Source: Corallococcus macrosporus DSM 14697 (lineage in GTDB: Bacteria > Myxococcota > Myxococcia > Myxococcales > Myxococcaceae). Taken from it: a stretch of 64,000 bases of DNA. The notes beneath the pieces were generated by a model. That model did no database searches, was not told the DNA's origin, and worked only from the letters and a program-made list of their open reading frames with translations. Both the position numbers and the translations under genes were made by a program. Within the stretch, counting starts at the first letter, position 1; every line of letters begins with the position of its first letter. This document shows, piece after piece, positions 1 through 64,000 of the stretch. Where the stretch lies: assembly GCF_002305895.1 (NCBI RefSeq), contig NZ_CP022203.1, forward strand, positions 2,148,501 through 2,212,500. Reading direction: 5' to 3'.

Positions 1-401
1 CTCGCGCCGCAAGCGTCGCGAATGTCCGGCGAGCTCGCGTGGACCTCCTGCGCCATCGTGCCCACCAGGCAGGTGAACTCCGCCAGGTCCCCCGCCATCA
101 TGGATTTGCGGAAGGCCACGTAGGCCAGGACGCGCTCGAGCGGGTCGCTGGGCGCGTGGTAGGGCGCGCCCGCGAAGAAGGCGCTCGTCGTCTCCGCCCA
201 GTGCTCCGCGGCGGCCACGCCCAGCGCTTCCTTGCTCTTGAAGTGATGGAAGAACGAGCCCTTCGTCACCTCGGCGCGTTGGCAGAGTTCGTCGACCGAG
301 GTCGCGGTGAAGCCCTTGGTGCGGATGACCTCCCGAGCGGCCTCGAGAAGCCGGGTCCTGGCATCGCCTCGTTCAGGCGCGTGTTTCGGAGGGCGTGGCA
401 T
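1..401 (-). CDS. TetR-family transcriptional regulator (C-terminus outside window)
   Basis: The gene starts at 401 on the minus strand and runs off the left edge, leaving about 133 codons. The N-terminal part reads as a TetR DNA-binding domain: a helix containing ARTRLLEAAREVI, then GFTATSVDELCQRAEVTKGSFFHHFKSKE-type spacing, with the typical KGSFFHHF recognition helix at about residues 44-52. The ligand-binding domain is only partly present, so the inducer cannot be guessed. It lies 78 bp downstream of the hydroxylase gene on the same strand, and a perfect inverted repeat sits just upstream of its start, so autoregulation is likely. TetR identity is firm; the regulated pathway is unknown. 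Confidence 0.88.
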   Translation of the reverse strand, partial: MPRPPKHAPERGDARTRLLEAAREVIRTKGFTATSVDELCQRAEVTKGSFFHHFKSKEALGVAAAEHWAETTSAFFAGAPYHAPSDPLERVLAYVAFRKSMMAGDLAEFTCLVGTMAQEVHASSPDIRDACGA

Positions 402-412
402 GTGGGGTGCGC

Positions 413-430
413 ATACCGTATGGTCGGTAT
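413..430. promoter_or_regulatory. Inverted repeat, probable TetR operator
   Basis: ATACCG and CGGTAT form perfect 6-bp arms around a 6-bp spacer, 11 bp upstream of the TetR start codon. Position and symmetry suit an autoregulatory operator. Binding by the adjacent regulator is inferred. Confidence 0.6.
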
Positions 431-479
431 ATACGCAAGCCCATGGCGCCGGAGGGGCCCACGGCGCGGCGGCTGTCAC

Positions 480-1601
480 CTAGCCGTAGGGTGTCTCTTC
501 GTGCCGCTGGAACGGGTAGGCGAGCTGCCCCAGGTAGGTCTCCGGGGGTTGGAACTTCGTCGTCCCATACCGCGACGGCCAGTGCGCCGGCAGGTGGGCG
601 GTGCCGAAAATCGCATCAATGAACGACAGGAAGACGGCGAAGTTCTTGTCGATGCCCTCTTCGTCCGACGTGTGGTGCCAATGATGGAACTCCGGCGTCG
701 CGAACACCCAACGGAGATACGGCCAGCGGTGATTCACGTTGGCGTGGATGTAGACGGCGTGGAAGGACACGAAGACGAGGTAGCCGTAGATGGCGGACGG
801 GCTGAAGCCCAGCAGGAAGACCGGCACGAATCCCGCGAACCGGTTGACGAGCACGTCCAGCAGGTGTGAGCGCGAGCTGGCCAGCCAGTCCATCTGCTGA
901 CTGGAGTGGTGGATGGCGTGGAACTTCCACATCCACGGCACCTGGTGGAAGGCGCGGTGCACCCAGTAGCTCACCAGGTCCACCACCACGAGGATTTCGA
1001 AGAACTGCAGCCAGACGGGCTGGGCGGCCACGTGCGCCTGGAAGTCCATGCGCACCGCCCAGGCGAGGAACACCTGCACCGGAATCATCACCGCGAAGGA
1101 GATGAGCTGCACGCCGACGTGGCTGATGAAGAAGTGCTTGAGGTCGGTCTGCCAGCCCTCGCGGAAGATGCGCTGCGGGTGCAGCCCCCACAGGCGCTCC
1201 ATGGGAATGAAGACCAGCCCCAGGACGAAGAGCTCCAGCGCGAAATAGTCCAGGCCCGCGCTCATCGCGCGCGGCTGTTGCGTGAGGGGTTCCGCCTCGC
1301 TGCCGCCCAGCAGCATGGCCACCAGCGCGAGCAGCATGGCGATGCCGCCATGCGCCTTGGAGCGCAGGGTGAGGACGCTGACGGCGCCCAGGGCGAAGGT
1401 GGCGACGATGGCGGCCTGGAGGATGCCCCGGACCAGACCCAGGTGCTCCACGTAGATGGCCCGGCTGTCGTTGGACACCAGCAGGTGGGGGAACAGGAAG
1501 CAGAATTCAGCGCAGACGCACAGCACGCCCAGCAGGCCGGCGGTGACACCGGCGCGCTTGCCCAGGTTGATGCGCAGCGCGGGATTCAAAGGCAGCTCCA
1601 T
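480..1601 (-). CDS. Fatty acid hydroxylase / sterol desaturase family membrane protein
   Basis: A 373-residue integral membrane protein with several hydrophobic segments and the histidine clusters of the di-iron fatty acid hydroxylase superfamily (PF04116). Visible motifs are HRAFH, then FHAIHHSS, a middle HAVYIHANVNH and the final FHHWHHTSDE. Family members hydroxylate or desaturate fatty acids, sterols or carotenoids using O2; the substrate here cannot be told. The start at 1601 has GGAGAG about nine bases upstream; an in-frame ATG at 1616 is the alternative. The open frame continues further upstream, but that part has low-complexity composition unlike the rest and is probably not coding. 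The TetR gene lies downstream on the same strand. Confidence 0.85.
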   Translation of the reverse strand: MELPLNPALRINLGKRAGVTAGLLGVLCVCAEFCFLFPHLLVSNDSRAIYVEHLGLVRGILQAAIVATFALGAVSVLTLRSKAHGGIAMLLALVAMLLGGSEAEPLTQQPRAMSAGLDYFALELFVLGLVFIPMERLWGLHPQRIFREGWQTDLKHFFISHVGVQLISFAVMIPVQVFLAWAVRMDFQAHVAAQPVWLQFFEILVVVDLVSYWVHRAFHQVPWMWKFHAIHHSSQQMDWLASSRSHLLDVLVNRFAGFVPVFLLGFSPSAIYGYLVFVSFHAVYIHANVNHRWPYLRWVFATPEFHHWHHTSDEEGIDKNFAVFLSFIDAIFGTAHLPAHWPSRYGTTKFQPPETYLGQLAYPFQRHEETPYG

Positions 1602-2022
1602 CAGGTGGCTCTCCATCAGGCCGAGCGGCGCTCTTCGAGAGCGACAGTCTACAGCCCACGACGACGTGATGGAGCCGGCAGCCGCGCCACCGTCGTGATG
1701 CTGCCCCTTCGGCGCCACGCTCACCCGGTCGTGGCGCGTTCCTGACGCCGCGGCCCGACTCGGGGCGCACCGCCGCGAGGATTGCGCGTCATGGCGACCG
1801 CCATCGCGTTCCTCGCCGCGCCTCTGGGGCGACGGAGGCAGCGCATGCCCCGGTCCACGCTCCAGCGACGTCGGCGCCCCCGTTGCATGGCTCGCGCCCA
1901 TCGAGGTCCGAACAACTCCGCCAATGGGGCCCGGCCCCGCGGGGCTCCTCTGGCGCCTGTCATTGCCACCTGGAGGTCCTCCCCAATTGACCCCCACGGC
2001 CACCACTGATAGGAAGCCCTGG
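1602..2022. other. Intergenic region without a recognised gene
   Basis: About 420 bp between the hydroxylase start and the Fur-box-like site. Open frames cross it on both strands, but none has a ribosome binding site, a signal or a recognisable domain. It must contain the hydroxylase promoter and part of the receptor promoter. Confidence 0.5.
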
Positions 2023-2043
2023 TATTGATAATGAGTATCAATA
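2023..2043. promoter_or_regulatory. Fur box upstream of the siderophore receptor
   Basis: TATTGATA and TATCAATA form perfect 8-bp arms around ATGAG. The site closely resembles the Fur consensus GATAATGATAATCATTATC. It lies 40 bp before the TonB-dependent receptor start and is strikingly AT-rich for this genome. Iron repression of the downstream genes is inferred. Confidence 0.82.
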
Positions 2044-2083
2044 TCGAAGCGCCCTCCGCGCCCGCGGACGCTGCCTGCACACC

Positions 2084-4690
2084 GTGAACATGCCCACACT
2101 TCGTCGTCGGCGGGGGGCACCCGCGCCGTTCTCTCCCGTCTCCACGTTCGCGCTTCTGGCCCTGCTGTCGGCGGGCGTCGCGCGAGCCCAGGATGCGAGC
2201 GAGCCCCCGGCGTCGGCGGCAGCCGATTCTCCCGCCACCGAGACGCCGCATTCGCAGGTGCCCGCGGGGGGGGGCGGCCCCGCGCCAGCCGGCGGGATTG
2301 TCCCTCCGGTGCTGCTGGCCCAGCCCGAAGCTGTCTATCCGCCCGAGGCGGTCGCCGCGGGGATTGAAGGCGCGGTGAAGCTCCTGCTGACGCTGGATGC
2401 GGAGGGGCGCGTTTCCCGCGCGGAGGTGGTCGAGGGGCTCGGCCACGGGCTCGACGAGGCGGCCGTGCGCGCGCTGGAGAACGCGCGCTTCTCCCCGGCG
2501 CTGCAGGACGGCAACCCCGTTCCCTGCCAGTTCGAGTTCATCCACCACTTCGTCCGCGGCCCCTCTCCCGAGGTCGCGCCACCCGCCGAGGACGCCGCCC
2601 AGGGCACGGCCGACGCGCCCGTGGCAGAGGAGGCCGCACCGTCCCCCGAGGCGGCGGAGCCTCCCGCCGGTTTCACCTCCGTCGTCCGCGGCAAGTCGAC
2701 CGAAGCCCGCGCCCTGGTGCGCGGTTCGGAGTCGGTGGACGTCGTCGAGCTGGAGAAGGCCCATGAGCGCGCGGAGGACCTCGCGGAGGTGCTGACGCGT
2801 GCCTCGGCCGTGCAGGTCCAGCGGACGGGTGGGCTGGGGAGCCGGACCCAGCTCTCGCTCGGAGGTCTCTCCGGAGACCAGGTGCGAGTCCTCATCGACG
2901 GCGTCCCCATCGAGTACTCGCCCTATGTCTACGGACTCGGGAGTGTGCCCGTCTCACTCATCCGGCAGCTCGAGGTCTTCAACGGCGTCGTCCCGGTGCG
3001 GCTCGCGACGGACGCGCTGGGCGGCGCCATCCACCTGCGCTCCGACCTCGCGTCGCCAGAGACGGGCGCCTCCCTGTCGCTCCAGGGCGGCTCCTTTGGC
3101 AGCTACCGTGGGACGGGCCGGCTGACGTGGCGGGCCAACGCGCATGTCTTCATGCGGGCCGCGGGATTCCACGACCGCGCGCGGAACGACTACCGCATCA
3201 CCGTCCCCGTGGACGACCCGACGACGGGGCGCGTCTCGCCGCGCGCGCTGCGCCGCAACCATGACGCGTATCGGGGCACCGGGGGCGACCTCGAGGTGGG
3301 GTTCGAGTCGCTGCCGGGCATCGACCGGCTCGTGCTCAACGCCTACCTCGGCCGCTACGACAAGGAAGTCCCTCACGACCAGTTCATGGTCCAGCCCTAT
3401 GGCGCCGTCACCTCCGCCCAGGAGAGCTGGGGGCTCGGGCTTCGCTACGCGGTGTCGCCCCACGAGCGGCTGAAGGTGCTCGCCATCGCCGGGTACAACG
3501 CGCGCGTCGGCGAGCTGCTCGACGTCACGGAGTGCCTGTACGACTGGTATGGGACGTGCCGCGCGACGCGGGCGAGGGCCGGAGAGATTGGCGCCACGCC
3601 CCTGGAGAACACCCAGACGCGCACGACGTTGTTCGGCCGCGTGCGGCTCCTCGGGTCGCTGTTCGACGTGGAGGACATGGAGGTCTCGCTCGGCGTCGAC
3701 GACAGCGACCGGAGCGGCGAGAACGCCTACCTCACCCGGCTGCAGCAGGAGGACCCCCTCCGGGTGCCGCTCGCGCTGACGTCGTCCTTCGGCGGCGTCT
3801 CCCATCGCCAGGTGCTCTGGGGCGGCAAGCTGGAGAACACCGCGTTCTTGAAGGGCTACCTGCAGCGCTTCGCCTCGGGGACGAGACAGGAGGCCGCGGA
3901 GGTCCGGTGGGCCGGCGGCTTCGGTGACACCGTGCGCTTCAGCCTGACGCGGGGGCTGCTCCTCAAGGCGTCCTACGAGCGGACCACGCGGATGCCCCGG
4001 GTGGACGAGCTCTTCGGCGACGGCGGGCTGCTCGTGGAGAGCGCGGACCTGGTCCCGGAGTCGAGCCACAACGCCAACCTGGGCGTGGAAGTCCTGCCCA
4101 TCGTCACGCCCGTGGGCCGCTTCGGGGCCACCGCGGTCGCGGGCGTCCGGGACGTGGAGAACCTCATCCAGCTCTTCCCCGGCGACGCCACGCAGGCCTA
4201 CGAGAACGTGGACCACGCCCGCTCCTACACGGCGCACGCGGGACTGGACTGGGCCTCACCCGGCGATTGGGTGGGGCTCAACGGCACCGTCACCTGGCTC
4301 AACTTCCGCAACCTCGCCCAGGAGGGCCAGTTCTCCCGCTTCCATGGGGACCGCATTCCCAACATGCCCTGGCTCCAGGCCTCGGCGACCGCGCGGTTCC
4401 AGGTGAGCAGGCTCTTGAGCTCCGCGGACGCGCTGGGCCTGGAGTGGACGACCCGCTTCGTCGAGTCGTTCTACCGCTCCTGGGAGAGCGCCGGGCGGGG
4501 CGGTGACAAGGAGCGCGTGCCGACCCAGGTGCTGCACTTCGCCGCGCTCACCTACCGCACCCGGTTCGACCGGCGCGCCTTCTCCTTCTCCTTCAACCTC
4601 CAGAATCTCACCGACGCTCCCGCCTACGACATCGTCGGTGTCCAGAAGCCGGGCCGCGCGTTCTCCGCGCGCGCCACGGTCGACCTCTGA
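2084..4690 (+). CDS. TonB-dependent siderophore receptor with an N-terminal TonB C-terminal domain
   Basis: An 868-residue outer membrane receptor. A signal peptide (LALLSAGVARAQ) is followed by an Ala/Pro-rich linker, then residues about 80-165 read as a TonB C-terminal domain (YPPEAVAAGIEGAVKLLLTL, ALENARFSPA). A plug domain follows (VLTRASAVQVQRTGG, VRVLIDGVP, LGGAIHL) and then a 22-strand-type barrel ending in FSARATVDL. Receptors with a built-in TonB-like domain are known from myxobacteria and related bacteria. A Fur box lies just upstream, and a lipoprotein and a siderophore-esterase-like hydrolase follow, so the substrate is probably a ferric siderophore, possibly a catecholate. An alternative ATG lies two codons downstream. 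Confidence 0.9.
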   Translation: MNMPTLRRRRGAPAPFSPVSTFALLALLSAGVARAQDASEPPASAAADSPATETPHSQVPAGGGGPAPAGGIVPPVLLAQPEAVYPPEAVAAGIEGAVKLLLTLDAEGRVSRAEVVEGLGHGLDEAAVRALENARFSPALQDGNPVPCQFEFIHHFVRGPSPEVAPPAEDAAQGTADAPVAEEAAPSPEAAEPPAGFTSVVRGKSTEARALVRGSESVDVVELEKAHERAEDLAEVLTRASAVQVQRTGGLGSRTQLSLGGLSGDQVRVLIDGVPIEYSPYVYGLGSVPVSLIRQLEVFNGVVPVRLATDALGGAIHLRSDLASPETGASLSLQGGSFGSYRGTGRLTWRANAHVFMRAAGFHDRARNDYRITVPVDDPTTGRVSPRALRRNHDAYRGTGGDLEVGFESLPGIDRLVLNAYLGRYDKEVPHDQFMVQPYGAVTSAQESWGLGLRYAVSPHERLKVLAIAGYNARVGELLDVTECLYDWYGTCRATRARAGEIGATPLENTQTRTTLFGRVRLLGSLFDVEDMEVSLGVDDSDRSGENAYLTRLQQEDPLRVPLALTSSFGGVSHRQVLWGGKLENTAFLKGYLQRFASGTRQEAAEVRWAGGFGDTVRFSLTRGLLLKASYERTTRMPRVDELFGDGGLLVESADLVPESSHNANLGVEVLPIVTPVGRFGATAVAGVRDVENLIQLFPGDATQAYENVDHARSYTAHAGLDWASPGDWVGLNGTVTWLNFRNLAQEGQFSRFHGDRIPNMPWLQASATARFQVSRLLSSADALGLEWTTRFVESFYRSWESAGRGGDKERVPTQVLHFAALTYRTRFDRRAFSFSFNLQNLTDAPAYDIVGVQKPGRAFSARATVDL

Positions 4691-4748
4691 GCGCTCGATG
4701 CCGCGCTTCGAGTCCCCTCTCAGGACCCCATCGCGAAAAGGAAACCTC

Positions 4749-6035
4749 ATGAAGCTGAAGACCGCACTCCTCGCCCTCGCCGTGTTCGCCACCGCCTGCT
4801 CGGATTCAGAGGACCCGACTCCGCCGGATTCCGGCACCCCGGACCCCGACGCGGGGGCCACCCAGCCCCTCTATGCGGCCATCACCCAGGTCGCCATCGC
4901 GGGTGGAAACACCCAGAGCTATCTGGTGACGCTGGACGACATCGAGGAGGCGCAGACCGTCGGGATTGACGAAGCGATCGAGCTTCCCTCGGACTCGTAC
5001 ATCGCGACCGGTGTGCCGGGCACTGGCAGGTTCTTCGTCAGCAGCTCCCGGGTGCCGACGATGACGCCCTACACCCTCACCGCGAACGGCTCCATCGTGG
5101 CCGCTGACCCGCTCTCCTTCACCGGCCAGGGCGTCGCCGCGACCAACGGCTATCAGTCCCAGCACTACTTCGTCAGCGAGACGAAGGCCTATTACTTCGA
5201 CCACGTGAACTACAAGCTGGTCATCTGGAATCCCCAGGACCTCTCCATCATCACGTCCAAGGACCTGACGTCCGAGCTCAAGGACGGCGACTTCACGTTC
5301 CGCTACTCGCAGAGCCTGGCCGTCACCGCGGGCAACGACGTCATCATCGCGGGCGGCTGGCACGCCTCGGACGTGCGGACGATTCCGGCGAAGACGGCGC
5401 TGGTCATCGTGGACACGCAGACCGATGAGGTGACGGTCAAGACGGACAACCGCTGCGGCTGGGCTCGCGACGGCGTCAAGCACACGGATGGGAAGGTCTA
5501 CTACGCCACCGAGTCCCTGGGCAGCGGCGCCCACTTCGTGTCGCCCGGGACGGCCGGCGCGCCCTGCATGATTCGCTTCAACCCGGCGACGGGCGAGTTC
5601 GATTCGTGGTTCACCACGCTCGACTCCTTCGTCAACCCCGGGACGGAGGGGGACATCGCCGCCATGCTCCTGCCTGGCGCGCCCGGCAAGGGCTACCTGC
5701 GGGTGATGAACAAGACCGCCGCGCAGACCGCCTGGGACGCCGCGGTGGCCGCCGAGCGGCCGTTCAACGGGCAGAGCGCCGCCGTGGGCGCCTGGTGGAG
5801 CCTGTGGGAGGTCACCCTGGGTGAGGCGCCGACCGCGACGGCCGTCGTCCGGGACGACCTGGTGCCCACCAACGGCCGCACCATCCCGCAGAACCCCGGT
5901 GAGCTCCTGGTGCTGCCGGAGTTCATCAACGACAACGCCCAGACGCGCTTCCGCCTCATGAGCCCCGAGACGGGCCTCGGGGACGCGAAGACGGTCGTCG
6001 AGGGCCAGGTGCGCGGCCTCCTCCGCATCCGCTAG
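4749..6035 (+). CDS. MxcI-like secreted lipoprotein of the siderophore unit
   Basis: A 428-residue protein starting at ATG 4749 with AAGGAA upstream. The N-terminus is a lipoprotein signal (MKLKTALLALAVFATAC) with Cys17 as the lipidated residue, then a Pro/Asp-rich linker. The body is beta-rich with repeated short strands such as YLVTLDD, ALVIVDTQTDEVTV and MIRFNPATGEFDSW, suggesting a beta-propeller. It resembles MxcI of myxobacterial myxochelin loci, which sits beside the receptor MxcH; that match is from memory and not verified. It is 58 bp from the receptor and probably co-transcribed. Its role is unknown; binding ferric siderophore at the cell surface is a guess. Confidence 0.72.
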   Translation: MKLKTALLALAVFATACSDSEDPTPPDSGTPDPDAGATQPLYAAITQVAIAGGNTQSYLVTLDDIEEAQTVGIDEAIELPSDSYIATGVPGTGRFFVSSSRVPTMTPYTLTANGSIVAADPLSFTGQGVAATNGYQSQHYFVSETKAYYFDHVNYKLVIWNPQDLSIITSKDLTSELKDGDFTFRYSQSLAVTAGNDVIIAGGWHASDVRTIPAKTALVIVDTQTDEVTVKTDNRCGWARDGVKHTDGKVYYATESLGSGAHFVSPGTAGAPCMIRFNPATGEFDSWFTTLDSFVNPGTEGDIAAMLLPGAPGKGYLRVMNKTAAQTAWDAAVAAERPFNGQSAAVGAWWSLWEVTLGEAPTATAVVRDDLVPTNGRTIPQNPGELLVLPEFINDNAQTRFRLMSPETGLGDAKTVVEGQVRGLLRIR

Positions 6036-6048
6036 TCATCCGCTGTCC

Positions 6049-6084
6049 GGCCGGAGCCCCGCCGCGTCCGGCGGGGCTCCGGCC
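6049..6084 (+). terminator. Strong 16-bp stem-loop after the MxcI-like gene
   Basis: Perfect 16-bp GC-rich arms (GGCCGGAGCCCCGCCG and its complement) around a CGTC loop. There is no clear U-tract, so it may be a pause, attenuation or RNA-stability site between the lipoprotein and hydrolase genes rather than a full terminator. Confidence 0.6.
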
Positions 6085-6121
6085 CCACTCCCATCACGTC
6101 GCTGCTGCCACGGGCTTCTTC

Positions 6122-7057
6122 ATGATGCGCATCCATTGGCTCCTCGCGGCGGCGCTGCTGACCGTCAGTTGCGCCTCGGGACCGGTGCCTCGCGCCGAGC
6201 CGGTGACGCTCCAGGACACCTTCCAGTTCGACCTCGGCTCGGCCCACACCGGGAGGACCCACCGGATATACGTGGCGGTCCCCAAGGGCCCCGCGCCCGC
6301 CGCCGGTCACCCCGTCATCTATCTGCTGGATGGTGATGCGCACTTTCCCACCCTGGAGCGGCTCATGCGCGCCCTGCCCAGGCTCGCGAAGGGCTTCGGC
6401 GTCCCGGCGGCGACGCCCATCATCGTCGGGTTGACCTATGCGGGCGACGCGGCCTCCAGCGCCCAGGCGCGCGGCGAGGACTACACGCCGCCCGCGCCGG
6501 ATGTGTCGAACACGGGGGACCGGTTCTCGAAGAAGCAGGGTGGGGCGGACCGCTTCCTGGACTTCGTGAAGCAGGAGGTCGAGCCCGCGCTCGCCGCGAG
6601 GCTGCCCCTGGATGGCTCGCGCACCGCGCTGATGGGGCACTCCTACGGAGGCCTCCTGGTGCTGCATGCGCTCTTCACGCGGCCCACGTCCTTCAACACC
6701 TTCGTGGCGGGGAGCCCATCCATCTGGTGGAACGACCGCTACGTGCTCACCGAGAAGAAGACCTTCGTCGAGCGGGCCGCGGCGACACCGGTGAAGGCGC
6801 GGGTGCTGCTCACCGTGGGAGGGCTCGAGCAGACGCCGCGCAAGAGCGCGGGGCCGCGAGGCATGTTCGCCGCCCAGCGGCGGATGGTCGACAATACCCG
6901 TGAGCTCGCCGCGGAGCTGTCGGCCATGGGCGGCGACGATTTCCAGGTCCAGTACCTGGAGTTCCCCAGCGACGACCACTACGGCTCGTGGCTGCCCCTG
7001 CTGAACCGGGGGCTGCTCTACTTCACCGCGCCCGCGCTGCTTCCGGGCGCGGACTGA
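6122..7057 (+). CDS. Alpha/beta hydrolase, siderophore esterase-like (IroE/Fes type) lipoprotein
   Basis: A 311-residue hydrolase with a lipoprotein signal (LLAAALLTVSC, Cys17). The fold is the esterase-D/enterochelin-esterase type: RIYVAVPKG, VIYLLDGDAHF, the nucleophile elbow GHSYGG and a late acid/His region ending in SDDHYGSW. IroE and Fes family members cut siderophore backbones, releasing iron. Following the Fur-controlled receptor and lipoprotein, its likely job is siderophore hydrolysis in the periplasm or at a membrane surface. ATG 6125 is an alternative start. Family assignment is good; the substrate is inferred from context. Confidence 0.84.
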   Translation: MMRIHWLLAAALLTVSCASGPVPRAEPVTLQDTFQFDLGSAHTGRTHRIYVAVPKGPAPAAGHPVIYLLDGDAHFPTLERLMRALPRLAKGFGVPAATPIIVGLTYAGDAASSAQARGEDYTPPAPDVSNTGDRFSKKQGGADRFLDFVKQEVEPALAARLPLDGSRTALMGHSYGGLLVLHALFTRPTSFNTFVAGSPSIWWNDRYVLTEKKTFVERAAATPVKARVLLTVGGLEQTPRKSAGPRGMFAAQRRMVDNTRELAAELSAMGGDDFQVQYLEFPSDDHYGSWLPLLNRGLLYFTAPALLPGAD

Positions 7058-7262
7058 GCTCGCGGAGGGCGGCGACCGCTCCGACTTCGAAGCGCATCCC
7101 GTCCAGCGCGAGGCGATTGAAGCGGGGCAGGGCGGGCGGCGTGCCCGTCATTGGCCTTGGGAAGATGGGCTCGGGCGTCGCTGCTCCTTCACCCGGTTCC
7201 GGTGGTGGGCGCGTTCGCGGTGCCCGGCCTCATCGTGCAGCGGCACCTGTCCACGCGGCGCT

Positions 7263-9722
7263 TCAGGCCTCCGAGCGAAGCACCGTCATCGGGTCCACGC
7301 GCGCGGCGCGCCGGGCCGGCAACCAGCTCGCGAGCAGCGCCACGGCGAGCAGGAGGAGCGCCACCACGACGAAGACGAGCGGGTCCGTGGTGCTCACCCC
7401 GTACACGAGCCCCGTGAGCACCTGGCTGAGCCCCACCGCCCCCAACACGCCGAACACGATTCCCAGCCCCGCGAGCCCCACCGCCTGCCGGAGCACCAGT
7501 CCGAGCACGTCCTCCGTCGTCGCGCCCAGCGCGAAGCGGATGCCGAATTCCCGCGTGCGCTGCGCCACCGCGTAGGACACGACGGCCGCGAGCCCCGCCA
7601 CCGAGAGCAGCAGCGCCACCGCGCCGAAGGCGCCCAGCAGCAGGAGACTGAATCGCCTGGAGGCGAGCGAGCCCGCGAGCAGCTCCTCCACCGTGGACAG
7701 GCGCGAGGGCAGCTCGGGGGCCAGCGCTCGCAGCACCGGCCGCGCCGCGGTGACCAGGGCCGCGGAGCCCATCGGGCCGTGCACCGCGACGTGGAAGCGA
7801 GAGGCGGCGCGCGGACGCTGCCGGGTGCAGCCATAGAACATGGGCCTGGGGGCCTCATCCAGCCCCTGCTCCCGCACGTCCCCCACCACGCCGACGATGG
7901 TGAAGGGACGCAGGTCGCCGTCCATGTTGCCGAACTGGATGAGCTTGCCCAGCGGGTCTTCGTGGGGCCAGCGGGCCTTCGCGAGCGACTCGCTGATGAC
8001 GGCCACGTGCGGCGCGTCAGCGGTGTCGCGCGCCTCGAACAGCCGGCCACGCACGAGCGGGATGCCGAGCGCGGCGAAGTAGCCCTCGCTCGCCGCCCGG
8101 TACTCGGCGGCGCCGGTGCGCTCGGGGTCGTGCGCCAGCCGCCCGAAGTCGTCGAGGTCCCGCACCTCGTCAGGGCGGTTGAGCACGAGGAAGGTGCCGT
8201 ACCCCGCCGGGCCGCCCTCCAGCGGGAAGCTGCTCACGGCGCCCACCGCGTGCACGCCGGGCAACGCCGCCAGCCGCGAGAGGAGTTGCTCCTGCAACCG
8301 CGCGTTGTGCTGTCCCTGCGCCGCCTCCTCGGCCGGCGGGAGCACGAGGCTGAGCACCGCGACATCCTCGGTGCGATACCCCGGGTCCAGCGAGAGCAGC
8401 CCCATCAGGCTCCGCCCGAGCAGCGCCGCGCCCACCAGGAGGACCACGGCGAGCGCGAGCTGGCCCACGACGAGGGCCCGGCGCGTGCGCTCGGCGCTCC
8501 CTCCGCCGCTGTGCGTGTTGCCGGCGCGCGCGAGCGCGGCTCCCGGGGATTGCCGCGCCGCGCGCAGCGCCGTCAGCAGCCCGAGTCCCAGCGCGAGCAG
8601 CACGGAGAGCCCGAGGGTGAAGAGAAGCGCCGTGGCGTTCACCCCCACCTCGCCCACGCGTGGCAGGTGGCCGGGCTCGGCCGCGAGCAGCGCGCTCACC
8701 CCCCAGGCGGCGAGCACGGCCCCCAGCGCGCCTCCCGCGAGTGACAGCAGGAGCGACTCCAGGATGAACCGCCGAATCAACGCGCCGGGGCTCGCCCCCA
8801 GGGCCACGTGGATGGCCAGCTCCCGGGCGCGGGTGGCCGCGCGGGCGAGCAGCAGGTTCGTGACGTTGGCGCCCGCCACCAGCAGCAGGAAGGCCGCGGC
8901 GCCCGACAGCAGGTAGAGCGTGGGCCGCACGTGGCCCACCAGGCGCTCCTGCACGGGCTCCACGGCGATGTCTTGCATGTTCGTGTCCCGGCCGTACCGG
9001 GCCTTGAGCTCGCGGGCGATGTGCGTGAGCTCCACCCGCGCGGCCTGGAGGTCCACGCCATCCGCCAGCCTCCCCACCACCCGCCAGTTGTGGGCGGTGC
9101 GGCTGGGCAGGGGGGCCTCCAGCTCTCGCGGAATCCACAGGTGCGTGCCCACCGGGTAGTCGAAGGATTCGGGCATCACGCCCACCACGGTGTAGGCGCG
9201 CCCCTCGAAGGTGAGGGTGTTCGCCAAGGGCAGGGGCTGCGCGCCCAGAGAGCGCTTCCAGAAGGCGTGGCTCACCACCACCACGGGTGCACCTCCCGGC
9301 TGCTGCTCCTCCTCGGCGAAGAGGCGGCCCTGGGCTGGCTGCACCGCGAAGGCGGGGAAGAAGTCGCGCGAGGCGAAGGCCAGCGTGGCGAAGGCCGGCT
9401 CGTTGGCGCCCGTGACGGCGACGCTCGCCGCTCCGGACACCTGGGCCAGCGCCGAGACGGTGCGTGAGCGCGTCCGCACATCCTCGAAGTTGGGGTCCGA
9501 GAACCGCATCAGGTGGCCGTCCGCGGCGCGCTGGGAGAGCTCCACGAGGCGCTCGGGGCGCGGATAGGGCAGGGGACGCAGCAGCACGCCCTCCACCACG
9601 CTGAAGAGCGCGGTGCTCGCCCCGATGCCCACCGCCAGCATCAGCACACACATCAACGTGAAGCCGGGGCTGCGGCCCAGCGAGCGCAGGCTCTGACGCA
9701 GCCCACCCAGAACGGTATCCAT
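7263..9722 (-). CDS. ABC transporter permease, ADOP/MacB-FtsX family (duplicated)
   Basis: An 819-residue membrane protein. The start at 9722 is preceded by GGGAGA with good spacing; the frame stays open upstream but is not needed. The N-terminus shows the MacB periplasmic-core signature (SPGFTLMCVLMLAVGIGASTA-like first helix, then RPLPYPRPERLVEL). Two FtsX permease modules follow, around residues 270-410 and 690-815, each with several hydrophobic helices (VSALLAAEPGHLPRVGEVGV between them; FGIRFALGAT in the second). This duplicated layout is typical of ADOP permeases in Acidobacteria and Myxococcota. No ATPase gene is adjacent, as is usual for orphan members. The substrate is unknown. Confidence 0.87.
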   Translation of the reverse strand: MDTVLGGLRQSLRSLGRSPGFTLMCVLMLAVGIGASTALFSVVEGVLLRPLPYPRPERLVELSQRAADGHLMRFSDPNFEDVRTRSRTVSALAQVSGAASVAVTGANEPAFATLAFASRDFFPAFAVQPAQGRLFAEEEQQPGGAPVVVVSHAFWKRSLGAQPLPLANTLTFEGRAYTVVGVMPESFDYPVGTHLWIPRELEAPLPSRTAHNWRVVGRLADGVDLQAARVELTHIARELKARYGRDTNMQDIAVEPVQERLVGHVRPTLYLLSGAAAFLLLVAGANVTNLLLARAATRARELAIHVALGASPGALIRRFILESLLLSLAGGALGAVLAAWGVSALLAAEPGHLPRVGEVGVNATALLFTLGLSVLLALGLGLLTALRAARQSPGAALARAGNTHSGGGSAERTRRALVVGQLALAVVLLVGAALLGRSLMGLLSLDPGYRTEDVAVLSLVLPPAEEAAQGQHNARLQEQLLSRLAALPGVHAVGAVSSFPLEGGPAGYGTFLVLNRPDEVRDLDDFGRLAHDPERTGAAEYRAASEGYFAALGIPLVRGRLFEARDTADAPHVAVISESLAKARWPHEDPLGKLIQFGNMDGDLRPFTIVGVVGDVREQGLDEAPRPMFYGCTRQRPRAASRFHVAVHGPMGSAALVTAARPVLRALAPELPSRLSTVEELLAGSLASRRFSLLLLGAFGAVALLLSVAGLAAVVSYAVAQRTREFGIRFALGATTEDVLGLVLRQAVGLAGLGIVFGVLGAVGLSQVLTGLVYGVSTTDPLVFVVVALLLLAVALLASWLPARRAARVDPMTVLRSEA

Positions 9723-9887
9723 CGCGACGTCTCCCGGAGCCGGTCCGCGGCCTCCGAGGGCGCCTACGCTCATCCCGGCGAACGATTGCGTGGCCCTGTC
9801 TTTTGCAACACGCTGGCGGCCGGCACCCGTGACTCGCGAAGCGCTGGTGGACCTGCTTCGCCGGAGCAGGAGTTCGCCGTCCTCCTC

Positions 9888-10643
9888 TCAGTCGGGGTTG
9901 CACTGGGGCATCTGCAGGAGCCTCGTGCCCTTTTCGCGCTCGTCCAGCGAGGCTGGGGCGGACGTTGGGTGCCCACAGGCGCGGTTGGCCGGGACGGCGA
10001 CCTCCAACCTCCGGGGCTTGGGCAGGTTGAGGTGCTCCATGATGTGGATGAACGCCTCCCGGCTCTGGTTCGCCACGCGGGGGTTGTGCCGTTTCTCCTC
10101 GGCGATGCTCGTCACGGTGCGGCCCTGGTAGTCATGGCCGGGGTAGACGAGGGTCGAGTCGGGCAGGGCGAAGAGGACGCGGGTGAGGCTGTCGTAGAGC
10201 TGGCCCGCGTTCCCGTTCTGGAAGTCGGTGCGGCCGTTGCCACGGATGAGCAGGGCATCCCCGGTGAAGACGCGGTCGCCGAGCAGGTAGCTGACACTGT
10301 CATCCGTGTGCCCCGGGGTGGCGAGCACCTGGAAGACGAGCTGCCCGACGCGCACCGTGTCGCCGTGACGGACGTGGAGGTTGGCGCAGCTTGCGCCGCC
10401 CACGCCGCCCACCACCGTGGCCTGGGTGCGCTCGCGCAGCACGCCCGACGCCGTGACGTGGTCGGCGTGGACGTGGGTGTCGAAGACGTGGGTGAGGGTG
10501 AGGTCCAGCTCGGCCACCAGCTTCAGGTCGCGGCCGGCCTGCTCCAGCACGGGGTCGATGAGGACGGCCTGGCGCGTGGCCTCATCGCCGATGAGGTAGG
10601 TGTACGTCGAGGACTCGGAATCGAAAAGCTGCCGGAAAATCAT
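9888..10643 (-). CDS. MBL-fold persulfide dioxygenase (ETHE1-like)
   Basis: A 251-residue metallo-beta-lactamase-fold protein with the iron-binding motif THVHADH, a GHTDDSVSYLL segment, TGDALLIRGNGRTDFQ and YPGHDYQGRTVTSIAEE. These match the ETHE1-like group, which oxidises glutathione persulfide to sulfite with O2. AGGAGG precedes the start at good spacing. It diverges from two YeeE/YedE sulfur-transport genes across a 95-bp shared promoter region, supporting a role in sulfide or thiosulfate handling. The last 25 residues or so look like a variable tail. Confidence 0.88.
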   Translation of the reverse strand: MIFRQLFDSESSTYTYLIGDEATRQAVLIDPVLEQAGRDLKLVAELDLTLTHVFDTHVHADHVTASGVLRERTQATVVGGVGGASCANLHVRHGDTVRVGQLVFQVLATPGHTDDSVSYLLGDRVFTGDALLIRGNGRTDFQNGNAGQLYDSLTRVLFALPDSTLVYPGHDYQGRTVTSIAEEKRHNPRVANQSREAFIHIMEHLNLPKPRRLEVAVPANRACGHPTSAPASLDEREKGTRLLQMPQCNPD

Positions 10644-10738
10644 GTCGAAGCCTCCTGCCCATGAGAGGCCAGCCGGGCGCGGAGGGATTCAGCGGGCGCA
10701 GGTGAATCCTTTTCCTGTAGACCCGGCTCTGACACGAC

Positions 10739-11167
10739 ATGACCTCCTCCATCCTGCTTCCTCTCCTGGGAGGGGCCCTCATCGGGCTGAGTGCCTCCCT
10801 GTTGCTCCTGGCCAACGGCCGGGTCGCCGGCATCAGCGGCGTGGTGGGCTCGCTGCTGGCCCCCGTGCGCGGTGACATCGCCTGGCGCGTACTCTTCTTC
10901 GCCGGGCTGCTGGCGGGAGGCCTGCTGCTTTCCTGGCTGCGGCCCAGCGCATTCCCGGTGCCCTCATCCCCGAGCGCTGGAGGCGTCTGGCTGCTGGTGG
11001 GGGCCGGGCTGCTGGTGGGGGTCGGCTCGCGGCTGGGCAACGGCTGTACCAGTGGACACGGCGTCTGCGGCATCAGCCGGGGCTCGGCCCGCTCCATCGC
11101 CGCGACGCTCACCTTCATGGCCACCGGCGTCCTCACCGTCTTCGTGGTCCGCCACGTCCTCGCGTGA
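10739..11167 (+). CDS. YeeE/YedE family sulfur transporter half
   Basis: A 142-residue protein with four hydrophobic helices and the family hallmark [17 protein letters not shown], whose Cys residues pass thiosulfate or related sulfur species in TsuA/YeeE. Its small size means it is one half of the canonical transporter; the second half is the next gene, 12 bp downstream. The ribosome binding site is weak. Membrane import of thiosulfate or another sulfane compound is inferred from the family and the ETHE1-like neighbour. Confidence 0.87.
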
Positions 11168-11179
11168 CGAGAGCACCTC

Positions 11180-11638
11180 ATGCGCTCCTCCCTCAGTGCG
11201 TTCCTCAGTGGTGTCCTCTTCGCCCTCGGACTGGGGCTCGCCGGCATGACGGACCCGGCCAATGTCCTGGGCTTCCTCGACCTCGCGGGTGACTGGGACT
11301 ACCGGCTCGCGTTCGTGATGGGCGGCGCCATCGCCGTCCACGCGGCGCTGCGGCCCCTCATCCACCGGCGCGCGCGGCCCCTCTTCGCCGCGAAGTTCGC
11401 AGCCCTCCCCAGGGGCAGGCCGGACGCGCCGCTGCTCATGGGCTCGGCCCTCTTCGGTGTGGGCTGGGGACTGGCTGGCTACTGCCCCGGTCCCGCGCTG
11501 ACCGCGCTGGCGAGCGGTGCCGGCCAGGTCCTCGTCTTCGTGGCCGCCATGCTCGTGGGCTTCTCCCTCGCGCGGGTGCTGCAGGCGCCATCCAGGAAGG
11601 CGTTCGGGGGAGCGGGAGTTCTTCCGGAGAGGAGGTGA
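11180..11638 (+). CDS. YeeE/YedE-type (DUF6691) sulfur transporter half
   Basis: A 152-residue membrane protein with an N-terminal helix ([13 protein letters not shown]) and the second family hallmark [18 protein letters not shown] containing the conserved Cys-Pro-Gly-Pro. Together with the preceding gene it makes the split YeeE/YedE transporter often found with persulfide dioxygenases. The ECF sigma factor gene starts 7 bp after its stop, so translation is probably coupled. Confidence 0.86.
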
Positions 11639-11645
11639 CGGGCGG

Positions 11646-12455
11646 ATGTCGAAGCGAACCGATGAGCAGTTGGTGAAGGCCGCGCGCTCGGGGGATGGCG
11701 AGGCCCTGGACGAAGTCCTCACGCGCCATGAGAAGCAGGTGTATCGCTTCGGCCTGCGCATGTGTGGCTCGGAGGAGGATGCCATGGAGGTGCTCCAGGA
11801 GACGCTGCTCACGGCGTTCCGGGGCATCCATGCGTTTCGCGGGGACGCGGCGCTGTCCACCTGGTTGTACCAGGTGGCGCGCACGCACTGCTTCCGCTTG
11901 AGGCGCCGGCGGGCTGGCGCGCCCGAGGACTTCCAGCCGCTCGACATGCCCGCGGCCACCCAGGTGGTGGCGCAAGAGGCCACGCCCGACATGGTCTCCC
12001 ACGCGCGGCAGATGGGGGAGGTGTTGCAGGCGGCCATCCTGGCGCTGCCGGAGGCTTATCGCGAGGTGCTCATCCTCCGGGACGTCGAGGGCCTCACGGC
12101 CGAGGAGGCGGCCCGCGTGGTGGGCGTCGAGGTGCGGGCGCTCAAGAGCCGGCTGCACCGGGCGCGGCTGCAGATGCGTGAGCACCTGGCCACCCTCATG
12201 GGGGAGGGGGCCCCCGGGCAGCATCCGGGCTGTCCGGCGCTGGCGCGGGAGCTGGCGGAGTTCGCCGAGGAGGCCGTGGACCAGGCGGCCTGTTCCCGCC
12301 TGGAGGACCACCTGTCACGCTGCCCCCGCTGCAGCGAGGCGTGTGACGCGCTCAAGCGCACCGTGTCCCTGTGCCGGCGCATCCCCGGAGACGAAGTTCC
12401 CGCGCCCGTGCGCGCGGCGGTGCGGCATGCGCTGGTGCAAGCGCTGCCCACCTGA
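11646..12455 (+). CDS. ECF sigma factor with C-terminal zinc-finger (ZAS-like) extension
   Basis: A 269-residue protein preceded by GGAGAGGAGG. Sigma region 2 is seen at about residues 25-85 (VLQETLLTAFRGIHAF, STWLYQVARTHCFRL) and region 4 at about 125-180 (LPEAYREVLILRDVEG, EEAARVVGVEVRALKSRLHR). The sigma part ends near residue 182; the rest resembles a zinc-binding anti-sigma domain, with HLSRCPRC fitting the H-x3-C-x2-C motif and two more nearby Cys. Such tails can gate sigma activity by metal or redox state. Being next to sulfur-transport genes suggests it senses thiol or persulfide stress, but this is inferred. Confidence 0.82.
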   Translation: MSKRTDEQLVKAARSGDGEALDEVLTRHEKQVYRFGLRMCGSEEDAMEVLQETLLTAFRGIHAFRGDAALSTWLYQVARTHCFRLRRRRAGAPEDFQPLDMPAATQVVAQEATPDMVSHARQMGEVLQAAILALPEAYREVLILRDVEGLTAEEAARVVGVEVRALKSRLHRARLQMREHLATLMGEGAPGQHPGCPALARELAEFAEEAVDQAACSRLEDHLSRCPRCSEACDALKRTVSLCRRIPGDEVPAPVRAAVRHALVQALPT

Positions 12456-12508
12456 AGCGCGCGGGGCGTGGGCGCGCCTGAAGTGCGGGATGGGAGGCGG
12501 CCCAGGCC

Positions 12509-13768
12509 TCAGGCCGTGAGCCGCTGCTGACCCGTCGCGTCGACCGGAAGGGTGACGGTGAAGCAGGTCCCCTCGTCGGCGGAGCTCGTCACGCTGGCCT
12601 TGCCGCCGTGCGCTTCGGCGATGCCTCGCACCAGGGGCAGGCCGAGCCCCCAGCCCTTCGCGGCGCTCTCCGCCGCGGACCTCGCGCGGTGAAAGGGCTC
12701 GAAGATGGTCTGCAGCTCGTCCGCGGCGATGGGGGCGCCCTGGTTGCGCACCTGGAGCACCATGTGCTGGCCGCGTTGCTCGAGCAGGACCTCAATCGGG
12801 GTGCCCGGCGCGCCGTACTTCGCCGCGTTGGAGGCCAGGTTCTCCACGATGCGGCGCAGCCCGAGCGGGTCCGCCTTCATCTTGAACGCGCCCTCCGCCT
12901 TCAAGCTGAAGCGCCCCGGGTAGACGGCTGACAGCTCGTCCAGGGCCTGGGTCGTGAGCGCGTGGAGGTCGCACTCCCCCAGGTCCAGCGCGACGTATTT
13001 CCCGGCCTTGATGCGGCTTGCGTCCAGCAGGTTCTGAATCATGCGCTCCGCGCGGTCCAGGCTCCCATTCACCCGGGCCACGGAGGTCTGGACACCTGGC
13101 AGCTCCCCATGGCGCCTGCCCAGCAACTGCACGCTCACCTTCGCCGCCGCCAGGGGCGTGCGGAGGTCGTGGGTGAGCGCCGCGACGAAGGTGTCCCGGA
13201 GGTTCTGCTCGACCTTCAACTTCCGAATCTGATCGCGAAGGTTGAGCTCCGTCATGATGGACGCCGTCAGCTCCCGCATCACGGTGTGGTCCCGCTCGGT
13301 CCACTCGCGCACCGAGGGCTGGATGCAGCAGAAGGTCCCCAGCACGTGCCCCTCCGGGTTGATCAACGGGAGCACGATGAGCGCGACGATGCCCCAGGGC
13401 CCGGTGGAGGGATGGAACTTCAGGAATGGGTCGGCGGGCGCGTTCGACGAGATGATGGGCTCGCCCTCGAGCGTGTACCGGCACAGCGAAGCGTCAATCG
13501 GGAGCTGCCGGGTCTCCCGGAAGGGCGAGGGCAGGCCGAAGTCCGCCTTGAAGAACTGCCGGTCCGCGTCCACCAGGGACATGATGGTCAGGGGAACGTC
13601 GAGGAGCTGCGCCGCCAGCCGCGCGAGGCGGTCAAAAGCCTCCTCCTGGGGCGTGTCCATCAGCCCGGTGTCCCGGATGGCCTGCAACCGGTTCGGGTCG
13701 GTGAGGCGGCGGTTGCACCGTTGCGTCCGCGCGAGCGAGACCTCGTCCAGTTCGCCAAGGAATTTCAT
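12509..13768 (-). CDS. GAF-domain sensor histidine kinase
   Basis: A 419-residue soluble kinase without transmembrane segments. Residues about 35-170 form a GAF-type sensor (VPLTIMSLVDADRQFFKADFG, SLCRYTLEGEPI, VLGTFCCIQ). The H-box is ALTHDLRTPLAAAK near residue 200, the N-box NLASNAAKYG, and the G-box GWGLGLPLVRGIAEAHGG. All catalytic boxes are present. It is an orphan with no response regulator next to it and converges with the ECF sigma gene. The ligand is unknown. Confidence 0.92.
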   Translation of the reverse strand: MKFLGELDEVSLARTQRCNRRLTDPNRLQAIRDTGLMDTPQEEAFDRLARLAAQLLDVPLTIMSLVDADRQFFKADFGLPSPFRETRQLPIDASLCRYTLEGEPIISSNAPADPFLKFHPSTGPWGIVALIVLPLINPEGHVLGTFCCIQPSVREWTERDHTVMRELTASIMTELNLRDQIRKLKVEQNLRDTFVAALTHDLRTPLAAAKVSVQLLGRRHGELPGVQTSVARVNGSLDRAERMIQNLLDASRIKAGKYVALDLGECDLHALTTQALDELSAVYPGRFSLKAEGAFKMKADPLGLRRIVENLASNAAKYGAPGTPIEVLLEQRGQHMVLQVRNQGAPIAADELQTIFEPFHRARSAAESAAKGWGLGLPLVRGIAEAHGGKASVTSSADEGTCFTVTLPVDATGQQRLTA

Positions 13769-13884
13769 GAGGCGATACTAGGCCGACACACAAGGGATGG
13801 AGGCCTGGGAGGGGCGCTCGAACGCCCATTCGTTGAGCAACGTACTGGGCGTGCGCAACAGCCCTCGGAGCCGGGCTGCCCGCG

Positions 13885-14388
13885 ATGCGGGTTGGCGTGC
13901 ACGGCTTCCGGTTCGACGCCCACCAGCAGATGACGGGTGTGGTGCTCGACACCTTCCACGTCCTCCTCTGTCTGGACGGGCGCGCGTCGATCCGCCGCAT
14001 CATGAACGACTCGGTCGAGGTGATGGACCTGGGCCCCGGCGACGTGCTGGTCAACCCGATGTCGCTGCGCTGGAGTTGGTCAGGGGCGGTGGAGGTGCTC
14101 AACATCGCGGTGCACCCCGGCTACCTGGAGGAGGCCGTCCGGGAGTCGATGGGAGGCCTGGTGCGCCTTCGGCCGCGAGCCATCCCGTATGCGCCCGGCC
14201 CCTCGCTCGTCCAGCTCGGGTGGGAGCTCCACCGCGAGGTCTCCACGCCCGGCCTGCTCGGGGCGCGCAAGCAGTGCGCGACGTCGGCGGCGCAGGCGTC
14301 TCATGGGGTACGCTCCACGGTGCCATGGATACGGGGCGGCTTGAGGAGCGCGTTGCATGAACCCAGGAGTGTCCATCGTCGCCGATGA
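13885..14388 (+). pseudogene. Truncated AraC-type regulator: cupin half only
   Basis: The frame encodes the N-terminal sensor of an AraC regulator (TFHVLLCLDGRASIRR, VMDLGPGDVLVNP, SWSGAVEVLNIAVHPGYLEEAV). Similarity ends around position 14275, after LLGARKQ, where the rest of the linker and the two helix-turn-helix motifs should follow. Instead the frame runs into unrelated residues and overlaps the next gene. This looks like a 3' deletion remnant. Without a DNA-binding domain it is unlikely to work as a regulator. Confidence 0.6.
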
Positions 14389-15397
14389 CACCCGGAGTTG
14401 GGGACTGGAGACCCCTGGCCCTGGACTCGTGCTGCGCGTGCCCTCCACGGGCCGCTGGACGCGCCGGCCCTTGGTCCATCTGGAGGCCGCTCCGGACTAC
14501 CGGATCCGGTTGCGTGGCGGGGGCCAGACGCTGCTCTGGACTCGCATCGATTCCTACTGGGACAGCGCGGTCTTCGTTCGGGGAACGGCGACCGCTCCGC
14601 TCGTCCTGCCGCCGCTGTCCGCACCACAGGTTCGGGCCGTGGAGGCCGCATCCGGCTCCGAGGCGTGGTGGGAGGCCTGGAGCTGGCGCATGGCGCGCGC
14701 GCTCGTGGATGCGCCTCTACCGGTGCTCCATGCCGGCCATTGGTGCCTGCGCCCCGTGAGTGCCATCGCGGCGGAGAAGGCGGAGCGGCACCCCATCTCC
14801 CCGATGGAGTGGAGCTTCGGTCAGCCTCCGCCGCCTCCGCACTCGCTGGCCTCCGTGACGCGATTCCTGTTCGGGTGGAGCGAGGACTGGTGGGAGTCGC
14901 TGCCGGAACAGCGGCCGGGCGCCGTGCTCGGGCTGCGCGCGCTCTCCGCCTCCGAGGATGGGCGCGTGAAGAGCTGGCGAAAGCGCGCGAGGGACGGGAC
15001 GTTGCCGCCCGTGCTGCTGCTCTTCGTTGATATCCTGGCGAAGTGGGTGGTGCTGGATGGCCATGACCGGCTGCACGCCGCGCTGCTCGAAGGCGTGACG
15101 CCCCCACTGCTGGGCTTGTGGCCATTCATCATCCGGCCGCGCCCCGAAAGAGCCACCCGCGAGGAGGGCGCCCTGTTCAGCGCGGAGGTCCAGTTTCGCG
15201 GCGGAGCGACGCCGGAGACCGTCGACCGCGTCAACCGCATGCTGCTGTTCAACTTCTCCCCTGACCCAAGGGGGGCCGTCTCACGCGCCTGGCCGCTCCC
15301 GGGCGGACGAGAAACCTGGCGTGAGGAGGTCTCCGCCCGGCGCCGCGGGGGACCGCCTCCGCTCCTGGACGAGACCGACTGGGACTGGCTCACGTAA
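14357..15397 (+). CDS. Hypothetical protein with a ParB-like fold segment
   Basis: A 346-residue cytoplasmic protein without signal peptide or transmembrane segment. It is rich in Trp and Arg (AWWEAWSWRMARALVDAPLP, WSEDWWESLPEQRP). The segment LPPVLLLFVDILAKWVVLDG followed by HDRLHAALLEG resembles the ParB/sulfiredoxin nuclease-like core, where a 'DGHHR' loop binds nucleotide; here it reads DGHDR. No operon partner is evident. Its start lies in the tail of the broken AraC frame. The function is not known. Confidence 0.65.
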   Translation: MNPGVSIVADDTRSWGLETPGPGLVLRVPSTGRWTRRPLVHLEAAPDYRIRLRGGGQTLLWTRIDSYWDSAVFVRGTATAPLVLPPLSAPQVRAVEAASGSEAWWEAWSWRMARALVDAPLPVLHAGHWCLRPVSAIAAEKAERHPISPMEWSFGQPPPPPHSLASVTRFLFGWSEDWWESLPEQRPGAVLGLRALSASEDGRVKSWRKRARDGTLPPVLLLFVDILAKWVVLDGHDRLHAALLEGVTPPLLGLWPFIIRPRPERATREEGALFSAEVQFRGGATPETVDRVNRMLLFNFSPDPRGAVSRAWPLPGGRETWREEVSARRRGGPPPLLDETDWDWLT

Positions 15398-15519
15398 CCA
15401 CCTTCGGCGGATGTCAGGGGCGAGGCGACGCAAGGCCATGTCGAAGTCGACCTCTCCCCTGGGTTCGTCGCGGACGCGATGGCAGCGGAGCGGCGTCTTC
15501 CAGGCGGGTGTGCGCCGCG

Positions 15520-15758
15520 CTACCGGCCGAACTTCACCTCCTTGGCGTAGATGCACCGCGCGGACACCCTGCGTGCGTGAATCTCCTTCACTTCAATGAC
15601 TTCCCGCCGGTGGGGATGCGCGGGTCGTGGCATCGGCTGTCCGGGCGGCGGCGGCGGGCGCGGTGCCTGCTGCTCTCATCGCCCGGAACGTCCATCACGT
15701 GAAAGTGACAGCCGGTGGATGCCAGCGCGAGCCCCAAAGAAAGTGCAACCAGACGCAT
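15520..15758 (-). pseudogene. Small lipoprotein gene split by a frameshift
   Basis: From ATG 15758 the frame gives a clear lipoprotein signal (MRLVALSLGLALASTGC) and then an Arg-rich stretch to a stop at 15588. In the adjacent frame from about 15680 the same DNA encodes a Pro-rich linker and a conserved-looking end (EVIEVKEIHARRVSARCIYA) to a stop at 15520. A one-base change near 15669-15680 would join these into one protein of about 79 residues. The start overlaps the preceding stop as TGATG, so the gene is translationally coupled. Whether the break is real or a sequencing error is unknown. Confidence 0.5.
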
Positions 15759-16318
15759 CAAGGAATCCCCGTGTCATCGACCAACACCGCGCTGGAGCTC
15801 GGCACGGTGGCCTGGCCAGCGGTGAGCCGGCTTCTCAGGAGTGTCACGCCGTTGCCGCGGATGGTGGCACTCGCGATGTCCGAGAACGCGGAGGAGAACT
15901 TGTTGGCGCTGCTGGTCAGCCGCCCCGTGACTTTCACGCCGCGTAGGCGATTGTCGCCGCCGAGCACCGCCACGTTGCCCTCAATGACGGACAGGGGGCC
16001 CTCCGTCGGAGCCCATGCACCAAGGATGAGCACGCCTTCCGCGCGCGGCTCGATACTGCCCTGGCGCTCCTGCGCCCATCGCTCGTAGAGACCTGCGCGC
16101 GGAAGCACCGCATCCGCCGACACTCGTGAGGCGCTGCTACGAGTCTCGAGGGCAATCACATGGACCGGCTGAGTCTGCGCTGAGCGTCCGCGCGGTGTAG
16201 GCCCCAGGTCCAATCCCCATGCGCTGGCATCCAGAGGAGGGGGGCCGCGCTGGCGTGGCCCGGTACCTGCTCCGGTTGCTGGCCGTCCGGGCGTTTCCCC
16301 AGCATGGCCCAGGGCCAC
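15758..16318 (-). CDS. Hypothetical protein with a repetitive beta-structure C-terminus
   Basis: A 186-codon frame. The last 120 residues look real: short alternating segments (GVLILGAW, SVIEGNVAVLGGDNRLRGVK, ATIRGNGVTLLRS, SSSAVLVDDTGIP) suggest a small parallel beta-helix or polymer-forming repeat. The first 50 residues are Pro/Gly/Arg-rich, so the true start is uncertain; it may be a 5'-truncated gene. It is coupled to the small lipoprotein gene by a TGATG overlap. No family is recognised. Confidence 0.4.
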   Translation of the reverse strand: MALGHAGETPGRPATGAGTGPRQRGPPPLDASAWGLDLGPTPRGRSAQTQPVHVIALETRSSASRVSADAVLPRAGLYERWAQERQGSIEPRAEGVLILGAWAPTEGPLSVIEGNVAVLGGDNRLRGVKVTGRLTSSANKFSSAFSDIASATIRGNGVTLLRSRLTAGQATVPSSSAVLVDDTGIP

Positions 16319-16431
16319 TTCGCCCAGAAAGTCGGCCTCTCCATTTCTTGCCTTTTGGAGGTTGCACCGGACCCACGACCCGGCGCTTCATGTTGACAGC
16401 GCCCATGCCGGGCTCTCCACGAGGAATGTTC

Positions 16432-18189
16432 ATGTCATATCTGCTCCCAAGCTGGCTCGCAGCGCCAGCCGCCGCATTGCGCGCCGGATTGGTGATGGCA
16501 CTGGCCGCCAGCACCCTCGGCGCTTGTCGCGACAACGACCCGCCGCCCAACGTGCCGCCGGTGGCCCGCGACACCCGCGTCGAGACGGTGGAAGACACGC
16601 CCCTCGAGGTGGACCTGCCGGCCAGCGGCAACGGGGCGCTCACTTTCACCATCGTCGATGCACCGGACCACGGCACGTTGAGTGAAATCAGCGCCAATGG
16701 CTCCCTCACCTACACTCCCGGCGCCGACTACCATGGCGAAGACGCGCTCATCTTTCGCGCCACCAACCGCCAGGGCCAGAGCGCCCAGGCCACGGTGACC
16801 ATCACCATCACCCCCGTGAATGACGCGCCGACGCTCTCCGCGGTGGCAAACCAGTCCATCTCCGAGGACAGCTCGACTGGAGGCCTGGCCTTCACCCTGA
16901 GCGACGTGGAGACCGACCCCGATGGCCTCGTGGTCACCGCGACGTCCTCCAACACCGCCCTGGTGCCGAACGCCCCCGAGAACCTCCTCTTTGGAGGCTC
17001 CAGCACCAGCCGCACCCTCACGGTGGTTCCCGCCGCCAACGCCAGTGGCTCCACCACCATCACCCTGTTGGTGAATGATGGCGCCGATACCACCTCCAGC
17101 ACCTTCACGGTGGAGGTCACCGAGGTGAACGACGTTCCCACCATTTCCACGGTGGCCGACCAGCGCATCCCTGCTGGCGGTTCGACCGGCGACCTGGCCT
17201 TCACCGTGGACGACGTGGAGACCGCCGCTGACAGCCTCACGGTCATCGCCACGTCGTCCAATACCGACCTGGTGCCCAACGACCCCGCGAACCTCATCCT
17301 GGGCGGCTCCGGCGCCGGCCGCACCCTCTCCGTCGTCCCCACCGCCAACGCCAGCGGCTCCACCACCATCACCCTCTCGGTGGGTGATGGCGCGGATGCC
17401 AGCTCCACCTCCTTCACGGTGGACGTCACCGGCCCCGCGAGCCTCTACTGGATGACTGCCGCCGGCTCACTGTGGCGGGTTGACGTGAACGGCGCGAATG
17501 CCATTGAGCTCGCGACCGGCCTCAGCGGCACATCTTCCATCGCAACCGACCCGGTCAACCGTACCCTCTTCTACTCGCGCGACAGCGCAATCGTTCGAGC
17601 GGACAGTGATGGTGCGAACCCGGTCACTGTCGTGGCGAACGGAGGTTACCCCAGCGGGCTGGCGGTCGATTCGACGAACCGCAAGCTGTACTGGTCCGAC
17701 TTCAACGGAAGCCGGGTCATGCGCGCGGAGCTGGATGGCAGCAATCCCACGCAGGTCGTCGGTGGCATCGGCAGCCCGTCTGCCGTCGCGATCGATGTTC
17801 CGAATGGCAAGGCGTATGTCATTACCTATAACAACACCATCCTCGTACGGTTCAATCTGGATGGGAGCAACCTGGAGACCGTCGCTTCAAGCCTGGGCGG
17901 ACAGGGCGTGGGCCTGGCGGTCGATTCGAGCGGTGGGAAGGTGTACTACTCGACCCGCGGCAACAGCATCTATGCCGCCAATCTGGACGGCTCCAACGTC
18001 ACCACCCTGGTGACCAACCAGACCACGGTGCATGGGATTGCCATTGATGTCACGGCCGGGCGGCTGTATTGGGCGGATTGGCTGGGGGCCGCGCTTCGGA
18101 GCGCCAATCTGGCCGACGGCAGCGATATCCAGGACGTGAACTCGGGCAGCGCCAGGAACCTGGGGCTGGCCTGGATGCCCGCGCCGTAG
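16432..18189 (+). CDS. Lipoprotein with cadherin/Ig-like repeats and a YWTD-type beta-propeller
   Basis: A 585-residue secreted lipoprotein. ATG 16432 has GAGG seven bases upstream. The signal ends at AASTLGAC. Residues about 45-120 are a cadherin-like tandem domain (LTFTIVDAPDHGTLSE, YTPGADYHGEDALIFRATN). Two near-identical 95-residue Ig-like repeats follow, each with ISxxAxQ, LVPN and ANASGSTTITL. The C-terminal 250 residues are a low-density-lipoprotein-receptor-style propeller with LYWSDFNG, VYYSTRGN and LYWADWLG blades. This suggests surface adhesion or binding. The two Ig repeats appear to be an internal duplication. Confidence 0.85.
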   Translation: MSYLLPSWLAAPAAALRAGLVMALAASTLGACRDNDPPPNVPPVARDTRVETVEDTPLEVDLPASGNGALTFTIVDAPDHGTLSEISANGSLTYTPGADYHGEDALIFRATNRQGQSAQATVTITITPVNDAPTLSAVANQSISEDSSTGGLAFTLSDVETDPDGLVVTATSSNTALVPNAPENLLFGGSSTSRTLTVVPAANASGSTTITLLVNDGADTTSSTFTVEVTEVNDVPTISTVADQRIPAGGSTGDLAFTVDDVETAADSLTVIATSSNTDLVPNDPANLILGGSGAGRTLSVVPTANASGSTTITLSVGDGADASSTSFTVDVTGPASLYWMTAAGSLWRVDVNGANAIELATGLSGTSSIATDPVNRTLFYSRDSAIVRADSDGANPVTVVANGGYPSGLAVDSTNRKLYWSDFNGSRVMRAELDGSNPTQVVGGIGSPSAVAIDVPNGKAYVITYNNTILVRFNLDGSNLETVASSLGGQGVGLAVDSSGGKVYYSTRGNSIYAANLDGSNVTTLVTNQTTVHGIAIDVTAGRLYWADWLGAALRSANLADGSDIQDVNSGSARNLGLAWMPAP

Positions 18190-18377
18190 TCGGGAGCAGG
18201 TGCGCAGCAGCGTCGCCATGGGCAACGACGTGGTTGCGGTGGGTGGAGGGGGCACGGGTCATCGTTGCCCCCGTGGTGTCATTGAGGAACGGGCGCGTGC
18301 GTGCGGATTGTCCACGAAGAGCGTCGCTTTGCTGTTACCTTTCCCTCACTTCCCGCGAGCCAAGGAGTTATTGCACG

Positions 18378-18989
18378 ATGCGTTTCTTTAAACGGGCTGT
18401 CTATCTTTGTGCCGCCGTTCTCCTCCCTGCCTGTGGCGGAGGAGACGGGGTGGCCGGGCAGGATGACGCGCTGGCGCAGCAAGAGGCGGCGGCGTCCTCC
18501 GTGGCGCGTGACGGATGCATCTACAGCATCTCCGCCTACCCACAGCCGAACGTGACGCCGACTGTCTATGACGTCAAGCTCTTCCGCCAGCCCATCCCGA
18601 CATGTGTGTATGGTTATGGCAGCGTGACCCTGGGGACGTCCGTCGTCTATGAGCCGACGCGGTCGGTGGCTATGAACGCGCTGGGAATCGCCGCGAGCTA
18701 CACCAAGAAGTCGAGCCTCAGCGGCAGCGCGCCCATCACCCTCAGCGTGCACCATGTGGACCCGGCCACGCTGACCGTCATCCGGAGCAGCAGCTTGGGC
18801 GTCTACCTGGGAGCGGGCAACATCGTGTCGGAGAACGTGGCGATTGCCGCGGACGGCACCACGGTCACCGTCTCGGGCTCGAAGACCGGCGTCATCTGGG
18901 GAGAGAGCGGCAGCGGGAGCCACTACACCGCGACGTTCCCGGACTTCTTCACCAGCACCACGCCGCCGACAGTCGCTGCGTTCCCGTGA
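18378..18989 (+). CDS. Small secreted lipoprotein of unknown function
   Basis: A 203-residue protein with AAGGAG about ten bases before ATG 18378. The signal is MRFFKRAVYLCAAVLLPAC with Cys19 lipidated, followed by a Gly/Asp linker. The mature part is beta-rich and Ser/Thr-rich (SVTLGTSVVYEPTRS, ITLSVHHVDPATLTVI, TTVTVSGSKTGVIWGES), with two Cys near residues 52 and 77. It follows the Ig/YWTD lipoprotein by 188 bp on the same strand. No family is recognised. Confidence 0.7.
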   Translation: MRFFKRAVYLCAAVLLPACGGGDGVAGQDDALAQQEAAASSVARDGCIYSISAYPQPNVTPTVYDVKLFRQPIPTCVYGYGSVTLGTSVVYEPTRSVAMNALGIAASYTKKSSLSGSAPITLSVHHVDPATLTVIRSSSLGVYLGAGNIVSENVAIAADGTTVTVSGSKTGVIWGESGSGSHYTATFPDFFTSTTPPTVAAFP

Positions 18990-19124
18990 GGCCTCGCGTC
19001 GCGCCTCGTGGCCCGAAGTGCGGCCGGACCCGTCACGGGTATCGAAGAGCTCGCGCCAGCGGTCCACGAGGGCGACCGCGCCAGGGGCAGGGGAGGAGGA
19101 GGCACAGCCCGGGCCTCCCCGGCA

Positions 19125-19604
19125 TCACCCGCCGCCCGCGCCGCTTCGCAGCAGCAGGGCGGCGCGCTTGATGGCGGCGCGGATGCGGACATAGGTGCCG
19201 CAGCGGCAGACGTTGTCGTTCATCGCCGCGTCGATGTCCGCGTCAGTGGGCTGGGCGTTCTTCTTGAGCAGCGCCACTGCGGCCATGACCTGCCCCGGCT
19301 GGCAGAAGCCGCACTGGGCCACGTCCTCGTCCATCCACGCCTGCTGCACGGGATGCAGGCCCTGGGCGCCCAGCCCCTCGATGGTGACCACCTCGCGGCC
19401 AGACAGCCCTCCCACCGGGTGGATACAGGGGCGGAAGGCCTCGCCGTCCAGGTGGCTGGTGCACGCCCCGCATACGCCCACGCCGCAGCCGTACTTCGGG
19501 CCCGTCACGCCCAGCACGTCGCGCAGCACCCACAGCAGCGACAGGTCCTCGGGCGCCTCCACCGACACCGTCTGCCCATTGAGGATGAACTGGTGTGCCG
19601 CCAT
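19125..19604 (-). CDS. iorA: 2Fe-2S small subunit, isoquinoline 1-oxidoreductase (IorA)-type
   Basis: A 159-residue protein with both iron-sulfur domains of the xanthine oxidase family small subunit. The plant-type 2Fe-2S loop is [16 protein letters not shown] with a further Cys in FRPCIHP. The C-terminal four-helix cluster is [14 protein letters not shown] and [12 protein letters not shown]. It would pass electrons from the molybdenum subunit encoded immediately upstream. That partner gene appears broken, so this protein may lack a functional partner. The substrate is unknown; the symbol denotes the family only. Confidence 0.9.
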
Positions 19605-19606
19605 GC

Positions 19607-21540
19607 TCAGACTCCCTCGTCAAGGATGGGAAAGCGGGTGGGCATGGCGCCTCGCGCCCGGGCAATGGCGTTGGTCAGGGCCGCCGCCGCGCTGGGATAG
19701 CCGAGCTCCCCCACGCCGCCCACCCGGTCATCCGAGCGGACCAAGTGCACCTGGATGTCGGACGGGACGTGCTTCATGCGCATCCAGTGATAGTCCGCGA
19801 AGCTGCCCTCGCGCACCGCGCCCGCGTCGATGTGGATTCCCGCGCTCAGCGTGGTGGACATCGCGTCCACCGCCGCGCCCTGGAGTTGGGCCTCGATGCC
19901 CTTGGGGTTGATGGGCAGGCCGACATCCGCGGCGATGACGATGCGCAGCACCCGGGGCGTCTCTCCGGTGACGTCCACTTCGATGAGGTGGGCGATGGCG
20001 CTGTCCCACTCCTCGAGGACGGCGACGCCCTGGGCGACACCGGGTGGCAGGCTTCGGCCCCACTGTCCCTGCGTGGTGACCTTGTCCAGCACCGCCTTGA
20101 GGCGATTCGAGGTGAGCCGCTCGCGTCGCAGCGCGACGGGGTCCACCTGGAGCTCGCGGGCCAGCTCGTCGACGAAGACTTCGTTGGACACGCCCACCTG
20201 GCTGGTGAACACCGAGCGGAACGACGCGGTGGGAATCGGAATCGCCACGTCGCGCAGCTCGTGGCTCACCCATCCGAAGCCGTAGGGGAGCTTCTGGGAG
20301 AGCGCGAAGAAGACCGCGCTGGTGACCTCGGGCAGGACCTCGCCGGCCAGCGCGGTGAGGGCGTCACCGAAGCCGTGGGGGAACTCCACGGTGGGAATGG
20401 CGGCGCGGTGATTCCAGCCAAGGACGCGCCCGCCCGGGCCACCTCGCGCTGCGCGTATTTGGGGTCCTGCGCCCCCAGCCAGACCTCCGCCTGTTCACCT
20501 TGCACGCGGGCCGTGCAGCTCTGCGTCTCCATGGCCGCGTGCGCCAGGTAGGGAAAGTCGAAGCGTCCCTCCAGCGTGCGGGTGGTGAACAGCGGCGGCA
20601 GGGGCCTTGGGCCGATGCCGTCGCGCAGGCGGGCCTGGATGTCCGCGTCCGACAGCGCGCTGGCGGGGCCGGGCGTCCAGGTGATGCGCAGCGCCGCGCG
20701 CGCCGCGAGCGCCTGTCCGAAGGTCCGGGCCACCACCGCCACGCCGGTGCCCAGGGGCACCACCGCCACCACGCCGGGCATCGTCCGCGCCGAGGCATCG
20801 TCGACCGACTGGACGGTGCCGCGCAGCGTGGGGGGGCGGGCCACCACCGTCGGCAGCGCCTCGGGGATGTCCAGGTCCAGGGCATATCGCGCGGCGCCCG
20901 TGACGATGTCCCTCGCGTCGATGCGCCCGGTGGGCTGGCCCACCAGCTTGAACCGGCTCACGGGCCTGGGCTGGGTGGAGACGGCGGGGAGCAGCACGCG
21001 AGCGGCGTCCTCCGCCAGCTCACCATAGCCGGCCTGCCGCCCGTCGGGCGCGCTCACCACGCCGTGCGAGGTGGTGAGGGTGTGGGCCAGGACGCGCCAG
21101 CGCAGCGCCGCGGCGGTGATCAGCCGTGCTCGGGCCTCCGCCGCCGCGGCGCGCAGGGGGCCGGTGAGGAAGCGCATCGTCGACGACAGGCCGGTGAGCT
21201 GGATGACCCAGCGAGGGTCCGCGTCGGCGCTGCGCACGTCGACCTTGTCGAGCGCCAGGTCGAGCTCCTCGGCGACGAGCATGGCCACGGCCGTGGTGAT
21301 GCCCTGGCCCATCTCCGTGCGAGGCAGGGTGGTGACGACGCGCCCATCGTCCTGGACGGCGAGATAGAGGCTCAGCGCCGTGGTCGCCCCTTCGGAGGGC
21401 TCCGCCGCCTCGGCCTCGGGCACGTCGAGCCCCAGCCGGGCGGCAATCATCAACGTGGGAGAGGCCATGACCCACGTCAGGAAACGACGGCGGTCCAGCC
21501 CCTCGGAAACGGTCGCGTCTGGTTTGAGCGTGTCCGCCAT
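19607..21540 (-). pseudogene. iorB: Molybdopterin-binding large subunit (IorB-type), internal deletion and frameshift
   Basis: From ATG 21540 the protein begins with a Tat-like signal (LDRRRFLTWVMASPTLMIAARLG) and continues as an IorB-type aldehyde oxidase-family subunit (LPRTEMGQGITTAVAMLVAE, IVTGAARYALDL, VWLGAQDPKYAQREVA). At about 20430-20440 the frame is lost; the continuation (GRVLGWNHRAAIPTVEF to RFPILDEGV) is in another frame ending at 19607. Joining them gives about 645 residues, short of the usual 720-750, and the expected GGGFGRR pterin motif with the REDDM-type segment is missing. This looks like a deletion of roughly 90 codons, probably inactivating. Confidence 0.75.
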
Positions 21541-21706
21541 GGGGCAAAGGTTCTCACACTCTCCGCGTGGGCCCAACGGCACGAAGCCGAGCGTTCACCC
21601 GTCTGACATGCGTACCGTTCGCGCGAGGACTGTGCAGCCTGGTCCCCACGCATCAGCGCCGCGGCGCTCCAATCGAAGCATCACCCGCCAAGGTCTGCGT
21701 CGTGCC

Positions 21707-22393
21707 TCATGTCGCAGAGGCACGTCGAAGTGCAGCCGCCAGCTCCGCGAGCGCGCGCTGCTGTGCGGTGGATGTCCGGACCGCGGGGCGCACGCGCTGA
21801 ATCATCGCGAGGGCTTCCCGTTCGTCTGGAGCGTCGCCTCGGGCGACGAGGAGCGCGGCCGCAATCATGCCGGTGCGTCCATGCCCCTGTGCGCAATGGA
21901 CGTAGATGGGACCGGGGATGGTCGCCAGTTCGAGGAGGACCGGTGCCACTTCTTCGGCTGGGAGCGTCGAGGCGTCCAGAATGGGCAGCGACACATATCG
22001 GCACGCTCCGCGTATCCCGTCCGGCTCGATGAACTCGGCGGTCAGGTCGAGCACGACGGTGACGCCCTCGGGCAGCTCGCCAGGCAGCAGCCTGCGTCCA
22101 ACCACGACGTCCGGCACCACCCTGTCGTGCGGCCTCTCTCTTGAGAGGAGCCTGACCAGGCGCCAGGTACCCCACGTGAGCAGCAGGTACGGCAGGAGCA
22201 TGAGTACCGTGACGGGCTGCATCCGACCATCCGGGCGCTTTCCGAGAACCTTCGGGCCGGCCCCTGCATAGGCGAGTGCCACGAGGAGGAAGCTCACCGC
22301 AGGCCACATCAGCAACAGTCCGGCCCCTTGGAGCATCCTCGCCAGGAAGGACAGGAGTGCTGCCGCGATGGCGAAGACAGACGCGTAGGCCAT
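21707..22393 (-). CDS. Membrane-anchored dual-specificity/tyrosine phosphatase
   Basis: A 228-residue protein with two or three N-terminal hydrophobic helices (ASVFAIAAALLSFLARM, PAVSFLLVALAYAGAG, VLMLLPYLLLTWGTW) and a C-terminal phosphatase domain. The catalytic P-loop is HCAQGHGRTG, matching HC-x5-R, and a likely general acid lies in LPILDAS. The start at 22393 has GAGGG nine bases upstream. The frame is open to 22633, but that part has no clear start signal. The architecture resembles membrane lipid or protein phosphatases; the substrate is unknown. Confidence 0.78.
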   Translation of the reverse strand: MAYASVFAIAAALLSFLARMLQGAGLLLMWPAVSFLLVALAYAGAGPKVLGKRPDGRMQPVTVLMLLPYLLLTWGTWRLVRLLSRERPHDRVVPDVVVGRRLLPGELPEGVTVVLDLTAEFIEPDGIRGACRYVSLPILDASTLPAEEVAPVLLELATIPGPIYVHCAQGHGRTGMIAAALLVARGDAPDEREALAMIQRVRPAVRTSTAQQRALAELAAALRRASAT

Positions 22394-22864
22394 GTGGCGG
22401 ATACCCTCGCACATGAAGGCGTCGAGGGAAATAGACTGCACGTCATCACTCGCGCGCACGAGGACCGCGTCTATCTGCGTCTCGCGGACGCGCTCCAGGA
22501 GGCCGGAGTACGGAAACACCTGACGCAGCCATCGAACTTCACCGCGCTGCACAACCCGCTTCGGCTTCTTGACGTGGATACGACGATAAAGGCGCAGCTC
22601 GCGGCGCACACCGTTCAACTGTGGGCGTGGCACCGCCTGCTATTGCGACCCGGGGAGTTCTTCCGTGCATGAGCCAAGGCTCCGTCCAAGGGGGCCTGGG
22701 TCGGAGGAAAGGCGTCCGAGCCTCGAAATCACTCGGCATCGCCGGCACGGGACGCTGACGCCCTCGCGCGGCTCGCTCACTCGCCATGACGTCCTCCCTG
22801 ATTGGACTTGATGTAGCCATGATTCAGCGACTGAATTCCGGGTAGGTACACATGAGGTTCCGAC

Positions 22865-23233
22865 ATGCGCAAAGTCTCGACGCCCACCCTGCTTCTCTCG
22901 ATCTGCGCCGTCGGCATCATCATGGCCGTTGGAGCGACGTGGTGGATGGGCAGGACGAGCATCCTCTTCGTCAATGCGTCGGGACGAGAGCTGCGGAGTC
23001 TGGAGGTGAAGTTCCCGGGACGCACATGCCGTTACGAAGGACTCGCCCCGCAAGCCGAAGTCCGGTGTGAGGGGCGGGCGGACGGGGATGGCTCCGTCGA
23101 GGTCTCGTACCGTTTCGAAGAAGGGGCCGAACCCGGCGTGTCTGCGACGGTGTACGTCAATCCCACGCTGGGATGGCGGGGCTCCATGGTGCTGCGGCCT
23201 GATGGCACCATCGACGCCACCGGGGCTCGGTGA
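22865..23233 (+). CDS. Small single-pass membrane or secreted protein
   Basis: A 122-residue protein with an N-terminal hydrophobic segment (LLLSICAVGIIMAVGATWWM) and a beta-rich domain carrying two Cys (GRTCRYEGL, EVRCEGRA). The rest reads SVEVSYRFEEGAEPGVSATV. It could be a signal-anchored periplasmic protein with one disulfide. It is the only plus-strand gene in this stretch and has no evident operon. A short ATTCAG/CTGAAT inverted repeat lies 30 bp upstream. The function is not recognised. Confidence 0.6.
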   Translation: MRKVSTPTLLLSICAVGIIMAVGATWWMGRTSILFVNASGRELRSLEVKFPGRTCRYEGLAPQAEVRCEGRADGDGSVEVSYRFEEGAEPGVSATVYVNPTLGWRGSMVLRPDGTIDATGAR

Positions 23234-23521
23234 CGCACGGCCGGATGTGGCCTTGGCGAACCTCTGGCTCAGCGACCGAGCCTTGGGCAGGCGTCGGTGG
23301 CTGTGGGGGCGCATCACGGAGGTTGGGGTGGGTTGTGTGAAAGCTCATGCTGCCACGTGGAGCGCCACCGCTCACACCGTTGGCACTGTGCCGCCCAAAG
23401 TCGAGTGCCACATGCCCGAGTGGGGACAGTCGCTCTGCCCGGCGCTCGACGAACTCCTGACGTGGGCGGAGAAGCGGCCAACGCCCAAGCGCCCACGGCC
23501 GCCTTGGCCACAGGCGACGCT
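23234..23521. other. Intergenic region without a recognised gene
   Basis: About 290 bp between two converging genes. Both strands have open frames, but none shows a start signal or known domain. I see no convincing terminator hairpin with a U-tract. Confidence 0.4.
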
Positions 23522-24958
23522 TCAGCCTTGCGCCTTGAGCAGCTCAATGAGGCGCACGAAGTCCGTCAGGTGGCGGGTGACGGTGAAGTGGGCGCGGACG
23601 TGTTCATGGGCACGGCGGCCCAGGAGGGCCGCGCGCTCGGGAGCCTCCAGGAGCGAGCGTACCGCGCCCGCGAACTCCGCCCGGTCCCCCGGGTCGCGCA
23701 CGAGCAGGCCGTTCTCCCCGTGGACGACCTGGTCTTGGAGCCCGCCCACCGCGCTCGCCACCACGGGGCGTGCCTTCCACATGGCCTCGGTGATTGTGAG
23801 CCCGAAGCCCTCCTGGAGGCTCTTTTGCGCAACGATCGCCGCGTGGCGCTGGAGCGCGTTGACGATAGCGGCGTTCTCCTCGAGGTCCGTCATGGGGAGG
23901 CACGCCAGGTGGACGCGCTGGCGCACGAAGTGGGACTGCTGGCGCCACAGGGCGAGGACGTCCTGAAGCGTGGCCGCTGCATCCGGGTCGTCCGCGACAG
24001 AAGTGACGGCTGGACCGGCGAGCACCAGCTCCGCGCGCAGGTTGGGTGACTGTCGCAGGAGCAGCGCGAACGCGCTCAGTACGCCCGCTGGGTCCTTCAG
24101 CGGATCCCACCGAGATATCTGTACCACCAGGGGAACGTCAGGGGATGGCTCGGTGCCCAACTGCATGATGTCCGCGCATCGCGACACGCGCGCCGTTACC
24201 CCGTCCGCGCGGGTAAAGATGGGCTCGGGCGAGCCCGGTGTCCCACGCAGCAGGCCGGTATTGGCCAGGATGGCGCGCGCGACCTCGGGCGTCATGGGCT
24301 GGTTCTTGACCGCGAAGATGTCGATGGAGGGCTGGATGACGAGCGCGCGGTCCGCGCACTGGGGCGGGACATAGGCCGCTCGGGTGAAGATGGTGAGCCG
24401 GGCCGCGGCCAGCCCTGGCGCGAGGAACTCCCATGCTCGTGTCACCTCTGCGTTGGGCGTGTCCCGGCCTATGTGACAGCGCCAGACGACGTGGGCGCCC
24501 ACCGCCGCCAAGGCGGGCGCCAGCCCACAGGTCTGCGGGTCATGCAGCAGGACCACGTCCCCTGGCTGCACCAGGACAAGCAGCTCCTCTGCATTGTCGC
24601 GGAGCACCTCGTCGTACCGCTCGTGCTCGGCCGCTCCCAGCGGTGAGCCATCCCCTCGCGAACCATGCAACGCATGATGCAGCCGCTTGGTGATGTGGAA
24701 GAACTCTGGCGTCCCGGTGAGCACGAGCCAGTGTGCATCCACGCTCGCTCCTCGAGCGTAGGCAACCAGCCGGGGGACTATCTCCGCCACGCCACCCCCC
24801 TTGGCCGTGGAGCTGATGTTCCAGAAGGCTCGGCCTGCCATGAGGGCCCGGGCCTTCACGGCCTGGGCTTGAAGCGTGCTCCAACGGGCCGCATCCATCT
24901 CACGCTCGAAGCGTGCCAAGGGCTCGGCCTGAACGTGCACCTCGAAAGGCTTGAGCAT
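23522..24958 (-). CDS. GT4 glycosyltransferase, trehalose synthase (TreT)-like
   Basis: A 478-residue two-domain GT-B enzyme. The N-terminal half has FWNISSTAKGGGVAEIVPRL and VVLLHDPQTCGLAPAL, typical of TreT-like trehalose synthases that join NDP-glucose and glucose. The C-terminal half has VVQISRWDPLKDPAGVL and the donor-site EGFGLTITEAMWKARPVVAS with the E-x7-E layout. A role in trehalose or related disaccharide synthesis, perhaps for osmotic stress, follows from the family. It lies downstream of the P1B-5 ATPase on the same strand, 225 bp away, so co-transcription is possible but unproven. Confidence 0.83.
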   Translation of the reverse strand: MLKPFEVHVQAEPLARFEREMDAARWSTLQAQAVKARALMAGRAFWNISSTAKGGGVAEIVPRLVAYARGASVDAHWLVLTGTPEFFHITKRLHHALHGSRGDGSPLGAAEHERYDEVLRDNAEELLVLVQPGDVVLLHDPQTCGLAPALAAVGAHVVWRCHIGRDTPNAEVTRAWEFLAPGLAAARLTIFTRAAYVPPQCADRALVIQPSIDIFAVKNQPMTPEVARAILANTGLLRGTPGSPEPIFTRADGVTARVSRCADIMQLGTEPSPDVPLVVQISRWDPLKDPAGVLSAFALLLRQSPNLRAELVLAGPAVTSVADDPDAAATLQDVLALWRQQSHFVRQRVHLACLPMTDLEENAAIVNALQRHAAIVAQKSLQEGFGLTITEAMWKARPVVASAVGGLQDQVVHGENGLLVRDPGDRAEFAGAVRSLLEAPERAALLGRRAHEHVRAHFTVTRHLTDFVRLIELLKAQG

Positions 24959-25183
24959 CGGACCTCCGGCAGGGACTCCCAGAGAAACTCAGGGCTGCTG
25001 GTTCTCGCCACGGAAGACGGTTGCTCGCATCCCTCCTCAAGAGCTGCGGCCTGAGGCCACGTCCCCACAAACCTCGGGCTCCTGTTTTCAACGCGCAAGA
25101 AGACCCGCCGGAAGGTCTCCTGGTTGGGTGGAGTCGCGCAGCGACCGAGCACTGGGGCGCATACCGCCTTCCCTCCTGCCCGT

Positions 25184-27448
<2,265 letters not shown>

Positions 27449-27961
27449 CTGCCTCCGCGATTGGGCGTCCTTGCTGTCAATACGGACAAGGTGGGGTCGT
27501 GGCGGCTGTACCCCGAGCGATGTCACGGCAGTGCCTGCCCGGCCGCAGCCAGCGCAACCCGAGCAGGCTTCAAGCACGATTTGGTGAGCATGCCTCTTCA
27601 CCTGGACATGCTCTTCGAGGTGAGCAACGGCGTCACTCAACGTCAGGGCGGACGCGAGGGAGAGGACAGCGCGCCGTGCCTCAGGGCCGAGACATCGCTG
27701 CATGAAGTGCAGTCATCCGGTCCCGAGGTGGGCGCACCGGGGCTGTGTGGCGCGATCCGCGGCCCCGGTGTGCGCATGCGCCTGGACCTCCCTTCGTCGC
27801 GGAGGCCGCGGCGGAGGGGCCGGCATCATGCTCACCGCCATGCACGCTCCACGACCCGCAAACGCTTGCCGCTACGACACGAGGACGCACCCTCGCGAAG
27901 GCGCCTCGTCATGCCTGGCCATGGTGGGTGGGCGCCCACTCGAAGTCGCGAGGGATTTCTC

Positions 27962-29509
27962 ATGCATGGATGGCGTCAACTGGTTGGGGCCTGCCTCCTG
28001 GCGGTGGGATGCGGCGGGGCGATGACGGATGCGCCCGCGCCGGGTTCCCCTGCGCCAGGGGGCGTCACGGCGCAGTGGGAAGCACCGCTTCCGGAGCTCG
28101 GTCCCGCCACCCTCTTGAAGGACCTCTACCCGCCGCCGGACGAGCCGTTCCCGGGGCCCTTTGGAGGGCCGGCTCCCACCGACCTGCTGGCCTTCCGTGA
28201 CAGGCTCTATTTCTCCGCCATTGACTTCGCGGCGGGCCGCGGTGCGCTCTGGCGCAGCAACGGTACGACCGCGAGCACCGTCCCGGTGAAACACCTCGAC
28301 GACGCACCCGGGCGCCTGACGGTGGTGGGCAACCAACTCTTCTTCACGGGAGGCTTCAGCGAGGAGCACGGAAACGAGCTGTGGGTGAGCGATGGCACGA
28401 CGGCGGGGACCCGACGGGTCAAGGACCTCACGCCCGCCTCCGGCACGGCCTTTCTGGAGAACTTCATCGCGGTGGATGACACGCTCTTCTTCTTCCGTGT
28501 CGTCCGCATGCCCCTCATCTTCTCCAGCGAATTGGAGCTGTGGCGCAGCGACGGCACCGCGGGAGGGACGGCGCGGGTGACGGAGCTGGGGCAGGAAGGC
28601 ACGTTCAATGGCCCGCTGGAGCTGGCGAGCGTGGGAGACCTCCTCTTCATGAGCTTTGGCAAGACGGACACAGGCACGGAGCTCTGGGTCAGTGACGGAA
28701 CCGCCGAGGGCACCCACCTGGTGAAGGACCTTCTCCCGGGCCCCGCTTCGTCGTTCCCACGGAGCCTGACGCCCGCGGCTGGGGTGCTCTACTTCTCCGC
28801 CGACGATGGTGAACACGGGCGGGAGTTGTGGCGGAGCGACGGCACCGAGGAGGGCACGGAGCTGGTCGAGGACACCCGCCCGGGCCCGGAGGGGTCGCAG
28901 GCGCAGCCCATCACCGTGTTCAAGCAGCGCCTCTACTTCGCGACGTTCACCCCGCGGTACGCGGCGACCGAGCTCCGCAAGTTGAATCCCGATCCTTCCT
29001 GCCACCCACGCTCGCAGCGGGTCGCCACCATCCCCAATCCCTACGCGAACATTCCGCGCGAGTTCTTCATCTTCGTCTCCACCTTCACCGCGACGGAGCG
29101 AAAGCTCTACTTCACGCTCTACTACGACGTGGGAAGTCCGGCCCCGGCGGACGTGCAGCTCTGGAGGACGGACGGCACCCGGAAGGGAACGAAGCTCTTG
29201 TACCAGCCCCTCCTCGAATCGCCTGACCTGCTGCCTCCCAGGCCCGTCCCCACGGATGACGGTCGCGTCGTCTTCTACGCGTACGATGAAGTCCATGGCC
29301 ATGAACTCTGGGTGACGAACGGTCAGCCGAGCGGCACACGGTTGCTCCAGGACATCAACCCGGGACCGGCGTCGTCCTATCCGCAGGACCTGCTTCGCGC
29401 GGGGGACTTCATCTACTTCACAGCCGTGGATGGCGTGCACGGCCGGGAGATATGGACGCTCCCCGTGCCGGACCCCGAGGCCGTGCAGCAACAATCCTCG
29501 CGAGAGTAA
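27962..29509 (+). CDS. ELWxxDGT-repeat secreted lipoprotein
   Basis: A 515-residue lipoprotein from ATG 27962 (GAGGG upstream), with signal MHGWRQLVGACLLAVGC and Cys17 lipidated. The body is built of about eight 45-50-residue repeats containing ELWxSDGT (NELWVSDGTTAGT, ELWRSDGTAGGT, TELWVSDGTAEGT, RELWRSDGTEEGT) and LYFSAxD-type strands. These repeats form a beta-propeller-like surface protein common in myxobacteria; no biochemical role is established. The frame is open for a further 1.5 kb upstream, antisense to the ATPase, but that extension is not coding. Confidence 0.88.
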   Translation: MHGWRQLVGACLLAVGCGGAMTDAPAPGSPAPGGVTAQWEAPLPELGPATLLKDLYPPPDEPFPGPFGGPAPTDLLAFRDRLYFSAIDFAAGRGALWRSNGTTASTVPVKHLDDAPGRLTVVGNQLFFTGGFSEEHGNELWVSDGTTAGTRRVKDLTPASGTAFLENFIAVDDTLFFFRVVRMPLIFSSELELWRSDGTAGGTARVTELGQEGTFNGPLELASVGDLLFMSFGKTDTGTELWVSDGTAEGTHLVKDLLPGPASSFPRSLTPAAGVLYFSADDGEHGRELWRSDGTEEGTELVEDTRPGPEGSQAQPITVFKQRLYFATFTPRYAATELRKLNPDPSCHPRSQRVATIPNPYANIPREFFIFVSTFTATERKLYFTLYYDVGSPAPADVQLWRTDGTRKGTKLLYQPLLESPDLLPPRPVPTDDGRVVFYAYDEVHGHELWVTNGQPSGTRLLQDINPGPASSYPQDLLRAGDFIYFTAVDGVHGREIWTLPVPDPEAVQQQSSRE

Positions 29510-29606
29510 TGGCGCTCCGGGGCGCGCCGGCTTGCCGCAAGACGGCGTCTTGTTGAATGCGAGGGCGCGCCAGGAACCACCGAAGTGGGGCCGTCATCGT
29601 CATGCA

Positions 29607-30872
29607 TCAATTCGCTGCATGGCGGCGGTTCCACCTCAGGTGCTCTTGCTCGATGAGGGCCACGGCGCGCGCGGGTCCATTTTCTGCGCGGATGCGTTCG
29701 CCCAGCGCTGTCGCATGGGCCCGCATCGTTGGGGAAAGCGCCGTGCGGATGGCGTCTGCCAGACGCTCGGCCGTGAGCGACTTCTGGGGGACCGGCTGTG
29801 GCCCTGCACCCGCGCGGAGAACCATGTGCCCCCAGAAGGGCTGGTCGCCAAGAAAGGGGCAGATGACAGTGGGTTTGCCCGCGCGCAAGCCTGCCATCGT
29901 GGAGCCGGCCCCGCCGTGATGCACCACCGCGCTCATTCGCGGGAAGAGCCAGTCATGTGGCGCGGACTCCAGCATGAAGACATGGGGCGGGAGGTCGCGC
30001 GCCTTCATGCCTCCCCAGCCCGAGGCCAGCACCGCGCGTTCGCCGGTCAACGCCACGGCCTTCAGGACGGTGGCGGCACGAGACTCAGCATGCGCCGCGC
30101 CCATGCTGCCAAAGCCCACGTAGAGAGGCGGCGGCCCCGCTTCGAGGAACGCCCGCAGCGCCGGGGGAGGAGTCCATGGGTCGCCCTCGTCGAGGAACCA
30201 GCAGCCCGTCACCTGGGCCTCGAGCGGCCAGTCGGGGGGACGTGGCAGCAGATGCTCACTGTACGCGTAGAGCGCCGGCACCGCGGAGCCCTCGACCGTC
30301 TTCATCGGGTCCGCGAAGCGTGAGCGCGGCGCGAGGCCGAGTGTCTTCACCCGGAAGTCATTGGTTGCTCCGGCCCAGACCGCGTTGGCCAGCGCCAGGA
30401 CTCGATAAGTGAGCGCGTTGAGCCAGCCGCCGAGTCGAAAACTCGGAACTATCGGCGCCGGGAACTCGCGCGTCGGAGTCAGCGGCAGCGGCATCGCTAG
30501 CAGCTCGGCGGCCCGGAGCTTCTCCGCGATGTGGTGACTGCCAAGCGCCTTGGAGTGGTACACGAGCACGTCCGGCTCCAGCTCCCGCGCCGCTCGCCAC
30601 TCGTCCTCCATGCTCGCCCGGACGATGGCGCCGAACCCCTTGAACAGTCGCCGCTGCTCGGCACGCGTAGGGGCGCGCAGAACCGCCTCCGTCAGCTCCA
30701 GCACCGCATTGTCCATGTGCGCGTATGGAATGCCGTGGCGCTCCACCATGCCTCGGAAGCCGGTAGGTGTGCAGAGCGCTACGACATGGCCACGCGCCCT
30801 CAGGGCCTTGGCGAGCGCGACGAAGGGTTGGACATCGCCTCGGGTACCGTAGGTGGAAATGAGCACGCGCAT
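29607..30872 (-). CDS. GT1 glycosyltransferase (UGT / MurG-like, macrolide or lipid glycosylation type)
   Basis: A 421-residue GT-B enzyme; the start at 30872 has GGGGAG six bases upstream. The N-terminus MRVLISTYGTRGDVQPFVAL is typical of the sterol/natural-product UGT group. The C-terminal donor site includes YVGFGSMGA, HDWLFPRMSAVVHHGGAGST and GDQPFWGHMV. Such enzymes glycosylate sterols, polyketides or other hydrophobic acceptors. It diverges from the Cys-rich peptide cluster over a 560-bp gap. A link to that cluster is not shown by the sequence. Confidence 0.88.
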   Translation of the reverse strand: MRVLISTYGTRGDVQPFVALAKALRARGHVVALCTPTGFRGMVERHGIPYAHMDNAVLELTEAVLRAPTRAEQRRLFKGFGAIVRASMEDEWRAARELEPDVLVYHSKALGSHHIAEKLRAAELLAMPLPLTPTREFPAPIVPSFRLGGWLNALTYRVLALANAVWAGATNDFRVKTLGLAPRSRFADPMKTVEGSAVPALYAYSEHLLPRPPDWPLEAQVTGCWFLDEGDPWTPPPALRAFLEAGPPPLYVGFGSMGAAHAESRAATVLKAVALTGERAVLASGWGGMKARDLPPHVFMLESAPHDWLFPRMSAVVHHGGAGSTMAGLRAGKPTVICPFLGDQPFWGHMVLRAGAGPQPVPQKSLTAERLADAIRTALSPTMRAHATALGERIRAENGPARAVALIEQEHLRWNRRHAAN

Positions 30873-31433
30873 GGAGACTCCCCACTGGAGCTTGCCTGCG
30901 GTAACAACCGCGGCAAGGTGGCGGCCCGACCACCGAGGAACCTGTGCGTGCCAGGAGCGCGACGCACACCCTTCGAGATGTGTGGTCATCGTCTCATGAC
31001 GTGATGCTTCAAGCCACGGAAACCTTGTGGGCCGGGCGCCAGTCGTTCCACGGCGACTGACGCGCGGTGGGACAACGCCTGCCTTGATGGGCTGGGGCCA
31101 AGACTGACGTTCCGCTCGCGCCGCGGCGTGCAGAGGTTCGGCGCGCTCCGATCGGCGATGGCCTGCTCCGCGCCCAGAAAAGTTGACCAGTCAAACGATG
31201 GACTCCGTGTGAATATGGTCTTCTCCCTGTGTGTGTCGCGTGATGTCAAATGCAGTCGTTTCGAAGCCATGCGTCATGCCGCGCCGCGCCGATTGGTGTG
31301 ATATGCATTGCGTCATCTCCCAGACACACAGGCTCCGCGAGGGTTTGCATTCATGATGGCTGCTGCAAGAGGTAGCCTTCGCGCCGCGTCGAAGGGGACG
31401 ACTCCTCGCGACGCAGACCGAAAGGAAAACACC
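30873..31433. other. 560-bp divergent intergenic region before the peptide gene
   Basis: It must carry promoters for the glycosyltransferase and for the Cys-rich peptide operon. Frames on both strands are short and lack start signals. It is locally more AT-rich near 31190-31320. I could not assign promoter boxes with confidence. Confidence 0.4.
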
Positions 31434-31592
31434 ATGAAGACCCTCAAGGCGCTGTCTGACCGCCTCCTGAAGCTGTTCCTGTCTGAGATTCCCGCGGGCG
31501 CCTGTGTCCCGGAGAACGGCCAGTGCTGCTCCGCGAAGCACCGTCGGTTCAACTGCTACGGCTCCTGCATCAGGACCTCCGTCTGCGGCTGA
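31434..31592 (+). CDS. Six-cysteine small peptide precursor
   Basis: A 52-residue peptide from ATG 31434 with AAAGGAAAA upstream. The first 23 residues form an amphipathic Leu/Lys leader (LKALSDRLLKLFLSEIP) ending in AGA, which meets the -3/-1 rule for a type I signal peptidase. The remaining 29 residues hold six Cys with spacing C-x6-CC-x8-C-x3-C-x5-C, which could form three disulfides. The next genes encode a MauE-like protein, a thioredoxin, an ABC exporter and an S26 signal peptidase, so it is probably their substrate. I recognise no known bacteriocin or toxin family. The coding call rests on the RBS, codon use and context. Confidence 0.72.
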   Translation: MKTLKALSDRLLKLFLSEIPAGACVPENGQCCSAKHRRFNCYGSCIRTSVCG

Positions 31593-31662
31593 TTCCAGCT
31601 TCATGACCCCGGCTGGATGTGGACCCTCCACGTCCAGTCGCGGTTTTCGCGAGGACGCTCCG

Positions 31663-32226
31663 TTGAACGCGGTCAATCTAGGCTGTCGACTGATGCTGGC
31701 CACGGTGTTCGCGCTCGCCGCGCTGGGGAAGGCGCGCGGACGCAGGCCTTTTGATGAGTTCATCCAGACGCTCGAAAACCTTGGTTTTCCGCGCGCCCTG
31801 GCCGGGGCGCCGCTGGCGGCCACGTTGGTCCTGACGGAAGCCGCCTCCGCGCTGCTGCTGGGGGTGGGCGTGGCGGCGGGGTATGCGCTGGCGCTGGCGC
31901 TCCTGGTGGGCTTCACGCTGGGGATCGCGTGGGTGATGCGCCGGGGAGAGAAGGTCGCGTGCCGGTGCTTCGGTGCGAGCAACGCCCCCGTCGGCGCGGC
32001 GCACCTGGTCCGCAATGGGCTGCTCCTGGCGGTCACGGTCGCCGGTGCGGTGAGCCACCCGTCCGCCTCCGGTGGACTGGCGATGGGCATGGGCGTCATC
32101 GCGGGGACGGTCGGCGTCCTGGCGGGGCTCTTCGTCACGCGCTGGGATGATCTGGTGTTCCTGCTTCGAGGACCGCAGCCGCTGGCCGCGTCCCCGCGAA
32201 CCCGACGAAACCGAGGCAGCCAATGA
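31663..32226 (+). CDS. MauE/DoxX-like redox-associated membrane protein
   Basis: A 187-residue protein with four hydrophobic helices (LMLATVFALAALGKA, ALLLGVGVAAGYALALALLV and others). The conserved cysteine pair is in VACRCFGAS. MauE with MauD is needed for disulfide formation in methylamine dehydrogenase small subunit; MauE-like proteins recur beside membrane thioredoxins. TTG 31663 has GAGGA seven bases upstream and places the first helix at the N-terminus; ATG 31603 is an alternative with no ribosome binding site. It overlaps the next gene by four bases. A role in oxidising the six-Cys peptide is inferred. Confidence 0.8.
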   Translation: MNAVNLGCRLMLATVFALAALGKARGRRPFDEFIQTLENLGFPRALAGAPLAATLVLTEAASALLLGVGVAAGYALALALLVGFTLGIAWVMRRGEKVACRCFGASNAPVGAAHLVRNGLLLAVTVAGAVSHPSASGGLAMGMGVIAGTVGVLAGLFVTRWDDLVFLLRGPQPLAASPRTRRNRGSQ

Positions 32227-32744
32227 TTGAAACGCTCGTCGTGGGTGGTGTCATCCTCTCCGTGCTGGTGGTGGGGAACCTCTTGCTGACCCTCGCGCTC
32301 GTCGGTCGGCTGCGCGCGCTCCAGGAGTTGATCGCCAACCAGGTCGTCCTTCGCGACCCGGCCCTGCCGCAGAAGGGAGAGCCGGTCGGCTCCTTCGAGG
32401 CCACCACCCTGGAGGGCGAAACCTTCACGGACGCCGTCCTGCGCGAGGGCAAGACGCTGGTCGGCTTCTTCACCACGGGCTGCCGGCCTTGCTCCTCGTT
32501 GCGCAAGCAACTCGTCGACTCGCCGCCCGGAGTGCCGCTGATGGCGTTCGTCGAAGGCGACCCCGACGACCCGCAGACGCTGGAGCTGGGGGCCTCGCTG
32601 AAGCAGGTGGCCCGGGTGGCGTTCCTGACCGAAGGGGACTCCGTCACGCGCGCCATCAAGCAGGCGGGCTATCCCACCCTCGTGCTCGTCGAGCGGGGCG
32701 TGGTCGCGGCCTCGGGGCACCACCTGCACGAAGTCCTGCCATGA
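32223..32744 (+). CDS. Membrane-anchored thioredoxin-fold protein (TlpA/MauD-like)
   Basis: A 173-residue protein with one N-terminal transmembrane anchor (LVVGGVILSVLVVGNLLLTL) and a periplasmic thioredoxin fold. The active site is TTGCRPCSSLR, a CRPC motif, and the cis-Pro loop is AGYPTLVLV. It overlaps both neighbours as ATGA, so it is made in step with the MauE-like protein and the exporter. MauD-type proteins reduce or isomerise disulfides. Here it probably sets the disulfide pattern of the small peptide. Confidence 0.86.
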   Translation: MIETLVVGGVILSVLVVGNLLLTLALVGRLRALQELIANQVVLRDPALPQKGEPVGSFEATTLEGETFTDAVLREGKTLVGFFTTGCRPCSSLRKQLVDSPPGVPLMAFVEGDPDDPQTLELGASLKQVARVAFLTEGDSVTRAIKQAGYPTLVLVERGVVAASGHHLHEVLP

Positions 32745-34597
32745 GCGAGGCGCGAGGGGGCCTGCGGGAGCTGACGCGCACGGTGGGGGCGGCCGTGGCG
32801 CTCCAGTGGCGCGCGGCCCCGCTGGCGTCGGTGTTCGCGCTCCTCCTCACGCTGTGCACCGGCTCCGTGGCCGCCGCGGGCGGCTGGCTCACCAAGGCGC
32901 TGCTGGATGAGCTGGGCCGAGGGGCCCTGGCGGACTCCCAGCGGGCGCTCACGCTGGCGGTGGGCGCCGCCGCGGTGGTCGGCGGCTCCATGGCCATCCT
33001 CAATGTCTCCGAGTATCTGACTGGCGTGATTCGCTGGGGCGTCACCCTGGAGGTGGAGCGCCGCCTCTTCACGAAGGTGGCGGCGCTGGAGGGCCTGCAC
33101 CACTTCGAGGACCCCGCCTTCCACGGCCGCCTGCGGCTCGCGGAGGAGGCCGCCCGGGACGCCCCCCAGCAGCTCATCGAGTTCGTGAAGGCCACCCTGC
33201 GCATGCTGGTCACGGTGGGGACGCTGAGCGCCGTGGTCCTGCTGGTGTCGCCGCCCATGGCGCTGCTGCTGCTGCTGGCGGGGGGCGTGGCCCTGCTGGC
33301 CCAGCTCGTGCGCAGCCGGTGGCTGGTGGAGCTGGCCGTGGCGCTGGTGCCGACCTATCGCTGGCGCGACTTCTACCACGCGCTGCTGGTGGACGTGCGG
33401 GCGGCCAAGGAGAGCCGGCTGTTCGGGCTGGGGGACCTGTTGCTGGAGCGGATGGTGGCCTCGCTGCGCAAGGCGGCGGACCGCGAGCTGGCCGTGACGC
33501 GCAAGGGGTTGGCCGTGCAGGCGGCGCTGTCGCTGCTCACGGCCGCGGTGGCGGCGGTCGGGTCCTTCATCGTCGCCCGAGGCGCGCTCCAGGGGCGGCT
33601 CCAGCTCGGAGACGTCTCCCTCTTCCTCGCGGCCGTGGCGGGCATCCAGGGGGCCTTCAACGGGCTCCTCGCGCAGGTCGAGTTCGCGGGCCGCAGTGTC
33701 CAGACCTTCAAGCACTACCTCGACATCATCGCCCTGCCAGTCCACGCGCCGGAGGCGTCACGGCCGGTGGCGCCGCTGAGGCACGGCGTGGAGCTGCGCG
33801 ACGTCTGGTTCCGCTATGACGCCCAGGGACCGTGGGTGCTGCGCGGGGTGAGCCTCTTCATCCCGGCGGCTGGCTCGGTGGGGCTCGTCGGCGTCAACGG
33901 CGCTGGAAAGAGCACGCTGGTGAAGCTGCTGTGCCGCCTCTATGACGCGGAGCGAGGCCAGATTCTCTGGGACGGCGTGGACGTCCGCGAGCTGGATGCG
34001 CGCGCGCTGCGGCGGCGGATGACGGCGACCTTCCAGGACTTCATGACGTATGACTTCACCGCCGCGGAGAACATCGGGCTGGGGGACCTGGACCGGCTGA
34101 AGGACGAGGCGCGAATCCGCGACGTGGCACGGCTGGCGGAGATTGACGAGAAGCTCGCCTCACTCCCCGCCGGCTACCACACGCTGCTCAGCCGCGTGCT
34201 CGAAGGGGAGGACGAGGACATGCCCGCGGGCGTCTCGCTCTCCGGAGGGCAGTGGCAGCGATTGGCGCTGGCGCGGGCCCTGATGCGCCAGGACGTCGAC
34301 CTGCTGGTGCTGGACGAACCGAGCTCCGGCCTGGACGCCGCCGCCGAGTTCCACATCCACCGGACGCTGGCGCGCCACGGCGAGGGAAGGGCGCGGCTGC
34401 TCATCTCCCACCGGATGAGCGCGCTGCGGAGCGCGGACACCCTCTTCGTCCTCTCCGAGGGGCGCATCATCGAGCAGGGCTCGCATGACGCGTTGATGAC
34501 GGCGGGCGGTGAATACGCGCGCTTGTTCACGCTCCAGGCGAGCGGCTATCAGGACGAGCGCGTCGCATCACGGGCGGGCCAGAAGGAGGTCGCATGA
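32741..34597 (+). CDS. ABC exporter (fused membrane and ATPase domains), peptide-export type
   Basis: A 618-residue type I exporter half. Six helices occupy residues about 25-320. The ATPase domain shows Walker A GVNGAGKST, Q-loop TFQDF, signature LSGGQWQRLALARAL, Walker B DLLVLDEPSSGLD and H-loop ISHRMS. There is no N-terminal C39 peptidase, so leader removal must be by another protein; an S26 peptidase gene overlaps its 3' end by ATGA. It would act as a homodimer in the inner membrane. The substrate is inferred to be the six-Cys peptide. Confidence 0.93.
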   Translation: MSEARGGLRELTRTVGAAVALQWRAAPLASVFALLLTLCTGSVAAAGGWLTKALLDELGRGALADSQRALTLAVGAAAVVGGSMAILNVSEYLTGVIRWGVTLEVERRLFTKVAALEGLHHFEDPAFHGRLRLAEEAARDAPQQLIEFVKATLRMLVTVGTLSAVVLLVSPPMALLLLLAGGVALLAQLVRSRWLVELAVALVPTYRWRDFYHALLVDVRAAKESRLFGLGDLLLERMVASLRKAADRELAVTRKGLAVQAALSLLTAAVAAVGSFIVARGALQGRLQLGDVSLFLAAVAGIQGAFNGLLAQVEFAGRSVQTFKHYLDIIALPVHAPEASRPVAPLRHGVELRDVWFRYDAQGPWVLRGVSLFIPAAGSVGLVGVNGAGKSTLVKLLCRLYDAERGQILWDGVDVRELDARALRRRMTATFQDFMTYDFTAAENIGLGDLDRLKDEARIRDVARLAEIDEKLASLPAGYHTLLSRVLEGEDEDMPAGVSLSGGQWQRLALARALMRQDVDLLVLDEPSSGLDAAAEFHIHRTLARHGEGRARLLISHRMSALRSADTLFVLSEGRIIEQGSHDALMTAGGEYARLFTLQASGYQDERVASRAGQKEVA

Positions 34598-35073
34598 TGC
34601 TCACGGCGATGGGCGCGGGGGCCGCGCTCCTCGTGGCGGGAGTCGCGGCGGCGGCCTGGGGGCGCCGCCGCTGGGTGGTCGTCGCGGTGCGGGGCAACAG
34701 CATGTCGCCCACGCTGCACGACGGACAACGGCTCGTCGCGAGGCGGTTGGGCCGCGCTCCCGCGCCGGGGAACGGGTATTCGCGCTCCGACGTCGTCGTC
34801 TTCGTGCTTTCCGCGAAGCAGCGCGAGACGCTGGAGGCCGAAGCGCTGCCCTATCTCGTCAAGCGGGTGGCCGCCGTGGCGGGAGACCCGGTGCCGGACT
34901 GGGCCCGGGCGGCGCTCGGTGCCGACGATGATTCGCGCGTCCCACCCGGGAAGGTCGTGGTGTCGGGAGACAACGCTCGGAGCCAGGACTCGCGGCAATT
35001 GGGCTACATCGACGCGGAGGCCATCATCGCCGTCGTGCGGCTCCGGGGGCCGGAGCCTTCGCGAACAGGGTAG
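34594..35073 (+). CDS. S26-family signal peptidase
   Basis: A 159-residue protein with an N-terminal hydrophobic segment (MGAGAALLVAGVAAAAW) and signal peptidase I boxes: GNSMSPTLHDGQ with the catalytic Ser, YLVKRVAAVAGD with the catalytic Lys, and VVVSGDNARSQDSRQLGYI. It is shorter than housekeeping LepB and lacks the second transmembrane helix. As the last gene of the ATGA-overlapped operon it is likely dedicated to one substrate, presumably cutting the peptide precursor after Ala23. That cut site is inferred. Confidence 0.88.
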   Translation: MMLTAMGAGAALLVAGVAAAAWGRRRWVVVAVRGNSMSPTLHDGQRLVARRLGRAPAPGNGYSRSDVVVFVLSAKQRETLEAEALPYLVKRVAAVAGDPVPDWARAALGADDDSRVPPGKVVVSGDNARSQDSRQLGYIDAEAIIAVVRLRGPEPSRTG

Positions 35074-35384
35074 GCGTTGGGCCGACGCGCCAGGGGCTCT
35101 GGAGAGGACACGGCGTGGTCCACGGACGACGCGCCAGTGCAGGGGCCGGAGCTGAGTGGATTCTCCGACGCCCAGCGCACCAACCGTGAACTCGCGGAGT
35201 TCGCGGCCAGGCGGGCCGCATGGCCTGAGCCGCCACGCGCCTCCGCCATGGCCCTTCGCGGAGGGAGCGGGCAACCGCTCCGCTCACCCCCGCCCCATTT
35301 CAGCGACCGCCTGCCGTTGCCCTGCGGCAGGGCCCTTTCGCGCTCGCCTGCTCCTCGGCCTGTTCGAGCGTCACGAGTGGCGGT
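35074..35384. other. Intergenic region after the peptide operon
   Basis: About 310 bp with no supported gene. Frames on both strands are GC-rich shadows. I see no second Cys-rich precursor in it. It separates the peptide operon from IS debris. Confidence 0.45.
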
Positions 35385-35700
35385 TCATTGCGTGACGGTC
35401 CACGTATTGTCGTCGTTCAATGTCGCAGTGAGTGAATAGACATTGTCTGGGTAGATGACTGGGGCCGTCTGGGTCACCGTCTGGATGTCCAGGACCGTTC
35501 CCACTTTCTGGTCGACCCCGGCCGCAATCCAATACGAGGGCGTGGGGATGAAAGTATGCGTGAGATTGGCGCCGGCCTGGGGCGCGAACGTCCCGGCATC
35601 CCCCATCCCGATACCCACCGAGAACGTATTGGGGGGACGAGTTTATCATCATTGATGGTCAACGTCCCTTTGGGGCCGGGCTTCAACGCCTTGGTCAGGT
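35385..35700 (-). pseudogene. Gene fragment, frameshifted at a C-run
   Basis: The end (NTFSVGIGMGDAGTFAPQAG to LNDDNTWTVTQ) and a preceding segment in another frame (GLNLTKALKPGPKGTLTIND) join if the six-C run at about 35631-35636 (minus strand) gains one base. It reads as the C-terminal third of a secreted beta-rich protein. The upstream part is lost against a transposase remnant. No family is recognised. Confidence 0.4.
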
Positions 35701-35704
35701 TCAG

Positions 35705-35886
35705 GCCACCGTCTTCATCGCCATCGACCACGGCACCGCCGAGTGCGTCGGCATCCACGCGGCCAAGGTCGGTACCCGCGTCGAAGCCCTTGAGCCCATC
35801 CGCCAAAGGAGCAACCGCGCTGGGTGCGCACCTTCTCCACCGTGGAGGAGCTGCGGCGGGCCCTGCTGGAGTGGGTCCGAGAATTG
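35705..35886 (+). mobile_element. Remnant of an integrase-core (IS3/IS481-like) transposase
   Basis: Two short transposase pieces lie in different frames: IAIDHGTAECVGIHAAKVGT with VEALEPIRQ (35705-35806), and WVRTFSTVEELRRALLEW (35821-35886). In intact transposases about 60-80 residues, including the second Asp and the Glu of the DDE triad, separate them. The element is thus internally deleted and dead. No terminal repeats could be placed. Confidence 0.6.
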
Positions 35887-35933
35887 GCTCCGCATGCGGC
35901 GGAAGCGGCGGAGGTCGAACGCGCTGGCTGCAC

Positions 35934-36626
35934 TCAGTCGGGATACAGGCGTTTCCATTCGTCCCGCCACTCACGCGCCAGCACGGACCGCTGGCGACCG
36001 TAGCGGGCCTCGGTCGCCGCGGCCGAGGTGATGCGGTCGACGCGGAAGTTGCGGAAGGCCTGGCGCAAGCAGCACCAGGCGGCAACGATTTGCTTGCCCT
36101 CGTGAAACGCGAGCTGCACCGGCCAGATGTCGCGCTGGCTCGGCGGGCCCTTCCCGTCGGCATACACGATGCGGAGCGCCCTCTCTTCGCGAATGGCCTG
36201 GCGCACGAGGCCGAGCACCGGGACGGACACAGGCCCGCCGCGCATCAGGATGGGCCAGAGCCCGGTGTCCTTCATCCGGTCGCGCAGCTCGTCGGGCGAG
36301 GCGGTGGCGATCTTGCCCAGCGCATTGCGCGCCGCCCCGGCGAGGCCGACATCCGGCTGGGCCTCGACCCAGCGGGAGCCGAGCACAAGCGCCTCGAGCT
36401 CCTCGGCCGTGAACATCAGCGGCGGCAGGAAGAAGCCCGGCTTCAAGACATAGCCCACGCCCGCCTCGCCAACGATGGGTGCGCCAAGACCGATGAGCGT
36501 TCGCACGTCGCGATAGAGCGTGCGCAGGGAGACGCCCTGTTCCTTGGCCAGTGCCGCCGCGGTGACGGGGCGGCGGTGCCGGCGAAGTGCGTCCATGACT
36601 GCGAAGAGGCGTTCGGTCTTGTCCAT
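35934..36626 (-). CDS. YafY-type WYL-domain transcriptional regulator
   Basis: A 230-residue regulator. The N-terminal helix-turn-helix reads RLFAVMDALRRHRRPVTAAA then GVSLRTLYRDVRTL. The WYL-type ligand domain follows from about residue 135 (ERALRIVYADG, DIWPVQLAFHEGKQIVAAWC, FRNFRVDRI); the usual W-Y-L triad is partly changed (AAW...). It lies 13 bp downstream of the epoxide hydrolase gene and is probably co-transcribed with it. The ligand is unknown. Confidence 0.88.
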   Translation of the reverse strand: MDKTERLFAVMDALRRHRRPVTAAALAKEQGVSLRTLYRDVRTLIGLGAPIVGEAGVGYVLKPGFFLPPLMFTAEELEALVLGSRWVEAQPDVGLAGAARNALGKIATASPDELRDRMKDTGLWPILMRGGPVSVPVLGLVRQAIREERALRIVYADGKGPPSQRDIWPVQLAFHEGKQIVAAWCCLRQAFRNFRVDRITSAAATEARYGRQRSVLAREWRDEWKRLYPD

Positions 36627-36639
36627 GCGTGCGCGCGGC

Positions 36640-37761
36640 TCACCTGATGGTGCGATGGAAGGCCCGGATATCGGCCGCGTAGTGCTCCGGAGCCTCGAGG
36701 GCTGGGTAGTGCCCGGCCTGCCGCGCCTCGGTCCAGTGGACGAGGTTCTGCAAGTGCCGTTCGCCCCAGGCGCGCGGCGCGGGATTGTCGACGTCGGCGG
36801 GCACCAGCACGCCTTGCTTCACGTCGTGGCGGGGCATCGGCATCAGCAGTTCCTGATCGGCGAAGGCCTCTTTGTACAGCCGAATCGATGAACCAATCGT
36901 CTGGGTGAACCAGTAGACCGAGAGCAGGGTGCAGAGGTCGTCGAGCGAATAGACTGACTCGAGGCGGCCGTCCTGAAGCCGGCTCCCGCTGTGAAATTTC
37001 TCGATGATCCACGACGCCAGGCCCGCGGGTGAGTCGTTGAGGCCGACGGCGAGCGTCTGCGGCTTGGTTCCGTGAAGCATGACATAGGCGCCCTGCGTGG
37101 CGTTCCACAGGTCGACGCGCCGGAAGTAGTCCACTTCTTCGGGCGTCGGCGCCGCTGGCCGCGGGTACCCCGAAAAGACGTTGAGGTAGTGCACACCCAT
37201 GAGGCGGCCGGGATGGTTGCGGACCATGCTGAAGCAGACCCCGGAGCCCAGGTCCGAGCACGCAACGAGGAACTTCTCGTAGCCCAGCCGGGTCATCAGC
37301 TCGGCCCAGAGATGACCCATGCGACTCATGTTCATTCCCTGCTTCGTGGGCCGGCCCGAGAAGCCATAGCCCTGCATCGAGGGAATGATGACGTCGAACG
37401 ACACCCCGCCTCGCTCGGCGGTGAGCAGCGGAATGAGCGGCAGGAACTCGACGAAGTTCGAGGGCCAGCCATTGGCAAGGACGATGGGAATGCGGGTTTC
37501 GCCCTGACCCGACGCATGAACGAAGTGGACCCGCTCGCCACCGAGCTCCTCGATGAACTGCGGAATCGCGTTGAGGCGCTGCTCGGCGGCGCGCCAGTCG
37601 AACCGCTCCGCCCAGTGGGTGACCAACTGCCTGAGCAGCTCCGCATCGGTGCCATCGTCCCAGCCGACGCCTTCGACCGTTGGGGGGAATCGAGTTGCCT
37701 TCAGCCGCGCCCGAAGGTCGGCGAGCTCGGAGTCGGGAATGGCAAGGGTGAATGGGCGCAT
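36640..37761 (-). CDS. Epoxide hydrolase (EHN-domain alpha/beta hydrolase)
   Basis: A 373-residue enzyme; GAGGAG precedes ATG 37761. It has the N-terminal epoxide hydrolase domain (LRARLKATRFPP, WAERFDWRAAEQRLNAIPQF) then the alpha/beta core with the oxyanion HGWP-like loop, here LANGWPSNFVEFLPLI, and nucleophile region ACSDLGSGV where HSGG-D is expected. The family opens epoxides to diols. The nucleophile Asp in CSDLGSGV fits. An WYL regulator gene follows 13 bp downstream. The substrate is unknown. Confidence 0.85.
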   Translation of the reverse strand: MRPFTLAIPDSELADLRARLKATRFPPTVEGVGWDDGTDAELLRQLVTHWAERFDWRAAEQRLNAIPQFIEELGGERVHFVHASGQGETRIPIVLANGWPSNFVEFLPLIPLLTAERGGVSFDVIIPSMQGYGFSGRPTKQGMNMSRMGHLWAELMTRLGYEKFLVACSDLGSGVCFSMVRNHPGRLMGVHYLNVFSGYPRPAAPTPEEVDYFRRVDLWNATQGAYVMLHGTKPQTLAVGLNDSPAGLASWIIEKFHSGSRLQDGRLESVYSLDDLCTLLSVYWFTQTIGSSIRLYKEAFADQELLMPMPRHDVKQGVLVPADVDNPAPRAWGERHLQNLVHWTEARQAGHYPALEAPEHYAADIRAFHRTIR

Positions 37762-37948
37762 CGTGCGTCTCCTCGGGGTGTGCATCCCAAGGTTGTGCCC
37801 CAGACGTGCTGACAGGGCGTGTCAGCAGTGTTCAGTCACACGCTCGCCCGGCCCGTCGTGAGAGTCCCCCGCTCCACGGACAGCGTGGTCACGCTGCCTG
37901 AACGACCTGCTCCAGCGACGAACACGGGAGCAGGCCGCAAGCGTCCAC

Positions 37949-39373
37949 TCAGGCGATGAGCTCGGAGAGCACGCCCTTGGTCAGCGCCGGGTCGCCGAAG
38001 TCGTCCAGGTACCCGCCGGCCGCGTTCCTCAGCCCCACGGCGGAGCCGATGGTGTTCAGCATCCGGTTGTGGTTGGGATTGCCGCCGCCCGACGCCTCGA
38101 CGTAGACGCCCTGCTTGAGGAAGCCATTGCAGCTCCCCGCCAGGACGAAGGGCACATTGCGCGCCGAGTGCGCCGGCCCGTTGCCCAGGTCGTTGTACCA
38201 GACCGCCACGCCGTGCTCGATGAGCCGCTTCCCGTCCGGCATCTGGTAGGCCACCAGCCGGTCCAGGAGGTGCTTGAAGGCGCTCGCGAACTGCACGTCC
38301 ACGTGGTGGTGCAGCAGGTCCGAGCCGGTGATGATGCCGCCGCTGGAGTCGTGCGACGAGCGACGGTGGGACACGTAATGGAAGTTCTCCATCAACTGCC
38401 CCGTGTCCGGGTGGCGGTAGCGCGTGTCGCCGTCGTTGCCGTTGCCCACCTGGATGACGGCCGCGCGGTTGGTGCCGCACGCCATCGCCATGACTGCGAT
38501 GTCCATGTGCAGCCTGGCGGTGGCGAGCACCTCGGTGCCGTCCGTGCTGTCATAGCCGGGCGCCTGCTGCTGGAGGATGAGCTCCTGGTCCGCGCGCATG
38601 CGGCAGCTCAGGGCGACCTCCAGGTCCCGGACGTTGGAGAGGTGCAGGTCCAGGCGCTCATGGTCGGACGCGCTCAGCTCGGGACGCTGCTGGAGCGCCT
38701 GGAGCTGGGCCTTCACCAGGTCATTCACGCTGCGCTGCCGGACGAGGAGCTGCTCGCGCGCCTCGGGCGTCAGGCCTCCCGGGCCGCCAATCATCGTCTG
38801 GTACGCGTTCCACGGGTCATGCAGCGCGGCCCGGCGCACGTTGCTGCTCCGGTAGGAGAGGCAGGGCCCCCCGAGCCAGCCGCCACGCCGGCCCGCGTAG
38901 AAGACGAGCGAGTCACGCTGCTGCGGATTGAGCTCGCGGCCGATGCGGTGGTCGATGGACTCGCCTCCGGACTCGGAGCCGCCGCCCGCGCCCTCCACCA
39001 CGGGGCCCCGCGCGGTCAGCCCCTGCATGGCGCCGCGGGCGTGGCCGTCCCCGTAGTTGAAGTCCCTCATGTTGACGTTGCGCACCACCAGCAGGTGCGC
39101 GCGGTGGTCATCGAGCACGCCCACGGCCCGCCCGGCGATGCTCTCCGCGGTGAGCGCACCCAGGGTGCGCGGCCAGAAGCGCTCCGGCTCCGCGCCGAGC
39201 TCCGACGTCGTCTGGGCCGAGGCGACGCCGTTGGCCTGCCGGAAGAAGATGGCGTACGGCAGCGCCCCCGAGTCCGCCGCGCGGGCGGTCCTCGGCATCA
39301 GCCCCTCCAGAAACGGCAGGCTCAGCATCGTCCCGCCCAGGCCCCTCAACACCATCCGGCGACTCAGCTTCAT
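37949..39373 (-). CDS. DUF1552 secreted protein (Tat-exported)
   Basis: A 474-residue protein with a twin-arginine-like signal (LSRRMVLRGLGGTMLSLPFLEGL) ending in ARA. It matches DUF1552: LPYAIFFRQANGVA, RSSSHDSSG, a His-rich metal-like segment LLHHHVDVQF, and FVLAGSCNGFLKQG. Family members are sulfatase/alkaline-phosphatase-like proteins always paired with DUF1592 cytochrome-like partners. It overlaps that partner by ATGA at 39370-39373, so the two act together. The reaction is unknown. Confidence 0.88.
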   Translation of the reverse strand: MKLSRRMVLRGLGGTMLSLPFLEGLMPRTARAADSGALPYAIFFRQANGVASAQTTSELGAEPERFWPRTLGALTAESIAGRAVGVLDDHRAHLLVVRNVNMRDFNYGDGHARGAMQGLTARGPVVEGAGGGSESGGESIDHRIGRELNPQQRDSLVFYAGRRGGWLGGPCLSYRSSNVRRAALHDPWNAYQTMIGGPGGLTPEAREQLLVRQRSVNDLVKAQLQALQQRPELSASDHERLDLHLSNVRDLEVALSCRMRADQELILQQQAPGYDSTDGTEVLATARLHMDIAVMAMACGTNRAAVIQVGNGNDGDTRYRHPDTGQLMENFHYVSHRRSSHDSSGGIITGSDLLHHHVDVQFASAFKHLLDRLVAYQMPDGKRLIEHGVAVWYNDLGNGPAHSARNVPFVLAGSCNGFLKQGVYVEASGGGNPNHNRMLNTIGSAVGLRNAAGGYLDDFGDPALTKGVLSELIA

Positions 39374-41103
39374 GGCAGCTCCTCCGGGTGGCGGTTCACG
39401 AAACCCTCGCTGGTGACGACCTCCACGACGAGGTCGACGATGGACAGGTTGCCCGCCTGCGACAGCTTTCCGAGCCGCTCCACCAGCGGCACATCCTCGT
39501 TGGCGGACGGGCGCCCGTGGAGGTACTCCACCCAGTGCCGCGCGTAGCACGCATGCACCGCCTCATTGGCCGCGAGCGCGTCCGCCAGGTCGAGCGCGTC
39601 GCGCACCGGCACCGTCTCTCCGTTGATGTTGGGCGTCGAGCTGGCGTCCACCGGATGTCCGTTGTCCGTGGTGCGGTAGCCGCCGATGGCGTCGAAGTTC
39701 TCGAAGGGGAAGCCGAGCGGGTTGATGAGGGTCGAGTGGCAACTGGCGCACGGCGTCCCTGGCGCTTCGGTGTGCGAGGCGACGACCTCTCGGTTGGTGC
39801 GGCCCTGGGGGGCGGGGAGCGGTGGGATGTTGGCCGGCGGCGCGCCAATCTTCCGGCAGATGATGCGCTCGGACACGAAGACGCCGCGGTGGATGGGGTC
39901 CGGGTCCACCGACGTCGCGTGCGAGGCCAGGAAGCCCACCTGGGTGAGCACGCCCTTGCGCTCGCGCGAGTCCAGCGTCACGGGGACGAAGTCGGCGGTG
40001 AACGCGCCGCTCAGCCCATAGACGCGCGCCAGCTCGTCGTTGACGAAGGTGTTCGGCGAGGTGAGCAGGTCGCTGTAGCCGCCCTTGCGGGAGAAGACGA
40101 CGTCCTGGACGAAGAGGGTCGTCTCCCGGGCCGCGTACTCCCCGAGGCGCTCGGACACCTGCGGGTAGCGCGTGGGGGAGGGCCGGATGGCGGCATAGCG
40201 GGGCACGTCGAAGAGGGTGCGGTGGAAGGCCTCCACCACCTTGTTCGAGCGCGCGTCCTGGAGCATGCGCCGCGCCTGCGTGGCCACGCCCTCGCGGGAG
40301 CGCAGGGTGCCCTCGCTCGCGGCGGCGAACAGGGCGTCGTCCGGCATGGCGCTCCAGAGGCCGTAGCTCAGCCGCGAGGCCACTTCATAGTCGTCGAGCG
40401 GCACCCGGTCCTGCACGGCCTCCGTGCTGCGCTCCACGCGGTAGAGGAAGTGGGGCGACTGGAGGAAGGCTTCAATCACCAGCCGGATGCCACCCTCGAA
40501 GTCCGACATGTCCGCGTAGGCCTGGGGCCCCTTGCGGTACAGCGCGAGGTAGCTCCCCACCTCTTCGGACGTCAGCGGGCGCCGGTGCGCGCGCAGGCCG
40601 AAGGACTCCACGAAGGCGCGGGCGCGCTCCTCGTCGGTGGCGGCCGACGGGGGCAGCAGGCGCGCGAGCTTCGTCGCGTCCGTCGTCACCTGGCCGGCGA
40701 GCTCCGCGGCGGCGCGCTGGTAGGCGCCCCAGAGGGCCTCGTCCACGGAGAGGGCGCGCGCATCGTTGTCAAAGAGGAAGCCGCTCTGGGCGGGGTCCGC
40801 GCGGAAGGTGCCCGCCAGCGTCGTGGGCGGTGCGTCCAGCCTGAGCAGCTCCTGCACGCTGTTGCTCCACTGCACGTGCGTCAGGCGCGCCATTCGCACG
40901 GACGGGGCGGGCTTCTCGATGACGGTGGGCGTACCGGGGCCGGGCCCTCCACCGGGGCCCTCCGGATTGGAGATGGTTCCTTCGCAGCCAGCAGCCCCGC
41001 TCAAGGCCAGCCCGAGCACCACCGGGCGCCACCACCGTCCCCGCTCCGCTGGCTCTCGTGACAACCGTTGTGACCGCATCCTCGGCACGAGCGCCTCCAT
41101 CAT
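39370..41103 (-). CDS. DUF1592/DUF1588/DUF1595 lipoprotein
   Basis: A 577-residue lipoprotein (signal ALSGAAGC). The domains run DUF1587-like (RLTHVQWSNSVQELL), DUF1595 (GLRAHRRPLTSEEV), DUF1592 (FLYRVER, VASRLSYGLWSAMPDD, ERKGVLTQVGFLASHA), DUF1588 (HRGVFVSERIICRKIG) and a C-terminal DUF1585. One CASCH heme c-type motif is present (TPCASCHSTLINPLGF). This is the standard partner of DUF1552. It probably works as an exported electron-transfer enzyme; the substrate is not known. First gene of the two-gene operon. Confidence 0.9.
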   Translation of the reverse strand: MMEALVPRMRSQRLSREPAERGRWWRPVVLGLALSGAAGCEGTISNPEGPGGGPGPGTPTVIEKPAPSVRMARLTHVQWSNSVQELLRLDAPPTTLAGTFRADPAQSGFLFDNDARALSVDEALWGAYQRAAAELAGQVTTDATKLARLLPPSAATDEERARAFVESFGLRAHRRPLTSEEVGSYLALYRKGPQAYADMSDFEGGIRLVIEAFLQSPHFLYRVERSTEAVQDRVPLDDYEVASRLSYGLWSAMPDDALFAAASEGTLRSREGVATQARRMLQDARSNKVVEAFHRTLFDVPRYAAIRPSPTRYPQVSERLGEYAARETTLFVQDVVFSRKGGYSDLLTSPNTFVNDELARVYGLSGAFTADFVPVTLDSRERKGVLTQVGFLASHATSVDPDPIHRGVFVSERIICRKIGAPPANIPPLPAPQGRTNREVVASHTEAPGTPCASCHSTLINPLGFPFENFDAIGGYRTTDNGHPVDASSTPNINGETVPVRDALDLADALAANEAVHACYARHWVEYLHGRPSANEDVPLVERLGKLSQAGNLSIVDLVVEVVTSEGFVNRHPEELP

Positions 41104-41232
41104 TGGGAGACATACCCATCGGATGGATTGCGCGTTCCTGTCAATGTATCCGCGACTCGCACGCGCATCGGCCCAATGCCCGATGACACGGATACTGAAA
41201 AACTCCCGTCACGCGTGCATACGTGTTTCATC

Positions 41233-41256
41233 AGGCCCGACTTTTCGTGCGGGCCT
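41233..41256 (-). terminator. Hairpin between the OMP-like gene and the DUF1592 gene
   Basis: AGGCCCG and CGGGCCT form perfect 7-bp arms around a 10-base loop. It lies 60 bp downstream of the minus-strand barrel-like gene and could end its transcript, though the U-tract is weak. Confidence 0.45.
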
Positions 41257-41318
41257 CGCGCAAAAGTGTGGAGGAGGCGCCACAGGCGTGGGGGACAGCC
41301 CCCCTCGATGCGCCGGTG

Positions 41319-42689
41319 CTACAGCCTCAGGTACACGCCGAGCTGACCGCTGAAGTACAGGTCCTTGGCGCCGCCGGCGATGACGGGGGCTCCGTCCGCG
41401 GCGCCGGCGGTGAAGGAGTAGCTCCGCAGCTCTCCGCCCAGCCGCAGCCCCAGCGTGCGCGTCAGGGCGAACTCCACGGCGAGCTCGCCATCGAGTCCGG
41501 AGCCGCTCAGCTCTGGGAAGTAGTCGTCCGAGGACAGCTCGCCGCCGCTGAGCACGTGCTGGTAGCCCACGCGCGCGGCGATGGCCCATCGCTCGGTGAG
41601 CGCCTTGCGCAGGCCCAGCTCCACGTGCGCGAAGCGGTAGTCCACGTCGGGCAGGGCGAAGGTGCTCTCCGGCGGGAGGTCCACCGCGAAGGTGTGGATG
41701 CCGTACAGCGCGCTCACCGAGACCTCCAGCCACCGCAGCGGCAGGCGGAAGCGCAGGCCTCCCTCCAGGAGCTGCGCGGTGGTGCCGTACTCGGAGCCAT
41801 CCGGGAGCCGCGAGGACAGCCCGAGGGCGCGCGAGCCCCGCGCCACGATACCCAGGTTGTGCACCACCCCATCCGTGAAGTGGGAGAGCGGGAAGTAGCT
41901 CACCGCGAGGCTCGCCGCCGCGGCGCTGTTGAGGCTGTAGTCGGGCAGCGCGTTGGCGTTGTTGCCCGAGAAGTTGAAGCGGCGGAACAGCCCCTGTCCG
42001 GACAGCAGCGCCTCCAGGATGGGGCCGTCCAGGTCGCGAAGGCCGGCTGCCGTCGGCTCGGACTCCACCGGCGGCTCCTCCCTCTTCACGGTGGGCGGAG
42101 GAGGCTTCACCCCCGCCGGGCGCGGTGCCTCCGCGATGGGGGCCGGGGGCGCGACCTCCGGCTCGGAGAGCGGCGTCGGAGGCGTGACGGCGGCAGGCGG
42201 GAGGCGCCGCTCCAGGCCCGCCTTCAGGGCCGCGCCCAGCTTGGGCTCGAGCTCGCGCCGCACGTCGGGGAAGGCGCGGTTGGCGCGGACGTCCCAGCGC
42301 TCCTCCGCGAGGAGGGTGCCGTCCTTGCCGGAGTAGGCGCGGACCTCCACGGCCCAGCGCTTCGTTCCCTTCACCGAGGCGAGGACCAGCACGTCCGCGC
42401 CGAGCTTCTTCGCCAGCGCCTGTCGCTGCGCATCCGTCTTCGGGCCGCCGCGGATGCGCCTCACCTGGGCATCCACCTTCTTCGCGGGCAGCACCTGTCG
42501 CCCACGTCCCTTCTTGCCCAGCTCTTGCGTCAGCACCCTGCGCAGCGCAGCCGCCTGGCGGCCCTCCGGGCGCAGCACGGCCACCTTGGTGGTCTGCGCC
42601 TGAGTCTTCTTCGCCTGCGCGGCCTCGGCCGGGCGGTGCGACACAACCAGCGCCAGCACCAGCACCACCCATCCCGCGACGCGGCTCAC
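41319..42689 (-). CDS. Outer-membrane-barrel-like protein with N-terminal periplasmic domain
   Basis: A 456-residue protein with a signal peptide (VAGWVVLVLALVVSHRPAEAA). Residues about 35-170 form an alpha/beta domain that recalls TolB-N-type or lipoprotein-assembly domains (KVAVLRPEGRQAAALRRVLT, LGADVLVLASVKGT). A Pro-rich linker follows, then alternating amphipathic strands ending in LYFSGQLGVYLRL, consistent with an outer membrane beta-barrel. The family is common in myxobacteria as uncharacterised. It stands alone on the minus strand. Confidence 0.72.
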   Translation of the reverse strand: MSRVAGWVVLVLALVVSHRPAEAAQAKKTQAQTTKVAVLRPEGRQAAALRRVLTQELGKKGRGRQVLPAKKVDAQVRRIRGGPKTDAQRQALAKKLGADVLVLASVKGTKRWAVEVRAYSGKDGTLLAEERWDVRANRAFPDVRRELEPKLGAALKAGLERRLPPAAVTPPTPLSEPEVAPPAPIAEAPRPAGVKPPPPTVKREEPPVESEPTAAGLRDLDGPILEALLSGQGLFRRFNFSGNNANALPDYSLNSAAAASLAVSYFPLSHFTDGVVHNLGIVARGSRALGLSSRLPDGSEYGTTAQLLEGGLRFRLPLRWLEVSVSALYGIHTFAVDLPPESTFALPDVDYRFAHVELGLRKALTERWAIAARVGYQHVLSGGELSSDDYFPELSGSGLDGELAVEFALTRTLGLRLGGELRSYSFTAGAADGAPVIAGGAKDLYFSGQLGVYLRL

Positions 42690-42935
42690 TGGGCCACCTC
42701 CGTGGAGCGGATAGACGAGGTGGAAGCGGCTGGGAGGACAGGGACGAAGGGGCGGGAACGCATGGGTGCTCGGCTTCCAGTGACGAGACGGGGGCTGCCT
42801 CAGCCTAAGGCAATTGAGGGGCCAAGATCTCGGAGCTTATTCCGGTAGGAGCGCGTGGAACCAGATGATGCTGCCCAGCGCGAGGTGCGGCATTCCGAGT
42901 TTTGAAGGAGCTGCTCCACGGGTCGGTCCCCGCTG

Positions 42936-43961
42936 TCAGCGCGCGCGGTAGAACTCGGCGAGCGCCGAGAACGCGACCTTGGGCTCCCAAGGCAAGTCGG
43001 GGTAGGTGTCTCCGTTTCGGTTCTCGAAGACTTTGACAATGCCGTAGCTGGCCAGGTCCAGGTCGTCTTGGGGGGCACCATCGGGGCGGTGCGTGTGATC
43101 GTTGAGCGCGAAGATGAATACAAAGCTGCTGTCCACGCCCTCGGCGTCGAAGATCTCCAGGAGTTCGCACAGATAGGCGGCCTGCCCGGCCTCGTCGCGG
43201 ACGTACTCCCCCGTCAGTCTCAGCGGCCGGCGAGTGGCTTTGCTGTATTCGACGATCTCCAGGCCGCGGGCGCCCCTGTCGCCCGCGCCTCGGTAGCTGG
43301 CCGCGCCGAACTCGGTGATGGCGACAGGTTTTCCCTGTGCGACCAGGGCACGGAAGCCATCCCTGAATCGGTCGGCAGTCTCGGCCGACCGGTAGAGGTC
43401 CAAGGAGATGATGTCAAAGGGCGTCCAGTCGACGCGCTCAAGTGGTATCGCCGCGTAGGTGACCTTGCCGCCGAAGCGCGCGCGGACGCGTGACGTGGCC
43501 TTGCGGAGGAAGTCGTTGACGCGTGCGGTGACAGCGATGACCTGCTCGCGCAAACGGTCCGGCTGGCTCAACAGTGCGACCCGCTCCTCGAGACTGTCGC
43601 CGGGGAGGAACCCGTCGTTCATCAGGCTCAGCTCAGCCCCCGTCACGAACACGACCTCGGCGCCCCGCTTCCGGAGCCGCTCGGCGCGCTCGGCGCAGTC
43701 GGTGAACAGCGACAACATCTCCTCTATCGACAACCCCAGAGGGTAGGGCGAGAACCAGACCTCCAGGCCAAGGTCCGCGGCGTAGGTGGCGGCCAGTTCC
43801 AGTCGGTCCGGATCTCCACCAATGACGCGGACCGCATTGCAGTGAAGGTCGTCTCGAATGATGCGCAGCTCGTGCTTGACGACCTCCAAGTCGAAGACCT
43901 CGCGGGAGAAGGCCCCTTTGAAGAGAAACCCGGTGTCGTAGCTGATGCCCTTGGCGCGCAT
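42936..43961 (-). CDS. TIM-barrel protein, glycoside hydrolase clan A-like
   Basis: A 341-residue cytoplasmic protein. ATG 43961 has AAGGGA eight bases upstream; ATG 43979 is an alternative. Features are GFLFKGAFSREVFD near the start, NAVRVIGGDPDRL, GLEVWFSPYPLG, VTGAELSLMNDG with a candidate acid, and AITEFGAASYRGAG with a candidate nucleophile Glu, as in GH clan A barrels. No signal peptide is present. It is divergent from a TetR gene, 132 bp away, which may control it. The substrate is unknown. Confidence 0.68.
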   Translation of the reverse strand: MRAKGISYDTGFLFKGAFSREVFDLEVVKHELRIIRDDLHCNAVRVIGGDPDRLELAATYAADLGLEVWFSPYPLGLSIEEMLSLFTDCAERAERLRKRGAEVVFVTGAELSLMNDGFLPGDSLEERVALLSQPDRLREQVIAVTARVNDFLRKATSRVRARFGGKVTYAAIPLERVDWTPFDIISLDLYRSAETADRFRDGFRALVAQGKPVAITEFGAASYRGAGDRGARGLEIVEYSKATRRPLRLTGEYVRDEAGQAAYLCELLEIFDAEGVDSSFVFIFALNDHTHRPDGAPQDDLDLASYGIVKVFENRNGDTYPDLPWEPKVAFSALAEFYRAR

Positions 43962-44093
43962 GTGCCGTGTCCCTTCCATTGAGTCAGTTAAGGTGCTTGA
44001 TGTACCCTAGACTCTGGCTGCCCGGGTGTCATGCCCATCGCGTCAAGGTACAGTGGAGACTTCTTCTGGAAAGAAGCCAGGGTGGAGGAGCCG

Positions 44094-44699
44094 GTGAGTC
44101 AGTCAGTCGCTGGGCAGAGACGCAGACGCGGAGCCGCACTGGAGGAGGCCATCCTGCGCGCTGCGGCCGACGAACTCACCGAGTCCGGCTACGCCGGGCT
44201 GACCATGGACAAGGTCGCCGCCCGTGCCGGTACCAACAAGAACACCCTCTACCGCCGCTGGCCCCATCGCCTTGCGCTCGGAATCGCCGCCTACCGGCAA
44301 CTCGCGAAGACGGTCCTCCCTCCCGATACCGGCACCCTGCGCGGCGATGCCCTCGAGCTGCTTCGTCGGGCGAACCGCCATTGGAGTTCCCCCCTCGGCG
44401 CGATATTGCGCGAGCTGCTGTCGGCAGCCGGTGGGGCCTCGGAGTTTCTCACTCAACTGCCCGAACAGTCCAACGATGCCGCGGCGGCCCTCTGGCTGAC
44501 CCTCCTGGGGCGCGCGGTGAAGCGCGGTGAAGCGTCTCCCGAGGCACTCCATCCAAGGGTCTCCACCGTGGCCATCGTCCTGTTGCGCAATGAATTCGTC
44601 ATGCGGGGAGTCCCCACCATCCCTGATGACGTCCTCGTCGAGATCATCGATGAGGTGTACCTGCCTCTTGTCCGGAAACGCGGACCGCCCCCTCGCTGA
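44094..44699 (+). CDS. TetR-family transcriptional regulator
   Basis: A 201-residue regulator. GTG 44094 lies just after GGAGGAG; an in-frame ATG at 44031 is the alternative. The DNA-binding domain reads EEAILRAAADELTESGYAGL then VAARAGTNKNTLYRRW. The C-terminal domain matches the TetR_C_11/16-type (LLRRANRHWSSPLGAILREL, FVMRGVPTIPDDVLVEIIDE). It is divergent from the TIM-barrel gene, its probable target. Confidence 0.88.
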   Translation: MSQSVAGQRRRRGAALEEAILRAAADELTESGYAGLTMDKVAARAGTNKNTLYRRWPHRLALGIAAYRQLAKTVLPPDTGTLRGDALELLRRANRHWSSPLGAILRELLSAAGGASEFLTQLPEQSNDAAAALWLTLLGRAVKRGEASPEALHPRVSTVAIVLLRNEFVMRGVPTIPDDVLVEIIDEVYLPLVRKRGPPPR

Positions 44700-44814
44700 C
44701 CGTCCGAGTCGCAGCGCACGGCCACTTGCGTGCGCGGGACGGCGTAGCTGATGCCTCTGCGATTTCGCCTCGCTTCGCCGACACAGGGTTTCTATGGCCT
44801 CGCGCGCACCTCGC

Positions 44815-44890
44815 TCACGCGCCTTGACGCGCTGCCGAACTGGACTTGGCGCACGAGTGACGCAGTGACCGGATTTTGGGTAGGCACAGG
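44815..44890 (+). promoter_or_regulatory. 11-bp-phased TGACGC repeats and conserved promoter-like element
   Basis: TGACGC-like hexamers start at 44815 (TCACGC), 44825, 44847 (TGGCGC) and 44858, keeping an 11-bp phase with one degenerate position at 44836. They are followed 18 bp after the last repeat by TTGGGTAGGCACAGG (44876-44890). The same block recurs at 55541-55607 before the RhuM gene. It ends 82 bp before the start codon of the Cys-rich secreted protein. It looks like tandem regulator sites abutting a promoter. Confidence 0.6.
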
Positions 44891-44971
44891 CCCGGGTGAG
44901 GGGAATCCGGGGGATTTCCCGTTCCAGGGAGTGACGGCGAATGGACGCTGTCGCCTACTGGAGCCTCCACC

Positions 44972-46063
44972 TTGAAATCATCCGTGCCCTTTCTCGCGCT
45001 GGCGCTCGCCAGCGCCGTCGGCCTCTTGGGCGTGACTCCCGCGCATGCCGAACTGCCCCGGACTCCCCTCCGTGGCGAGCTGGCCCGCGTCGGAGACGCG
45101 GACAGCGCTGTCATCTGGCTGGCGGGTCAGAATGGTGAGGTCGACATGGCCGTCGTCGCGAAGTACCCGCATCGCCCGCTCGTGGCGCCCCGCTTCTTCC
45201 TGAAGCACTCGGCGGAGGAGGTGTTCCTGGCCGTGGCGCCCGACTCCCAGCCCCTGCCGGAGGCCCTGAGGAGCCGCGAGAGCCTCACGCGGAGCGCCTC
45301 GCAGAGAGAGCAGCTCCGGCGGGACAACGCGGCCGAGCTCGCCACGATGCCCGAATTCGTCGCCGAGCAATCCTCCTCCCTGGCGGGAAGCTGCACGGCG
45401 CAGCAAAGAACCTGGGCTGCATCCGTCTATGGTGACCCCACGTGCGGACAGCCTCCGGCAGGCAATCCCATCTTCACCGCCACCGTGAGCGACTACTACT
45501 GCGAGGGCTGCGAGAACCCGCTCGGTAGCGAGGAGCCCAACGCATGCACGCCGGACCTTCTCCCTTGCGACAGGGTCCGCCGCGAGTCAACAAGCGTCCG
45601 TCTGCGCACCACCAGTTGGAATGGCCCGGTGACGTTCCAGCATTCGGGGCACTCCGCGCACTTCGCGGTGCATAACTGTACTGGAAACGGACCTGTGACT
45701 TTCAACTTCAGCCGCACCGGCTGGTCGGGCAGCGGCAGCGTCCAGCTCGACCCCCAGGAGATGTGGAACATCAAGGTAGGAGATTTCTCTGCCGCCAACG
45801 CAGCGAAGAAGGTGACCATGGGCCAGTGGGCCATAGGGCGGCCCGAAAGCGGCCCCACCTATGTCTTCAACGCCATGTCGGTGGATGCCAATTCGGGCGC
45901 GACGGATGCCATCACCGCGTGTGGGGACATCATCACCAAGTACCGCATGACGGACCTCACCGTTCCCTCCTGCCATGGCAATGCCTATGTCGCGCTCTGC
46001 AATGGAACAAATTGCAACAACGCCTGCTTCCATTGCTACGGGCCAAACGGCTGTCCCAACTGA
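44972..46063 (+). CDS. Cys-rich secreted protein of unknown function
   Basis: A 363-residue protein starting at TTG 44972 (GGAG upstream) with a Sec signal (FLALALASAVGLLGVTPAHA). An Ala/Arg-rich propeptide-like segment (residues about 25-135) precedes a Cys-rich domain with about 15 Cys (DYYCEGCENP, NACTPDLLPCDR, CNGTNCNNACFHCYG). The C-terminus is FHCYGPNGCPN. It may be a disulfide-bonded secreted effector or a hydrolase prodomain protein. It shares its upstream element with the RhuM gene. No family is recognised. Confidence 0.68.
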   Translation: MKSSVPFLALALASAVGLLGVTPAHAELPRTPLRGELARVGDADSAVIWLAGQNGEVDMAVVAKYPHRPLVAPRFFLKHSAEEVFLAVAPDSQPLPEALRSRESLTRSASQREQLRRDNAAELATMPEFVAEQSSSLAGSCTAQQRTWAASVYGDPTCGQPPAGNPIFTATVSDYYCEGCENPLGSEEPNACTPDLLPCDRVRRESTSVRLRTTSWNGPVTFQHSGHSAHFAVHNCTGNGPVTFNFSRTGWSGSGSVQLDPQEMWNIKVGDFSAANAAKKVTMGQWAIGRPESGPTYVFNAMSVDANSGATDAITACGDIITKYRMTDLTVPSCHGNAYVALCNGTNCNNACFHCYGPNGCPN

Positions 46064-46205
46064 GTGACATGGTATGCTGCGCTGGATTGTTGAGACATCG
46101 GGTTGGTCGTAGTCAGACTGCTGGCTTCAGCATCAGCTCCCGCCGGGCCTGACTCGGCGAGAGGAAGTTGTGGCGGTTCAGACTCGACTTTCGCCATTTT
46201 GAGAG

Positions 46206-46230
46206 GAGGGCCGTGGTTCATGCGGCCCTC
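46206..46230. terminator. Hairpin downstream of the Cys-rich protein gene
   Basis: GAGGGCCG and CGGCCCTC make perfect 8-bp arms around a 9-base loop, preceded by CCATTTT. It lies 143 bp after the stop codon and just outside the IS left end. It may end the plus-strand transcript. Confidence 0.4.
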
Positions 46231-46297
46231 GCTTCATCGCGGGGGGCGTAGCGCTTCACCTGCTCGTAGCCGCCCGGGTAGCCACGGGCCTTCACCA
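46231..46297 (-). mobile_element. Older IS21 istA fragment interrupted by another IS
   Basis: The minus strand reads VKARGYPGGYEQVKRYAPR, which matches the N-terminal region of IS21 IstA (GGYEQVKRY). The fragment ends exactly where an IS-like end (TGTCAAGG) begins at 46298. It is a short remnant, probably the target of the later insertion. Confidence 0.5.
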
Positions 46298-46407
46298 TGT
46301 CAAGGCTCGGCCAATCAGGTCGCTGTTCGGTTCGGCCAATCAGGTCCGGACGTGAAGCGCCCAGGAATCGCGACGGAGTGGGCCGCGCGGGTTCGGCCAA
46401 ACCGGTC
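46298..46407 (+). repeat. IS21-type element left end with three direct repeats
   Basis: The end begins with TGT, as IS21 ends do. TCGGCCAATCAGGTC occurs at 46307-46321 and 46332-46346, and a diverged copy TCGGCCAAACCGGTC at 46393-46407. Multiple short repeats near the tips are typical transposase-binding sites of IS21-family elements. The matching right end was not found. Confidence 0.55.
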
Positions 46408-46428
46408 CGGCAGGGGCTCCGCCAGGTG

Positions 46429-47023
46429 TCAGCGTGCGGCGGTGTCAGCGTGGGCCGCGCGCGGTGCTCGGGTGCGCTTGGCGAGCGGTGGGTTGCGGTA
46501 GCTGTCACCCTTGATGCTGATGATGCTCGCGTGGTGGATGACGCGGTCAATGAGGGCGATGGCGCACGCGGCGTTGGGGAAGATGGTGGTCCACTCCGAA
46601 AACGGGAGGTTGGTCGTCAGGACAATCGGCTTCTTCTCATACCTGCGCGACGCCACCAGGAAGAGGAGGTCGGCGTTCCTGGCGTCGTAGGAGAGGTAGC
46701 CAATCTCGTCGATGACGAGCAGCCCCGCCTGGGTGCAGTAGTGCTTCAGGCGTCTGTCGAGCGCCCGGGCGGAGTCGTGGCTCCCGAGGTCGAGCAGCAG
46801 TTGGGAGGCGGTGGTGAAGAGGACGGAGTGGCCGGCCTGCACGGCGTTGTAGGCGATATTCTGAAGCAATCATCGTCTTGCCCAGGCCCTGGGGCGCGAC
46901 GAGGACGACGTTGGCGGGGCGGGCCATGAAGTCCAGCGCGAGGGCGCTCTCGACGGCCGTCCTGTCAATGTGCTTGGGCCAGCCCCAATCGAAGTCGGCC
47001 ATCGTCCTGAGGGTGCCCAGCTG
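46429..47023 (-). pseudogene. istB: IstB-like transposition ATPase, frameshifted
   Basis: The 5' part (MADFDWGWPKHIDR, MARPANVVLVAPQGLGKTM with a Walker A loop) and the 3' part (NIAYNAVQAGHSVLFTTASQ, GLLVIDEIGYLSY, IVLTTNLPFSEW) are in different frames. One extra T near 46870, in GCTTCAG, would explain the break. The Walker B is LLVIDE. IstB helps the IstA transposase. The N-terminus joins directly to a truncated transposase, so about the first part of the gene and the end of istA are missing. Confidence 0.82.
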
Positions 47024-47029
47024 GAGCGG

Positions 47030-47736
47030 TTGTCGAGGTAGAGCGTCTCGGGCACGCCGTGCTGGCGCGCGGCCCGCACCAGCAGGCCGAGCATGTCGTC
47101 CTCGCGCTCGGTGGAGCGCGCCTCGAGGGCGACGACGTAGTGGCTCCTGTCGTCGAGCAGTGCGTGGATGCGCAGCGGCTCCCACTTCGTGCCGCCGGTG
47201 AGCACCGGGCCATGGCAGACATCGCCATGCCACAACGCGCCGGGGTACGCGGCCTCCCAGCGCCGGCGCTCAACCCCCTCCCCCGTCCCGCGTAGCGAGA
47301 CGCGGTCCAGCCCACGCTCGGCGAGTAGCCGCCGCACGGTGGCGGCGCTCACCGCGCCCTCGCGCACGCGGCCCTGGCGCACCAGCGTCGTGAGAATCAG
47401 CTCCGCGGACGCGCTCAGGTGCTCGCGCCGCACGTCGCAGACCAGTTGCTTCTGCCGCTCGTCGAGCGCCTTGGCGCGGCCCGCGTCCTTGCGCGGCTGG
47501 GGCCGCAGGGCGGCGAGGCCGTGCCTGCGGAAGCGGTAGTACCAGCGCTCCAGCGTCGGCATGCTGAAGTGCCACGTGCGCTCGGCGCCGGGCGGACGGA
47601 ACTTCTGCCGCGTCAGCTCCCTCAGTGCGCCGCGCAGCTCTCCGCGCGTCAGCTGGCGGTGCACCACCGGGCCAATAACCTGGCTGCGGAAGACTGCAAT
47701 CTCTTCACCGTGGTCCTTCGGGACGAGCTCGTCCAT
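47030..47736 (-). pseudogene. Truncated IstA-like DDE transposase
   Basis: From ATG 47736 (AAGGAG upstream) the protein runs for about 236 residues: a helix-turn-helix region (HFSMPTLERWYYRFRRHGLA) and the start of an integrase core with the first two acids of the DDE triad, HGDVCHGP and TLYLDN. It stops abruptly at LYLDN, where the sequence passes into istB-derived DNA. The catalytic Glu and C-terminal domain are gone, so it cannot transpose. Confidence 0.8.
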
Positions 47737-47869
47737 GGAGGTCTCCTTCCCGCTGCCCGCGTCCATCGCGGGCCTGGCGGGAAGCTCTCCCCTCGCATCC
47801 GCCTGGGCTGCTGGGAGCGTGCCCAACGCGGTGGGCGCGGATTCCCTAGCAACTTCGCGGTGATGGTCA

Positions 47870-48409
47870 TCAGCTCACATGGCGGGCTCCGGCGAAGGCT
47901 TGATGCTCGAGCGGCGCCCCCCGCCATGCGAGCGGCGCGTGAGCGCACAGTGCCTGCGCCGCGCGGGCCGCGAGCGCCCGGAGCCCCTGCGCCACCGCGC
48001 CGAGTGGGAGTGCGCCGAACAGCTGCCGCGCCCCAAGCTGCCGCGCCCACCTGGCCAGCGAGCGCCAGCCGCGGGCGGCGTCCCCCAGACGCGTCCAGTC
48101 GCTCGTCCGCCGTCGCATCTCGTCCGCCCTCAGGCCGCACAAGGTCCACAGCGCCAGCGCGAAGCCAATCGCCTCCCCGCTGAAGTGCTTGCGTGGGCGG
48201 ACGGACGGCGGCACCACGCGCATCACCGCGCCACAGGGCTGGCAGCGGTAGCGGCGACAGAGCACCACTGCACAGGTGGGCGCTGCGCCCGGAGTCGGCG
48301 GGCCGCGCTGCTGGCGCTCGACGAGCCCATGCCCGTGGATGCCTGGCCCACCGCCTTCGTAGGCCCCGCGCCCACACGCCACGCAGCGCTTCGGCCGGCC
48401 CTCGTCCAC
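47870..48409 (-). CDS. Zinc-ribbon protein accompanying the IS (DUF6431-like)
   Basis: A 179-residue protein from GTG 48409 with two CxxC pairs (RCVACGRG and YRCQPCGAVMRVVPP) and an Arg/Ala-rich C-terminus. It lies just upstream of the transposase gene on the same strand, 133 bp away, and such short zinc-ribbon proteins often precede IS transposases of this type. The start is uncertain because the frame is open upstream without ATG. It is probably an IS accessory gene. Confidence 0.6.
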   Translation of the reverse strand: MDEGRPKRCVACGRGAYEGGGPGIHGHGLVERQQRGPPTPGAAPTCAVVLCRRYRCQPCGAVMRVVPPSVRPRKHFSGEAIGFALALWTLCGLRADEMRRRTSDWTRLGDAARGWRSLARWARQLGARQLFGALPLGAVAQGLRALAARAAQALCAHAPLAWRGAPLEHQAFAGARHVS

Positions 48410-48649
48410 CGAGGGCGGCCAGTTCTTGGCGTCGCCCTCGAAACGGACGACTCCTCGGGTGTCCCGGTTCTCTTTCCGCAGGGTTCCCGGGGCCCGCGTG
48501 GAGGGTGTTCCCGCACCCTCTGCGCACCTTTCTCCCCGTCCTCCTGACCGCCTGCTACATCATCGGGCCTGGCGCTCCAGTTTCTCGCTGACCATGGGCG
48601 CGCGGCGCGAATCCATCACGCAGCCGGCTCGAACTCGGGCCTCGAGCTC

Positions 48650-48756
48650 TCATCCAGAGGGCTCGTCAACACCCCAATAGGTGTCTTCGCGCTTCTCCCT
48701 TCGCACCGGCAGTCGCCGGAAGCGATTCAGCCAGGAGCGCCCGTGCTCCACCGTCC
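48650..48756 (-). mobile_element. IS5-family transposase C-terminal remnant
   Basis: The minus strand encodes VEHGRSWLNRFRRLPVRREK followed by REDTYWG before a stop at 48650. This is the well-conserved end of IS5-group transposases (VERTxxWLNRFRRLxxRxExREDTYxA). Only about 35 codons remain. Confidence 0.72.
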
Positions 48757-48949
48757 TTGGGGGTGGCCAACGAGGTGCCACGCACGGCGGGGCCCGCGCT
48801 TCAGTGCCTGGAGGAGCGATTCGGCGTCACCTCCGCCCGGGGCGCACGCGCGGCCTCGGGCATCGGTGTGTCTGGCGAAGCCTTCCGTGAGGCGCACACC
48901 GCGGAGGTGGAGCGGAACGAGGGCCTGCTGCACAAGGCCCGCGGCGGCG

Positions 48950-49195
48950 AGCGCCGCGGGCCCCGGCCGCTACGGCTTGAAAGGGGGCCAGGGTGAGGGT
49001 GGACGGAGCGGCGCTACCGTCCTCGAACCGCCAGCCACCGTTCTCGTTGGCGTCGAACTCGCGGCCCACGTCCAGGAGCTGGGTGCCGTCGAAGAGGGCC
49101 AGCACGGGGACGTGCGTGGAGGACACGGACGCCTTCCACAGGTGCGTGCCCGCGGACGTCCAGCCGGACACCGCGGTGCTGCCGTCGCGCGCAGG
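48950..49195 (-). pseudogene. Fragment of a secreted-protein gene
   Basis: The minus strand reads SGWTSAGTHLWKASVSS, VLALFDGTQLLDVG and FDANENGGWRFEDG, a clear coding style, but has no start and no proper end. At its upstream side (49195) it joins a YggL fragment in another frame. A GCCCGCGGC hairpin lies at its lower edge. It looks like a chance fusion from deletion. Confidence 0.42.
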
Positions 49196-49287
49196 TCAGC
49201 GATGCCCTCGAATCCGAGCTCTTGGAACTCGCCGATGCGCTTCTTCTTGCGGAGCCGTCGCTTCACGCTCGTGAGCGTGCGAGCCAC
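49196..49287 (-). pseudogene. YggL/DUF469 gene fragment
   Basis: From a possible GTG at 49287 the minus strand reads VKRRLRKKKRIGEFQELGFE, the conserved N-terminus of YggL-type 50S-binding proteins. Only about 30 codons remain; the rest is deleted. The gene lies divergent from the DUF262 gene and probably was cut when the neighbouring IS debris formed. Confidence 0.62.
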
Positions 49288-49431
49288 AACCCGCACTTCC
49301 GAAGCGGTGCGTGGGAGGCCCGACCACGCTCGCGACGCCGGCAGCGTGGCCGCTCGCATTCCTGGTGTTGGTAGTCGTCCCCGTGGGATATCCTCGGACG
49401 CTCGCGGCGGAATCGTCAGTGATGGGTGCCC

Positions 49432-51270
49432 ATGTCTACTTTTGACTCGACCAAGACCCTGCTCAGCGACCTCCTCACGAAGGTCGTGAAGGGCAAGCTC
49501 CAACTGCCTGACTTCCAACGTGGGTGGGTCTGGGACGACGAACACATCCAGTCGTTGCTCGTGAGCATCGCGCGGTCGTTCCCCATTGGCGCCGTGATGC
49601 TCCTCGAGACGGGCGGCGAGGCGCGTTTCCAGGTGCGCGCCGTGGAGGGCGTCGACCTGCCGCCCAACTCGAACCCCGAGGAGCTGATCCTCGACGGCCA
49701 GCAGCGTCTCACGTCCCTCACGCAGGTACTGAAGCTCGACAAGCCTGTCGCGACGCGTGACGCGAAGAAGCGGGAGCTCAAGCTCCATTACTACTTCGAC
49801 ATCGAGAAGGCGCTGTTGGGCCCCCAGGCGCTGGAGGACGCGATCGTCACCGTCGACGAGCAGCGTACCCAGCGAGAGGACTTCGGCCGCAAGGTGGTGC
49901 TCGACCTCAGCACGCGCGAGAAGGAGATCAATGCCTTCCATTTCCCGTGCAGCCAGATCCTGAACTCGGACGACTGGGAGCAGGCCCTCTCCGAGCATGC
50001 GCCCGAGAAGCTCGCGCGGTTCATGAAGTTCCGACGGCAGGTTGTGGAGCCGTTCCGCAACTACGCGCTGCCGGTCATCAGCCTGAGGAAGGAGACCTCG
50101 AAGGAGGCCGTCTGCCTCGTGTTCGAGAAGGTGAACACGGGCGGCGTTCCGCTGTCTGTCTTCGAGCTCATCACGGCCACGTGGGCGGTGGACGGCTTCA
50201 ACTTGCGCGACGATTGGTTCGGCGGGAGGGGCAAGAGCGGGCGCCACGCTCGCCTCGGCAAGAGGCCGCTGCTCCGTGATCTCCAGCCGACGGACTTCCT
50301 CCAGGGCGTCTCGCTGCTGCACTCCTTCGACAGGCGCACGCAGGACCTCGCCGCCGGGCGCTCCGGCAAGGAGGCCACGGGGGTCACCGCCAAGCGCGAG
50401 CACATCCTCGAGATGCCGCTCGGGGCCTTCGAGAAGTGGGCCGAGTCGCTGACCCAGGGATTCGAGGAGGCCGAGCGCTTCCTGCGCAGCGAGGGGTTCC
50501 ACCACCCGAAGTTCCTCCCATATCGGACGCAGCTCACTCCGCTGGGCGCCGTGCTCGCGAATCTCGGTGAGCGCTGGCTCGAGCCGCAGATCAAGACGAA
50601 GCTCGCGCGCTGGTTCTGGTGCGGAGTCCTGGGCGAGCTCTACGGCGGCGCCGTCGAGACGCGGATCGCGCTCGACGTTCAGCAACTCCTCGCTTGGGTC
50701 AACGAACCCTCGGCGCCGGAGCCCGCCACCGTTCAATCCGCGGGCTTCAATCCGAATCGCCTCGACACGCTCCGTTCGCGCACCAGCGCCGCGTACCGTG
50801 GGCTCTACGTGCTCTTGCAGCGAGAGGGCGCGTGCGACTTCTTCTGGAAGGCGCGCATGGTCGACCTCGACCGCGACGATGCGAAGCTCGACATTCACCA
50901 CATCTTCCCGAAGAAGTGGTGCGAGGACCACGACATCCCCCCGCGCGTCTTCAACGCGATCGTCAACAAGACGGCCATCTCCTACAAGGCGAACCGGATG
51001 ATCGGCGGCAGCGCCCCCTCGAAGTACCTCGCGCAGCTTCAGGGGCACGTCCAGGTGAAGCTCGACGACGCCGCGATGGACACCATCGTGAAGAGTCACG
51101 TCATCAACCCGGCGCTGCTGCGAGCCGACTCGTTCCAGGCGTTCTACGCGGCGCGCAAAGCGGCACTGTTGGCCCTCGTCGAGCGTGCGATGGGCAAGGC
51201 GTCGGCCGAGGCCACCGCCATCGGCGCTGACGACGAGGACGGCGACGAGGACGAGGGCGAGGCCACGTGA
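49432..51270 (+). CDS. DUF262-domain protein, GmrSD-like, with HNH-type C-terminus
   Basis: A 612-residue protein from ATG 49432. The DUF262 part has FQRGWVWDDEHIQSLLVSI, PIGAVMLLE and LILDGQQRLTSLT (DGQQR near residue 88), the nucleotide-binding signature of GmrS-like enzymes. The C-terminal part has LDIHHIFPKKWCED near residue 487 and NAIVNKTAIS, matching the DUF1524/HNH nuclease module of GmrD. Fused S-D proteins restrict modified phage DNA. It ends in an acidic tail and sits in an IS-rich island, as defence genes often do. Confidence 0.85.
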   Translation: MSTFDSTKTLLSDLLTKVVKGKLQLPDFQRGWVWDDEHIQSLLVSIARSFPIGAVMLLETGGEARFQVRAVEGVDLPPNSNPEELILDGQQRLTSLTQVLKLDKPVATRDAKKRELKLHYYFDIEKALLGPQALEDAIVTVDEQRTQREDFGRKVVLDLSTREKEINAFHFPCSQILNSDDWEQALSEHAPEKLARFMKFRRQVVEPFRNYALPVISLRKETSKEAVCLVFEKVNTGGVPLSVFELITATWAVDGFNLRDDWFGGRGKSGRHARLGKRPLLRDLQPTDFLQGVSLLHSFDRRTQDLAAGRSGKEATGVTAKREHILEMPLGAFEKWAESLTQGFEEAERFLRSEGFHHPKFLPYRTQLTPLGAVLANLGERWLEPQIKTKLARWFWCGVLGELYGGAVETRIALDVQQLLAWVNEPSAPEPATVQSAGFNPNRLDTLRSRTSAAYRGLYVLLQREGACDFFWKARMVDLDRDDAKLDIHHIFPKKWCEDHDIPPRVFNAIVNKTAISYKANRMIGGSAPSKYLAQLQGHVQVKLDDAAMDTIVKSHVINPALLRADSFQAFYAARKAALLALVERAMGKASAEATAIGADDEDGDEDEGEAT

Positions 51271-51313
51271 CCATGCGGGCGTCGTCGTCTTCGGTCATCG
51301 CCTACAAGAGAGC

Positions 51314-51905
51314 GTGACGTTCGAGTCGATCATCCTGAACCACGGGTGGGATCGATCGGCGTGGGACCTCGCGAGCCTCTTCCTGCTGAGCGTCGGCGCG
51401 GAGCTTCTGGGCCCTGACGTGCCGCGCGTGGTCGGCATCAGCGAGGAGACGACCAGCTACGTCTCCCCCGGCTACTTCGCCGAGGGCGACCCGTTCGCCG
51501 GCTTCATCGTCCACGAGGCCGCGCACTTCTTCCACAATTGCAAGAAAAGGACGATCGGCCTGTGCGAGACGCGCACGAAGGAGTGGCTGCTCGACATTGA
51601 GTACCGGCAGCGCGAGACGTTCGCCTACTCGTGCGAGGCTTACGCCCGCGTGTTGGCCTGTGGGAGGGGCACCGGCGAGCGACGCGCTCTGGCCGCCGAT
51701 ACACAGCATCGCCGCGCATCTCGGAAGAGCGCGTCGACCCGGCCGAGGTCGCGACCATCGTCACGGAGGAGGCCGCCGCGCGGAGCGGGTGGAAGGTGCT
51801 CCTCGCGCGGTGCGCGCCGAGGACCAAGTCGCGCTCGGCGCTTCAGTTCGCGCGCGAGATGCTCGCTGCCGGAGATCTTGCTGACCAACTACACACGATC
51901 TGGGA
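51314..51905 (+). pseudogene. HExxH putative metallopeptidase, frameshifted and cut by IS21
   Basis: The frame from about GTG 51314 encodes WDLASLFLLSVGAELLG, then FIVHEAAHFFHNCK with an HEAAH zinc site and a later EWLLDIEYRQRETFAYSCEA. Near 51690-51712 the reading passes to another frame (ISEERVDPAEVATIVTEEAA, SALQFAREMLAAGDLADQLH), and the end is lost where an IS21 fragment begins at about 51905. It follows the DUF262 gene by 43 bp, so it was probably its operon partner. The true start is uncertain. Confidence 0.62.
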
Positions 51906-52347
51906 CTTGACCCTTCTCTCCGGCACGGTGCTCCTGGCGCAGGGTAACGCTGGAGGTGGCCAACCACCGCCCGTACCTCTCGCAGAAGCGGCTGTACTGG
52001 TAGCCGCCCGGCACCGCCTCCAGTTACTCCTGCCATAGCAGCAGCTTGGTGACGCCCTTCTTCTTCAGCTCCGCGTACACGTGCGCCCAGTCCGGCTCGG
52101 GACGCTCCGTCAGGGCCTTCGCATCCTCGGGAAACAGCAGCGCCGTCAACGCCGCGTCATCATCCAACTCCGGCGGCAGCGGCCACGTCAGCTTCGCCAC
52201 CCGGGCGCGCCCCAGGTAGTCGCACACCGTGCCATTGCCGATGCCCAGGCTCGCCGCAATCGCCCGCGTCGTCAGCTTCGCCTCGAACCGCAACCGGAAC
52301 AGCACTCTCAACTTCCTCATGGACAGCCTCTGTGCCGCCATCTCCAC
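51905..52347 (-). pseudogene. istA: IS21 istA 5' fragment with an internal stop
   Basis: The minus strand from 52347 encodes the IstA N-terminus (MAAQRLSMRKLRVLFRLRFE, GIGNGTVCDYLGRARVAKL) to a stop at 52036, then continues in frame as LEAVPGGYQYSRFCERYGRW and LRQEHRAGEKG. The stop replaces a Tyr codon expected in WQEYL. The catalytic domain is missing. The fragment lies across the 3' end of the HExxH gene. Confidence 0.8.
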
Positions 52348-52429
52348 CTCCGAATCGGAGGCGCAGTGGCCTGCTGCTGCCCAGCGCCGTCAACGCTTCT
52401 GTCGACCGCCCACTCCTCACTACGAGTGG

Positions 52430-52586
52430 TGCTCGGCTTCACCGGAATGCCTGCTCGGCATCCCCGGAATCGGTGCTCGACATGCCCGGAATGCCTGCTC
52501 GGCATCCCCGGAACGGCTGCTCACCTTGCTCCGGAATCCCTGCTCAGCTTGGCCTGGAATCGGTGCTCGGCTTGCCCCGGAACACG
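52430..52586. repeat. Seven 22-23-bp tandem repeats at an IS21 end
   Basis: Seven units begin with TGCTC at 52430, 52452, 52474, 52496, 52518, 52541 and 52564; the consensus is TGCTCGGCATCCCCGGAATCGG with variation at the 3' end. They lie just outside the istA start. IS21-family elements carry multiple repeats at their ends as transposase sites; that is the likely role. They have no spacers and are not a CRISPR array. Confidence 0.75.
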
Positions 52587-52780
52587 CAGCCACGGAGGTG
52601 GCAACCCAAGCTTCAGGTATTGCAAAGGGCTTCCAACACTTATGGCCCCAAGGCCGGAGAAGTATTGACATCGGCAGCAGGGGTACGCGGGCGTCGCATC
52701 CCTAGGGGTTGCCTTTCACGCTTTGTAAAGGCCATCCTGCCAGTGGCGTGACATCCCGTAACGCCAGGAGGAACACCTTG

Positions 52781-53164
52781 ATGAAGCACAGTGCGAAGTG
52801 GATTTTTGTGGCCCTGACGTCGCTGCTTGGGTCCGTGGCAGGAGCGGGCGAGAGGGTTCGCAAGCCCGTCCAAGTGGCGAATGGATACGCTGCGGGGCCC
52901 ATTGGCAGTGCTCGAAACAGCCCGGACTCAGTGCAACAGATTGGCTGCACCATCACCACCTATGAAGGCAGCGCACCGGTGCTCGTCTGTTTCGCGCGTA
53001 GCCTCACCACATATGGCTCCTGCTCATCGGATGACCCGAACCTCGTGGCCACGGCACGCGCCATCAATGGCGACTCCTATATCTCCTTCAACTGGAACGC
53101 CTCTGGCCGGTGTACGAATCTCCATGTGAGCACCGCTTCGAATTACGAACCCAAGCAACTGTGA
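52781..53164 (+). CDS. Small secreted protein with conserved-looking Cys
   Basis: A 127-residue protein with AGGAGG nine bases before ATG 52781 and a Sec signal (WIFVALTSLLGSVAGAGE). The mature part has four Cys (QQIGCTITTYEG, VLVCFARSLTTYGSC, GRCTNLHV) and is beta-rich. Many myxobacteria have similar short exported proteins. No family is recognised. Confidence 0.66.
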   Translation: MKHSAKWIFVALTSLLGSVAGAGERVRKPVQVANGYAAGPIGSARNSPDSVQQIGCTITTYEGSAPVLVCFARSLTTYGSCSSDDPNLVATARAINGDSYISFNWNASGRCTNLHVSTASNYEPKQL

Positions 53165-53249
53165 GTGGCGCATCCCCGGAGGCACGTCGCGGTCACGTGC
53201 CTCTGGGGGGCCGCCGCAGTTCGTCACCCGCATGCGAGTGCGCCCAGAC

Positions 53250-53771
53250 ATGTCCATCTCCTTCAAGTCGTGGCTCATCTTCCTCGTCATTGTGCCCCTT
53301 TCTGCGTTTCTCGCGGGCCGGCACGCGGCGCCCGACGCGAACGCCCATGTTCTCGAAGAACTCGAACATCAGCGTGGGATGCTCGAAACCCTTGTGAAGC
53401 AAACGGCGTTACCCTCCAACGCGCCCTGCGGCCCCCCTCCGCCCCCCGCAAGTGTGGATGTTGCACTGCTTCGAGCCGAACTCGCCCTGGCGCTCCGCGA
53501 GGCTCTGTCCCTGAGTCATACCTCAGCCCGTACCGATTCTGCTGAAGCTTCTGAAGAAGCACCACTCCAGAGCCTCTCTGCCGTCGAGGAAACACACCGT
53601 CTGCTCGACGCCGCGCTTCGCGCTCGCCGATGGACCGTAGGGGATGCGCAAGCGTTCCGTGAATCACTCGGCATCATGCCACCGGATCAGCGTAACGAAG
53701 CTATCCGTCGGCTCATCACGACGATCAACAGTCAAGAACTCGAAGTGCAGACTGGGGCGGCTCCATTCTGA
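53250..53771 (+). CDS. Single-pass membrane protein with helical domain
   Basis: A 173-residue protein from ATG 53250. One transmembrane helix (SWLIFLVIVPLSAFLAG) is followed by a coiled-coil-like stretch (VLEELEHQRGMLETLVKQ), a Pro-rich linker and an Ala/Leu-rich helical domain (DVALLRAELALALREALSL, EAIRRLITTINSQELE). It lies 85 bp after the small secreted protein and may be in its operon. The function is unknown. Confidence 0.6.
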   Translation: MSISFKSWLIFLVIVPLSAFLAGRHAAPDANAHVLEELEHQRGMLETLVKQTALPSNAPCGPPPPPASVDVALLRAELALALREALSLSHTSARTDSAEASEEAPLQSLSAVEETHRLLDAALRARRWTVGDAQAFRESLGIMPPDQRNEAIRRLITTINSQELEVQTGAAPF

Positions 53772-54325
53772 ACGGAGGGGCGCCGCCTCGCGTTAGTCGG
53801 CGCGGCCTACGAACCACCACGAACCAAAGAGAGAAAGCGTTCTCGCGGCATGAAGCAGGAGGAGTCTCTGCCCGGAGGTGCAACAGTTCATTCGTAGCGG
53901 AAGCGCATCCGCGACGATGGGCGGATTCCTGCATATGTGAAGTACGGAGCCATGGATGTGTCGGTGGCGTCACTGGGGCGAAGATGCACGGCAACGCACG
54001 AGAACCATTACCATTCCTCTGGGCTGCGGCGTAGTCGTTAGCGCGGCACGACTGGCGCGCCGGATGAACCACTGGCTCAAGTAGATGAAAATGCGCGCTG
54101 CCCCGAGGGTGTGTGCAACGCCCCGTGTGTCTCCGGAGCACACCTGTGGCTACCGATTATTCGGGTCCGGCGAGAAGTGCGCCTCAGCGAACGCGTCATT
54201 GCGTGCGCAGTCCTGAGGATGGAGCCCGAAGAATGCACGGGCATGATGCGGTGAAGGCGGGTTGATGTGCGCAGGTGTCTCTGTGAGGCCACGCGGTCCG
54301 TCACGGGGCGCGGCAGAATTCTGGC
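53772..54325. other. 550-bp region without a recognised gene
   Basis: It lies between the membrane protein gene and an IS transposase. It holds only short frames on both strands. A short open stretch around 54135-54255 (plus strand) could be a decayed gene end, but has no recognisable domain. The IS left end should lie here but was not placed. Confidence 0.4.
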
Positions 54326-55393
54326 GTGTTGGCTACGGCCGACAAGAATGGCAAGATGCGGGCCGTCGTAAAGGCGCTTGCTCAAACGTTGCGCTCGGCC
54401 TTGCGGAGCCGCTCGGAGCTGGCGCTGGAGAACCTGGCTCTTCGCCAGCAACTTGCAGTCTTCCGTGAGATGCTCCCATCCCCAAGGCTTGCTCGGGGCG
54501 ACCGCGTCTTCTGGGTCGTTCTCCAACGCCTCTAGCAGGGGTGGCGAAGACCACTGTGCTTTGTGCAGCCGGCGACAGTGGTGAAGTGGCATCGGATGGG
54601 CTTTCGGCTCTTCTGGCGCTGGAAGTCCCGGAGTCGGCTGGGGCGGCCTCGGGCAACTCCGGAACTGCGCGCGTTGATTCGGCGAATGGCCGAAGCCAAC
54701 CCGACATGGGGGGCTCCGCGCATTCACGGGGAGTTGCTGGAATTGGGGATGGAGGTAGGCCAGACAACGGTCGCTCGTTACATACCCAGACCGAGAAGGG
54801 GAGCGCCGAAACCATCACCAACATGGCGGAACTTCTTGCGCTTGCATCTGGCGGAGTCCGCAGGGATGGACTTCTTTGTCATTCCGACTGCGACGTTTGG
54901 AGTGCTGTTGGGATTTGTGGTTGTGAGTCACCGAGACAGGCGAATCCTCCACCTCAATGTGACAGCGCACCCGACGGAAGAATGGACGAAGCAGCAGTTG
55001 CGAGAGGCCTTTCCCTGGGCCAGTGCTCCGAGGTACTTGCACCGAGATAGGGACAAGCTCTACTCCGAGGGCGTTCGCGCCACGCTTACCCATTTGGGGA
55101 TTCGCGAGGTGCCGAGTGCAGCACGGTGTCCGTGGCAGAATCCCTATGCGGAGAGAGTCATCGGCTCGATACGTAGGGAGCTGCTGGACCATGTCGTCGT
55201 CCTGAACGAAACTCACGCTCGGCGCCTGCTGCGCGAATACCAGCGCTACTACAACGCGAGCCGGACGCACCTGGCGCTCGGGAAAGATGCGCCCGAGACG
55301 CGTGCGGTGCAGGGGCCGGAGCACGGAGCCAAGGTGATAGAGCTACGGGAAGTCTTCGGGCTCCACCACCGGTACGAGCGCCGCACTGCATAG
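54326..55393 (+). pseudogene. Integrase-core IS transposase with an amber stop
   Basis: One frame runs for 356 codons with a single TAG at 54533-54535, where a Trp codon is expected (FWVVLQRL then QGWRRP). Before it is the N-terminal helix-turn-helix region (LRSRSELALENLALRQQLAV); after it come TVVKWHRMGFRLFWRWKSR, the first acid in MDFFVIPT, the second in HRDRDKLY and the Glu in ERVIGSIRRE. The catalytic triad is whole, so only the stop breaks the gene. The family is the IS3/IS481-like integrase group. Confidence 0.8.
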
Positions 55394-55540
55394 CGTCTCG
55401 GTCCTTCCAACAACACCCTCGAAGATCCGCTCGTGGTGCATCAGCCTACCTGCGTTCGCAGGACGGGAGGGGAGTGTCCACATACTTCTATCAAATGGAA
55501 GAGAAGGCCCAGCGGCCCGTCATGCGCATCGCCCACATCA

Positions 55541-55607
55541 TGACGCGCGTTTTGACGCAGCCTTGACGCACGCATGACGCAGCAACCGAATATTGGGTAG
55601 GCACAGG
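55541..55607 (+). promoter_or_regulatory. TGACGC iterons and promoter-like element upstream of RhuM
   Basis: TGACGC starts at 55541, 55553, 55564 and 55575 (spacing 12, 11, 11 bp). TTGGGTAGGCACAGG follows at 55593-55607, 18 bp after the last repeat start. The 33 bp from 55575 match 44858-44890 at 29 positions. It ends 76 bp before the GTG start of the RhuM-family gene. Confidence 0.62.
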
Positions 55608-55682
55608 GCTTCTGGCTGCGCGATTTGTTAGAGAACTTCTGGCGACCTACTTAGGGACGCAGCACGACGCTAGGAGCCGACA

Positions 55683-56738
55683 GTGACGAAGTCGACCGAG
55701 GGCACGCCGAAGGGCGAGCTGATCCTCTACCAAACTGAGGACGGGCGCGCGCGCATCGAGTGCCGCTTCGAAGACGAGTCGGTCTGGCTCACGCAGGCGC
55801 TCATGGCTCAGCTCTTCGACATCGGCGTCGGGACGGTGAACCACCACCTGAAGGGGATTTTCGCCGAGGGGGAACTGGCGCCGGAGGCAACTATTCGACG
55901 CCATCGAATAGTTCGAACCGAGGGGCAGCGCACCGTCGCGCGCGAACTCGAGCACTACAACCTCGAGGCGATCCTCGCCGTCGGCTTCCGCGTCCGCAGT
56001 CATCGCGGCACTCAGTTCCGCAAGTGGGCGAACGCTCGTCTGTCGGAGTACCTGGTCAAGGGCTTCACGATGGACGACGAGCGACTGAAGAACCCGCCCG
56101 GTCCAGGCCACACGGACTACTTCGACGAGCTGCTTGAGCGGATTCGCGACATCCGCGCGTCCGAGCGGCGCTTCTACCAGAAGGTCCTCGACATCTACGC
56201 GACGAGCGTCGACTACCAGCCCGACATCGACCTCTCGCAGCAGTTCTTTGCGATGGTGCAGAACAAGATGCACTGGGCCGCGCACGGGCACACGGCCGCC
56301 GAGATCGTCCACGAGCGCGCCGACGGCGAGAAGCCCTTCATGGGGCTGCAAACGACGCGGCCGGGAGGCGTGGTCCGCAAGGCCGACGCCGCGATCGCGA
56401 AGGACTACCTGACCGAGCCCGAGCTGCAGGTCCTCCATCGCATCGTGAACCTCTACATCGAGTTCGCTGAGCTGCAGGCGCTCGAGCGGAAGCCGATGAC
56501 GATGCGCGACTGGGTCGAAAAGCTCGACGAGTTCCTCAAGGCGTCCGGCCGCAAGCTGCTCAATCACGCGGGGACAATCTCGGCAGAAGTGGCGAAGGCG
56601 AAGGCCGAGCGCGAGTATGAGCGCTACCAGGCGCTCCAGGACGCGAAACCGCGCATGATCGACGCCGCCTTCGAGGCGACAGCGAATCAGCTCAAGAAGT
56701 CTGCCCAGACGCGCGGGAAGAAGGGGCGCGGCAATTGA
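55683..56738 (+). CDS. RhuM-family protein
   Basis: A 351-residue protein from GTG 55683 with AGGAG upstream. It matches the RhuM family: GELILYQTEDGRARIECRF, ESVWLTQALMAQLFDIG, a NHHLKGIFAEGEL helix-turn-helix-like segment, GFRVRSHRGTQFRKWANARL, and MLxNKMH-like MVQNKMHWAAHGHTAAEI. The C-terminus is Lys-rich. RhuM genes lie in pathogenicity and mobile islands and are linked by some to defence or toxin functions; none is proven. It stands alone with its own regulatory element. Confidence 0.85.
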   Translation: MTKSTEGTPKGELILYQTEDGRARIECRFEDESVWLTQALMAQLFDIGVGTVNHHLKGIFAEGELAPEATIRRHRIVRTEGQRTVARELEHYNLEAILAVGFRVRSHRGTQFRKWANARLSEYLVKGFTMDDERLKNPPGPGHTDYFDELLERIRDIRASERRFYQKVLDIYATSVDYQPDIDLSQQFFAMVQNKMHWAAHGHTAAEIVHERADGEKPFMGLQTTRPGGVVRKADAAIAKDYLTEPELQVLHRIVNLYIEFAELQALERKPMTMRDWVEKLDEFLKASGRKLLNHAGTISAEVAKAKAEREYERYQALQDAKPRMIDAAFEATANQLKKSAQTRGKKGRGN

Positions 56739-57103
56739 TGTGCTGCACCCTCGCGCCCCTGCTTCGCGGACGGTTCGCCCGGGCGCTCTTTGTCCGCGGG
56801 CCGCGCCAAGCGTCCCAGCCCGCGCTTCGGGCGCACCACGAGCCAATGTGGGCGCACTGGTGGCGGCCGGCGGCGGGCTCGGTAGACCGCCTTAGGGGGA
56901 CTCGGGGAGGTTCATGGGCTCTGGCTGAAGGGCTCCCTGCCTGCTCTTGCCCCGTTCACCTGCCCACTCACGCCCCCGATGCCCGCGAGTCGCGCCGAGC
57001 GCTCCTCGGCAACCACTCGATTTCCCAAGCGCAAATCCCTTGTGATTCAGGGGCTTAAGCACGAAGGCCCCGCGATATTCATCGCGAGGCCCGTGTAAAA
57101 CAA

Positions 57104-57131
57104 AAGGGCCCTACCGGTTGGTAGGGCCCTT
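57104..57131 (-). terminator. Rho-independent terminator for minus-strand transcription
   Basis: AAGGGCCCTACC and GGTAGGGCCCTT form perfect 12-bp arms with a GGTT loop. On the minus strand the stem is followed by TTGTTTTAC, a usable U-tract. This implies a minus-strand transcript from the 57.2-57.7 kb side, where no gene is recognised. Confidence 0.7.
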
Positions 57132-57762
57132 CGTTCAGCTCCCCGAACGAAGCCCTGCGCGAACTCGTTCTCGGCTTTTCTCTCAGAGGACTCAAACTCT
57201 CTGAGGGCCATAAACCGAGTAATATCCAGCGGTTTCAAAGAGGGGGCTGGGCGAGCCCTTCAATCGGGGGCCGATTGAATGTCCGCAAACTACACTGTGG
57301 GTGGCCTCTCGTCCATGGTTCAGATCCTCCGGCGCCCGCTTCACAGCGAGTGCGTGGCGATGCGGTGCGCATGGGCTTGAGGGGGACTCGACGAGGTGGG
57401 TGAAAGTCGCATGCCTTCGAGGTACGCGCAGGCTTAGGGACGGAGCCCTGCCCAGGTGGCCCATCCCGGCCACAGCCTCCACGGGGGCGAGCCTGACGCG
57501 CCTAGGTGCCGCTGCCGCAAGCGCGAGGCCATGGGCCGCTCAAGATACTTCTAGGCCAGGTTGGGCGTCGGCGGTGTTCCTCGCCGTCCAGCGTAAACGC
57601 GGGACGGCGTCCTGCTCGTCATCCCCAAGAGGTGGCTAGGGCCGCTGGGCTGTCGGTGCAGGGGTAGGGGCGTGAGCCTTCGGTTGGTGGGTAGTCCCCT
57701 CTTGGCCCGCTGCTGCCGGGCATCACCGTAAGGGTGCAGAGACCAAAGAGGTAGCGCGCAAC

Positions 57763-57788
57763 ACGACATTTGAATATTGTGATGTCGT
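57763..57788. promoter_or_regulatory. ArsR operator at the ars promoter
   Basis: ACGACAT and ATGTCGT form perfect 7-bp arms around a 12-bp AT-rich centre (TTGAATATTGTG). The site touches the arsR start codon at 57790. This is the expected place for autorepression by the encoded ArsR. Confidence 0.7.
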
Positions 57789-57789
57789 C

Positions 57790-58155
57790 ATGCCGGTCGC
57801 TGCTACTTCTCTAGATGTTCGCTCCGCCTCCCGCCTCTTCAAGGCGCTGGGGGACGAGACCCGTCTACGCATCGTCGCGCTCCTCAGCCATGGCGAGCTG
57901 TGCGTTTGCCACTTTGAATCCGCCCTCGGGCTGACCCAGTCCAACACTTCCCGCCAACTCGGAGTGCTGAAGAACGCAGGCGTCGTCGAGGCTCGCCGGG
58001 ACGGAAGCTGGGTGTACTACCGCCTTGCCCCGCAGATGGAAGAGGTGTGCAAGGCCCAACTCGAGGCGCTCGTGGCGGCCTTCGCGAAACGGGACGCCCT
58101 CGGCGAAGACGTCGAGCGCCTCCTCAAATCCCTCGGTCCCAACGCCTGCAAGTAA
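57790..58155 (+). CDS. arsR: ArsR-family arsenite-responsive repressor
   Basis: A 121-residue winged-helix repressor. LFKALGDETRLRIVALLSHG is the N-terminal helix pair; ELCVCHFE holds the As(III)-binding Cys pair; TQSNTSRQLGVLKNAGVVEA is the recognition region, and DGSWVYYRL the wing. There is no good Shine-Dalgarno upstream because the palindrome runs to the start, so leaderless translation is possible. It leads an arsR-acr3-arsC-arsN operon. Confidence 0.93.
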   Translation: MPVAATSLDVRSASRLFKALGDETRLRIVALLSHGELCVCHFESALGLTQSNTSRQLGVLKNAGVVEARRDGSWVYYRLAPQMEEVCKAQLEALVAAFAKRDALGEDVERLLKSLGPNACK

Positions 58156-58171
58156 CCCCGAGAGCTTTCTC

Positions 58172-59290
58172 ATGCCCGCTACTTCTGCTCCGGACAGCAT
58201 CGTCAAGAAGCTCTCCGTCATTGACCGGTTTCTGCCGGTGTGGATCTTCGCCGCCATGGGCCTGGGCATCGGCCTGGGCAGGGCTTTCCCGGACCTGGGC
58301 GCGCGCCTGGACACGGTGAAGTTGGACACCGTGTCCCTGCCCATTGCCATCGGCCTCTTGTGGATGATGTACCCGGTGCTCGCGAAGGTTCGCTACGGCG
58401 AGTTGGGCCGGTTGCGCGCGCGGGGCAAGCTCTTCACCACGTCCCTCGTGCTCAACTGGGTTGTGGGACCAGTCTTGATGTTTGCCCTGGCCTGGCTCTT
58501 CCTTCCAGACCTTCCGCACTACCGCAATGGCCTCGTGCTCATCGGCCTCGCCCGGTGCATCGCCATGGTCCTCATCTGGAACATGCTCGCGTGCGGGAGC
58601 AATGAGGTGGCTGCCGTGCTGGTGGCGCTCAACTCCGTCTTCCAGATTCTCTTCTACTCGGTACTCGGTTGGCTCTTCCTCACCGTCATCCCGGGCTGGC
58701 TTGGCGCGGATGTGGCGGCGTTCGACGTGTCCATGTGGAGCATCGCCAAGAGCGTTCTCATCTTCTTGGGCGTGCCCCTCTTGGCTGGCGCGCTGACGCG
58801 CATCGGACTCACTCGACTCAAGGGGGAGGCCTGGTACGAGCAGCGCTTCCTGCCTCGCTTGGGGCCGACGGCGCTCATTGGTCTGCTCTACACCATCGTC
58901 CTCATGTTCGCGATGCAGGGAGAGAAGATTACCCGCCTGCCGCTGGACGTGGTGCGCATCTCCCTCCCGTTGGTCGTCTACTTCGGCATCATGTTCACCA
59001 GCGCCTTCTTCCTCTCTCGGAAGCTGGGCTTCTCCTACGAGGAGACGGCGTCACTGTCCTTCACGGCGGCGGGCAACAACTTCGAGCTGGCCATCGCCGT
59101 AGCAGTGGGCGTGTTCGGCATGGCCTCGGGCGAAGCTCTTGCCGGCGTGGTCGGGCCGCTCATTGAGGTGCCCGCACTCATTGCTCTCGTCTACCTGTCT
59201 CTCTGGCTTAAGCGCCGTCTCTTTCCAACTGCGGCAGGCGCCGTCATGCCGAGGCGGTTCGATGCGTCCTCGCAGGAGTCGACACGATGA
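58172..59290 (+). CDS. acr3: Arsenite efflux transporter ACR3
   Basis: A 372-residue protein with ten hydrophobic helices. Family signatures are LPIAIGLLWMMYPVLAKVRY, ARCIAMVLIWNMLACGSNE with the conserved Cys, and FTAAGNNFELAIAVAVG. ACR3 exports As(III) across the inner membrane using the proton gradient. It begins 16 bp after arsR and overlaps arsC by ATGA, so it is part of one operon. Confidence 0.95.
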   Translation: MPATSAPDSIVKKLSVIDRFLPVWIFAAMGLGIGLGRAFPDLGARLDTVKLDTVSLPIAIGLLWMMYPVLAKVRYGELGRLRARGKLFTTSLVLNWVVGPVLMFALAWLFLPDLPHYRNGLVLIGLARCIAMVLIWNMLACGSNEVAAVLVALNSVFQILFYSVLGWLFLTVIPGWLGADVAAFDVSMWSIAKSVLIFLGVPLLAGALTRIGLTRLKGEAWYEQRFLPRLGPTALIGLLYTIVLMFAMQGEKITRLPLDVVRISLPLVVYFGIMFTSAFFLSRKLGFSYEETASLSFTAAGNNFELAIAVAVGVFGMASGEALAGVVGPLIEVPALIALVYLSLWLKRRLFPTAAGAVMPRRFDASSQESTR

Positions 59291-59688
59291 ACACCGTCAT
59301 CTTCGCGTGTGTCCACAACGCTGGTCGCTCGCAGATGGCGGCGGCCTTCTTCAACGCCCTGTCGGACCCAACAAAGGCGCGTGCCGTGTCTGCTGGCACC
59401 CAGCCGGGAGCACGTGTTCACCCTGAAGTGCAGGCCGCAATGGCGGAGGTCGGCATCGACCTATCGGGCGCCAAGCCTCAGCGCCTCACGGATGAACTGG
59501 CCCAGGGCGCTCAGTGGCTCATCACCATGGGCTGTGGCGATGCCTGCCCGTACGTGCCTGGGCTGAAGCGCGGTGACTGGCCTCTGGAGGACCCGAAGGG
59601 CAAGTCGGTGGAGCGCGTGCGCGAGATTCGCGACGACGTGCGTGCCCGGGTTGTCGAGCTCCTGGCCACCGAGCAGTGGGGGCGATGA
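59287..59688 (+). CDS. arsC: Arsenate reductase, LMW-phosphatase type (thioredoxin-coupled)
   Basis: A 133-residue protein with the P-loop ACVHNAGRSQMAAAF and later Cys residues in TMGCGDACPYVPG, the thiol relay used by thioredoxin-linked ArsC. It reduces As(V) to As(III) for ACR3 export. It overlaps acr3 by 4 bp and arsN by 4 bp. Confidence 0.93.
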   Translation: MNTVIFACVHNAGRSQMAAAFFNALSDPTKARAVSAGTQPGARVHPEVQAAMAEVGIDLSGAKPQRLTDELAQGAQWLITMGCGDACPYVPGLKRGDWPLEDPKGKSVERVREIRDDVRARVVELLATEQWGR

Positions 59689-60131
59689 TGCTCACCCTTC
59701 GGACCGCCCGTCCCGCCGACCTCGGCGCAGTTGAAGCACTCCTCTCTGCCGCAGGCCTGCCCCTACAAGGAGTGGCTGACCACCTGCCTCAGTTCGTAGT
59801 CGCAGAGCGCGAAGGCGCGCTCGTGGCTGCAGCAGGGTTGGAGCTGTACGGGACGAGCGCCCTTCTGCGCTCCGTTGTCGTGAGCGAGGGCCAGAAGGGG
59901 AAAGGCGTGGGGGCAGAGTTGGTCCAGCGGCTCGTGGAGCGAGCCCGCGCGGATGGACTGGAAGCGCTGTTTCTACTCACCACGACTGCAGCGGACTACT
60001 TCCCGCGCTTCGGTTTTGTTCGCATCGACCGCGCCATCTTGCCCCCAGAGCTCCATGAATCCGAGGAACTTCGTGGAGCGTGCCCCGCGAGCGCGGTCGT
60101 GATGCGCCGCCTTCTGGCGCATCGGCATTAG
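59685..60131 (+). CDS. arsN2: GNAT acetyltransferase, ArsN2-like
   Basis: A 148-residue GNAT protein. The acetyl-CoA loop is VVSEGQKGKGVGAELVQRLV, and the C-terminal strand reads LFLLTTTAADYFPRFGFVRI. It is the ArsN2 type usually encoded in ars operons. It overlaps arsC as ATGA; the second ATG at 59688 is an alternative start. Its substrate is not certain; an arsenic-related compound is expected from its context. Confidence 0.85.
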   Translation: MMLTLRTARPADLGAVEALLSAAGLPLQGVADHLPQFVVAEREGALVAAAGLELYGTSALLRSVVVSEGQKGKGVGAELVQRLVERARADGLEALFLLTTTAADYFPRFGFVRIDRAILPPELHESEELRGACPASAVVMRRLLAHRH

Positions 60132-60157
60132 GCACCGAGCGCATTCCGCGAGCTGCT

Positions 60158-60517
60158 CTACTTGCCACCGGAGGGCGGGCAGCAGATGGGGGCAAGTTCC
60201 CGCGCGCGGGAGAGGAGACCCTCGAACGCCGCGAGGAAGGACTGGCCGTCCACCTCGTAGATGCGATGCTTCCCTTCGCTGCGTGCGCGGACCACCCCGA
60301 CGTCGTTCAGCACCTTGAGGTGGCGTGAGATGACGGAGCGGTCCTGGGGAAGGTGCGCTGCAATGGCGCCAACGTCGGCGGGGCCGTAGCGCAGGAGCAC
60401 CTTCAGCAGCTCCAGTCGCGCAGGCTCCGTGAGCGCACGCAAGAAGGCCGAGTCCAGGAGGCAGATCAGTTCGTCAACGCTCCGGGACCAAGCCTCCGTT
60501 GGACGTTTCGCTGCCAT
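60158..60517 (-). CDS. ArsR-family metalloregulator
   Basis: A 119-residue winged-helix protein: LLDSAFLRALTEPARLELLK, HLPQDRSVISRHLKVLNDVG as recognition helix, and a C-terminal CC pair in APICCPPSGGK. The usual ELCVC motif is absent, so its metal site would be the C-terminal Cys pair, as seen in some As(III) sensors with differently placed Cys. It converges with arsN2 and starts inside the stop codon of the membrane-protein gene (TGATG), so the two are coupled. Confidence 0.88.
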   Translation of the reverse strand: MAAKRPTEAWSRSVDELICLLDSAFLRALTEPARLELLKVLLRYGPADVGAIAAHLPQDRSVISRHLKVLNDVGVVRARSEGKHRIYEVDGQSFLAAFEGLLSRARELAPICCPPSGGK

Positions 60518-61089
60518 CAGCTCGTTCTACCCCATGCCCGGGCCCAGCGGCACGCCGGTGTCACCGCCCACCGGCACCCCAGCCAGACGTGGATGACTGC
60601 GGCCAGGATGGCGCCAGGCAGGAGGAACTCCACCGCCGAGCGCACGAACTCTGGATGGTTGGGCGCCGGGCTGCTTGCTGCCCTCAGGTTCCATGCCTCA
60701 GGCGGAACCGCAGCCAGCGCTAGTGCGAGGGCTCCCACGCGCAGCGTGGTGAGTACCACATGGAGCGAGTACTCGAAGGAGCTCAACCCACCGATGCCTG
60801 CCCTGCTATCGCGCTCGGCGAAGGTGTCGAAGAGCTCGACGACCTGGTCAGTGGCCACCAGCGCCAGTCCCACCCACAACACTGCCCCCTGCGGCGGCGC
60901 GAGGAACAGCGTTGCGAGAGTTGGCGGGAAGAGAAGGGCGCGGGCTGTGTGCAGCCAGTGCTCCCGCTGAGACTCCGGTCGTGCGTAGAGACGATAGCGC
61001 CAGAGGTGCAGGTACACTCCATCCACCGCCGAGGCGAGGGCGAACAGAAGAAGCAGGATGGTCGAGGCGAGGACGAGATTGGTGCTCAT
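60517..61089 (-). CDS. Membrane protein coupled to an ArsR regulator
   Basis: A 190-residue protein with four or five hydrophobic helices (VLASTILLLLFALASAVDGV, LLFPPTLATLFLAPP, VLWVGLALVATDQVVELFDT, EFLLPGAILAAVIHVWLG). GGAGGA lies six bases before ATG 61089. Twin palindromes upstream suggest repression by the downstream ArsR protein. It may move or sense an arsenic compound; the family is not recognised. Confidence 0.72.
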   Translation of the reverse strand: MSTNLVLASTILLLLFALASAVDGVYLHLWRYRLYARPESQREHWLHTARALLFPPTLATLFLAPPQGAVLWVGLALVATDQVVELFDTFAERDSRAGIGGLSSFEYSLHVVLTTLRVGALALALAAVPPEAWNLRAASSPAPNHPEFVRSAVEFLLPGAILAAVIHVWLGCRWAVTPACRWARAWGRTS

Positions 61090-61106
61090 TGCTTCCTCCA
61101 GGACGC

Positions 61107-61140
61107 GTGCATTTAGATGCACGTGTGCATGTAGATGCAC
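61107..61140. promoter_or_regulatory. Twin palindromic ArsR operators
   Basis: GTGCATTTAGATGCAC (61107-61122) and GTGCATGTAGATGCAC (61125-61140) share 6-bp arms and start 18 bp apart. They lie just upstream of the membrane-protein/ArsR operon. Two adjacent dimer sites are likely. Confidence 0.8.
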
Positions 61141-61196
61141 GTGATGTCAAGGCGACTTCGTCCGTGCACGGGCGCCGAGTGCCGCAGATTCGCTGG

Positions 61197-61684
61197 CTAC
61201 CGCTGGGCCGCGTCCAAGCGCCGCTCGACGATGACCACGTCTTTCCACTCGCCCGCCAGCTTCGCGTGGCGCCGGTAGATGCCCGCTTCGCGGAAGCCCA
61301 CCGTATGCAGCAGTACCCGGCTGGCGCTGTTTTCGACGAGAACGTGCGAGACGAGCTTCCAGAAGCCCGCTGCTTCTGCGGCATCGATGAGCGCCGCCAT
61401 CGCAAGTCGCCCAGCGCCTCGCCCGCGGGCAGCCCGGTCGACGTAAACCGAAAACTCAGCGATGCCTGCGTAGCACTCGCGCGGTCGGTGCGTTGAGGTT
61501 GAAGCGAATGCCACCACGCAGCCCTCGGCCTCCACTGCGACAACAGGGTGGACGCCGTCGAACCAGCTGCGCACGTCGTCTGCGGTGCGCGGCTTCTTTT
61601 CGAAGACGCGGCGCGGTCTTCGAAGCCTTGGCTATAGATGCAGGCAACAGTTTCTGAATCCGAGAGGGATGCACCCTCTGTCAT
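61197..61684 (-). pseudogene. arsN1: ArsN1-like GNAT acetyltransferase, frameshifted near its start
   Basis: The main frame from about 61605 to 61197 reads VFEKKPRTADDVRSWFDGVH, then HRPRECYAGIAEFSVYVDRA, ARGRGAGRLAMAALIDAA and FWKLVSHVLVENSASRVLL, matching ArsN1 acetyltransferases. The expected N-terminus (DSETVACIYSQGFEDRAA) lies in another frame from ATG 61684. One missing base near 61608 explains it. ArsN1 confers arsinothricin or phosphinothricin resistance. A shorter start at 61574 would give a protein without its N-terminal strand. Confidence 0.7.
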
Positions 61685-61838
61685 ACGAACGAGGTGAGGT
61701 TGGGCACGGGGCCTACAAGCGTGGCGCTTCTCTTCACACTCGCCTTCCTGCGCGCAGGCTGTGGAGCCATGCGAGCAGGCGTCAGTAGCAATGTTCGGCT
61801 TCGCTCGCGAAGCTGCAGGAACCGACGACAGTTACGGC

Positions 61839-62255
61839 TCAGTGTCCCGAATGCTCGTGGGACTTCTCCTGCGCCGGCAGGCCAGCGGCACCCTCTGTGC
61901 CACCCTGCTGGCCCGCAGGGCCCTTGGCGGGCGGCTTGCCGAACTTCACCAACTGCGCATGCACCTGCCCGTTGTTCATCTTCATGCCGTGGACGACGAC
62001 GCGCTCGCCGGCCTTGAGGTCGGCTGCGGTGACTGCCACACCGCTCTTCTCGTAACGAGTGTTGGGGTCCGTCATCACGTCTTGCTGCTTCCCGTCGCTC
62101 GTTTCCACTACGAGAGTGTTCTGCTTCACCTCCTTCATCGTCCCCATGACGTGAACCCCATCCTTGCCGTGGGCGAGGGCTATGGCCGGGGTCAGCAGTG
62201 CGAGGGTTATCAGGACGATGCCGGTGAGGCGGGGACGGTGCATGTGGGGCTGCAT
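61839..62255 (-). CDS. DUF5666-type exported protein
   Basis: A 138-residue protein from ATG 62255 (AAGGAGAG upstream) with a signal peptide (LTGIVLITLALLTPAIALAH). The body is an OB-like beta domain (VHVMGTMKEVKQNTLVVETS, DLKAGERVVVHGMKMNNGQV) of the DUF5666 kind, and the tail is His/Glu-rich. It is the last gene of a minus-strand copper-related operon, 28 bp after the cytochrome. The C-terminal His could bind metal. Confidence 0.75.
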   Translation of the reverse strand: MQPHMHRPRLTGIVLITLALLTPAIALAHGKDGVHVMGTMKEVKQNTLVVETSDGKQQDVMTDPNTRYEKSGVAVTAADLKAGERVVVHGMKMNNGQVHAQLVKFGKPPAKGPAGQQGGTEGAAGLPAQEKSHEHSGH

Positions 62256-62283
62256 GGCGTTGCTCTCCTTGTGTGAGTGCGAG

Positions 62284-62913
62284 CTACTGTCCTTCGAGGA
62301 ACTCGTCCTCCATGCGCTTCTCGTTGAGCTCATGCTGGGACTGGGGCATGGCGGCCTTTATGTCGTCGAGTTCTTCCGGGCTGAGGCGCGGCAACGTGCG
62401 GATGAGCCCGACGAGGGCCCAGCTGTCGTTGTTGCCCGCGTCGTCGTGGGCTTGCCCCCAGGCGGGCATACCCGTCAGCCGGATGCCGTTCTGGATGATC
62501 CAGTACAGCTCGCCATCGCTCAGGTCTTGGGTCGGGGCCGCGCGCATGTCGGGGGGGCGTGGATAGAGCCCTTGCCCGATGGGTGTCTGTCCGCTGCCGT
62601 CCGCCGCGTGGCAGATGGCGCAGTGGTCACCCCAGTGCGCGCGCGCGTTGGCGAGCGCCTGCGACGGGAGGGGAATGAGCGGATTCTTCAGCTCCCGTGC
62701 ACCCGCCGGCATGCTGAAGCTCCGTGCCGCACGTGCCACCTTTGCTTCGAGTGCCGAGGGCTCCTCCCGGGCCGAGAAGCCGCGGCGCGCCACGGCCAGC
62801 CCATACACCCCGCCACCCACGCCCAGGACGAGCGCCAGGGCTCCTATCACGGCCAGCCCCCCCACTACGGTACGGCGCAAGGTCACTGCGTCTTCTCCTC
62901 GTGAAGCTGACAA
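62284..62913 (-). CDS. Membrane-anchored c-type cytochrome
   Basis: A 209-residue protein with an N-terminal anchor (VVGGLAVIGALALVLGVGGG) and one cytochrome c domain. The heme site is CAICHAADGSGQTPIG, and the axial Met is likely in GIRLTGMPAWGQ. It lies 9 bp after the copper ATPase gene and is probably co-transcribed. It would carry electrons at the periplasmic face of the inner membrane. Confidence 0.86.
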   Translation of the reverse strand: MSASRGEDAVTLRRTVVGGLAVIGALALVLGVGGGVYGLAVARRGFSAREEPSALEAKVARAARSFSMPAGARELKNPLIPLPSQALANARAHWGDHCAICHAADGSGQTPIGQGLYPRPPDMRAAPTQDLSDGELYWIIQNGIRLTGMPAWGQAHDDAGNNDSWALVGLIRTLPRLSPEELDDIKAAMPQSQHELNEKRMEDEFLEGQ

Positions 62914-62922
62914 GAACGGTGG

Positions 62923-64000
62923 TTAGAGGTCGAGCCGCCTGAGCCGCAGGGCATTGGTGATGACGGAGACGGACGAGATGCTCATCGCCGCGCTGGCAAT
63001 CATGGGGCTCAGCAGCAGTCCGAAGAATGGATAGAGGACCCCTGCGGCGATGGGGACGCCGAGCACGTTGTAAATGAACGCAAAGAAGAGGTTCTGGCGG
63101 ATGTTGTGCACGGTACCGCGGCTGAGGTGCCGGGCGCGGACGATGCCGCGGAGATCTCCCTTCACCAGCGTGACAGCAGCGCTCTCCATCGCGATGTCGG
63201 TGCCCGTGCCCATCGCGATGCCCACGTTGGCCTGGGCGAGCGCGGGCGCGTCATTCACGCCGTCTCCGGCCATGGCCACCACCTGCCCCCCGGCCTGCAG
63301 GCGCTTCACCAGTGCGTTCTTCTCCTCGGGGCGCACCTCGGCATGGACTTCGTCAATACCCAGGCGACGGGCCACCGCTTCCGCCGTTGTCCGACTGTCG
63401 CCGGTGAGCATCACGAGGCGCAGCCCGTCGGCCCGCAGCTGCTGGACGGCCTCGGGCGTGGTGGCCTTCACCGGGTCTGCCACGCCCAATAGCCCCGCAG
63501 GTCTGCCGTCCACGGCGACGAACATCACCGTCTGGCCCTCCCGCCGCAGGGACTCCGCCTTCTGCTTGAGTGGCTCGGCGTCGATGCCGAGCCCCTCGAG
63601 GAGCCGGGCATTCCCCAGCGCCACCTGCGCACCGCCCACGCGGCCTGTCACTCCCTGGCCCGTCACGGACTTGAAGCCGGTGGCCTCCGTGAGGACGGCA
63701 CCGCGCTCCTGCGCGCCCTTCACGATGGCGGACGCGAGAGGGTGCTCGCTGCCGCGCTCGATGCTGCCGGCCACGTGAAGCAGCCGCGCCTCGTCAAAGC
63801 CGGGGGCCGGCACCACCGTGGCGAGGCTCGGCCTGCCCTCGGTGAGTGTGCCCGTCTTGTCGACGATGAGAGTGTCCACCTTCGCCAACTCCTCGAGTGC
63901 CGCCGCGTCCCGGATGAGGACGCCGACCTGCGCGCCGCGACCCATGCCCACCACGATGGAGATGGGCGTGGCCAGGCCCAGGGCGCACGGGCACGCGATG
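62923..64000 (-). CDS. copA: Copper-translocating P-type ATPase (N-terminus outside window)
   Basis: The C-terminal half of a P1B ATPase. Residues visible at the right edge include [10 protein letters not shown], then [20 protein letters not shown], and [20 protein letters not shown]. The last two helices have [12 protein letters not shown] and [18 protein letters not shown], the YN and MxxSS features of Cu(I) exporters (P1B-1). The gene starts beyond the window. It leads the cytochrome c and DUF5666 genes. Confidence 0.92.

Follow-up and report, generated by a model that had tools for sequence, protein, structure and literature searches.

On balance, a transferable five-gene cassette in the genome of the myxobacterium Corallococcus macrosporus DSM 14697 seems to produce a secreted, disulfide-rich ribosomal peptide, which would be oxidised and cut on the cytosolic side of the inner membrane and only then exported. 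A wider reading, to which we give as much credence as doubt, is that it represents a hitherto uncharacterised two-phylum class of peptides whose disulfides would be formed on the cytosolic side by a relay of MauE and thioredoxin that faces inwards, and whose leader would be removed there by an S26 peptidase that likewise faces inwards or is soluble, the finished mini-protein being exported afterwards. The cassette lies in a stretch of 64,000 nucleotides that was analysed as a whole (hereafter, the window), and comprises the following features:

31434-31592, plus strand: precursor peptide gene of 52 codons, encoding a 23-residue leader (MKTLKALSDRLLKLFLSEIPAGA) and a 29-residue six-Cys core (CVPENGQCCSAKHRRFNCYGSCIRTSVCG)
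31494-31505, plus strand: predicted S26 cleavage site AGA↓C (residues 21-23 before the putative cut, residue 24 after it)
31605-31645, plus strand: RNA hairpin directly 3′ of the peptide stop codon (fold z -4.8)
31663-32226, plus strand: MauE-family membrane protein, TTG start, CxCFG motif at residue 100
32223-32744, plus strand: thioredoxin-like protein with an N-terminal anchor, CRPC and a cis-Pro
32741-34597, plus strand: ABC exporter with fused transmembrane and ATPase domains and no C39 domain; Walker A GVNGAGKST, signature SLSGGQ, Walker B LLVLDEP
34594-35073, plus strand: S26-family peptidase with conserved Ser (GNSMSPTL) and Lys (KRVAAVAGD) and, in this genome, an N-terminal membrane anchor

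A preliminary description of this DNA had proposed a 52-codon six-Cys gene followed by genes for MauE, a CRPC thioredoxin, an ABC exporter devoid of C39 and an S26 peptidase, the last four joined by ATGA overlaps. All five are indeed present at 31434-35073, and the three overlaps linking the MauE, thioredoxin, ABC and S26 genes are exact. The peptide frame is preceded by AAAGGAA, a good ribosome-binding site. The MauE gene, invisible to an ATG-only search because it starts with TTG (31663), encodes a member of Pfam family PF07291 (1.6e-21, 77.4 bits, gathering cut-off 27), and CxCFG is present in every MauE found. The thioredoxin falls below the threshold of PF00085 by sequence (E 0.005); both active-site Cys and the Pro are invariant in 12 diverse homologues, and the predicted model of a Lentzea MauE-thioredoxin fusion homologue adopts a ResA/TlpA-type thioredoxin fold. 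The exporter matches ABC_tran (8.4e-26), and its Pfam matches are limited to this and related ATPase entries, which bears out the claimed lack of a C39 peptidase domain. The last protein matches Peptidase_S26 (PF10502, 5.2e-18).

The precursor is the only peptide gene of its kind in the whole genome according to a genome-wide search, and it has no relative in Pfam, NCBIfam or the PDB sequences; two matches to p53 were attributed to chance. Its leader is conserved and amphipathic. Among close relatives, dN/dS is 0.23 for the leader and 0.71 for the core, values that indicate purifying selection on the former and faster evolution of the latter. The leader MKTLKALSDRLLKLFLSEIPAGA is broken up by K, S, D, R and K, so that no hydrophobic h-region exists and the peptide should not be a Sec signal-peptide substrate of signal peptidase I. 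The AxA motif before the first Cys is invariant in peptide sets A1 and A2, and reads ADA in L068. The predicted product has 29 residues and, with its six Cys engaged in three disulfides, a computed monoisotopic mass of 3171.31 Da. Judging from sequence, a conserved leader, a faster-evolving core and clustered maturation and export genes are all found here, as in a RiPP-like class.

As for the fold of the core, the peptide model is of low confidence (pLDDT 67.6, with the core at about 80 and a small predicted hairpin) and has no PDB match; consequently, it supports no particular disulfide pattern. The inhibitor cystine knots, or knottins, have the Cys order C-C-CC-C-C, whereas that of the six-Cys core is C-CC-C-C-C. 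That disulfides form at all is suggested by the parity of the Cys residues, described below, together with the redox genes of the cassette.

Directly after the peptide gene, the hairpin at 31605-31645 is more stable than expected, none of 200 shuffled sequences being as stable. A strong hairpin occurs at the same place in 24 of the 24 peptide-MauE intergenic regions that were folded, in both phyla, and the hairpin sequences are unrelated between the two. In myxobacteria, double-sided changes affect 7 of its 18 pairs, and this signal is lost when the pairs are slid. It is not a T-tailed terminator; rather, it is probably an attenuator or transcript stabiliser that yields more precursor than enzyme.

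The preliminary description covered one locus. The cassette is not a single case: it recurs, far more than chance would allow, among soil bacteria of two distant phyla, both in Myxococcaceae and in Actinomycetota. Within the order, a search of 145 genomes located the peptide in 11 species, and the intact order peptide-MauE-thioredoxin-ABC-S26 was recovered in 10 Myxococcaceae, i.e., this genome and nine others, two of the genomes of this family carrying tandem peptide copies. The six Cys of the window peptide are invariant among intact myxobacterial copies. One copy (G065) has two Cys beyond the six; this 8-Cys core, with a Gly/Ser-rich tail (CRSGSGSGCYG; L025, 8095-8280), corresponds to an expansion of the core within the family. 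Close (at least 70%) relatives of the ABC exporter all adjoin a peptide gene in the myxobacterial set, except for one decayed locus (G115). Thus, machinery devoid of a Cys-rich frame, or a lack of conservation of the Cys, either of which had been put forward as fatal to the proposed substrate, was looked for in this set and not encountered.

The distribution across the order is patchy, and the homology with DNA of relatives breaks off at the two edges of the cassette (about 31.23-31.42 and 35.04-35.07 kb), which together suggest that the cassette, about 3.8 kb long, moves as a whole. An upstream glycosyltransferase gene is also common to relatives, the homology ending at about 30.9-31.04 kb. 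No clean empty insertion site was found, as no relative sharing this glycosyltransferase covers the downstream flank. On the minus strand of the window, at 30916-30971, an Rfam nhaA-I riboswitch-type element (45.7 bits, gathering 37) stands directly upstream of a GT28/EryCIII-like glycosyltransferase gene, and not of a sodium antiporter.

Two natural deletions behave like experiments tying the peptide to the machinery. In G101, the eleventh species with the peptide, the four machinery genes have been lost to an internal deletion, and the hairpin behind the peptide gene now runs straight into the last codons of the S26 gene; the peptide keeps a readable frame, having lost both Cys1 and the P1 Ala (AGA to AGD). 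In G115, it is the peptide and most of MauE that are missing. A second case of natural decay was observed in Lentzea waywayandensis (L068), with a frameshifted thioredoxin and a fragmented ABC gene next to a peptide that has kept its six Cys and ADA↓C. Neither an evident immunity gene nor any shared extra gene was found at the cassettes.

When GTDB genomes were scanned with the peptide alignment, 16 actinobacterial loci emerged outside the myxobacteria, in Lentzea, Actinosynnema, Kibdelosporangium and Nonomuraea. Their machinery genes and gene order match those of the myxobacterial cassettes, except that the machinery is broken in L068 and that L071 has no MauE. Family-level searches added more divergent actinobacterial members, whose cores have 4 Cys (L123, L124), 8 Cys (L126, L130, L131), 10 Cys (L125) or a different 6-Cys pattern (L127), and in which the style of the leader is retained and the first Cys directly follows an AxA-like site (VGA in L130). 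Altogether, about eight distinct core types exist. The number of Cys in intact cores is always even (4, 6, 8 or 10), as would be expected if disulfides form, and the sole odd count, 5, belongs to the decayed copy of G101.

Furthermore, gene order varies among these loci: the peptide comes first in most of them and last in L126 and L127, and MauE is last in L130 and L131. That the genes nevertheless stay together points to a functional linkage rather than to shared ancestry of the neighbourhood alone. MauE is absent from three clusters, namely L071 (Kibdelosporangium), L128 and L125, the last of which encodes 10 Cys and has no MauE nearby; the core set would accordingly consist of peptide, thioredoxin, ABC exporter and S26 peptidase. 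In Lentzea and Actinosynnema, on the other hand, MauE and thioredoxin are fused into one gene. A search of 396 actinobacterial genomes with the thioredoxin profile produced one new full cluster (G223), with an 8-Cys peptide of the same leader style. This cluster (L163, 6174-8616) contains two thioredoxins, the first with CPSC and the second, beside MauE, with CGPT and hence devoid of the second active-site Cys. S26 was absent from the weaker matches of the same search (L164-L168), which were set aside as other thioredoxins. In one of them (L165, 6202-8618), an ABC ATPase has an anchored thioredoxin and a MauE-like gene (C-x-CFG) as neighbours, and no S26 or Cys-rich frame was found there; it is possibly another use of the MauE-thioredoxin pair. 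Two weak peptide matches (L132, L134) were dropped for want of machinery nearby. The peptide profile gave only marginal extra matches over an even sample of Actinomycetota, and no peptide cassette was found in viral contigs, nor any plasmid with the Lentzea MauE-thioredoxin.

In the scheme that we favour, the core would be oxidised where the inner membrane meets the cytosol, by the CxC of a MauE that is probably linked to quinones and by the CxxC of the anchored thioredoxin. The S26 peptidase would cut AGA↓C from the cytosolic side, and the C39-less ABC exporter would carry out the cross-linked core of about 29 residues as the last step. Oxidation, cleavage, export, membrane orientation and the order of the steps are all inferred from sequence, the orientation in particular from K/R charge statistics and a simple hydropathy scan. 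Eighteen actinobacterial S26 proteins (108-129 aa) have neither an anchor nor a signal ahead of the catalytic domain, with which they begin. The start codons of their genes mostly overlap or abut the ABC stop, and no hydrophobic segment lies in frame upstream of these starts; at L069 the automatic gene call begins further upstream, and the real gene is likely as short as the others. Lacking any anchor or signal, these enzymes should stay in the cytosol. In turn, the flanks of the S26 anchors contain no K/R before and 48 after the hydrophobic segment (16 loci), and those of the thioredoxin anchors none before and 89 after (35 loci). In MauE, K/R are concentrated in loop 1, loop 3 (the CxCFG loop) and the C-terminus, and in the Lentzea/Actinosynnema fusion two transmembrane helices separate CxCFG from the thioredoxin, leaving both on one side. 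The charge pattern is reversed in two controls, an exported thioredoxin in L166 (MTKRRTIRIAG...) and the LepB of this genome. These charge patterns would place the thioredoxin domain, the CxC loop of MauE and the anchored S26 domains on the cytosolic side. The preliminary description had assigned leader removal to S26 enzymes as proteases that cut signal sequences. Removal of the leader by S26 is retained here as a prediction; the implied cleavage outside the cell is not, given a non-Sec leader and 18 unanchored enzymes, and the cut is probably cytosolic.

The most serious alternative, possible and yet distinctly less probable in our estimation, is maturation outside: the ABC exporter would translocate the leader-bearing peptide, which would then be oxidised by thioredoxin and MauE and cut by S26 at the outer face. 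The closest folds to the modelled thioredoxin domain are the extracytoplasmic reductases ResA and CcmG, and the usual location of these homologues and of TlpA outside the cell is the main counter-evidence to a cytosolic orientation; S26, moreover, belongs to the signal peptidase I superfamily, and AGA↓C is a classic signal-peptidase site. The cytosol is also reducing, and stable oxidation there would need protection or coupling to export. Against an outer location stand the absence of anchor or signal in the 18 actinobacterial S26 proteins, a K/R pattern opposite to that of the exported controls, and the fused MauE-thioredoxin, whose CxCFG and thioredoxin share one side with positive loops. 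Nothing usable was found in the open literature on how MauE and MauD are oriented, or on disulfide-forming enzymes of inverted orientation.

A second alternative concerns the fate of the thiols rather than the side of the membrane. The peptide could bind copper or zinc, the redox pair keeping its Cys reduced for metal loading before export, and cores with 4-10 Cys would suit such a role. MauE weakly matches HvfX of copper-binding RiPP clusters (E 5e-4), yet at 20 bits against a cut-off of 80. Moreover, Cys numbers are strictly even, the cassette has no other metal-RiPP enzyme, and metal sites would favour CxxC or CxC cores, which are absent from the six-Cys family; we consider this reading improbable. 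Finally, the lack of a database family for the peptide might suggest that the small frame is a mere neighbour of a general exporter operon, which is very hard to reconcile with co-conservation across two phyla in several gene orders, a leader under purifying selection and a peptide that decays once its machinery is deleted. The claim that the other four genes serve the peptide as their substrate is therefore upheld by this co-conservation, by six conserved Cys in even parity and by the joint decay in G101.

If maturation is cytosolic as we favour, helper enzymes working inside the cell before export would be unusual, the MauE-thioredoxin pair would offer a portable means of forming disulfides within bacterial cells, and the result would bear on the question, still poorly understood, of the side on which MauE/MauD act in methylamine dehydrogenase maturation. 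The class has a defining signature, i.e., a leader, AxA↓C and an even number of Cys beside MauE, thioredoxin, ABC and S26 genes. Its products would be genetically encoded mini-proteins rich in disulfides, each core having 4 to 10 Cys. Such a format is prized for its stability, and bacterial examples have rarely been described.

Several known systems resemble this one in part. Within the open-access literature, the only close prior art found was decRiPPter, which flagged three uncharacterised Streptomyces candidate families as proposed RiPP clusters, in which mauE (in one case together with mauD) neighbours a small Cys-rich precursor that has 8 or more Cys (PMC7794033). The preliminary description had put the system forward as a candidate undescribed one; this holds for the peptide, which matches no curated family, and not for the association of MauE with a Cys-rich precursor, already noted there (PMC7794033). 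Compared by description only, the cassette shares MauE with these candidates, the window core having 6 Cys and some relatives 8-10, and the account of the Streptomyces families names no S26 (PMC7794033). TMcin of Staphylococcus aureus establishes that devoting a thiol oxidoreductase, a protease and an ABC exporter to one disulfide peptide is a real strategy, with unrelated proteins: its precursor is transmembrane and has one disulfide, its oxidase is DsbA-type, its protease S2P-type and its ABC type V-like (PMC13252029).

The Ni-SOD peptidase SodX (TIGR02754) is likewise a small S26-type enzyme that removes the N-terminus of one cognate protein, but its substrate is an enzyme and it has no dedicated exporter; the S26 of the window scores 24.5 bits and that of Lentzea 36.2 bits (6.4e-9) against this model, both below the curated cut-off of 63.25. 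Methylamine dehydrogenase maturation also uses a MauE-family protein and an anchored thioredoxin partner, whereas the cassette lacks methylamine dehydrogenase genes, has a tiny peptide as its presumed substrate and sometimes fuses the two proteins. With C39 (double-glycine) bacteriocin export the cassette shares a leader peptide and a dedicated ABC exporter, but membership was rejected because the exporter has no C39 domain and the site is AGA↓C, an AxA site for a separate S26 protease, rather than GG. What is new here is the occurrence of S26 proteins devoid of anchor or signal in 18 actinobacterial loci, together with charge patterns that point to the cytosolic side. The product would thus be of a known kind, a ribosomal peptide with dedicated maturation, and its mechanism may be categorically unusual.

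Follow-up and report, generated by a model that had tools for sequence, protein, structure and literature searches.

Maturation of methylamine dehydrogenase requires both MauE and MauD, without which its subunit with many disulfides is not matured. A similar pair of genes was found in the analyzed stretch of 64,000 nucleotides (hereinafter, the window), where a MauE homologue (PF07291, above the cut-off) adjoins a thioredoxin-like protein that bears CxxC; unlike the methylamine dehydrogenase system, this cassette contains no other mau genes, and its substrate would be a small peptide. Sublancin is processed in a related way, with a C39 exporter, a double-glycine leader, S-glycosylation, and dedicated thiol-disulfide oxidoreductases. 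The cassette shares with sublancin-type bacteriocins a cysteine-rich precursor, an exporter, and private oxidoreductases, but it includes an S26 peptidase and an AxA leader, and its conserved block contains no glycosyltransferase. Cinnamycin-type lanthipeptides also have AxA at the leader/core border, for which cleavage by a type I signal peptidase is presumed, whereas their LanM-made lanthionine cross-links have no counterpart in the cassette.

The closest precedent is provided by three candidate RiPP families of Streptomyces that contain mauE, in one case together with mauD, and were proposed by decRiPPter; their precursors have at least eight cysteines, for which disulfide formation was suggested, and the families are unvalidated computational candidates (PMC7794033). 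The common feature is mauE beside a predicted cysteine-rich precursor (PMC7794033), and in the window a six-cysteine precursor is located immediately upstream of the mauE homologue. The minimum of eight cysteines is not reached by this precursor, and in other cassettes the number ranges from four to eight. As far as the description of the decRiPPter families extends, it names neither an S26 peptidase, an AxA leader rule, or exporter pairing, nor a myxobacterial or six-cysteine member (PMC7794033); one or another of these families may coincide with the Streptomyces cassettes described below. Consequently, cysteine-rich peptides linked to mauE are already published as a computational candidate (PMC7794033), and, relative to the literature found, the elements that are new as far as could be seen are the six-cysteine family of myxobacteria, the occurrence of the full set of five genes in two phyla, the rule of leader plus [AV]xA combined with an S26 peptidase of its own, and a deletion relic. 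The literature on fulvocin, or on MauE together with bacteriocins, yielded nothing useful. Small secreted cysteine-rich peptides of Myxococcaceae are also represented by the cis-defensins, characterized by a Sec signal and by the pattern CX(2,18)CX(3)CX(2,12)CX(4,17)CXC (PMC11561630). The window peptide does not conform to this group, as it has no C-x-C end and no h-region.

The cassette and its precursor gene

Positions 31434-35073 of the window are best explained, judging from comparison of the sequences, as a self-contained five-gene cassette that would make and secrete a small three-disulfide peptide (probability of this explanation as a whole, about 0.74; Table 1). All five genes are located on the same strand of the single 8.97-Mb contig of the host genome, which belongs to Myxococcaceae judging by its named relatives, with ends overlapping or close to each other.

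Table 1. Genes of the putative cassette and parts of the predicted precursor (positions in the window).
Feature	Position	Strand	Description
Precursor gene, 52 codons	31434-31592	+	Translation MKTLKALSDRLLKLFLSEIPAGACVPENGQCCSAKHRRFNCYGSCIRTSVCG, then stop
Leader, residues 1-23	31434-31502	+	MKTLKALSDRLLKLFLSEIPAGA; amphipathic, AGA at its end
Core, 29 residues, plus stop codon	31503-31592	+	CVPENGQCCSAKHRRFNCYGSCIRTSVCG; six Cys
MauE-family membrane protein (PF07291)	31693-32226	+	TTG at 31663 is an alternative start; C-x-C-F-G conserved at 31960-31968
Thioredoxin-like (TlpA/MauD-like) protein	32223-32744	+	CxxC (Cys87, Cys90) without exception in 23 homologues from cassettes
ABC exporter, permease and ATPase fused, 618 aa	32741-34597	+	N-terminal C39 peptidase domain absent
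Compact S26 signal peptidase, 159 aa	34594-35073	+	Single N-terminal hydrophobic segment; Ser36 and Lys90 conserved

The precursor ATG is located eleven bases downstream of the purine-rich sequence GAAAGGA, and in the upstream alignment conservation in all loci was limited to the last ~30 bases before the precursor; a scan for sigma-70 promoters and terminators found none. Homologues in Myxococcaceae were 60-75% identical and had the start codon and ribosome-binding region in common. The pN/pS ratio was 0.51 for the whole precursor and 0.25 for the leader (nine aligned copies), while the median dN/dS among the Myxococcaceae copies was 0.22 in the leader versus 0.56 in the core, in which all cysteines and two glycines were unchanged among the aligned copies. 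By these ratios, purifying selection is acting on the precursor ORF, and, given also the homologues with the same start and ribosome-binding region, the ORF is not a chance one. Comparison of the precursor with NCBIfam and Pfam assigned it to no family, and a PDB sequence search with its profile returned chance matches only (best E-value = 0.18, a p53 zinc site).

The MauE protein matched PF07291 with E-value = 6.8 × 10−21 (75 bits, cut-off 27), and its Cys108 and Cys110 (CxC) were retained by every, or almost every, copy. The Walker motifs of the ABC exporter were conserved among the cassette homologues, and Ser36 and Lys90 of the S26 peptidase were conserved in at least 90% of 24 homologues.

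Distribution, decay, and putative role

The precursor profile matched 11 of the 96 Myxococcaceae genomes, one of which (G018) carries a decayed copy. None of the ten intact Myxococcaceae loci departed from the order precursor, MauE, thioredoxin-like protein, ABC exporter, and S26 peptidase, or from the common strand; among the loci compared, L034 is the same contig as L053, and L035 the same as L058. Comparison of the flanks revealed neither a sixth gene nor an immunity gene common to these loci. The DNA matches in two sister genomes extended from ~200 bases upstream of the precursor to the end of the S26 gene (31229 or 31257 to 35066), and the neighbours of the cassette in the window (a glycosyltransferase on the left and a WYL regulator on the right) matched unlinked sites in other congeneric genomes. 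Thus, the cassette is portable, since its flanks are not shared and the matches in sister genomes end at its edges.

A contiguous deletion scar was found in G018, a genome of the same genus (locus L061, G018:C1:179573-179916), where a match to positions 31374-31628 of the window is directly joined to a match to 35007-35095. A single deletion removed three genes entirely (MauE, thioredoxin-like, and exporter) and the S26 gene for the most part, and the remaining precursor lacks the ATG and two of the six cysteines, as expected if the precursor is useless without the machinery. In G016, most of the cassette is present, but the contig has lost the precursor together with the beginning of MauE.

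Other features were observed around the cassette in the window. Just downstream of it, positions 35702-35878 comprise two adjoining pieces of 104 and 73 bases with many copies across the genus (80-94% identity, usually paired), representing a dispersed repeat or the remnant of a mobile element. On the minus strand, positions 25184-27703 encode an unusual fusion, in which a P-type ATPase (HAD and E1-E2 ATPase domains) carries a hemerythrin domain (PF01814) at its C-terminus, and positions 29607-30989 encode a GT1-family glycosyltransferase, for which the best model was the rifamycin-inactivating Rgt (E-value = 5 × 10−44, far below the cut-off).

Beyond Myxococcota, tblastn detected five unannotated precursor homologues on two megaplasmids of Embleya (Actinomycetota). 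They were 43-49% identical in the best places, had the core start ACVPE-x-G in common with the window peptide, and contained six cysteines. Four of the five formed pairs preceding an ABC exporter that shares 52-53% identity with that of the window, with an S26 gene downstream; in these paired-precursor loci (group 1), the thioredoxin-like gene is divergent upstream, and no MauE gene is located nearby. The fifth, at positions 9001-9165 of L044 (NZ_CP108777.1), is an orphan with no cassette within 9 kb; the same plasmid bears a complete cassette with two precursors, and the orphan may use its machinery in trans. MauE is therefore not universal, given the group-1 loci and L044.

A search based on the exporter revealed the same machinery on plasmids of Streptomyces and Nonomuraea, which, like Embleya, are soil actinobacteria (exporters of the three genera 43-53% identical to that of the window), and the cysteine-rich peptides beside the Streptomyces and Nonomuraea machinery had no similarity to the window peptide in the core. 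The gene order was the same on the Streptomyces plasmids: three loci were annotated as MauE, TlpA or hypothetical protein, ABC, and S26, and in L076 MauE was recognized by sequence. In a tree of the exporters, those Embleya cassettes that have the core type of the window joined the cassettes of Myxococcaceae (support 100/99), while the Embleya cassettes with another core were placed elsewhere, which indicates that the exporter and the core type travel together. An ABC match from Chelatococcus is only an outgroup and has no cassette. Transfer of the cassette between phyla, in one direction or the other, is the likely history. Tandem precursor pairs were frequent (L057, L056, L052, L045, L074, and L082), as in two-peptide bacteriocins or after recent duplication.

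With regard to the role of the product, we consider the chances about even that it acts on other bacteria or is directed in some other way against competitors or prey, a guess that follows from the rapid change of the core, the scattered distribution, and the loss of the cassette. The product might instead be a signal or a developmental factor, in agreement with which no conserved immunity gene was found and the cassette, although sporadic, drifts vertically. This alternative is possible but rather doubtful, because fast divergence of the cores with retention of the leader and machinery, together with scatter and loss across the family, is the pattern of a weapon more than of development.

The cassette has the appearance of a general-purpose line on which disulfide peptides are made for secretion. 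The broader proposal, for and against which we would bet equally, is that of a RiPP-like class in Myxococcota and Actinomycetota, in which one exchangeable leader code (a short amphipathic helix with [AV]xA) is combined with one portable MauE/thioredoxin/ABC/S26 machine that would fold, export, and trim unrelated disulfide cores independently of Sec. If true, it would define a dedicated Sec-independent route for disulfide mini-proteins, in which a single leader type is handled by an ABC exporter, an oxidase system of the MauE type, and a signal peptidase of its own, and, since one core can be fully exchanged for another between cassettes, the leader with its machinery would be usable for designed disulfide peptides.

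Leader, export, and cysteines

The original prediction, made from the window sequence alone, described the leader as amphipathic rather than a normal Sec signal, which agrees with its helical moment of 0.53 (a value reached by 2.5% of shuffles) and with its longest uncharged run of 5 residues, versus 17-18 residues in the four Sec signals of E. coli taken for comparison. No h-region of the Sec type was recognized in it. The other cassettes also had short leaders, amphipathic for the most part (moment 0.37-0.56), and a Sec-type hydrophobic core was found in none of them. Recognition by the ABC exporter, also suggested in the original prediction, is probable. The amphipathic leader would keep the precursor off Sec and dock it on the dedicated exporter, which, judging by its family, would carry the reduced peptide across the inner membrane.

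Alternatively, the precursor could be exported by Sec and cut by the housekeeping LepB, the S26 peptidase of the cassette being incidental. A housekeeping-type S26 gene is indeed present in the genome (C1:4127607-4128221), AxA is the normal motif of this enzyme, and the AxA of cinnamycin-type lanthipeptides is thought to be cut by the general Sec-type signal peptidase (PMC6165096). Nevertheless, this route is improbable in view of the short uncharged run of the leader, which provides no hydrophobic core, and of the private S26 peptidase with conserved Ser and Lys in all intact cassettes of two phyla.

The cysteine pattern C-x6-CC-x8-C-x3-C-x5-C was exact in the translation, with cysteines at positions 24, 31, 32, 41, 45, and 51 (spacing 6-0-8-3-5) and 29 residues after Ala23, but the proposed compatibility with a knotted mini-protein was not supported. 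In a canonical knottin, C1, C2, and C3 are separated, and CC, if present, is located at C3-C4, whereas the adjacent pair of the window peptide falls at C2-C3. In the Embleya homologues, the third cysteine is displaced by one or two positions (C-x7-C-x1/2-C; full spacing 7-1/2-9/11-3-5/6). Knottin disulfides connect C1-C4, C2-C5, and C3-C6, the third being threaded through (PMC6024828). Structure prediction, proposed earlier as a check, was of low confidence (AlphaFold pLDDT 68 with a single sequence and 52 with three sequences, too low for pairing the cysteines), and what the two models had in common was limited to a helical leader and short strands at residues 23-25 and 30-32.

Variation in cysteine number, which the original prediction had counted against itself, was found in part: the number was fixed at six in close homologues, while one divergent Myxococcaceae homologue (G149) had eight, and the wider cassettes had four, six, or eight. 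The number varies yet is always even, which argues against one fixed fold and not against disulfides. The probability that ten independent families are all even by chance is ~0.01; since even counts also occur in 65% of random small cysteine-rich ORFs, the support from parity is moderate. The source of the disulfides is likely the MauE and thioredoxin-like proteins, omitted from the original prediction, which, by their CxC and CxxC motifs and by analogy with the known MauE/MauD, would form or shuffle the three disulfides on the far side of the membrane. Instead of forming three disulfides, the cysteines might serve another modification or metal binding or be joined by thioethers, as metal-binding and thioether peptides are cysteine-rich too and the MauE protein had a weak match, far below the cut-off, to HvfX, a protein of copper-binding RiPPs (E-value = 0.001). 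Such use is quite improbable for a cassette with MauE and a CxxC protein in which no lanthionine synthetase, radical SAM, or MNIO gene was found.

Predicted cleavage site

Residues 21-23 of the precursor are Ala-Gly-Ala, directly followed by Cys24, and the S26 gene is the fourth gene downstream, both as originally described. The proposed cut according to the -3/-1 rule, between 31502 and 31503 (after Ala23), was supported by the other cassettes: [AV]-x-A was located at the leader/core border in every cassette examined, even though the cores diverged completely. Within ten residues before the first cysteine, [AV]xA was found in 24 of the 24 precursors scored versus 12% of 60 small cysteine-containing ORFs of the same loci. 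The leaders ended, with the cysteine number in parentheses, in TAHA/VNC (6), TADA/AAAPG (4), SASA/QVGPQGC (8), EAEA/GC (8), EASA/AGC (6), TAEA/EPC (4), DASA/AAQDC (6), EAAA/ATEC (6), and TVDA/GC (6). Thus, position -1 was always Ala and -3 was Ala or Val, while -2 and everything downstream of the cut were free.

C39 peptidases require Gly at -2, and signal peptidase II requires Cys at +1. An [AV]xA motif with free -2 and +1 is therefore the rule of a type I signal peptidase and of neither of these enzymes. In the window, small residues at -3 and -1 (AGA) are combined with an enzyme bearing the Ser36/Lys90 dyad, and the assignment of the cut site to this S26 peptidase is supported by the retention of the rule across cassettes. 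Cleavage by S26 after Ala23 is strongly supported by this comparison; the membrane-bound enzyme would cut last, the sequence of export, oxidation, and cleavage being assumed.

A lipoprotein reading, in which AGAC is a lipobox, Cys24 is lipidated, and signal peptidase II makes the cut, draws on the cysteine directly after a small-residue triplet in the precursor family of the window, but it is very improbable given the leader without a hydrophobic segment, the V, Q, A, or E that follows [AV]xA in sister cassettes with the first cysteine later, and the linked peptidase of family S26. Equally remote is a Gly-Ala variant of the double-glycine leader cut by a C39 peptidase of the exporter, which Gly22-Ala23 and the linked ABC exporter would fit, as no C39 domain was found in the 618-aa exporter with Pfam and NCBIfam (its sequence starts at the transmembrane domain) and -2 is not restricted to Gly in sister cassettes (AHA, ADA, ASA, AEA, VDA).

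The leader together with the [AV]xA rule lets genome mining catch precursors missed by annotation, as in Embleya, where the listed annotation of both records contains none. For cleavage by the S26 peptidase of the cassette, the predicted product of the window is a 29-mer, C24-G52, with a net charge of +3 and a computed monoisotopic mass of 3171.31 Da with three disulfides.
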